From a virus, in IMG/VR virus record IMGVR_UViG_3300048113_000191, positions 1 through 23,947 of that record: a stretch of DNA of 23,947 nt. One strand, 5' to 3'. This document shows, one piece after another, positions 1 to 23,947 of the stretch (positions within the stretch are counted from its first letter, which is position 1; each line of letters opens with the position of its first letter). The notes beneath the pieces are model-generated. The model was not told where the DNA came from and searched no databases. It saw only the letters and a program-made list of their open reading frames with translations. Position numbers and translations under genes: made by a program.

Positions 1-76
1 TTACTGTGTTTACGAAAGGGTCTTTTAAAAGTTCGTCTTTTAACTTGTCTGTAAGGTTGTAAAATCCTTGTGCCAT
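1..76 (-). CDS. Tail protein, N-terminal 25 residues only (cut by window edge)
   Basis: An ATG at 76-74 opens a frame that runs off the left edge of the window. It begins MAQGFYNLTDKLKDELL and continues into DPFVNTV. This resembles the N-terminus of a small tail protein I recall in Bacteroidota phages (M-A-x-G-F-Y then a short helix and V-N-T-V), which sits just before other tail genes. It follows the tail-chaperone pair and a terminator, in keeping with the start of a tail module to the left. With 25 residues the assignment rests on resemblance and context. Confidence 0.6.
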   Translation of the reverse strand, partial: MAQGFYNLTDKLKDELLKDPFVNTV

Positions 77-104
77 TTTGTTTTTATTTTAAAACATAAA
101 AAAA

Positions 105-124
105 CCCCTATTGTTAAATAGAGG
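105..124 (-). terminator. Rho-independent terminator
   Basis: Read on the minus strand, an 8-bp stem (CCTCTATT with AATAGGGG, one T-G wobble) closes a 4-base loop (TAAC) and is followed at once by seven T. It lies 22 bases past the stop of the 90-aa gene at 147-419 and should end that transcript before the tail gene that starts at 76. Confidence 0.85.
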
Positions 125-146
125 CTTTGTTGTTGTGGTTTATTAT

Positions 147-419
147 TTACAATTGGGTTTCTCTAACTGATAAGTTAAAACCTTTGCAAATGTTTTTGAT
201 TTTTTCGTAAAGGTCATTTCCGTTTGAGTTTGTGGACGTACTGTAAAAAACCCAACCACAATAGTAGTCTTTTTTCATTCCTATCTTCTTTGCTTCTCTC
301 CAATTCATTCCACTTGCAGTAACTTGAATAAAGCTTGCGTCAAGGTATTGCTCTTTATGCTCAACTCTAATCTTTTCTAATTCGTTTTTTAAGTTTTGGT
401 AATCTTCAATCGTTTTCAT
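147..419 (-). CDS. Hypothetical 90-aa protein with its own promoter and terminator
   Basis: This is a complete small ORF with an ATG start at 419. I do not recognise its family. The product is soluble and mixed charge, with a helical N-terminal third rich in Lys/Glu and a central aromatic stretch (DYYCGWVFYSTSTNSNGND). There is no signal peptide or membrane segment. A strong Bacteroidota-type promoter lies just upstream (449-479) and a clear terminator just downstream (105-124), so it is a single-gene transcription unit inserted between tail genes. That arrangement fits a moron or an early-expressed accessory gene. The promoter resembles those of the genes at 1670-1843 and 21785-22081. Confidence 0.75.
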   Translation of the reverse strand: MKTIEDYQNLKNELEKIRVEHKEQYLDASFIQVTASGMNWREAKKIGMKKDYYCGWVFYSTSTNSNGNDLYEKIKNICKGFNLSVRETQL

Positions 420-448
420 AATATAAATGTTTTAGCGTTTGTATGGTA

Positions 449-479
449 CAAATATACATCTATTTTATAAACTACCAAA
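449..479 (-). promoter_or_regulatory. Bacteroidota-type promoter for the 90-aa gene
   Basis: On the minus strand, TTTG (479-476) is followed after 19 bases by TATATTTG (456-449), matching the Bacteroidota -33/-7 consensus TTTG-N19-TAnnTTTG. An A/T-tract (AAAAAAAGTTTT) lies directly upstream, as at the promoter at 1866-1895. The start codon follows about 30 bases downstream through an AT-rich leader. Confidence 0.85.
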
Positions 480-480
480 T

Positions 481-744
481 TTATTTAAAACTTTTTTTAA
501 TTTTTTTATTTTCGAACTCTGTCTTGTCTTTTAGGTAAGCAAGGTATAAGTAACAAGCGTGTAATGGATAACGTGATACAGGAGTGCCTATCTCTACTCC
601 GATAATTCTTTGAACTTTCTCATCAGCAAGCGCAACTGCTTCTTCGTAATTTCCCCACTTTTTAGCAAATCCTTTGACTCCTTCTCCAACTCCTCCTCCA
701 AATAGTTCGGGATAGCTTTCAGCAATCCGTTCGTTAAATTGTAA
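481..744 (-). CDS. Tail assembly chaperone, -1 frame extension (T-like domain)
   Basis: This frame lies -1 relative to the chaperone ORF at 594-1214. It is open from a stop near 830 down to TAA at 483-481 and has no ATG, GTG or TTG before its conserved part, so it can only be made by frameshifting from the upstream ORF. Its residues look like real protein: a Gly-rich linker (FGGGVGEGVKGFAKKWG), then YEEAVALADEKV, then RYPLHACYLYLAYLKDKTEF. The K-W-G start, P-L-H-x-C and L-x-Y-L-K-(D/E)-K pattern resembles small proteins I recall directly downstream of this chaperone in other Bacteroidota phages. The likely slip site is the nine-T run on the minus strand (plus 743-751). A slip there gives a fusion of about 244 residues. 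A sequencing indel in the homopolymer is the main alternative. Confidence 0.6.
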   Translation of the reverse strand, partial: LQFNERIAESYPELFGGGVGEGVKGFAKKWGNYEEAVALADEKVQRIIGVEIGTPVSRYPLHACYLYLAYLKDKTEFENKKIKKSFK

Positions 745-1214
745 AAAAAAACCGTTGCACCTAGTACAACCGATAAAGGTGCTTGTTTCATAACCTCTGA
801 ATACTTTGCAGAACCTTCGTAATCTTCAATCAGATATTTACCTCTTTGCTCGTGTATAATAGGTCGATACATTACTGCCATAGCCTTTTGTATATTGTCA
901 AAGTCATTTAGGTACGTTGTAAGGTCTTTATTCTCTCCGTAGGTAATAGCATCTAACTTTGGGATAAAACCGTATTTAACACCGTTTAAAATGAATGTAG
1001 GAGTGAATTGCTTGTCTTGTTCAAATACTGAATTTATCTGTTCTGCAAATCCCTCTATCTTGTCAGCAGGCAACATATTGAGTTCCTTCTGTGAGATGTT
1101 TAAGAACGTTGTAAGCGTTTGGTCTATCGTTGGTTCTTCTATCTTGCTAAATACTTGGTATTGCTCTAGCGTTATATCGTCAAGAGTTTCGGGGATTGTT
1201 ATTTCTATTTTCAT
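594..1214 (-). CDS. Tail assembly chaperone-like protein (G-like product)
   Basis: A 206-aa ORF starting MKIEITIPETLDDITLEQYQ, a beginning I recall from tail-region proteins of Bacteroidota phages. It has a central segment GVKYGFIPKLDAITYGE, then AMAVMYRPI and YEGSAKYSEVM, and a hydrophobic helix near residues 146-165. Its start overlaps the stop of the 76-aa gene upstream (ATGA at 1214-1211). It is followed by tail genes. Like lambda G/GT, it appears to be extended by a -1 frameshift into the frame at 481-744. The nine-T run covers codons V155-Y158. The role as chaperone of the tape measure is inferred from position and from the overlapping second frame. Confidence 0.7.
   Translation of the reverse strand: MKIEITIPETLDDITLEQYQVFSKIEEPTIDQTLTTFLNISQKELNMLPADKIEGFAEQINSVFEQDKQFTPTFILNGVKYGFIPKLDAITYGENKDLTTYLNDFDNIQKAMAVMYRPIIHEQRGKYLIEDYEGSAKYSEVMKQAPLSVVLGATVFFYNLTNGLLKAIPNYLEEELEKESKDLLKSGEITKKQLRLLMRKFKELSE
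743..751 (-). other. Nine-T homopolymer, candidate -1 frameshift site
   Basis: On the minus strand the coding sequence reads G-T9-AC, decoded as V-F-F-Y in frame 0. Repeating one T moves the ribosome into the downstream frame as V-F-F-L-Q-F. This is either a programmed slip site (ribosomal or transcriptional) or a homopolymer miscount in the assembly. Confidence 0.5.
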
Positions 1215-1441
1215 TTCAACTGCTTTGCGTAATGGTTATATAATTTAATTATCTGCTCGTTTAGTTCTCCATTCTTCTGACTGTATAGGTGTTCGCCCAT
1301 TCTAGCTTTTCCGTTCTTTGTTACTTGTATCTTACACTTTCCGAACCTAACCGTTTCCTGTGGAACTGCTTCGACTTTGATTCCGTTTTTAAGGCATTTA
1401 GACATCGCTAAAATATCCTCCATTTCTTTTGACATCGGCAT
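1211..1441 (-). CDS. Hypothetical 76-aa protein upstream of the tail chaperone
   Basis: A small basic protein that begins MPMSKEMEDILAMSKCLKNG. A second in-frame ATG lies at codon 3. The C-terminal half is Lys/Gln-rich and probably helical. I do not recognise the family. Its TGA overlaps the ATG of the tail chaperone ORF (ATGA), indicating translational coupling, and its own start lies one base after the stop of the 29-aa membrane peptide. It is therefore likely part of the tail-gene transcript from the promoter at 1866-1895. Confidence 0.75.
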   Translation of the reverse strand: MPMSKEMEDILAMSKCLKNGIKVEAVPQETVRFGKCKIQVTKNGKARMGEHLYSQKNGELNEQIIKLYNHYAKQLK

Positions 1442-1442
1442 A

Positions 1443-1532
1443 CTATAAATAAAAAGCTATTCCAAAAAATACTGCCCAATATAGCATACTGTATCCTAAT
1501 AGTTTCCAATTACTTTCTTTTGCTGCTTTCAT
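1443..1532 (-). CDS. 29-aa single-TM peptide
   Basis: This short ORF runs from ATG at 1532 to TAG at 1445-1443. After a hydrophilic start (MKAAKESNWK) it is one hydrophobic segment (LLGYSMLYWAVFFGIAFYL), typical of small phage membrane peptides. It lies four bases after the previous small ORF and one base before the next one, so it is tightly packed in the same operon. The function is unknown. Confidence 0.5.
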   Translation of the reverse strand: MKAAKESNWKLLGYSMLYWAVFFGIAFYL

Positions 1533-1536
1533 AATA

Positions 1537-1665
1537 TTATCTTCTAAAGTTTTGTTGTTGGCAATATGCTAATTGCATTTTTAGGTTTCTTTTTTCAATG
1601 TTTACTCTTTCGAGTTCTATCTGCAAGGCTTCAACTCTTGCTTTTAAAAATTCTAGTTGTTCCAT
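1537..1665 (-). CDS. 42-aa coiled-coil peptide
   Basis: An ATG at 1665, four bases after the stop of the 57-aa gene, opens a 42-aa frame ending in TAA at 1539-1537. The sequence is almost entirely a Leu/Glu/Arg-rich heptad-like helix (MEQLEFLKARVEALQIELER and on), predicted to be a coiled coil. Tight spacing on both sides supports translation. The function is unknown. A similar short coiled-coil peptide lies at 8908-9063. Confidence 0.5.
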   Translation of the reverse strand: MEQLEFLKARVEALQIELERVNIEKRNLKMQLAYCQQQNFRR

Positions 1666-1669
1666 TGGT

Positions 1670-1843
1670 TTAGTTGTTTAATTTAGAGATATAATTTTCT
1701 ATGAAGGTTTTTGCTTTTTCATCTACCCCGTAAACAGTAACATCTGTATTTCCTAAAATATGCCCTGTACTTGTTACTCTACTCCAAGCTGTTGCAAATG
1801 TTTGAGCTTGTTCTGATGTTTGAAATTTTAATGTCGCTTTCAT
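1670..1843 (-). CDS. Hypothetical 57-aa protein, first gene of the tail-side transcript
   Basis: The ATG at 1843 is chosen because the longer frame (to 1876) would run into the promoter's -7 box. The product starts MKATLKFQTSEQAQTFATAW and ends in ENYISKLNN. It resembles small proteins of about 60 residues that I recall in Bacteroidota phages and plasmids, of unknown function, with a short strand-helix pattern and a TVYGVD strand. It follows a consensus promoter and is the first gene of the unit leading to the tail chaperones. Confidence 0.75.
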   Translation of the reverse strand: MKATLKFQTSEQAQTFATAWSRVTSTGHILGNTDVTVYGVDEKAKTFIENYISKLNN

Positions 1844-1865
1844 AATATATCTGTTTTGTTTGATA

Positions 1866-1895
1866 CAAAGATACACCTTTTTAATAAACTACAAA
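1866..1895 (-). promoter_or_regulatory. Bacteroidota-type promoter for the tail-side transcript
   Basis: Minus strand: TTTG (1895-1892), 18 bases, TATCTTTG (1873-1866). An A-tract with AAAGTTTTG precedes it. The 25 bases from GTG before the -7 box through TATCAAACAAAACA after it are identical to those at the plus-strand promoter at 21724-21754. It lies just past the large terminase stop and should drive the genes from 1843 to 481. Confidence 0.88.
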
Positions 1896-1923
1896 ACTTT
1901 TTTTAACTTTTTTTTACTTTTTG

Positions 1924-3087
1924 TTAATAAACGAAGTATTGCCCTTTGTTTGGATTTTCTAATTGCGAAGTAATTGCATAACGTGCTGCATCAATACAAT
2001 GATTAAAAGCGTCAATAGGTTTGTTTACTGTGTTACCCTCTCTGTCTTTTACCCACGTATAGGATTGCAGTTCCTTGACGAGGTTCTTGCTTGACCTTGT
2101 TACAAAGATTTTGTTCTGATTGATTAAGTTGATTCCGTACACTATTGAGTCCTTTCCTTTTGTACAAGGTAGAACTGTATGCCCGTATGTGTTTAATTCA
2201 GCTATTGATTTTGGTTCTGCTGAATCTGCGTAAACCATATCTCTTATTCCTTTTGCTTTGAATAGGTCTGATATGTCACTGTTAAGCATTTTCTTTTGGT
2301 AGATAACCTCATCGAATATATAACTATCATTGTACTTGTATAAACCTATCAATGTTGTCGGGTCGTTGCTATATCCGAAATCCATTCCGTAGCATAATAG
2401 CCTTGCTTCTTTTGGTAAATCTATTTCTTTCCAATCGGGAACACATACACCGTCCAATGAACCTACTTGACCAAGACCGTACACCTTCCACCAATTAGAC
2501 CAATACGTGCTTTCTTTTGCCTTTTCTTTTGCTGATTCTATATCTGCAACAATCGTGTCGGGTAGTGCTTCATTATCTAGGTATGTAAGTGTGATAAAGT
2601 CAGAGTCATCTTGTCCAACTACTTCGGTATGCGCCCAAAAGTTTGCAGTAGGGTTGAAGTCAATCCAAATGTCTCCGCTTGTTCTTATTGCAAGTTGATT
2701 GTAGGCTTCAAATGGCACGTTGTTAGCTTCGTTTACATACAAGACATTTCTTCTTGCACCCCGTAGCTTATCGGGTTGCTCTACGCTAAAGAACTCGATA
2801 TATGACCCGTTTGTAAATGTGTACTTTAAAGACGACCTGTTCCAATGACTGTCCCTATATCTTCCTGTCATCATCATCAGTTTAAGAAAGTCCTTAATGG
2901 CACCCCTACGCAAATGTGGTATTGATTCAGATACAACACTAACCTCTAGCATATCGTTTCTAATTGCTCTATCAATAAGTATAGGAAGAATACCGAAAGT
3001 TTTACCTGCCGACGTTCCTCCTTGAATTACTTTTTTTCTTTTTGTTAAAGCGTGTAGCTTTCTTATCGCTGTTGTTGTCTGAAACAT
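1924..3087 (-). CDS. terL: Terminase large subunit
   Basis: This is the DNA-packaging motor: an ATPase that drives DNA into the prohead and a nuclease that cuts the concatemer. The 387-aa product has a Walker A motif GGTSAGKT at residues 23-30, a Walker B-like VLYVNE at 115-120 with the catalytic Glu at 120, and an RNase H-like nuclease domain with acidic residues in MDFGYSNDP (D236), YADSAEP (D288) and DAFNHCIDAARYA (D359/D366). It is somewhat shorter than many TerL proteins but both domains look complete. Its ATG overlaps the stop of the small subunit gene (TAATG). It is unusually far from the portal gene (19553-21322). Confidence 0.95.
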   Translation of the reverse strand: MFQTTTAIRKLHALTKRKKVIQGGTSAGKTFGILPILIDRAIRNDMLEVSVVSESIPHLRRGAIKDFLKLMMMTGRYRDSHWNRSSLKYTFTNGSYIEFFSVEQPDKLRGARRNVLYVNEANNVPFEAYNQLAIRTSGDIWIDFNPTANFWAHTEVVGQDDSDFITLTYLDNEALPDTIVADIESAKEKAKESTYWSNWWKVYGLGQVGSLDGVCVPDWKEIDLPKEARLLCYGMDFGYSNDPTTLIGLYKYNDSYIFDEVIYQKKMLNSDISDLFKAKGIRDMVYADSAEPKSIAELNTYGHTVLPCTKGKDSIVYGINLINQNKIFVTRSSKNLVKELQSYTWVKDREGNTVNKPIDAFNHCIDAARYAITSQLENPNKGQYFVY

Positions 3088-3335
3088 TAAAGGTCGAATA
3101 GTGGTTGCTCTGCGTTGATAGTAACGTCTTTGGTTTCTTTTGGCTTTCCGTACATATAATTCATATACAACTGCAAGGCTTTGAAATCGCCCTCGTCAAT
3201 CATTGCTTTTAGTTTCTTGATAGCATCGTCTGAATCTATGTGTTTGTTTAATCTTTCTATCAAGTGCATTTCTTCCGACTTACTCTTTCTTCCTGCGCCT
3301 TCTCTTTTTCCTCCGTTGTTCTTTCTTTTGTCCAT
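3087..3335 (-). CDS. Terminase small subunit-like DNA-binding protein
   Basis: The ATG at 3335 is preferred to a TTG at 3359, because it directly precedes the conserved basic motif GGKREGAGRK (residues 7-16). This motif is typical of short proteins encoded just before TerL in Bacteroidota phages. The 82-aa product then has a helical middle (residues 25-60) and MYGKPKETKDV, a pattern seen in small-terminase-like proteins. The stop overlaps the terL start, so the two should be translated together. DNA recognition at the packaging site is inferred from position and the basic N-terminus. Confidence 0.75.
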   Translation of the reverse strand: MDKRKNNGGKREGAGRKSKSEEMHLIERLNKHIDSDDAIKKLKAMIDEGDFKALQLYMNYMYGKPKETKDVTINAEQPLFDL

Positions 3336-3368
3336 AATTGAAAAAATGTGATTAGTCAATTCTTTTAT

Positions 3369-3569
3369 TTAAAACAAACTATTGTTTAGAATGTTAAAAA
3401 GATATAGAATAAACACCAATAACCAAAGAGTTAAGAATCTGATAAAGCCTTTTGATGTCAGCTTGTCTTTATATGAATAAATGAATAATGGTGTGCCTAC
3501 GAATACTATTAGCAGTATTGAGAATATAATCCAACAGATGTCTTTTATTATTCTTTTGAATGTTCTCAT
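3369..3569 (-). CDS. Small membrane protein (66 aa, two TM segments)
   Basis: The N-terminus is basic (MRTFKRIIKDI), followed by a hydrophobic stretch at about residues 12-30, a short Lys-containing loop (SYKDKLTSKG) and a second hydrophobic stretch at about 43-60. This predicts a two-helix inner-membrane protein. The ATG overlaps the stop of the 54-aa ORF upstream (ATGA). No family is recognised. A role in superinfection exclusion or the envelope would be a guess. Confidence 0.65.
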   Translation of the reverse strand: MRTFKRIIKDICWIIFSILLIVFVGTPLFIYSYKDKLTSKGFIRFLTLWLLVFILYLFNILNNSLF

Positions 3570-3730
3570 ATATGTTTGCTGTATATCGTTGTGAGTATTA
3601 TTTGAAATATTCCTAAATAAACAACGTGGTCTATTTCGTATGTTTCTTCTCCTGTGAACTCATAGGGTCTAATACCGAATACCAAACCCTTTACTATTCC
3701 TATTTTTAACTCCCACCTTTGTAGTGTCAT
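3566..3730 (-). CDS. 54-aa hypothetical protein in an ATGA-coupled chain
   Basis: This frame runs from ATG at 3730 to TGA at 3568-3566. It begins MTLQRWELKIGIVKGLVFGI, contains an acidic turn (EFTGEETYEID) and ends in a hydrophobic stretch (HVVYLGIFQIILTTIY), so it may touch the membrane. Both ends use ATGA overlaps: the start overlaps the stop of the 27-aa peptide, and the stop overlaps the start of the 66-aa membrane protein. Such exact coupling on both sides is strong evidence of translation despite the small size. The function is unknown. Confidence 0.6.
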   Translation of the reverse strand: MTLQRWELKIGIVKGLVFGIRPYEFTGEETYEIDHVVYLGIFQIILTTIYSKHI

Positions 3731-3810
3731 AGTTGTATTTTTATAAGTGTTATCATTAGTCCTAAAAAGACTACTATAAGCGTTCCGATTATTAATACGT
3801 CTGTTGTCAT
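3727..3810 (-). CDS. 27-aa single-TM peptide
   Basis: The ORF starts at ATG 3810, overlapping the stop of the zinc-ribbon gene (ATGA), and ends at TGA 3729-3727, overlapping the next start (ATGA). The product is one hydrophobic helix (about residues 5-25, LIIGTLIVVFLGLMITLI) with short polar ends. Its hydrophobicity and the double coupling argue for a real membrane micropeptide. The function is unknown. Confidence 0.5.
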   Translation of the reverse strand: MTTDVLIIGTLIVVFLGLMITLIKIQL

Positions 3811-4157
3811 AGTTTACTTTTAATTCTGTTTAATATTTGTTTATATACTAAATCCTTTATTTCTTCAATATTATCGTCTGAAGCTATTGAGAATTTATGC
3901 TCATCGTTAAATACGTGTATTATCATATCCTTGCCTTTCTTTACTTCTATATAAACATTGTCCATATTATAAATCATTTCCTTTTGTTCTTCGGTTAAGT
4001 TATCTGAAGGCAAACCTTTTAATTTTCTTTGGCGTATTATAAACTTTCTGTTTTCATTTTTCCTCAACGAATCAAGTTCAGTATAACACGTTTTACAAAT
4101 TATACCCCTGTTTATTTTAGAGCTACACATTTTACATTTGTCTTTATTATTATTCAT
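3807..4157 (-). CDS. Zinc-ribbon hypothetical protein
   Basis: The 116-aa product has an N-terminal CxxC-x9-CxxC arrangement (CKMC at residues 8-11, CKTC at 21-24), a probable zinc ribbon. A basic helix follows (RKNENRKFIIRQRKLKG), then a C-terminal domain with a strand-rich part (VYIEVKKGKDMIIHVF). This suggests a small nucleic-acid-binding or adaptor protein, but no specific family is recognised. Its start overlaps the stop of the 60-aa gene upstream and its stop overlaps the start of the 27-aa peptide downstream, both as ATGA. Confidence 0.65.
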   Translation of the reverse strand: MNNNKDKCKMCSSKINRGIICKTCYTELDSLRKNENRKFIIRQRKLKGLPSDNLTEEQKEMIYNMDNVYIEVKKGKDMIIHVFNDEHKFSIASDDNIEEIKDLVYKQILNRIKSKL

Positions 4158-4336
4158 AGTTTACTTTTCAATGCTTCAATGTAAAGCGTTGCGTCCATTA
4201 GTTCCTCCTGTAAGTGTTGTAGCCAATCTAATGAGTTTAAATCGTTTCTTTCTAACGTAGTGCCGTATTTTTCTATTCCTTCACTAGAACGCTTCTTGTA
4301 TGCTTCTAGTACTTTGTTTACTATCTTATCTTCCAT
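4154..4336 (-). CDS. 60-aa MazG-like helical protein
   Basis: This short protein contains EGIEKYGTTLERND followed by DWLQHLQEELMDATLYIEAL. I recall this pattern from many phages. The E-E-L-x-D-A stretch resembles the metal-binding helix of the MazG/all-alpha NTP pyrophosphohydrolase superfamily, so it may be a minimal NTP-PPase-like protein or a partner of one. A fuller MazG protein is encoded at 9717-10004. It starts the ATGA-coupled chain leading to the terminase genes and follows the PAPS-reductase-like gene by 15 bases. Confidence 0.65.
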   Translation of the reverse strand: MEDKIVNKVLEAYKKRSSEGIEKYGTTLERNDLNSLDWLQHLQEELMDATLYIEALKSKL

Positions 4337-4351
4337 ATGTATAATTATTTA

Positions 4352-5200
4352 TTAAAGTCCACAATATCCACTGTCGCATTCATTGAAGTCATCGTCGAAT
4401 AAGTCCGTTTGCTTAAAGCTGTTCTTTATTCTCTCGTAAGTCACTCCGTTTTTAAATGTTCTGACATTACACCCTGTTTCTTGTTCAGCATCTAGAAACC
4501 AATTAAATTTATTTGGGTGTCGGTCACTCATTAATTTGAGTAGAACCTCATTTCTATGAAAACACCCTACACAGTTATTCATATATGCAAACCTAACGGG
4601 TTTATTTTCCCAATATCTTTCTACGTTGTCTTTGTAAATCTTATCTTTAATTAATGGGAAGGCAGGTTTTTGCCATTCAATATCTGCCCATTTGTTTTGC
4701 GTTTTTCTTTTACCCACAATAGCCTTAAATGTACTATTTCCGTTTTCATTCGTTTTCGACAACATAGTTTTTGCTCGACTTTGTTCGTTTGCCCTAAAGC
4801 CTATTCGCATTTCAATAACTTCATTAATATTATTCCTCCACCAATCAAATAAAGGCTGCAATTTCATTTCTGTTGTGCAAAATCTCTGTGTGACATTTGG
4901 TAAATATGTTTTACCGTTTCTGTTGATAATGTCGTCAAATGTTTTTCCTGTTACCCAATCAATTTTTGAACCTATGAACTGCTCTAAATCTAACATAGTA
5001 TAGATAATCATATCCTCCTCAAGAGTTCCTATAAATTCAGTCCCTAATCTATCAGAAACCATTTGCCTAACTTTTGCATCGGGAAACATACATTTCTTGT
5101 CGTCTGTACGAACCAAAGAAAACACATTGTAATCAGCAGGGTAATTTGCTGCAATGTAACTAGATGTTTTTCCTCCGCTTAAACTATTTACTGTTTTCAT
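4352..5200 (-). CDS. PAPS reductase / PP-loop family protein
   Basis: The 282-aa product opens with MKTVNSLSGGKTSSYIAANY, whose SGGKTSSY (residues 8-15) is the PP-loop of the adenine nucleotide alpha-hydrolase superfamily that includes PAPS reductase and DndC. Cysteines follow in TQRFCTTEMK, in NNCVGCFHRNE, and near the C-terminus (ECDSGYCGL). These could hold a metal or Fe-S cluster. Related proteins are common in Bacteroidota phages, and their substrate is not established as far as I know. No sulfate-assimilation or dnd genes are nearby. It sits between small early genes and the micro-gene chain before the terminase. The real reaction (sulfur transfer, nucleotide activation or nucleic-acid modification) is open. 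Confidence 0.85.
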   Translation of the reverse strand: MKTVNSLSGGKTSSYIAANYPADYNVFSLVRTDDKKCMFPDAKVRQMVSDRLGTEFIGTLEEDMIIYTMLDLEQFIGSKIDWVTGKTFDDIINRNGKTYLPNVTQRFCTTEMKLQPLFDWWRNNINEVIEMRIGFRANEQSRAKTMLSKTNENGNSTFKAIVGKRKTQNKWADIEWQKPAFPLIKDKIYKDNVERYWENKPVRFAYMNNCVGCFHRNEVLLKLMSDRHPNKFNWFLDAEQETGCNVRTFKNGVTYERIKNSFKQTDLFDDDFNECDSGYCGL

Positions 5201-5213
5201 AATTTTATGTGTT

Positions 5214-5456
5214 TTATTTGTCTACACATTTTAATAATAGTTCGCCCTCGACCTTGTCAATCTTCTTTATTGCTCTGTATATGTTCAAGCTGTTTCTTTT
5301 TACTTTCTTTCTTTCTTCGCTTGTCGAGTTCTTTCCTAGTTCTGCCACGTTGTCTGCGTCTATCTCTAGTAGTAAATCAATTCTATCTTTGTTGCTTGAA
5401 ATGTTGTTTTCTATCACTTCCTGCACTCTTGCTTCTATTTTGTCTATGTTGCTCAT
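5214..5456 (-). CDS. Hypothetical 80-aa helical protein
   Basis: It begins MSNIDKIEARVQEVIENNIS and is rich in Glu, Lys and Leu throughout, so mostly helical and soluble. No motif or family is recognised. It lies 13 bases before the PAPS-reductase-like gene. Its 5' end is overlapped by a possible 53-aa ORF in another frame (5383-5544). Confidence 0.6.
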   Translation of the reverse strand: MSNIDKIEARVQEVIENNISSNKDRIDLLLEIDADNVAELGKNSTSEERKKVKRNSLNIYRAIKKIDKVEGELLLKCVDK

Positions 5457-5544
5457 CTTGTTTCTTTATTTCGTCTATTATATTTAATTGTTTTTCTTTT
5501 GGTTTATTTAGTAACCTTTCTAGTATCTCATCTAAATGTTCCAT
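5383..5544 (-). CDS. Possible 53-aa ORF overlapping two neighbours
   Basis: An ATG at 5544, 17 bases inside the end of the DnaA-like gene, opens a frame to TAG at 5385-5383. It begins MEHLDEILERLLNKPKEKQL, a plausible helix, but the later part (residues 34-53) is low-complexity Gln/Ser/Lys/Arg, and it shares 74 bases with the 80-aa gene downstream. It fills an otherwise empty 71-base gap. The overlap makes it doubtful. Confidence 0.3.
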   Translation of the reverse strand: MEHLDEILERLLNKPKEKQLNIIDEIKKQDEQHRQNRSKSAGSDRKQHFKQQR

Positions 5545-5938
5545 TTCTTAAGTCTTTCATAATTATTTCTTTTAGTCCTGCAACCTTTAGTTTTAAAGAT
5601 TCGTTTTCTTCGGCTAGTCTTTTGTTTTCTTGTTCTACCGTTTCAAATCCCGACAGCTTACGGTCTAAATCTTTATAAAACAAATTATAATACGGTTCAT
5701 AATTTAATTCGTTTATAGTGCTGTTTAGTGAGTTTATCACAGTTGCGTGATTCTTCCCTATTGATTCGCCTATTTGATGCAATGAGTGCGTTGTGTGCTT
5801 TCTGCAAATTGAATAGTAGATACTTCTAGGATAAGTTAAATCTCTGCTTCTTCTTTTTGAATCTAGTTCTACATTGAAATAGTTTTCTATTTCTTCCTTG
5901 ATTCCTTTAAGTGTTACTTTTGTTTTTAGTGCTTCCAT
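5528..5938 (-). CDS. DnaA domain IV-like DNA-binding protein with coiled-coil tail
   Basis: The ATG at 5938 (MEALKTKVTL) is chosen over upstream codons because it avoids overlap with the previous gene and has an AACTAAAACA leader. Residues about 9-80 resemble the C-terminal DNA-binding domain of the replication initiator DnaA: a helix with YPRSIYYSICRKH, the SLHQIGESIG helix, then N-H-A-T-V, close to the DnaA signature D-H-T-T-V that contacts DnaA boxes. There is no AAA+ ATPase domain. Residues about 96-130 (EQENKRLAEENESLKLKV) form a coiled coil, suggesting a dimer. It could bind DnaA-box-like sites in phage or host DNA as a regulator. It lies among early genes next to the exonuclease. Confidence 0.7.
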   Translation of the reverse strand: MEALKTKVTLKGIKEEIENYFNVELDSKRRSRDLTYPRSIYYSICRKHTTHSLHQIGESIGKNHATVINSLNSTINELNYEPYYNLFYKDLDRKLSGFETVEQENKRLAEENESLKLKVAGLKEIIMKDLRNGTFR

Positions 5939-5955
5939 TGTTTTAGTTTTAATTA

Positions 5956-6150
5956 TTATTTGATTTTTCTTTCTGATTGTTTTATATCGTCTATTGCTTC
6001 TTTGATTCCTGCACAATGCAAATATAGTTCTTCTTCTTCATATAACAAAAGAACTTCTTCTAGTTGTTCTATATCCATTCCCTCCTTGTAGAGTTCGTGC
6101 GTATCTCTGTAAGCGTACCAAATATATTCTCTTTTTTCTTCTTCGGTCAT
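5956..6150 (-). CDS. Hypothetical 64-aa acidic helical protein
   Basis: It begins MTEEEKREYIWYAYRDTHEL and is strongly acidic, with a Glu/Leu-rich centre (QLEEVLLLYEEEELYLHC). It is predicted to be all helical. The ATG overlaps the stop of the exonuclease gene (ATGA at 6150-6147), so the two are probably co-translated. No family is recognised. Confidence 0.65.
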   Translation of the reverse strand: MTEEEKREYIWYAYRDTHELYKEGMDIEQLEEVLLLYEEEELYLHCAGIKEAIDDIKQSERKIK

Positions 6151-6851
6151 AGTGCGTTGGTTCTTAATTTTAGTAAATTATAGCAAAGTATGTACTTCTC
6201 TCTTGCCTTGCTTTTGTATATCTTTTTAAATAGTTGAAATACCTTTCTTCTAAATTGGTAAGCAGTTACACATTCTTTAAATGCTTTCTTGCAGTATGCT
6301 TTTCCGTAGCCTTTACAAAAATTAACGTTGTCAGCGGTATCTCCTACAATCATTTGCTCATAAAAGAAATACAAAGCTTCTTGTTCTGTCTGTACTCTTA
6401 TGCTTTGGTGGTTATAGTGATAATTGTAAATGGTCGCAGGGAACTGCAAATAGTCTTTATCAATAGAAACAATAATACTATTATCTTTATCTTTTGCCCA
6501 CATAGAAGCCACAAGGTCGTCGGTTTCATATCCTGCCTTATAAATTGCGTTGTATGATTCTTGTACGTATTTAGTCAGTTCGTTCAATAGAGGTGGTATA
6601 TTTGCCTTCTTTCTGTTTGCTTTGTATGTTGGTGTGAGCATCTTTCTAAAATTACCTTTAGAACCGCAGAACGTTACAACCTTGTCAATCTCGTGCGTTT
6701 CTTCTAGCTTGTTTACAATAGACATAAACACTTCATCAAACTTAAAAATAACTTCTTCAAGGTTGTCATTGAAAGGAGAATCGTCGGGATTCTCTTTTTC
6801 CTTGTAGCAGCTACTCCAAAGCAAGCTGTCAGCGTCAAATAGTACAGTCAT
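6147..6851 (-). CDS. 5'-3' exonuclease (FEN / T5 D15-like)
   Basis: A 234-aa structure-specific nuclease that would remove RNA primers and flaps during phage replication. Visible motifs are D6/D8 near the N-terminus (LFDADSL), the Lys/Arg helical arch (TYKANRKK), ETDDL (residues 109-113), IDKDYLQ (130-136) and GDTADN (170-175). Together these are the metal-binding aspartates of the PIN/FEN fold. The helix-hairpin-helix after GDTADN is weak (CKGYGKAYCKKAF). It is the first gene after a promoter (6872-6902) and a terminator, so it starts a new transcript. The stop overlaps the start of the next ORF. Confidence 0.92.
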   Translation of the reverse strand: MTVLFDADSLLWSSCYKEKENPDDSPFNDNLEEVIFKFDEVFMSIVNKLEETHEIDKVVTFCGSKGNFRKMLTPTYKANRKKANIPPLLNELTKYVQESYNAIYKAGYETDDLVASMWAKDKDNSIIVSIDKDYLQFPATIYNYHYNHQSIRVQTEQEALYFFYEQMIVGDTADNVNFCKGYGKAYCKKAFKECVTAYQFRRKVFQLFKKIYKSKAREKYILCYNLLKLRTNAL

Positions 6852-6871
6852 AGTGTTTAGTTTTATACTTG

Positions 6872-6902
6872 CAAATATATAAACTATTGTTGAATAAAAA
6901 AA
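6872..6902 (-). promoter_or_regulatory. Promoter for the exonuclease operon
   Basis: Minus strand: the -7 box TATATTTG at 6879-6872 matches consensus. The -33 position 19 bases upstream (6902-6899) reads TTTT instead of TTTG. It lies between a terminator and the exonuclease ATG, where a promoter is expected. Confidence 0.65.
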
Positions 6903-6910
6903 ATAAAAAA

Positions 6911-6929
6911 GGGAATTTTTTACAATCCC
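6911..6929 (-). terminator. Rho-independent terminator after the metallophosphoesterase gene
   Basis: Minus strand: GGGATT and AATTCCC form a short stem (one bulged T) and the sequence runs on into six T. It begins nine bases past the stop of the metallophosphoesterase gene and ends the long recombination/replication transcript. Confidence 0.7.
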
Positions 6930-6937
6930 CCTTCACT

Positions 6938-7651
6938 TTACAACTCCATTAATTCATTCACAACAGTTTTCCCACCCATTACAACAGCACAACCTATCGC
7001 AGGCTTCTTTCCTCTTTTAGCATAAGCAAAAGCGTATTTGTCAAAATCAATTCCACAACCTACTTGCGTTGCGAATACTTTAAAGTTAGCACCTACAAAA
7101 AATTCAGTGTAGCATTGCGTATGTAGATGTCCCTGTACTGTGTTCATCATATCAGCCTTCGCTTTGGTTCTCGCAGTTCCTGCTTCTCCGTGTATGTATT
7201 GAACTTCATCAATTACAACCCTGTCTGTAAAGTTCCATTTAGGTACGTTTAAAACCTCGTTGAATGACTTTATCCAAGCCTTTGGGACTCCTGCACTAAA
7301 CGCTTTCCTTGAGATGATTCTATCGTGGTTTCCGATAAGTACATCAGCATTTGGAAATATCTTATACCAACGACTTAAACGTTCGATAGCAAACTCTAAC
7401 TCTTCTCCTGCACCCATACCATCGGGGTCGCTTTCGTGGTAGCTTGAGTAATGTGAATCAATAACATCGCCAATAAACACAACTCTATTGCAGTTATACT
7501 TTGCATACACCTCTGCGCAATGGTTAAGGTATTCGTCCAAGCTAAATGGTTCGTGAAGGTCTCCAATCACTAAAACTCTTGTTTCTTTCTTTGTAAGGTT
7601 CTCAAATGCTTTGAGTTTATTACCTCTTAATCTTGGTCTAAAATCTTTCAT
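6938..7651 (-). CDS. Calcineurin-like metallophosphoesterase
   Basis: The 237-aa product carries the motif set of the two-metal phosphoesterase family: IGDLHEP (D31, H33), FIGDVIDSH (D62), IGNHDR (N108, H109), YIHGEA, and GHLHT near residue 170. Phage members are hydrolases of nucleic acids, nucleotides or phosphoproteins; the substrate cannot be told from the sequence. It is the last gene of the long early transcript, overlaps the nuclease-like gene upstream by 14 bases, and is followed by a terminator. The neighbours suggest a role in DNA or nucleotide processing. Confidence 0.9.
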   Translation of the reverse strand: MKDFRPRLRGNKLKAFENLTKKETRVLVIGDLHEPFSLDEYLNHCAEVYAKYNCNRVVFIGDVIDSHYSSYHESDPDGMGAGEELEFAIERLSRWYKIFPNADVLIGNHDRIISRKAFSAGVPKAWIKSFNEVLNVPKWNFTDRVVIDEVQYIHGEAGTARTKAKADMMNTVQGHLHTQCYTEFFVGANFKVFATQVGCGIDFDKYAFAYAKRGKKPAIGCAVVMGGKTVVNELMEL

Positions 7652-8060
7652 ATTTTAATTGTTTAAAGTTACTGTTTTTGTTGTAGTATGCCATAAATTC
7701 AATATCATTAGCAGAGCCTTCTCTTGGCTTTCTTCCGCCTATTCTTATTTCCCCTTTTAAATTCTCCAACCTAGAGAACACAATACCATCAAAACACGCC
7801 CAAAGTATAACGCCACTTTGTTTTTTATCTGACATCTTTAAAAGTTTTCTGACGGCAATAGGTAAAGGATAACAATCGTTTAAATCTCTCAACCTTCCTT
7901 TAACTTCTAAATAAAACAAAAACTTTCCGTTCTTATATATTTTGAAGTCTATATCGTTAGGACTTAATTTTTCAAACGTCAAACCATATTCGTTGCAAAA
8001 TAAATTCACAGCTTTGGTTTCTCTGTCTAAATCCTTTTCGTTCTCGAATCTAGTACTCAT
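7638..8060 (-). CDS. PD-(D/E)XK nuclease-like hypothetical protein
   Basis: The 140-aa product contains SPNDIDFKIYKNGKFLFYLEVKGR, an acidic residue followed about a dozen positions later by E-V-K. This is the layout of the PD-(D/E)XK nuclease core (Asp, then Glu-x-Lys in a beta-hairpin). Later strands (GVILWACFDGIVFSRL) fit the fold. It could be a small DNA nuclease or an inactive relative. It is packed tightly, overlapping the upstream gene by 11 bases and the metallophosphoesterase start by 14. The function is inferred from the motif only. Confidence 0.65.
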   Translation of the reverse strand: MSTRFENEKDLDRETKAVNLFCNEYGLTFEKLSPNDIDFKIYKNGKFLFYLEVKGRLRDLNDCYPLPIAVRKLLKMSDKKQSGVILWACFDGIVFSRLENLKGEIRIGGRKPREGSANDIEFMAYYNKNSNFKQLKYERF

Positions 8061-8454
8061 TATACAATTTTTTCAATCTCTGAACCATTCCACGAACACA
8101 AGAGCCACAGCTTGAAGGTTGTTTTCTTTCGTTGAATATTCTATTGCTTATTTTCAAAAGAGTAAGTTGGTCAGACTTTGAAACCTGTGTAGGATTTCTT
8201 TTAAAGAACTCTGTTAATGTTATGTGTTCTGTTTCTGTCAAGCAGTTAGGTCGTCTGTAAGGGAATAACTTATTCAAAACGTCTTTGCGCTTATCACAAC
8301 CGCAATCCTCTCCCGCTATGAATTTTACAGCTTTGTCTATTCCTGTGGCTTTGGTTATCTTTGCAATCGTGTCGCCTAACCCTTTGGATTCTTTTTCTTG
8401 GTTTGCTTTCCAATCTTTGTACGCTTTAGTACGTTTGTCTTTTGGCTCTTCCAT
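8050..8454 (-). CDS. Cysteine-rich conserved phage protein, function unknown
   Basis: The 134-aa product starts with a charged region (MEEPKDKRTKAYKDWKANQE), then KGLGDTIAKITKATGIDKAV, a Cys cluster EDCGCDKRKDVLNKLFPY followed by PNC, and a C-terminal SSCGSC near residue 117. The combination of K-G-L-G-D...T-K-A-T-G-I and D-C-G-C-D-x-R resembles proteins I recall in flavobacterial phages. The Cys clusters could bind zinc. It starts one base after the stop of the pentapeptide-repeat gene and overlaps the next gene by 11 bases. Confidence 0.65.
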   Translation of the reverse strand: MEEPKDKRTKAYKDWKANQEKESKGLGDTIAKITKATGIDKAVKFIAGEDCGCDKRKDVLNKLFPYRRPNCLTETEHITLTEFFKRNPTQVSKSDQLTLLKISNRIFNERKQPSSCGSCVRGMVQRLKKLYNEY

Positions 8455-8455
8455 A

Positions 8456-8905
8456 TTATAAATTTTTTAGTATTTCTATGTTAGCTAAATAAACAGGACT
8501 ATTGTGGGTTTGCTTTACTTTTTTCTCTAACTCTTCAGGAGTTCCCCAAAAACAATCTGCTTTTATCATCCATTGCTTGTCGTGTTTTACACAATGAACA
8601 ATTCTTTTAGAAGTGTCATATGCTATGAATGAATAATAATTTTCAGCACATATTAAATTAACACCTCTTAAATCAGCACGTATTAAATTAACACCTCTTA
8701 AATCAGCACCCCTTAAATAAGCACCTCTTAAACAAGCACCTCTTAAATCAGCATCTATTAAATAAGCAGCGCTTAAATCAGTACCTCCTAAATCAGCACC
8801 TCTTAAATCAGCATCTATTAAATAAGCAGCGCTTAAATCAATACCTATTAAATCCTCTTCGTTGGTTTCTAAAAGAACTTCTCCTTTTTTGTTTTTTATT
8901 TCCAT
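8456..8905 (-). CDS. Pentapeptide-repeat protein with extra C-terminal domain
   Basis: Residues about 17-86 are tandem A-(D/N)-L-x-x pentapeptides (DLSAAYLIDADLRGADLGGT and on), which fold as a right-handed quadrilateral beta-helix that can mimic DNA. Known members include gyrase-protecting proteins, but many have no known role. A separate C-terminal domain (about 90-149) contains IVHCVKHDKQWMIKADCFWG, a strand-turn element I recall after pentapeptide repeats in phages and plasmids. The repeats are mirrored in the DNA as near-identical 15-bp units with recent tandem duplications (8647-8856). It lies two bases after the coiled-coil ORF at 8908-9063. Confidence 0.88.
   Translation of the reverse strand: MEIKNKKGEVLLETNEEDLIGIDLSAAYLIDADLRGADLGGTDLSAAYLIDADLRGACLRGAYLRGADLRGVNLIRADLRGVNLICAENYYSFIAYDTSKRIVHCVKHDKQWMIKADCFWGTPEELEKKVKQTHNSPVYLANIEILKNL
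8647..8856 (-). repeat. Tandem 15-bp minisatellite inside the pentapeptide gene
   Basis: There are fourteen successive 15-bp units, most close to CACCTCTTAAATCAG on the plus strand, each encoding one pentapeptide. Two higher-order copies are visible. A 30-bp block is repeated (8647-8676 and 8677-8706) with one difference, and a 60-bp block is repeated (8737-8796 and 8797-8856) with five differences, the first 44 bases identical. Confidence 0.9.
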
Positions 8906-8907
8906 AA

Positions 8908-9063
8908 TTACAAATAGTTTAAATCTTCTGTTTTGTCTTCGTTTAACTTGTCCTGCAAAATCTTGATTTCTTTTTGCATCATTTGGTTAGTTGTGTATAG
9001 CTGAAATACTACCGCTTCAATACTTTTCAATCTTTCCTGTACTGTTTTCTTTTTTGCTTTCAT
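8908..9063 (-). CDS. 51-aa coiled-coil peptide
   Basis: An ATG at 9063 overlaps the stop of the sigma-like gene (ATGA), and the frame ends at TAA 8910-8908, two bases before the pentapeptide-gene ATG. The product starts basic (MKAKKKTVQERLKSIEAVVF) and continues as a Leu/Ile heptad helix (MMQKEIKILQDKL). It is thus a short coiled coil with a basic end. Its exact fit between two genes supports it as real. The function is unknown. Encoded with a sigma-like factor, it might be a partner or modulator, but that is a guess. Confidence 0.6.
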   Translation of the reverse strand: MKAKKKTVQERLKSIEAVVFQLYTTNQMMQKEIKILQDKLNEDKTEDLNYL

Positions 9064-9680
9064 AAAAGTTCGTAATCTTCGTTATTTAAATCTTCCCAAT
9101 CTTCTTGTAAAGCGTCTTTTAAACTCTGTTTGCAGCGCTTCACGGTGTGATATATGTTTGTGTGGCTTATATCTGTGTACTTTGACATTGTTCGGAAACT
9201 CATTCCTGTGTCTTTATATATTTTAAAAATGTCAATATCGTACTGTTGCCAATTCAAAGACTCTAAATCTATTTTATCAAGAAATCTTTGTTCTGCTTCC
9301 TGCTTATCAGAAGAACCTTGTTCGTCATAGATGTAACTTTCGTCTGCTAAATCTCCAAACGTTACAGGATTGTTTTGTTTGTCCTTGTCTAGGTTTTTAA
9401 TAAGCCACTCAATAGGACTTTTTCTGTGCTTGTTCTTTTGTCCTAGATAAGAATACAAGATACTGCGCAGAGTAAAAAATATATATCCACTTTGTACTTT
9501 ACCGTTATCAAACAGAAAAAAATGATTTCCTCTCTTTTGGACTAACTTGTGCAGTTTTATATACATCTCTTGGACGATATCTTCTGCATACATATCGCCA
9601 CCAATCCCTTTGACCGTGTTCAGCCATTGATTATGTTTTTTGGCTATTTCATTGAGCCAAAGGTTGTTGTATTGTGTCAT
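9060..9680 (-). CDS. Sigma-70-like transcription factor
   Basis: The ATG at 9680 is chosen over a TTG at 9695. The 206-aa product has an N-terminal sigma region 2-like helix (MYAEDIVQEMYIKLHKLV, about residues 29-46), followed by an aromatic segment (SGYIFFTLRSILYSYLGQK), an acidic linker, and a C-terminal helix-turn-helix like region 4 (DIFKIYKDTGMSFRTMSKYT, then SHTNIYHTVKRCKQSLK). Proteins of this layout in phages are late or middle sigma factors or sigma-like regulators. It lies in the early replication transcript, and the late promoters ahead of the capsid and portal genes do not clearly match the host consensus, which fits a phage-encoded specificity factor. Confidence 0.78.
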   Translation of the reverse strand: MTQYNNLWLNEIAKKHNQWLNTVKGIGGDMYAEDIVQEMYIKLHKLVQKRGNHFFLFDNGKVQSGYIFFTLRSILYSYLGQKNKHRKSPIEWLIKNLDKDKQNNPVTFGDLADESYIYDEQGSSDKQEAEQRFLDKIDLESLNWQQYDIDIFKIYKDTGMSFRTMSKYTDISHTNIYHTVKRCKQSLKDALQEDWEDLNNEDYELL

Positions 9681-9716
9681 ACGCCTAAAATACAAAAAAA
9701 TGTTATTAAAAACAAA

Positions 9717-10004
9717 TTATTCTTTTATAAATAAACCGTCTACCATTTTTCCCTTTCTTTTTGAAATAACATTGTAAGCGCTTTCTATGCAGTCCTCAAT
9801 GTAATATCCTTCTAAATGAGCAATGTTAGTAAGAACTACAACCATATCGCCAATAGCATCAACTATTTCCTCTTTGTTTCTTCGCATCAATGCCTCGCCT
9901 AGTTCTCCGTTTTCTTCCATTAATTTAGTGTATTGAGCAAATGAATCCGATTTGTTGTATATTCCTTTTTTCAATGCCCACTCTCTGATTCTGTTGAATA
10001 TCAT
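9717..10004 (-). CDS. MazG-like nucleotide pyrophosphohydrolase
   Basis: The 95-aa product is a single MazG-type domain that would hydrolyse NTPs or dNTPs to monophosphates. It shows KLMEENGELGEAL (metal-binding E-E-x-x-E, about residues 28-40) followed by EEIVDAIGDMVVVL (E and D ligands, about 46-59), the expected two-helix motif. Phage MazG proteins are proposed to clean the nucleotide pool or affect host alarmone signalling. It starts four bases after the gene upstream and precedes the sigma-like factor. Confidence 0.88.
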   Translation of the reverse strand: MIFNRIREWALKKGIYNKSDSFAQYTKLMEENGELGEALMRRNKEEIVDAIGDMVVVLTNIAHLEGYYIEDCIESAYNVISKRKGKMVDGLFIKE

Positions 10005-10008
10005 ATTT

Positions 10009-10377
10009 TTATTTTTTATTATGTTCTTTTATTATTTTAGTCGCTAGGTTTGTCATTCTCTTTTCGTCAATAGAGTTCGCAATTATTACGTTTTGGTTTT
10101 GCATAAACGTCTTAAAACTTCCCTTTGACATTTCTTTTATGAAATCTATATGGCTTTCAGATAATGTTGCCAATGTATCTTCGTCAGTTTCGCAAATTTT
10201 ATCGAACTCTTTGTTTTCTATTTTTATCAGTTCTTTTATTAATGGGTTTAAAAGCCTTTTTAAATTATGTTTGTAGTGTATTGTTTGCTTTATCTTTTCA
10301 TTGTAGTATAATGCTGTAAAATTAGCTATTACGCAACCTGTTAAGTTTTCAAATGCTTCTTGTTCTCTTTTGCTCAT
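10009..10377 (-). CDS. Hypothetical 122-aa helical protein
   Basis: It begins MSKREQEAFENLTGCVIANF and is rich in Lys, Ile and Glu. It is predicted to be all helical with no membrane segment. I recognise no family. It sits between the helicase and MazG genes in the replication transcript, with an AACTAAAAC leader upstream of its ATG. That placement suggests a DNA-replication or nucleotide-related accessory role, which is inference only. Confidence 0.65.
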   Translation of the reverse strand: MSKREQEAFENLTGCVIANFTALYYNEKIKQTIHYKHNLKRLLNPLIKELIKIENKEFDKICETDEDTLATLSESHIDFIKEMSKGSFKTFMQNQNVIIANSIDEKRMTNLATKIIKEHNKK

Positions 10378-10397
10378 TTTTGTTTTTGTTTTAGTTT

Positions 10398-11417
10398 TTA
10401 AAATGGTATATCTTCAACGTTGCCAAATGCTTCCTGTACGTCAATAGTTGGCATTGTTTCGGGTTCTTTTTCTCCAAAATCCTCGTCCAAAGGATTATAT
10501 ATTCTTTTTAGTTTGTCAATTATATTTTGCTCTTTTACTCCTTCCACTAAATTACCTAAACCTATTTTTGTAGGCGACCAATTCAAAATGACAGGATTGT
10601 CCGCAGATGTTTCATTCCCTCCCGTGTGTCTGTTTCTTACATTGTCCACACTGATACGATTGTTTGAACTTCCACTATCTCGGTTTATTGCGTAGGTAAA
10701 AGATGCCTTGTTTAATATTGCACCACCTTCGGCTTGAAACGAATTCACGTCCTCCTCTTGCCTTTGTCCCGACATCGTTGGGTGTTGTGATACGTGAACA
10801 GAACAAACGTCTTTAGAGTGTCTTAAAATCTTTTTTGAGGTATCAACCATATCTTGATAAGAGTTGCCCGAATTATAATACCCGCTATCAAATGAATTTA
10901 TAGGGTCTAAAAAAACTGCGTGTACATCTATATCTTTTTCTTGTATTAAATACTGCGTAGTTTCCAACGCTTCTTTTATCGTTTCTACTTTCAAGAAAAT
11001 AAAATGTTCTTCCACCCATTTCAAAGCCTTTTTGTATAGCGGTAAATTATTCTTTTTTACATCTTTCGCAAAATCACAAAGTAAATAGTTTAAATAGTTT
11101 AACTTCATAGACCAAGCGGAGTTTTCTTGAAACGCTACAACCCAAATCAAACCATTAGCAACGCTGTGAGCGACTTGTATAGCTTGGTTTATTGTTGTTT
11201 TACCCCTACCTTTCTTACCTACAATACCGTAGAACTCGAATTTTTTAGCTACGTAGTATTCGTCAAAGCAACTAATTCCTAAAGTGTAACCGTGTTCGAT
11301 TCTACCGTCCACAAAGTCGTTTAAATCATTGTTTACATCTTTGTTATCTACAAGAAATTTAGAGTAATCTTGTACATCTTCTTCTGCATCTTTTAAAATT
11401 ATTGGTTTAATTTTCAT
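10398..11417 (-). CDS. DnaB-like replicative helicase / RecA-fold ATPase
   Basis: A 339-aa RecA-fold motor with Walker A GKKGRGKT (residues 67-74), Walker B VFLDPINSF (D171) and the sensor segment VHVSQHP (Q211, H212), followed by GGAILNKASFTYAINRD and a basic strand region (DNVRNRHTGG). This matches the C-terminal motor domain of DnaB-family helicases. The usual N-terminal primase-interaction domain is reduced to about 45 residues. It ends in an acidic tail closing with V-E-D-I-P-F, like the C-terminal tip of bacterial SSB. It lies next to the replication initiator and a possible loader gene. Confidence 0.85.
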   Translation of the reverse strand: MKIKPIILKDAEEDVQDYSKFLVDNKDVNNDLNDFVDGRIEHGYTLGISCFDEYYVAKKFEFYGIVGKKGRGKTTINQAIQVAHSVANGLIWVVAFQENSAWSMKLNYLNYLLCDFAKDVKKNNLPLYKKALKWVEEHFIFLKVETIKEALETTQYLIQEKDIDVHAVFLDPINSFDSGYYNSGNSYQDMVDTSKKILRHSKDVCSVHVSQHPTMSGQRQEEDVNSFQAEGGAILNKASFTYAINRDSGSSNNRISVDNVRNRHTGGNETSADNPVILNWSPTKIGLGNLVEGVKEQNIIDKLKRIYNPLDEDFGEKEPETMPTIDVQEAFGNVEDIPF

Positions 11418-11428
11418 AATATTATGTT

Positions 11429-11857
11429 TTAGCTGAATCTGTTTATAGCTTCTGTAACCATATGCTGCAATTTGTCTTTTACAACCTCGATTGTGAAACG
11501 CTCTTTTACGTCCTCCAAAGTGAAATCTTTTTGCAAAGATACTTTTTTTATTTGATTATGATGCAAATCATTGTGAAAACTTTCATAGAACCTGTCCAAA
11601 GGAATAGATAGAACTCTACTGACTTCCTTTTGCATCATCTCATCGAACACCGTCGAATCAAAATCTCTAATTGTCTTGTTCAATTGCAAAATATACAATT
11701 TAGCGAATAAATCGCTGTTTAAGGCGTTTATATCTTTTTGACGAGTAATCCAATCAAAAATGAAATTGAGTGCGTTAGCGTCGTTCTGATTAGGCTTAAA
11801 CGACTTGTTTGTGCTAAACCTCCACTGTAATCTTTCAACTGATTCTTCTAATGTCAT
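11429..11857 (-). CDS. Hypothetical protein beside the helicase (possible loader)
   Basis: The 142-aa product begins MTLEESVERLQWRFSTNKSF and is mostly helical, with no metal or nucleotide motif. It lies between the replication initiator and the helicase, the position often held by a helicase loader or a DnaB N-terminal domain-like protein in phages. It may supply the interaction function missing from the shortened helicase. This role is inferred from position only. Confidence 0.65.
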   Translation of the reverse strand: MTLEESVERLQWRFSTNKSFKPNQNDANALNFIFDWITRQKDINALNSDLFAKLYILQLNKTIRDFDSTVFDEMMQKEVSRVLSIPLDRFYESFHNDLHHNQIKKVSLQKDFTLEDVKERFTIEVVKDKLQHMVTEAINRFS

Positions 11858-11874
11858 TTTTTTAGTGTTTTAGT

Positions 11875-12546
11875 TTATAACTGATTCTTGTACGGATTCT
11901 CTTGATATTTTATTTCTTTGGTAACTGAAACGCTTTTGGTTTTTGTTTTAGTTGCGTACTTGTCTATTGTTTCTGCTCTTGAAAAAAATTCGGGTGTCAA
12001 GAAATTAAAACCGTTGTCTTTGTGAAATTTAGTTTCTACGGAATTATTAATAGCTGAAATAATATCTTTTTTGCTATAACCGTCTTTTAGCCTTGCTTTG
12101 TATTTTGATTTTACTTTGTTGTTAATCACTTTAAAACCTCTTCCTGTTTTTGAATTTATGTACTTCAACAAACTATCAAAATCAATCTTTGCCTTTGGCG
12201 AAGAAACTACGTACTGTACTTCTTCTTTCTCTTTCTCTTTCTCTTCTACTTGTACGGTAGGGGTATCGTTACCCCCTTGCCTACCCCCTACGGTAGGGGT
12301 GTTTAATTCTTCGTTAAGCCTAGTGTTTGTCTTGTGTTCGTAGCCTTTTACCTGTGAGTCAATGCTGTTGGTCTGACTTATGTATGCAAATTTAGCCATA
12401 CCCTCCAAATTAGTCGGTTTAATACCTAAAAATTGCCTGTCTAGTAAAGCATTCATAAAAGCAACTTTGTCCTTATCATTTAACTCATTATAAACATCGT
12501 AATAGCTTCTAAAAAAATTAAAACCCTTTCTCTTTGTTTCTTTCAT
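11875..12546 (-). CDS. Phage replication initiator / replisome organiser
   Basis: This is a two-part 223-aa protein. Residues 1-65 (FFRSYYDVYNELNDKDKVAF then ALLDRQFLG) match the N-terminal module found in phage replication proteins of this type. Residues about 122-190 (LLKYINSKTGRGFKVINNKV then a basic stretch ending FLTPEFFSRAETIDKY) match the conserved C-terminal domain of phage replisome organisers. Between them lies a low-complexity linker (TPTVGGRQGGNDTPTV then EEKEKEKEE). The DNA encoding the linker holds a cluster of GC-rich repeats (12253-12300), as in lambda O, where the origin lies inside the initiator gene. A terminator precedes it (12562-12583). Confidence 0.8.
   Translation of the reverse strand: MKETKRKGFNFFRSYYDVYNELNDKDKVAFMNALLDRQFLGIKPTNLEGMAKFAYISQTNSIDSQVKGYEHKTNTRLNEELNTPTVGGRQGGNDTPTVQVEEKEKEKEEVQYVVSSPKAKIDFDSLLKYINSKTGRGFKVINNKVKSKYKARLKDGYSKKDIISAINNSVETKFHKDNGFNFLTPEFFSRAETIDKYATKTKTKSVSVTKEIKYQENPYKNQL
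12253..12300. other. Candidate replication origin: clustered direct and inverted repeats
   Basis: Two 12-bp direct repeats TACGGTAGGGGT (12253-12264 and 12289-12300) flank two copies of TACCCCCT (12270-12277 and 12282-12289). The same bases form a 6-bp-stem hairpin (GGGGTA-TCGT-TACCCC, 12261-12276) and a 15-bp palindrome CCCCTAC-G-GTAGGGG (12285-12299). The block is GC-rich in AT-rich surroundings, sits in the linker-coding part of the initiator gene, and is next to a 28-base pyrimidine tract (12223-12250). Confidence 0.45.
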
Positions 12547-12561
12547 ATTTTAGTTTTAAAA

Positions 12562-12583
12562 CCCCCCTAAATGAATAGGAGGG
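12562..12583 (-). terminator. Terminator or attenuator between SSB and initiator genes
   Basis: Minus strand: CCCTCCTA and TAGGGGGG pair through a loop of TTCATT, with two G-T wobbles, and are followed by TTTTAAAAC. It lies 15 bases past the SSB stop and 15 bases before the initiator start region. Partial termination here would make ERF and SSB more abundant than the proteins downstream. Confidence 0.7.
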
Positions 12584-12598
12584 TGTGATTAATTGTTT

Positions 12599-12940
12599 TT
12601 AGAAAGGCAAATCCTGAACAGCTTCTTTTGTTTCTGCTGTTTGGGTGTTCTCTGCTTTTTCAATTCTCCAAGAGTTTAGACTTGTGTAAAACTTGCCTTT
12701 CCATTCGTTTGTTCTAATATTAAAAAACACTTTTACAATATCTCCAACCTTGTTGTACTTTGTTAGGTTTTCAACAGCTTCCTCGCCTAATACTTCAAAT
12801 GCAAAGATTTGTTCTGCATCGTTGTAACCTCCATTATTGGCAATTACAAAGGTTTGTTTCTTCCAATCCTTTCCTGCTTTAGAAGTTCCTTGTTCTACTT
12901 CCGAAATGCTTTTGATTGTTCCGCTTAATTCTAATGACAT
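12599..12940 (-). CDS. ssb: Single-stranded DNA-binding protein (DUF3127-like OB fold)
   Basis: The 113-aa product begins MSLELSGTIKSISEVEQGTS and continues KAGKDWKKQTFVIANNGG with strands EQIFAFEVLG and DIVKVFFNIRTNEWKGKFYT. This is the pattern of the DUF3127 SSB-like OB-fold proteins of Bacteroidota. The C-terminal tail is acidic and ends Q-D-L-P-F, the kind of tip by which SSB recruits partner proteins. It lies directly after the ERF annealing gene, a common phage recombination pairing, and is followed by a hairpin terminator. Confidence 0.88.
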   Translation of the reverse strand: MSLELSGTIKSISEVEQGTSKAGKDWKKQTFVIANNGGYNDAEQIFAFEVLGEEAVENLTKYNKVGDIVKVFFNIRTNEWKGKFYTSLNSWRIEKAENTQTAETKEAVQDLPF

Positions 12941-12944
12941 AATT

Positions 12945-13478
12945 TTACTTTTTTAATGTTAATAATGATTTTACTTCTTGTGATAAATTATATTTTGATT
13001 CTACTTGTTGGATTGTAAAGTTGCCCGAATCGAGTGCAGCTTTAACTTTGTTAAATGCAGGCGTTCCTGCGTGTAGGCTTGTTTTAGACGTTTTACCGTG
13101 ATTATTGGTTGCGTCTGCGTCTTTGGTGTCGTCTATCAAAAACAAACCGTTTAGAGCGTATTTACGTGCATAAGATGAGGAACTTCCGTAGCTTTGGGAT
13201 ACGTCCATTCCTTTCCTGTTTACATCAATTCCCGCTTGTGCAGTAACTTTGTAAGATTTCTCTCCGTCTGTTACCGTTGCAGTTGCTTCTACATAAATTC
13301 CTAAAGGGTTTTCTTTTATCTCATCTGATACAGTCAAGAAAAGACCTTGTTTGTAGAGTAGTGGCTTAACCGCTTCGAGAATGTCCTCGCAACTTCTGTA
13401 ATTGTACTTACCAAAGTTGTTTCTTTGGTTCTTTGGTGCTTTTAGTTCGCTTTGAACTTTTACTAATTTTTCAATCAT
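12945..13478 (-). CDS. ERF-family single-strand annealing recombinase
   Basis: The 177-aa product has the ERF layout: IEKLVKVQSELKAPKNQRNN near the N-terminus, then NYRSCEDILEAVKPLL, a strand pair (GLFLTVSDEI and YVEATATVTDGEKSY), and the hallmark SQSYGSSSSYARKYALNGLF with DDTKDAD (about residues 93-123). These proteins anneal complementary single strands during phage recombination. The C-terminal 50 residues are a variable tail. It is the first gene after a strong promoter (13505-13536) and is followed by SSB with a 4-base gap. Confidence 0.93.
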   Translation of the reverse strand: MIEKLVKVQSELKAPKNQRNNFGKYNYRSCEDILEAVKPLLYKQGLFLTVSDEIKENPLGIYVEATATVTDGEKSYKVTAQAGIDVNRKGMDVSQSYGSSSSYARKYALNGLFLIDDTKDADATNNHGKTSKTSLHAGTPAFNKVKAALDSGNFTIQQVESKYNLSQEVKSLLTLKK

Positions 13479-13504
13479 TGTTTTAATTTTTAAGTTATAC
13501 TTTG

Positions 13505-13536
13505 CAAATATATGTAATTATATTGATAAAGTCAAA
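13505..13536 (-). promoter_or_regulatory. Bacteroidota-type promoter for the recombination/replication operon
   Basis: Minus strand: TTTG (13536-13533), 20 bases, TATATTTG (13512-13505). Both boxes match the consensus. It lies between the small early genes and the ERF ATG at 13478 and should drive the transcript down to the terminator at 6911-6929. Confidence 0.82.
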
Positions 13537-13542
13537 TTTTTA

Positions 13543-13716
13543 TTAAATACCTAAAGTTTGAACTCTTAATTCATACTTCTTTTCATCTTCAATAACTCTG
13601 AACCTGTGGTTTTTTCCTTCCCTTTCATTATATCCAACAATAGGATTAACTTTGTAATTCCAAAAGTCCTTTGGCAACTTTTCGCCTACTCTTAATTCTT
13701 TTAATTCTACTTTCAT
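13543..13716 (-). CDS. Hypothetical 57-aa protein
   Basis: The ATG at 13716 is preferred: the longer frame from 13764 would overlap the gene upstream by 37 bases. The product begins MKVELKELRVGEKLPKDFWN and ends KKYELRVQTLGI. It is basic and probably strand-rich, with no recognised family. It starts 11 bases after the preceding stop and is the last of five small early genes. Confidence 0.6.
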   Translation of the reverse strand: MKVELKELRVGEKLPKDFWNYKVNPIVGYNEREGKNHRFRVIEDEKKYELRVQTLGI

Positions 13717-13727
13717 ATCTATGTTTT

Positions 13728-13994
13728 TTATTTTTCTTCGTAATACCAATATTCTAATTCCCAAGATTCGTACAAAATACTATCGTCGTTCTTCATAGAG
13801 TCGAACGGAGGTATTCCTTTTAATAGTTCTAAAAGGTCGCTATCGTACTTAATTACCTTTTCTTCTTGAAATACTATGTATTCATTATTTACAATTTCTC
13901 CTGTGATGTCGCAGTATATTTCGTTATCTACTTCTTCAAGGTTATATCCTCGTTCTTCGTGTAGTCGCTCTATTCTAATATCGTCTATATTCAT
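13728..13994 (-). CDS. Hypothetical 88-aa acidic protein
   Basis: The start is the ATG at 13994 (a TTG three codons upstream is less likely), five bases after the previous stop. The product starts MNIDDIRIERLHEERGYNLE, has a Cys-Asp-x-Thr-Gly segment (YCDITGEIV) that may be half of a zinc-ribbon-like turn, and ends in an acidic, aromatic tail (WELEYWYYEEK). The high negative charge is reminiscent of DNA-mimic inhibitors, but nothing more specific supports that. Confidence 0.6.
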   Translation of the reverse strand: MNIDDIRIERLHEERGYNLEEVDNEIYCDITGEIVNNEYIVFQEEKVIKYDSDLLELLKGIPPFDSMKNDDSILYESWELEYWYYEEK

Positions 13995-13999
13995 ATTAT

Positions 14000-14290
14000 T
14001 CAATTTAGTTTAGTTGTGTTTATTATAAAATCCTCTAAATACTTTCCGTGTGATACATATACATTACTTCCATTAACCAAAGAAAATGGTTGTACCTTTA
14101 TTCCCTCAAATGTAAAAGAATTTACTGAATTATCAAAAATATCGTGTATTGAAGTTTTATAATCTTTTAATTCCCCCACTATGCTATCATAAAATTGTTC
14201 TGAAACCAACAACATTAAACCTTCTTTGTCGTACGTTTCTTGAGGTATCTTATCAACATAATACCCTATTTCAGCTATTGCGTTCTTCAT
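14000..14290 (-). CDS. Hypothetical 96-aa protein
   Basis: It begins MKNAIAEIGYYVDKIPQETY and contains LVSEQFYDSIVGELKDYKTS and a strand-rich second half. It is soluble, with no motif or family recognised. It lies seven bases after the 52-aa gene in the early cluster that starts at the promoter at 14658-14688. Confidence 0.6.
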   Translation of the reverse strand: MKNAIAEIGYYVDKIPQETYDKEGLMLLVSEQFYDSIVGELKDYKTSIHDIFDNSVNSFTFEGIKVQPFSLVNGSNVYVSHGKYLEDFIINTTKLN

Positions 14291-14296
14291 TATATC

Positions 14297-14455
14297 CTAT
14301 TTATATTTTTCTGCGTATGTTAATTTTACTTCTCTTAATAGTTCTCTTGCGTCCTCTCGGTTTATCTGATTATGTTCTGCGAATAAATCAACAGTAAAAT
14401 ATTTATTGAAGTAATCCAAGTACATTTTCCTTCTTTGTTCGTTTGTGTAGTTCAT
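14297..14455 (-). CDS. 52-aa hypothetical protein
   Basis: An ATG at 14455 overlaps the stop of the upstream 59-aa gene (TAATG) and the frame closes at TAG 14299-14297. The product begins MNYTNEQRRKMYLDYFNKYF and continues with an Arg/Glu/Lys-rich helix (NQINREDARELLREVKL). It is a small basic helical protein that could be a DNA-binding or inhibitor peptide. No family is recognised. Confidence 0.6.
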   Translation of the reverse strand: MNYTNEQRRKMYLDYFNKYFTVDLFAEHNQINREDARELLREVKLTYAEKYK

Positions 14456-14634
14456 TATATCTGATTTTTAAATTCTTGAACTGCTTCCTTTAATCTTTTC
14501 TCATAAGTCTCTGTAATCCAATCATCTACTTCCGTTCCGATGAATGAAGGATTATAATTTACAAGGTTTGATGCTGCACAATAAACTGAATACAGCTTTT
14601 CATACTCTGCTGATGTTAATTTTACTTCTGTCAT
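14455..14634 (-). CDS. 59-aa hypothetical protein, first gene of an early cluster
   Basis: The frame runs from ATG at 14634 to TAA at 14457-14455. The product begins MTEVKLTSAEYEKLYSVYCA and continues IGTEVDDWITETYEKRLKEA. It is helical and soluble. The gene stands directly behind a promoter (14658-14688) and its stop overlaps the next start. No family is recognised. Confidence 0.6.
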   Translation of the reverse strand: MTEVKLTSAEYEKLYSVYCAASNLVNYNPSFIGTEVDDWITETYEKRLKEAVQEFKNQI

Positions 14635-14657
14635 AATATTTGTTTTTGATTATGATA

Positions 14658-14688
14658 CAAATCTATAACAAAAAAATGATACCGAAAA
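14658..14688 (-). promoter_or_regulatory. Promoter for the small early-gene cluster
   Basis: Minus strand: -7 box TAGATTTG (14665-14658) matches TAnnTTTG, and 19 bases upstream the -33 position reads TTTT (14688-14685) instead of TTTG. A long A-tract with AAAGTTTTT precedes it, as at the promoters at 449-479 and 1866-1895. The bases after the -7 box (TATCATAATCAAAAACA) resemble those of the 21724-21754 and 1866-1895 promoters. Confidence 0.72.
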
Positions 14689-14716
14689 ACTTTTTTTTAA
14701 AAAAAGCACAAAAAAA

Positions 14717-14738
14717 GAGGCTACATTTCTGCAACCTC
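14717..14738 (-). terminator. Rho-independent terminator after the NinG-like gene
   Basis: Minus strand: GAGGTTGC pairs with GTAGCCTC (two G-T wobbles) around a 6-base loop and is followed by seven T. It lies about 30 bases past the NinG-like stop. Confidence 0.8.
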
Positions 14739-14769
14739 CTTAAACTAAAACAATTATGAAAAACTAAAA

Positions 14770-15159
14770 CTAAAACTCTTTTGATAAATCTTTGTACTTT
14801 TCTGTCATTTCTTCTAAATCTTTAGTTGTAAACTTTACAATCTCTCTCGCTTTTTCAGCAAGCATTTCAGAAGTTCCCTCTCCTTTGTTGTTGTCTAGCC
14901 ATTTGCTAAACTTGTATTGCTCTCCCCACCTAAACACGTTGCAACCCGAACATTGAACTTGTACGTTTGTTTCGTCCCACCTTGTCGAATAATGTTTACG
15001 ACTTTGAAAGTGTCCCGCTTGCAATTTCTTCCAATGGTCTTTCTTTCCACAAGTAACACATTCAGCAATGTCATTCTTTGCGTATCTTCTTCTTATGTAT
15101 TCTGAAAAAGCAGCATCAAGTTTTTTGACAACTTGCGAACGTGTTTTTTTCTTTGCCAT
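14770..15159 (-). CDS. ninG: NinG/Rap-like recombination endonuclease
   Basis: The 129-aa product matches the lambda NinG family, which cuts branched recombination intermediates. It has a basic N-terminus (MAKKKTRSQVVKKLDAAFSE), a zinc site made of C34-x2-C37 and C70-x2-C73, and the HNH-like core LQAGHFQSRKHYSTRW (H50) followed by NVQVQCSGCNVFRWGE. All expected ligands are present. It stands alone between its own promoter (15167-15174) and terminator (14717-14738), apart from the ERF/SSB genes with which it would act. Confidence 0.92.
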   Translation of the reverse strand: MAKKKTRSQVVKKLDAAFSEYIRRRYAKNDIAECVTCGKKDHWKKLQAGHFQSRKHYSTRWDETNVQVQCSGCNVFRWGEQYKFSKWLDNNKGEGTSEMLAEKAREIVKFTTKDLEEMTEKYKDLSKEF

Positions 15160-15166
15160 TGTACTA

Positions 15167-15174
15167 CAAATTTA
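15167..15174 (-). promoter_or_regulatory. Candidate promoter -7 box for the NinG-like gene
   Basis: Minus strand TAAATTTG fits TAnnTTTG and ends eight bases before the ATG. The -33 region holds only a partial match (TTG about 21 bases upstream), so this is weaker than the other promoters and would give a very short leader. Confidence 0.45.
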
Positions 15175-15216
15175 AACAAAATGTTTCTTCTTTAACAATA
15201 TAGTTTTCAACAATAG

Positions 15217-15606
15217 CTATTTTGTAACTCCTTGTTTCTTTTCCCACGTTCTCATTCCGCCAAGCCCTAGCATACCGAAAAGAATGGTAAACAATTCGTC
15301 CATTTGTAAAGCAGGTAAATCAGACCATTCGGGGTGTGCGAATATTATTAAATCTCTTAAAATAAAGTTATACAACAAAGCTACACCTATAACCCAACCG
15401 ATAAAAGGACGCCAACCTGCCACAAACATTGTTCTATGACCTGCCTCAACCTCATTGATTTTGGTTTGTAACTCTACCAACCTTTCAGCAGTTTCGAGTT
15501 GCTTGTTAGGGTCAAGTTCTTTCCCTTTGATAGCCTCACGAATATCTTTCGCTAAATCTCCGATTCCTTTTGTGCCTGTTCCTAAAAGTTTACTAATCCA
15601 ACTCAT
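15217..15606 (-). CDS. Holin (3TM family)
   Basis: The 129-aa product has an N-terminal amphipathic part (residues 1-50), then AGHRTMFVAGWRPFIGWVIG leading into a TM helix (about 66-90), a short loop with HPEWSDLPALQMDEL, and a second hydrophobic helix ending FGMLGLGGMRTWEK. The W-R-P-F-x-G-W and G-x-x-G-L-G-G-M-R-T-x-E-K elements are typical of the 3TM holins. It would permeabilise the inner membrane for release of the endolysin encoded at 15866-16237. It overlaps the preceding membrane-protein gene by four bases and ends the late transcript. Confidence 0.88.
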   Translation of the reverse strand: MSWISKLLGTGTKGIGDLAKDIREAIKGKELDPNKQLETAERLVELQTKINEVEAGHRTMFVAGWRPFIGWVIGVALLYNFILRDLIIFAHPEWSDLPALQMDELFTILFGMLGLGGMRTWEKKQGVTK

Positions 15607-15872
15607 CTTAATAATAGTATAAAATATGCAATCATTACGTTTAAATTAACAAGGACTAAATTCCATTGCTTCGCTACGAATACTTGAGGCAATGATAATA
15701 AACCTGCAAATATATAAAATACCACACCTTGTGTCTGTGGTAGCAAATGAGGAGCAGTAATGAAGAAACCTGTCCCCATATACCCTAATCTATTGGCAAT
15801 CCTCTCTAAAGGTGTTAAACGTCTTTCTTTGACTAAACTCCTTAATATTGTACTTTTAAATTTATTTACCAT
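15603..15872 (-). CDS. Membrane protein of the lysis cassette
   Basis: The 89-aa product has a basic start (MVNKFKSTILRSLVKERRLT) followed by two to three hydrophobic stretches (about residues 30-40, 48-65 and 70-88). It overlaps the endolysin gene by seven bases and the holin by four. It may be a second holin, an antiholin or a spanin-like helper, but no family is recognised. Confidence 0.68.
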   Translation of the reverse strand: MVNKFKSTILRSLVKERRLTPLERIANRLGYMGTGFFITAPHLLPQTQGVVFYIFAGLLSLPQVFVAKQWNLVLVNLNVMIAYFILLLR

Positions 15873-16237
15873 CGAGCTTTATATCCTCTAATATCGTAGT
15901 GAGTAAATGTCTTATATGCTTTGAGTCCTCCTTGAACCATCTTGCCTTCAGAAATCAAATACTTTATTATATTGGCAACTTCTTTAGGAGATTTAGATTC
16001 AACAACAATGTCGGCTGCTTTAGCAAGTAAGTGTTGGCTCTTTGTAGACCCCCCTATTTTTCTATTGTGTTCTAAACTTCTATAAGCAGAATTAATTGAA
16101 ATAGGCACTCCTAAATAGTCTCTCAAGACTTGTAGATTGTCTGCCAAGTCAAGAACATTAGGCAATAAAGAAGTAGGCAATTCAGTTCCATCTTTGCAAT
16201 CAAATTCTGATAAACTAAAGTTCTCTGTTATTCTCAT
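15866..16237 (-). CDS. Endolysin, M15-type peptidase
   Basis: The 123-aa single-domain peptidase shows the M15 zinc-peptidase pattern: INSAYRSLEHNRKIGG, then SQHLLAKAADI with H69 and D76 as zinc ligands, and FTHYDIRGYKARW with H113. This class cuts peptide cross-links of peptidoglycan (D-Ala-D-Ala carboxypeptidase or L,D-peptidase type). There is no signal peptide, so it should need the holin to reach the wall. It is coupled to the upstream 50-aa TM peptide (ATGA) and overlaps the membrane-protein gene downstream. Confidence 0.92.
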   Translation of the reverse strand: MRITENFSLSEFDCKDGTELPTSLLPNVLDLADNLQVLRDYLGVPISINSAYRSLEHNRKIGGSTKSQHLLAKAADIVVESKSPKEVANIIKYLISEGKMVQGGLKAYKTFTHYDIRGYKARW

Positions 16238-16386
16238 TTATTCTTTTTATTCATTATGTACCACTTTTGAATAGTGTACCCAATGGTAACAAGCATCAAT
16301 GCAATCTTTAGAATTACATCTAAATTACTCAAGGAAATCCCAAATGTGCCAATACTCAATGCGTACACTTTCAAATCTTGTGTCAT
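16234..16386 (-). CDS. 50-aa single-TM peptide of the lysis cassette
   Basis: The frame runs from ATG at 16386, one base after the preceding stop, to TGA at 16236-16234, overlapping the endolysin ATG. The product is MTQDLKVYALSIGTFGISLS, then a hydrophobic helix (about residues 23-42) and a basic end (KKNK). The layout and position fit a small holin-like or accessory lysis peptide that I recall from marine phages. Confidence 0.65.
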   Translation of the reverse strand: MTQDLKVYALSIGTFGISLSNLDVILKIALMLVTIGYTIQKWYIMNKKNK

Positions 16387-16387
16387 C

Positions 16388-16741
16388 TTATGAAATCTTT
16401 AATGCTTGGTATTTAAGTCCCATAAAAGCGTGGAGTCCTTCACTATCTATATCAACTGAATAAGTTGCCCAACCATAAGGGTGGGAATAGTTGCCTTCTT
16501 CATCAGCTTCTAAATCAGCCCAAAGAACGTCTATAAGGTAATCAGTACCATATACTGCTTCCTCTATAACTTCTCCTTCTTCGTTGATTATAGCGTCTGT
16601 AACAACCTCGTAACCCAATTCTACGATAGTATGGCGATGAGTTGGGTAGTTGCTTCCTTCTTCGTCTTGTGCTACTCCTAAACCTTCGATTTTATCGAGT
16701 GCCTGTTCTTTGCTATTAAATGCGTATTTTCCTATTTTCAT
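16388..16741 (-). CDS. Hypothetical 117-aa protein downstream of the fibre
   Basis: The acidic protein begins MKIGKYAFNSKEQALDKIEG and contains HRHTIVELGYEVVTDAIINE and SHPYGWATYSVDIDSEGLHAF. Small proteins of this look are often encoded right after fibre genes in marine tailed phages, possibly as a virion component or fibre chaperone. No domain is recognised. It begins 11 bases after the fibre stop. Confidence 0.7.
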   Translation of the reverse strand: MKIGKYAFNSKEQALDKIEGLGVAQDEEGSNYPTHRHTIVELGYEVVTDAIINEEGEVIEEAVYGTDYLIDVLWADLEADEEGNYSHPYGWATYSVDIDSEGLHAFMGLKYQALKIS

Positions 16742-16752
16742 TTTATATAATT

Positions 16753-18777
16753 TTATAACGTTGTTAATTCTTGTAATTCTGTGTCGCTTAATGCTTCGTC
16801 ATATACTCTTATTTCTTTAACTTTTCCATAAAACTCATTAGATGAATTACCACCGTCAAGAGAAACTTCACTCAAACCAATTGGTGTGTTACCATTATTA
16901 TCAGTATCAACTTGAGAGCCATTAACCCATAGTGCAAAATCATTTGCTTTATATTTTGCTGAAATTTTTACATTTTCAGAAAAATCTACTAAACCACTTT
17001 TAATGTTGCATTGCAAATTTCCATCAGAAAAAACAGCAAAACCATATTTATTTTCAACACCACTTCTATATATATATAATCTATTTAAGGCACTTGCACT
17101 TTGTATTGATATTGCTTCGTTTATGTTAATCGTATCTGAAAGCCCACTAATCTCTGCATACAATACCCCCTCTGATGAGTTTATTACATTTGACAAATCT
17201 CCTGTACTATTTCCTACATCTGCTGCGCGTGTCGATGCAGTTCCGAAGGTTGGTATGTAGGAAGTTGCGTATGAGCCTTGTTTTAATTCAATACCCCAAG
17301 CATAAATCTCATCACTTAATGAACCTGCATACTCGAAATTGTTTAAATCGCCTGCTAAACCAAAACAAGACCTTATAACAGCTCCGTTAGATGCAGTTGT
17401 TGCTGTTAAAGAAACGTTATACCAACCATTTCCATAATACTTTATATCTGAATCGACTAAAGTAGGCGCAGTAGCAAATGATTCCGTATTAACAACACCA
17501 TTGACTAAATCAATATTTAAAGCTAACTGACCTATGTAACCAAGTCCCGATGTTCTTTGATTCATTAATAACGAAGCAAAGTCGTGTGTTTTCTTCTTGA
17601 AGAAACCGCTTAATGTATAGGTGGTACTTGTTGAAGATGTACTATCGTCATAAACGTATTTACCAACATTTGACGTTGAGTTACCTTTAATGTTAAAAGC
17701 ATTATATAACCCTTGAGGAGAAATAGAAGAAAGAGAACCTACAAGTATATTGGATTTAGCCCAAGATGACTGACTAAAATCTTCGCTATATTGTATCAAA
17801 TTAGTACTCTGTGGTTCTAACAACAAGCTCGGACAACCTCCATCCGTGTAGTCTAATCTTGGTACGTTTGTGTTTACTTCTGTTACTTCTCTTACAGATA
17901 CGTTGTCTATAACAAGTTCTTCTCCGCTTCTTCCGTATATAAGAAAAAAATTTGTTCCACTCGTAGAAGTAAAATAAAAAGTGTAAGTCCCTGCGTCTAA
18001 ATGGTCATTATTTATTCTGTGGTTACCTATCTCTATGATGTTAATTCCTGTTCCTTCGTTAGATAAAACTGTTATTTTTACTTCGTAAAGAGTATTAATA
18101 GGAATAGAAAGATTTTGTAAGATGAATGAAGACCCTCCTGTTCCGTCATAAGTAGCTACTCCATTCGCAATAGCCCAACCTGTACCTTTAGTCCAATTAC
18201 TATCAGCGTCAAAACTACCATTAACAATTTCCTCACTACCTAAACCAAGACCTGTGTTTATAAATCCGTTTTTATCTACTCTTGAACCTGCCGAGCTTCT
18301 TGAGAAAGAAGAAAAGTCAGCACCCGTTTCTCTTACAGAAACACTTTCTATTGTACCTCCATTTACTGCTTGTGGATTTTCCTCATTTCTATAAAGATAA
18401 AAAATGCTCGAAGTTGCTTTTATTGTAAATCTTATTCTTCCTGTTGTCGTTATTTCGTAGTTAATTCCTGCACCTACGTTCACCTTAAAGCCATTACCTA
18501 CAATGTCAGAAACATATAATTCTACATCATAACTCTTTCCCGAAGTCAATATATCTTGAGAAACCCCCGAACTACTCCCGTCATTTCTTAATACTAATTT
18601 TCCATTTGAAAAATCGGCATAATTATTTGCGTTTTGAACACCTGCAAGAGTCCACCCTGTACTACCTTGCTCAAAGTTTCCGTTAGTTAGTTCTTCGGTA
18701 TTTATTATTTCGGGAAGAACTGCATAAGCCTTTCCTGCTTTAACACCACTCGGTACGTATAAATATTTTAATCCCAT
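16753..18777 (-). CDS. Tail fibre / adhesin with carbohydrate-binding-like and LamG-like domains
   Basis: The ATG at 18777 (MGLKYLYVPSGVKAGKAYAV) is preferred to one further upstream. The 674-aa product is modular. A first jelly-roll-like domain starts ELTNGNFEQGSTGWTLAG and ends near GGTIESVSVRE. A second starts EEIVNGSFDADSNWTKGTGW and ends LVIDNVSVRE. Between and after them are SFSRSSAGSRVDKNGFI and VPRLDYTDGGCPSLLLEPQS followed by NLIQYSEDF, which introduces a third similar domain. The C-terminus (ISAKYKANDFALWVNGSQVD to KVKEIRVYDEALSDTELQEL) is a concanavalin A/LamG-like fold. It likely binds host surface glycans. It lies between the connector and the lysis genes. Confidence 0.85.
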   Translation of the reverse strand: MGLKYLYVPSGVKAGKAYAVLPEIINTEELTNGNFEQGSTGWTLAGVQNANNYADFSNGKLVLRNDGSSSGVSQDILTSGKSYDVELYVSDIVGNGFKVNVGAGINYEITTTGRIRFTIKATSSIFYLYRNEENPQAVNGGTIESVSVRETGADFSSFSRSSAGSRVDKNGFINTGLGLGSEEIVNGSFDADSNWTKGTGWAIANGVATYDGTGGSSFILQNLSIPINTLYEVKITVLSNEGTGINIIEIGNHRINNDHLDAGTYTFYFTSTSGTNFFLIYGRSGEELVIDNVSVREVTEVNTNVPRLDYTDGGCPSLLLEPQSTNLIQYSEDFSQSSWAKSNILVGSLSSISPQGLYNAFNIKGNSTSNVGKYVYDDSTSSTSTTYTLSGFFKKKTHDFASLLMNQRTSGLGYIGQLALNIDLVNGVVNTESFATAPTLVDSDIKYYGNGWYNVSLTATTASNGAVIRSCFGLAGDLNNFEYAGSLSDEIYAWGIELKQGSYATSYIPTFGTASTRAADVGNSTGDLSNVINSSEGVLYAEISGLSDTININEAISIQSASALNRLYIYRSGVENKYGFAVFSDGNLQCNIKSGLVDFSENVKISAKYKANDFALWVNGSQVDTDNNGNTPIGLSEVSLDGGNSSNEFYGKVKEIRVYDEALSDTELQELTTL

Positions 18778-18791
18778 AGTTTTTATTTGTT

Positions 18792-18965
18792 TTATATTTC
18801 GATACAAGTTAAAGACTCAAGAGAACCACTATCTCCTTCAACTCTATCTTTAAAGTCTTTTATAATTACCTTGTCAGCATATGCGTTACCCCAACCTGTC
18901 AACGATGTTCCTTGCCCCCATTCAGAGTCAAAGTTTGCTATTCCCCAATTTATTGAATTTGCCAT
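18792..18965 (-). CDS. 57-aa small protein preceding the fibre
   Basis: The frame from ATG at 18965 to TAA at 18794-18792 gives MANSINWGIANFDSEWGQGT followed by SLTGWGNAYADK. Three Trp-Gly pairs stand out, and the C-terminus is acidic. I recall similar short Trp-rich proteins beside fibre genes in Bacteroidota phages. It ends 14 bases before the fibre start. It may be a virion or fibre-associated protein. Confidence 0.65.
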   Translation of the reverse strand: MANSINWGIANFDSEWGQGTSLTGWGNAYADKVIIKDFKDRVEGDSGSLESLTCIEI

Positions 18966-19044
18966 TTTCTACTTTTTTTAAAAACAATTTTAGACGCTCT
19001 ACGTTTTTTTGTTTCTGTTTGTATTTTCCTCTTTTTTCTTTCAT
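18928..19044 (-). CDS. 38-aa basic peptide coupled to the connector gene
   Basis: An ATG at 19044 overlaps the stop of the connector gene (ATGA), and the frame ends at TGA 18930-18928, overlapping the next small gene by 38 bases in another frame. The product is very basic (MKEKRGKYKQKQKNVERLKL). The exact coupling supports translation; the overlap with the next ORF argues some caution. Confidence 0.4.
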   Translation of the reverse strand: MKEKRGKYKQKQKNVERLKLFLKKVENGKFNKLGNSKL

Positions 19045-19553
19045 AGTACCCAACTTCCAAAATTACCGTCGCCACTAGGAGAAACATCTTCGTCGGAGTT
19101 GCTTAAATACTCGGGAAACAAAGTTGTGTTATTACATACGTAATCAATGAATCTACGTGTGTAGTTTTGTGCTGTGGTTCTTGCTTTTTCGATTAAGAAA
19201 TCAACCTCATCTTTTACAACCGTTTCGCTTGTTTCAGAAGTGTGTTTGTAAACACCTCCGTTTGCAATCGTATAAGCTGCAAAAGGATAGTACTCAACAA
19301 GTCCCCAATGGATAAGCATAGGCTTAACGTACTTAATCAATAGATTTTTATAGTTAGCATTTGCAGGGTCGTCAATAGTTCCGCCCGAAATCTTTGTTTG
19401 AATAGCCACAAGTAAGTCAGTTCCCAAATATTGCTGAATATGTATATCCTGCGCAATTCTTAAATATTGAATGAATTTACCAACGTCCACATTACCGTCT
19501 ATGGTGCTGTTTCTTTTGATGTCTGTCGTTGTAATTAATAATACTTCTGCCAT
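19041..19553 (-). CDS. Head-tail connector / adaptor protein (DUF6712-like)
   Basis: The 170-aa product begins MAEVLLITTTDIKRNSTIDG and has the helical pattern of gp6-like head-tail adaptors: KFIQYLRIAQDIHIQQYLGT, LLIKYVKPMLIHWGLVEYYP, then a strand-turn (NGGVYKHTSETSETV) and a long helix (EVDFLIEKARTTAQNYTRRF). This arrangement matches the DUF6712-type proteins encoded after the portal in Bacteroidota phages. It would sit under the portal and join the tail. Its start overlaps the portal stop (TAATG). Confidence 0.82.
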   Translation of the reverse strand: MAEVLLITTTDIKRNSTIDGNVDVGKFIQYLRIAQDIHIQQYLGTDLLVAIQTKISGGTIDDPANANYKNLLIKYVKPMLIHWGLVEYYPFAAYTIANGGVYKHTSETSETVVKDEVDFLIEKARTTAQNYTRRFIDYVCNNTTLFPEYLSNSDEDVSPSGDGNFGSWVL

Positions 19554-21322
19554 TATTTAAATCTTTTATTTGTTGGTAGAAATCCATTGTAAGGCATATC
19601 TTTCGGCTTCATTGCAACCTGTTTTGGGTTTCTTACTCTGTAACCTTCTCGTTCTGCCTTGTTCGTTGAAACCGTTGGTGCTAAAGGACTTTTTACGTCT
19701 ATCTTTGTTTTGCTCTTATACGTTCTTCGTTCCCATTTATGATGGCAGTTTCCTCCGCCTTTGTACAGCCAAATTGAGTATTTATCAGCACCATTTGCAC
19801 CCCAACCTTTATTAACAACTTTATCTGACATCGCAATAATATCTTCTTTTCGATATATCTTCTTGGCACTCATCATTTTTTTGCAAAATCCTCTTTGTGG
19901 GTTTGGGTTTCCTGTGTATTGATATCTAACTTTGTATTTAACGTCATCGATTTCTTTGTCTTGTTCACTCTTTGCGTTTGGTCTTGCTGTTCCTGTGCTT
20001 ACAAAGTTGTATATTTTAGAAAGTAGCGACTTTTTAGGATTGTTCAATGCATTTATTTCTGCGTCTAGTTGTTCCTCTATATCGTAATCAACTTCTCTTT
20101 TATCTATCAATTCCCATTCATCAAGGTTTTCATCTTCTCCCAAGCTAGTAGGGTCAAAGTCTGCGCTCATTTTAACGCCTGTCTCCTCCTCTTTTGTTTC
20201 TTCATCGGCTACATTGTCCAAGTCTGTAAATTCAAGCGGCTGAATAGTCTTAAAATAAGTATTTAAAGATATTCCGTTTACTGCTAAAATCTCGTTTATA
20301 ACGTCAAGCAATTCATCTTGAAACGTTCTAATGACTAGATTGTCATATAACAAAGAAGCAGTTTTGATTTCGTCAGCGTTGTTGCCTAATCCGTTCCCCC
20401 CTGTTCTTATTCCTAACAACATTGGAGAAGTAACTTTATGCCCTACAATTAATTTTTCTTGGCATTCTTTTGAAAGGTATTCGTAATGCTGTGGCGCATC
20501 GTTCAAAGGTAAATCTTCAACCGTAGTAGCGCCTTCTTTGTTGTTGTTAAATGCAACGATTACTTTTTCTCCTCTTGCCCCTGTAAGTTTGTTCATTACA
20601 TCACGCTTAATCTCTCTGCGTTTTTCTTCGTCGGGAACTCCGTTGTTGAAGTTGATTACTTTCGTACCACTGAACCCGTTTAAAGTGTCGTTAATTAAGT
20701 AGTCAGCAATTTCTTCTTCTAGTACTGCGTAAGGTAAAGCACCTTGATAGTCAACAGGTGGATAATAAGAATATCCTGCAACGTATGGTTTTACTACATA
20801 GATTTCGTTTTCTTTTCCGTTTCCAAAACCAAAAGCAGGAATACGTAAAGGCTCATCAGAAGGCTTCGCATCAATCCAATTCGGGTGATAGTACCACGCT
20901 TCAATCTCTCCGTCATCATTGCATCTTTCTGCCCGCAAAGTATTCATAGGAAAATGTAGAGCCTTATTGACTTGCCCACCTTTGTAGTTGATTTGAAAAG
21001 CACCCATTCCCAAAAGTTTCCTGTCCATTATAACACCACGCAAACAGTCTTTTGAAAAGATAGTTTTCATTTGTGCATATTGTTCGGGTTTCTTGTTTGA
21101 ATCCGTAGCATCTAAACCTTTTCCGTAAATCATTCGAGCCATTGAGGTAATAATACCCCCGTTCGTTGTTGATTTCGTGCTTCTGTCGATTAGCCATTGG
21201 AAATGATTGTTATCTTCTCCGTACATTATCCAATCCTTGTTTTTTACTTCTTCAACTATTGGAGTGGTGTATTTTGAAAGAGCTACAACCTCAATCTGCG
21301 ATTTGTTGTTTCTTCTACTCAT
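19553..21322 (-). CDS. Portal protein with Cys/His-rich C-terminal domain
   Basis: The 589-aa product has a portal-like first 400 residues: EVKNKDWIMYGEDNNHFQWL, IITSMARMIYGKGL, a strand-rich core, and NKEGATTVEDLPLNDAPQHY followed by VTSPMLLGIRTGGNGLGNNA, which fits the portal stem/clip region. An acidic linker (about 400-450) leads to an extra domain (about 480-545): NPNPQRGFCKKMMSAKKIYR, then YSIWLYKGGGNCHHKWERRT. This resembles a module I recall at the end of structural proteins in Bacteroidota phages and is reminiscent of the Cys/His motif of MuF-type minor head proteins. The gene overlaps the upstream small virion gene by 8 bases. Unusually it lies after, not before, the capsid gene. 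Confidence 0.82.
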   Translation of the reverse strand: MSRRNNKSQIEVVALSKYTTPIVEEVKNKDWIMYGEDNNHFQWLIDRSTKSTTNGGIITSMARMIYGKGLDATDSNKKPEQYAQMKTIFSKDCLRGVIMDRKLLGMGAFQINYKGGQVNKALHFPMNTLRAERCNDDGEIEAWYYHPNWIDAKPSDEPLRIPAFGFGNGKENEIYVVKPYVAGYSYYPPVDYQGALPYAVLEEEIADYLINDTLNGFSGTKVINFNNGVPDEEKRREIKRDVMNKLTGARGEKVIVAFNNNKEGATTVEDLPLNDAPQHYEYLSKECQEKLIVGHKVTSPMLLGIRTGGNGLGNNADEIKTASLLYDNLVIRTFQDELLDVINEILAVNGISLNTYFKTIQPLEFTDLDNVADEETKEEETGVKMSADFDPTSLGEDENLDEWELIDKREVDYDIEEQLDAEINALNNPKKSLLSKIYNFVSTGTARPNAKSEQDKEIDDVKYKVRYQYTGNPNPQRGFCKKMMSAKKIYRKEDIIAMSDKVVNKGWGANGADKYSIWLYKGGGNCHHKWERRTYKSKTKIDVKSPLAPTVSTNKAEREGYRVRNPKQVAMKPKDMPYNGFLPTNKRFK

Positions 21323-21647
21323 TGTAAACTATGTATTCGTTTGTGCTTTCGTGTTGCGTATAAACGCCATTGTTAATGCTGTAATCTTTTACTACTTGGT
21401 CAGTACAGAAGATTCTGCCTTTATAAACTATTTCAGAGCCATTTAAAGCGTTGAATGTGTAAAATCTATCCTGTACCAAAGCAAAAGAAATATCAGCCTT
21501 TAAATAATACCCGTCTTTTGTAAATGTTGCGGATATGGTTGTGCTAGTGTTTGCTTGTTCGTCTGTTAATACAATAGAATCAGCAGCGTAATACCTTGGA
21601 ATAAATTTCAATTCCTGTGCGTTTGTGCTAGTTGTTAGTATTATCAT
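21315..21647 (-). CDS. Small virion-associated protein (110 aa)
   Basis: The strand-rich product begins MIILTTSTNAQELKFIPRYY and contains DRFYTFNALNGSEIVYKGRI, then FCTDQVVKDYSINNGVYTQH. I recall similar small proteins beside portal or connector genes in Bacteroidota phages, without assigned function. A beta-sandwich joining or decoration protein is plausible. The gene overlaps the portal start by 8 bases and is first in the portal-to-lysis transcript. Confidence 0.7.
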   Translation of the reverse strand: MIILTTSTNAQELKFIPRYYAADSIVLTDEQANTSTTISATFTKDGYYLKADISFALVQDRFYTFNALNGSEIVYKGRIFCTDQVVKDYSINNGVYTQHESTNEYIVYNE

Positions 21648-21664
21648 TTTCTTTTATTTTAAAA

Positions 21665-21673
21665 CAAATTATA
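21665..21673 (-). promoter_or_regulatory. Weak -7-like box before the portal operon
   Basis: Minus strand TATAATTTG resembles the -7 element but has one extra base between TA and TTTG, and no TTTG is found at the -33 distance. The convergent terminators further upstream mean that this operon needs its own promoter, possibly one read by the phage sigma-like factor. Confidence 0.25.
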
Positions 21674-21723
21674 TAGGTTTATGTTTTTTATTTTAAAAAA
21701 AATTAAAAAAAAATGAAAAAAAG

Positions 21724-21754
21724 TTTGGTACATTTAAAAAAGCGTGTATCTTTG
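21724..21754 (+). promoter_or_regulatory. Bacteroidota-type promoter for the only plus-strand gene
   Basis: TTTG (21724-21727), 19 bases, TATCTTTG (21747-21754), a full match to the consensus. A long A-rich tract lies upstream. The 25 bases starting GTGTATCTTTGTATC are identical to those of the minus-strand promoter at 1866-1895. The ATG follows 30 bases downstream after an AACTAAAACT leader. Confidence 0.9.
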
Positions 21755-21784
21755 TATCAAACAAAACAACTAAAACTAAAAATT

Positions 21785-22081
21785 ATGAAATTATTAAAAA
21801 CATCAAACTACGACAACAGAGAAGTTATAAACTTCATAAAAACTCAATTTTCAATCATTGAAAGTGCTAAATGTTCTTTTACAACTTCTCAATTTTTAGA
21901 AATGGATTCGCTAAAGGTTTCTTTTGACGGAGACATCTACAAAGTTAGCTTTGAGAATCTAAAGGATAAGTCTTTGAATTTTTCTAATAACATCACAAAA
22001 ACATTTGAAAACAGAGCAGAAGCTATGAAAACAATACTTTTTAACTTGGGTATCATTTCAAAGTCTGAATTAAACAAATAA
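21785..22081 (+). CDS. Hypothetical 98-aa protein, lone plus-strand gene (moron-like)
   Basis: The ATG at 21785 is used because a longer frame (from 21713) would include the promoter. The product begins MKLLKTSNYDNREVINFIKT and contains FLEMDSLKVSFDGDIYKVSF and RAEAMKTILFNLGI. It looks like a small alpha/beta soluble protein with no recognised family. It has a perfect host-type promoter, its own terminators and the opposite orientation to all neighbours, and it splits the head genes. This is the usual mark of a moron, a late-acquired gene expressed independently, often for host takeover or exclusion. The function cannot be read from the sequence. Confidence 0.8.
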   Translation: MKLLKTSNYDNREVINFIKTQFSIIESAKCSFTTSQFLEMDSLKVSFDGDIYKVSFENLKDKSLNFSNNITKTFENRAEAMKTILFNLGIISKSELNK

Positions 22082-22088
22082 CAAAACC

Positions 22089-22111
22089 AAGGGAAGGGTA
22101 AAACCTCCCTT
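22089..22111 (+). terminator. Hairpin after the plus-strand gene
   Basis: AAGGGA-GG and CC-TCCCTT pair (one bulged A) around GTAAAA, followed by TT and then AAGAC. It starts eight bases past the stop of the plus-strand gene. The T-run is short, so it may act together with the next hairpin. Confidence 0.55.
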
Positions 22112-22124
22112 TTAAGACAATAAA

Positions 22125-22154
22125 AAAGGTGTAAACAATTAAGTCTACACCTTT
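22125..22154. terminator. Bidirectional terminator between convergent genes
   Basis: A perfect 9-bp stem (AAAGGTGTA with TACACCTTT) encloses a 12-base loop. It is followed by CTCTTTTT on the plus strand and TTTATTG on the minus strand, so it can stop both the plus-strand gene and the tail-tube-like gene that ends at 22181. Confidence 0.85.
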
Positions 22155-22180
22155 CTCTTTTTAATGCGTTAAAACGCTTC

Positions 22181-22714
22181 CTAGTTCGCTTGAACGTCGA
22201 ATCCTGTTGCTGCACCCGCAGAGATTATAGAAGAATCTACGAAATACGCTAGATTGTCCTCTTTAGAAGCCAATGTCAAAGTGTACCCGTTAAATTCATT
22301 CATATCTGCACCGCTTGCAGTGTTTACTGTTACATCTACACCGTTTTTGATTCCGAAGATTCTAAAAGAACCGTCATATCCTTCTGCAATGATTTGCGGA
22401 CGACCTTTAGATAAAAGAACCATTTGCGCCTGTGTAGTTGCATCTTGTTTCTTCAATGTAATAGTTCCACTTCCCTCAAAGATAGAAGTACCCGCGTTGA
22501 TGTCTTTAGTGTTTGCTTCGTCAATGTTGTTTGTTCCTCTCAATTCGTATTTGAATACGTCATAAGCAGAACCCATTGCTGTAATTTCCTCGCCTGTAAA
22601 TGTTGCATCTGCAAACATTCCTTTGGCGTAATTCGCTACATAAATAGCCTTGATTCCTCCAAGACTATCCAAGCAGTTTGAGTCGTTTCTTCCTGCTGTA
22701 ATATCACAAGCCAT
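22181..22714 (-). CDS. Major virion protein, tail-tube-like
   Basis: The 177-aa product begins MACDITAGRNDSNCLDSLGG and continues with IKAIYVANYAKG, then a beta-rich body (FKYELRGTNNIDE, ITLKKQDATTQAQMVLLSKG, RPQIIAEGYDGSFRIFGIKN) and FNGYTLTLASKEDN near the end. I recall proteins of this start and pattern next to the capsid gene in Bacteroidota phages. The final strand pair resembles tail-tube proteins. A head decoration protein is the alternative, since it stands directly after the capsid gene and before the portal. Its own unit lies between the capsid terminator and the bidirectional terminator. Confidence 0.65.
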   Translation of the reverse strand: MACDITAGRNDSNCLDSLGGIKAIYVANYAKGMFADATFTGEEITAMGSAYDVFKYELRGTNNIDEANTKDINAGTSIFEGSGTITLKKQDATTQAQMVLLSKGRPQIIAEGYDGSFRIFGIKNGVDVTVNTASGADMNEFNGYTLTLASKEDNLAYFVDSSIISAGAATGFDVQAN

Positions 22715-22748
22715 ATTTTTATATTTTAAAAGTTAGTTATAAAAAAAA

Positions 22749-22770
22749 GGGATAGGCAAGAACCTACCCC
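22749..22770 (-). terminator. Terminator after the major capsid gene
   Basis: Minus strand: GGGTAGG pairs with CCTATCCC (one bulged T) around TTCTTG and is followed by eight T. It lies 25 bases past the capsid stop. It would limit read-through into the next gene or give a capsid-only transcript. Confidence 0.78.
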
Positions 22771-22794
22771 TCTTTCAGTTTATTTAGTTGCTAA

Positions 22795-23724
22795 TTATGC
22801 AGGTGTGTAAAGTACGATTTCAGCACCGTAAGCGTATTGCACGGTTGCAGTGAAACGCATAATTACGCGAACATTTTGACTTCCGTCTAAATCTTGCATA
22901 TCCAAAACTTTAACTTCGTTTGAATCGTTCAACAATCCCGTTCCGAAAAACAAGTTAGAAGATTCAGCAGCTACGATGTAGTTAGAAGCCAATCCGTTTG
23001 CTACGAATACAGGTACTCCGTCGAACATTACATCTCCTAAAGCTTGATTAGTTCCGTTTCCACCAACACCATTTGCACCTACTCCGTTAGCAGCAAAGCC
23101 ACCTAAAGCACGTACATAAGCACGATATACATTTTGAGCTACGTAGATTTTCAAGTCAGCAGAACCATACAATGCAGCAGGGATTGCATCAACCACCTTT
23201 CCGAGTTCATCGATTACATTTGCGGAACTTACAGTTGTTCCAACTACGTCGATTACGTCTGCATCAGCAGTTGCCAAAGTTACAAGTCCGTCGAACTCTC
23301 CTTCGTCCCCGTCAGCACCTTGCCAAATGTTAGATTCCATTTTTGAAGCTACTTTTTCAGCTACGTGAGCAACCAAGAAAGATTGGAAATCGGGTGGCAA
23401 AGAATCGAAAGCAGAATATCCCATTGAGATAGCGTCCCAATCCGCACGGAAAGGAGTTTTACACAATTCAAGGTTTACTTGAAATTCTTTTGGAGTAATG
23501 ATTCTTTCTGTCAAAGTAACAGAAGAAGTTGCAGTAAAGTCGCAAGAACCATCAGCAATAAGGTCGCCTGTTGCGATTTTCTTAAGTACCTCTGATTTCT
23601 TTACGTTTGGTTTTACAGTAATACCACCGTTTTCGATAGTGTTACCGCTTAACAAAGCAGCAGCGATATAGCCTTGAGCCTTCTCTCCTGCGTAAGTAGT
23701 AGTGATGTTTGTTGTTGTTGCCAT
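22795..23724 (-). CDS. Major capsid protein (HK97-like)
   Basis: The 309-aa product begins MATTTNITTTYAGEKAQGYI and has the signature FQVNLELCKTPFRADWDAIS, then a helix (LVAHVAEKVASKMESNIWQG), an Ala/Val-rich middle, the strand LKIYVAQNVYRAYVRALGG, a Gly/Asn-rich loop (about residues 212-226), and a C-terminal strand FTATVQYAYGAEIVLYTPA. Length, composition and order fit the HK97-fold capsid proteins of Bacteroidota phages. It follows a scaffold/protease-like gene and is followed by a strong terminator, consistent with very high expression. Confidence 0.88.
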   Translation of the reverse strand: MATTTNITTTYAGEKAQGYIAAALLSGNTIENGGITVKPNVKKSEVLKKIATGDLIADGSCDFTATSSVTLTERIITPKEFQVNLELCKTPFRADWDAISMGYSAFDSLPPDFQSFLVAHVAEKVASKMESNIWQGADGDEGEFDGLVTLATADADVIDVVGTTVSSANVIDELGKVVDAIPAALYGSADLKIYVAQNVYRAYVRALGGFAANGVGANGVGGNGTNQALGDVMFDGVPVFVANGLASNYIVAAESSNLFFGTGLLNDSNEVKVLDMQDLDGSQNVRVIMRFTATVQYAYGAEIVLYTPA

Positions 23725-23750
23725 TTTTTAAAATTTAAACGTTTAATTGA

Positions 23751-23947
23751 TTATTTGAATAGTTTGTTATATATAACAGATTTTGTTGTTTTTGGTGCTT
23801 TTTGAGAATACAAGAAAGTTTCTTTTTTAGAAGCATCAGCTTCGGGATTGTGTTTGATTGGTGCAACTTCTTCAGCACTCAATTCAACCTCCTCTTTAAC
23901 TTCTTCTTCTTCTTCTTTAGACTCTAAAGACAATTTCAATGCGTCAA
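23751..23947 (-). CDS. C-terminus of a scaffold / prohead protease-like protein (cut by window edge)
   Basis: The frame is open to the right window edge, and the first TTG inside the window is not a convincing start, so about 65 C-terminal residues are seen. They are strongly acidic (SKEEEEEVKEEVELSAEEVA), then PIKHNPEADASKKETF, ending TTKSVIYNKLFK. An acidic helical tail before a short basic conserved end, directly upstream of the capsid gene, is what a scaffold or protease-scaffold looks like. The catalytic part, if any, lies outside the window. Confidence 0.7.
   Translation of the reverse strand, partial: DALKLSLESKEEEEEVKEEVELSAEEVAPIKHNPEADASKKETFLYSQKAPKTTKSVIYNKLFK

Follow-up and report, generated by a model that had tools for sequence, protein, structure and literature searches.

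A programmed slip at an obligatory T9 run in a candidate tail-assembly chaperone gene of Bacteroidota phages, possibly through RNA polymerase slippage

The pairs G/GT of phage lambda and gp13/14 of HK97 each share an N terminus, the longer product arises by a −1 shift, and both the 0 frame and the extension are conserved. Lambda slips at GGGAAAG, and its G gene lies between the genes for the tail tube and the tape measure. In P2, according to Christie et al. (2002) as cited in PMC3931495, a −1 frameshift on a T run in tail gene E yields a short protein, E, and a C-terminally extended one, E+E'. T-run frameshifts in tail genes are already known from P2-like phages (PMC3931495). P2-family sites are T6G or T7G in register T TTT TTG, with GGGAAAG in one relative, and none of the 11 annotated P2-like phages that served as our control (a scan of IMG/VR with P2 gpE gave only near-identical copies) had a run above T7. 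The E gene of P2 abuts the tape-measure gene. In Thermus dnaX, IS elements and Shigella mxiE, overlapping open reading frames are fused by one extra base at a run of at least nine of one base, of conserved length (PMC1088944, PMC5009743). These are bacterial or IS genes, and no phage structural gene is among the examples in those two papers. The published criterion for transcriptional slippage is a run of nine A or T whose length is conserved in homologues (PMC1088944).

The stretch of DNA analysed here (the window) is 23,947 nucleotides long and comprises positions 1 to 23,947 of IMG/VR record IMGVR_UViG_3300048113_000191. On its minus strand, an open reading frame at 594 to 1214 translates to a G-like 0-frame product of 206 aa. 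The slip site is a run of nine T's at 743 to 751, which is A9 at exactly these positions of the plus strand. The 0 frame reads GTT TTT TTT TAC (V-F-F-Y, residues V155, F156, F157 and Y158), with the run ending at the first base of TAC; after a −1 slip it reads V-F-F-L-Q-F. A preliminary description of the window had placed the divergence of the two frames at this run, and our reading agrees. From the run onward the −1 frame is open for 89 codons on the minus strand, 484 to 750 (FFLQFNERIAESYPELFGGGVGEGVKGFAKKWGNYEEAV..., with FFLQFNERIAESYPELFG...FAKKWGNYEEAV... in this T-like extension), and its stop codon is at 481 to 483. Between its upstream stop and its conserved part the −1 frame of the window gene contains no ATG, GTG or TTG, as had been claimed. 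The third (+1) frame meets an early stop in ACA ATT TAA after T9 (minus strand, 733 to 742). Most copies would be the 206-aa protein, and a minority, shifted −1 at T9, would carry residues 1 to 157 fused to a helical domain of 87 aa (LQFNERIAE...). AlphaFold models the 0-frame product (pLDDT 86) as mixed alpha/beta with a long helix at its end, residues 147 to 179, predicted to contain the slip site; the extension modelled alone (pLDDT 82) is all-helical and begins with a helix. The two models suggest that both products can continue the same helix across the slip site.

Relatives were collected in four scans of viral contigs, with the 0-frame protein or its alignments, and one scan of genome contigs, to which Nonlabens phage P12024S was added. 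The yield was 308 genes, 288 of them distinct and 287 covering the slip site (the window gene counted), and these 287 form 154, 90 and 24 clusters at 90, 70 and 50% identity. Because scans 3 to 5 were seeded with peptides that leave out the FF site, the search did not select for the T run. All 287 genes keep the run, far beyond what chance would give; its length is nine in 279 and ten in eight, never shorter, and the conservation of at least nine T's reaches relatives at 27% identity, including the cultured P12024S. The preliminary description had made its reading depend on conservation of the −1 frame in relatives, and an extension of 80 to 99 codons is present in all 272 genes with at least 330 nt of downstream sequence. 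The 0 frame of the relatives continues 25 to 88 codons past the slip site. In P12024S (JQ823122; our locus L089, 3444 to 3692) gene 38 carries the −1 extension, which is unannotated in the record. The same record annotates gene 39 as a separate 55-aa ORF. A sample of 395 Bacteroidota genomes held no copy besides one on a MAG contig.

Both the 206-aa frame and the −1 frame behave as real protein, as had been supposed, with purifying selection in each among the 287 relatives. Substitutions were counted in 91 disjoint pairs of close relatives. Upstream of T9, 63 to 81% of them (about 70%) fall at codon position 3 of the 0 frame; beyond T9 they shift to position 3 of the −1 frame, up to 74% once the 0 frame has mostly ended. 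The pN/pS values for frames 0 and −1 are 0.13 and 2.3 upstream of T9, 0.44 and 0.63 at nt 12 to 75 after the V codon, 0.81 and 0.25 at nt 75 to 135, and 1.2 and 0.10 at nt 180 to 240, beyond the 0-frame end. By this profile, constraint on the 0-frame tail lasts for about 20 codons past the slip, and on the extension it holds over the whole length. Upstream of the V codon, the closest −1 stop can be a single codon away, and for 20 of 271 genes the distance is 3 codons or fewer; the slip thus has to occur at the T run or later. A later slip at an A run (A5) near 661 had also been suggested, but only close relatives have that run, and conservation of the −1 frame already covers the part from T9 to the A run (LQFN.RI.E.YPELFG). 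The slip must therefore happen at T9, and the A run was rejected as a site. On this comparative evidence, the gene is almost certainly programmed to give two products from T9.

The run is also constrained at the nucleotide level. In the 90 clusters at 70% identity, the first codon of the run always has T as its third base, whereas elsewhere in the genes GTT makes up 39% of Val codons and CTT 18% of Leu codons. F156 is TTT in 90 of 90 clusters, and F157 is TTT in 88 of 90 compared with 76% elsewhere (P about 1e-8 for the 88 of 90, only indicative because clusters share descent). A C in place of the last T of the second TTT would be silent in both reading frames, giving Phe TTC and Leu CTA or CTG, and the canonical heptamer U_UUU_UUC would be preserved. 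A TTC variant at the slip site was found only in genes with T10 just upstream, and we read the constraint as a demand for an uninterrupted run of about nine T's. In the eight T10 genes the extra T comes from a neighbouring codon (for example V to F or Y to F). Three of these genes (L275, L276 and L299) have TTC or TTG before Y, with T10 just upstream (GTT or CTT TTT TTT TTC/TTG TAC). The choice of amino acids may account for the first and last T's of the run (V, L, I or F before; Y, W, C, S or F after, and Leu in the −1 frame), so that only seven T's are strictly beyond protein constraint. The third frame is closed within 3 codons in 280 of the 287 genes (background 29%), as it is in the window; this could follow from conserved N, K or R in the −1 frame.

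On this sequence evidence we lean slightly toward a transcriptional rather than a ribosomal slip at T9. RNA polymerase would slip on T9 and add one U, T10 in the mRNA would bring both frames into register, and normal ribosomes would then translate the altered mRNA. This mechanism is favoured because the run stays uninterrupted at nine T's or more even where the silent T-to-C change would leave U_UUU_UUC, and because no 3' RNA structure, which for a stimulated ribosomal frameshift would lie 5 to 9 nt downstream, was found in 50-nt windows of 90 genes (mean z about 0 ± 0.1 in a pseudoknot-free folding model). The contrast with the P2 family points the same way, since the P2 sites are T6G, T7G or GGGAAAG, whereas the run here is T9 to T10 with T as the last base (Z) of the heptamer. 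The 279 T9 and 8 T10 genes also show the conserved run of nine described for transcriptional slippage. In E. coli, slippage of RNA polymerase occurs on poly(T) once the run reaches 7 and is biased to poly(T) (PMC6260861), while U_UUU_UUU is a poor ribosomal slip site in that species (PMC5009743). Finally, the third frame, which mRNAs with T8 or T11 would enter, is the one closed early in 280 of 287 genes.

A ribosomal −1 frameshift is the strongest competitor, a credible reading about which we are nonetheless doubtful. In this alternative, tandem tRNA-Phe would slip at U_UUU_UUU, no stimulator would be needed where only a few percent of fusion is wanted, and the outer two T's would be coincidental to the amino acids. 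An X_XXY_YYZ heptamer, U_UUU_UUU, is indeed in register in nearly all genes and one codon further upstream in three exceptions, and P2-like tail genes shift on T6G or T7G (PMC3931495). Lambda-type systems need only a few percent, about 1 GT per 30 G (PMC5009743). The outer T's are explicable by amino acids, and a tRNA-Phe preference could explain the missing UUC. However, none of the 287 genes combines C, A or G at Z with a run shorter than nine, though TTC makes up 24% of Phe codons, and the absent 3' structure again counts against a ribosomal slip. Across the 24 clusters below 50% identity the heptamer type stays the same; in the P2 family it varies. In other genes of these phages, in-frame T7 is avoided no more than T7 in other registers (27 observed versus 40.8 expected in frame; 14 versus 48.5 in the other registers), which suggests that the heptamer alone is tolerated. 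Long T runs are avoided in those genes in all registers, a pattern that fits replication errors as well and cannot separate transcription from replication slippage. Both slip mechanisms may act together; a transcriptional slip adding one U and a ribosomal −1 slip would yield an identical fusion.

The preliminary description had assigned the gene to tail chaperones that work in the way of lambda G/GT. The part concerning two products from a −1 shift held up, but homology to gpG or gp13 was not found, and the role is inferred from architecture and neighbourhood. By its architecture the gene appears to work like a G/GT pair, of which its membership is likewise inferred, and a role in tail assembly as a chaperone, lambda G/GT-like or P2 E/E'-like, is probable. 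The short form would coat the tape-measure protein and the long form would bring in the tail-tube protein, as for gpG/gpGT and gpE/gpE+E'. The gene lies between terminase and tape measure: the terminase large subunit (minus strand, 1924 to 3087) is its upstream neighbour, small ORFs come next, and a promoter motif search placed a Bacteroidota-type promoter (TTTG-N-TATCTTTG; minus strand, 1866 to 1895) upstream of these ORFs and the slip gene. Downstream, in relatives and in the P12024S gene order, are neck/tail-completion-like genes, two tail genes and a 616-aa tape-measure-like gene about 5 kb on, the tape-measure and neck names being given from sequence appearance and gene order without a family match. 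In relative G001 the slip gene and the 616-aa gene (5666 to 7516 of locus L171) are separated by four larger genes (about 5 kb) and are not adjacent. The position thus differs from that of lambda G, the gene here being next to terminase, and from that of P2 E, since the slip gene does not abut the tape-measure gene; no sequence relation to P2 E/E' was found.

It is unlikely that the slip is real but the protein has a role other than that of a tail chaperone, say in the neck or in packaging, a reading compatible with either slip mechanism. Its place beside terminase and neck-like genes, some 5 kb before the tape measure, would suit such a function. The PHROG function is unknown, and alignment by hhalign with single sequences of lambda gpG and HK97 gp13 gave probabilities of 0.2 and 0.1, no match, for families that are often not alignable. 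Against this reading, a two-product −1 gene in the morphogenesis block of a tailed phage is characteristically a tail chaperone, and beside the tape measure no further candidate appeared. A fold search of BFVD returned many uncharacterised phage proteins and P12024S gene 38, and its best annotated chaperone, a weak match (E 0.076, probability 0.89), may also speak for the chaperone role. Foldseek searches of the PDB with both models gave nothing usable, an absence that proves nothing; PDB searches by sequence gave no match for the 0-frame product and a single one (E = 0.29) for the extension. Pfam had no family for the window protein, and among relatives its weak matches were scattered and limited to single members. 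All 81 members tested match phrog_32199 with the 0-frame product, and 17 of 88 extensions match phrog_38404; these are separate PHROGs families without a function, and their link is unrecorded there. Matches of 12 members to phrog_166, 'tail protein' (best E 4e-4), were absent in a second set of ten members and were set aside.

It is very improbable that the −1 frame is an independent gene that begins at a start codon of its own. Some ATG, GTG or TTG precedes the conserved part in 97 of 287 genes, and PHROGs lists the extension as its own family, phrog_38404. However, the other 190, the window gene among them, have no such start and ATG occurs in only four, so an internal start was rejected for most genes; moreover, the close −1 stops before the T run in 20 of 271 genes, and a −1-frame conservation that starts at the run, argue against it. 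Although errors are frequent at homopolymers and the record is a contig from a metagenome, the idea that the gene is truly continuous and that the break reflects faulty sequencing or assembly, or gene decay, can be dismissed. The break is common to 287 distinct genes, which come from many metagenomes and one cultured phage, purifying selection acts on both frames after T9, and none of the 287 is the continuous gene with ten T's that had been raised as a possibility, the T10 relatives keeping their frames out of register.

A T-run slip had been described beforehand as unusual. As such it is not, given the P2 E/E' tail genes with T6G; what is new is that T9 to T10 is obligatory, that a large lineage of Bacteroidota phages conserves it, that two orphan families are connected, and that a concrete case for transcriptional slippage in a phage structural gene can be made from sequence. 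A search of literature available without subscription found no paper describing the T9 slip gene. Compared with dnaX, the IS elements and mxiE, which it resembles in its conserved run and overlapping frames, transcriptional slippage here is a prediction. We tentatively propose that a large lineage of Bacteroidota tailed phages may set the ratio of two chaperones by RNA polymerase slippage on an obligatory T9 to T10 run, that is, in transcription and not by ribosomal frameshifting as elsewhere. If RNA polymerase does slip, the ratio in tail assembly would be tied to the transcription machinery, and recoding of a tail gene would have switched molecular level with its outcome kept. The finding unites phrog_32199 and phrog_38404, both unannotated, as parts of a single gene in hundreds of uncultured phages, and annotation tools gain an unambiguous rule, to join at T9. 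The cultured pair of P12024S and Persicivirga sp. IMCC12024 makes the mechanism testable.

Promoters of the Bacteroidota type (TTTG-N18-22-TAnnTTTG) number 11 in the window against 1.9 expected, and the sites include 449 to 479 and 13505 to 13536 on the minus strand and 21724 to 21754 on the plus strand, besides the one upstream of the slip gene. Together with the isolate P12024S these TTTG-N-TAnnTTTG promoters support the earlier assignment to a Bacteroidota phage, and they suggest that the regions before and after the slip gene are transcribed as separate units.

T9 runs at F-F sites also occur, at varying places, in the downstream tail-completion-like gene of five relatives (L036, 4184 to 4736; L057, 4184 to 4712; L078, 4184 to 4736; L101, 2475 to 3015; L215, 2700 to 3231). 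They are probably incidental but are possible further slip sites. In Flavobacterium phage 6H (NC_021867; L336, 10048 to 10927) a distant fold relative, probably gp10, is followed by an unannotated 300-nt gap. It was left aside because its frames near the C terminus look inconsistent, whether from frameshifting or from errors in the sequence. Elsewhere on the minus strand of the window, 8456 to 8905 encodes a protein of pentapeptide repeats (A-D-L-R-G), a fold class to which some DNA mimics belong, and 19553 to 21322 encodes a portal-like protein whose position matches the annotated portal of P12024S. The portal-like protein has an extra C-terminal region (YSIWLYKGGGNCHHKWERRTYK), which is also found in relatives L171 and L174.
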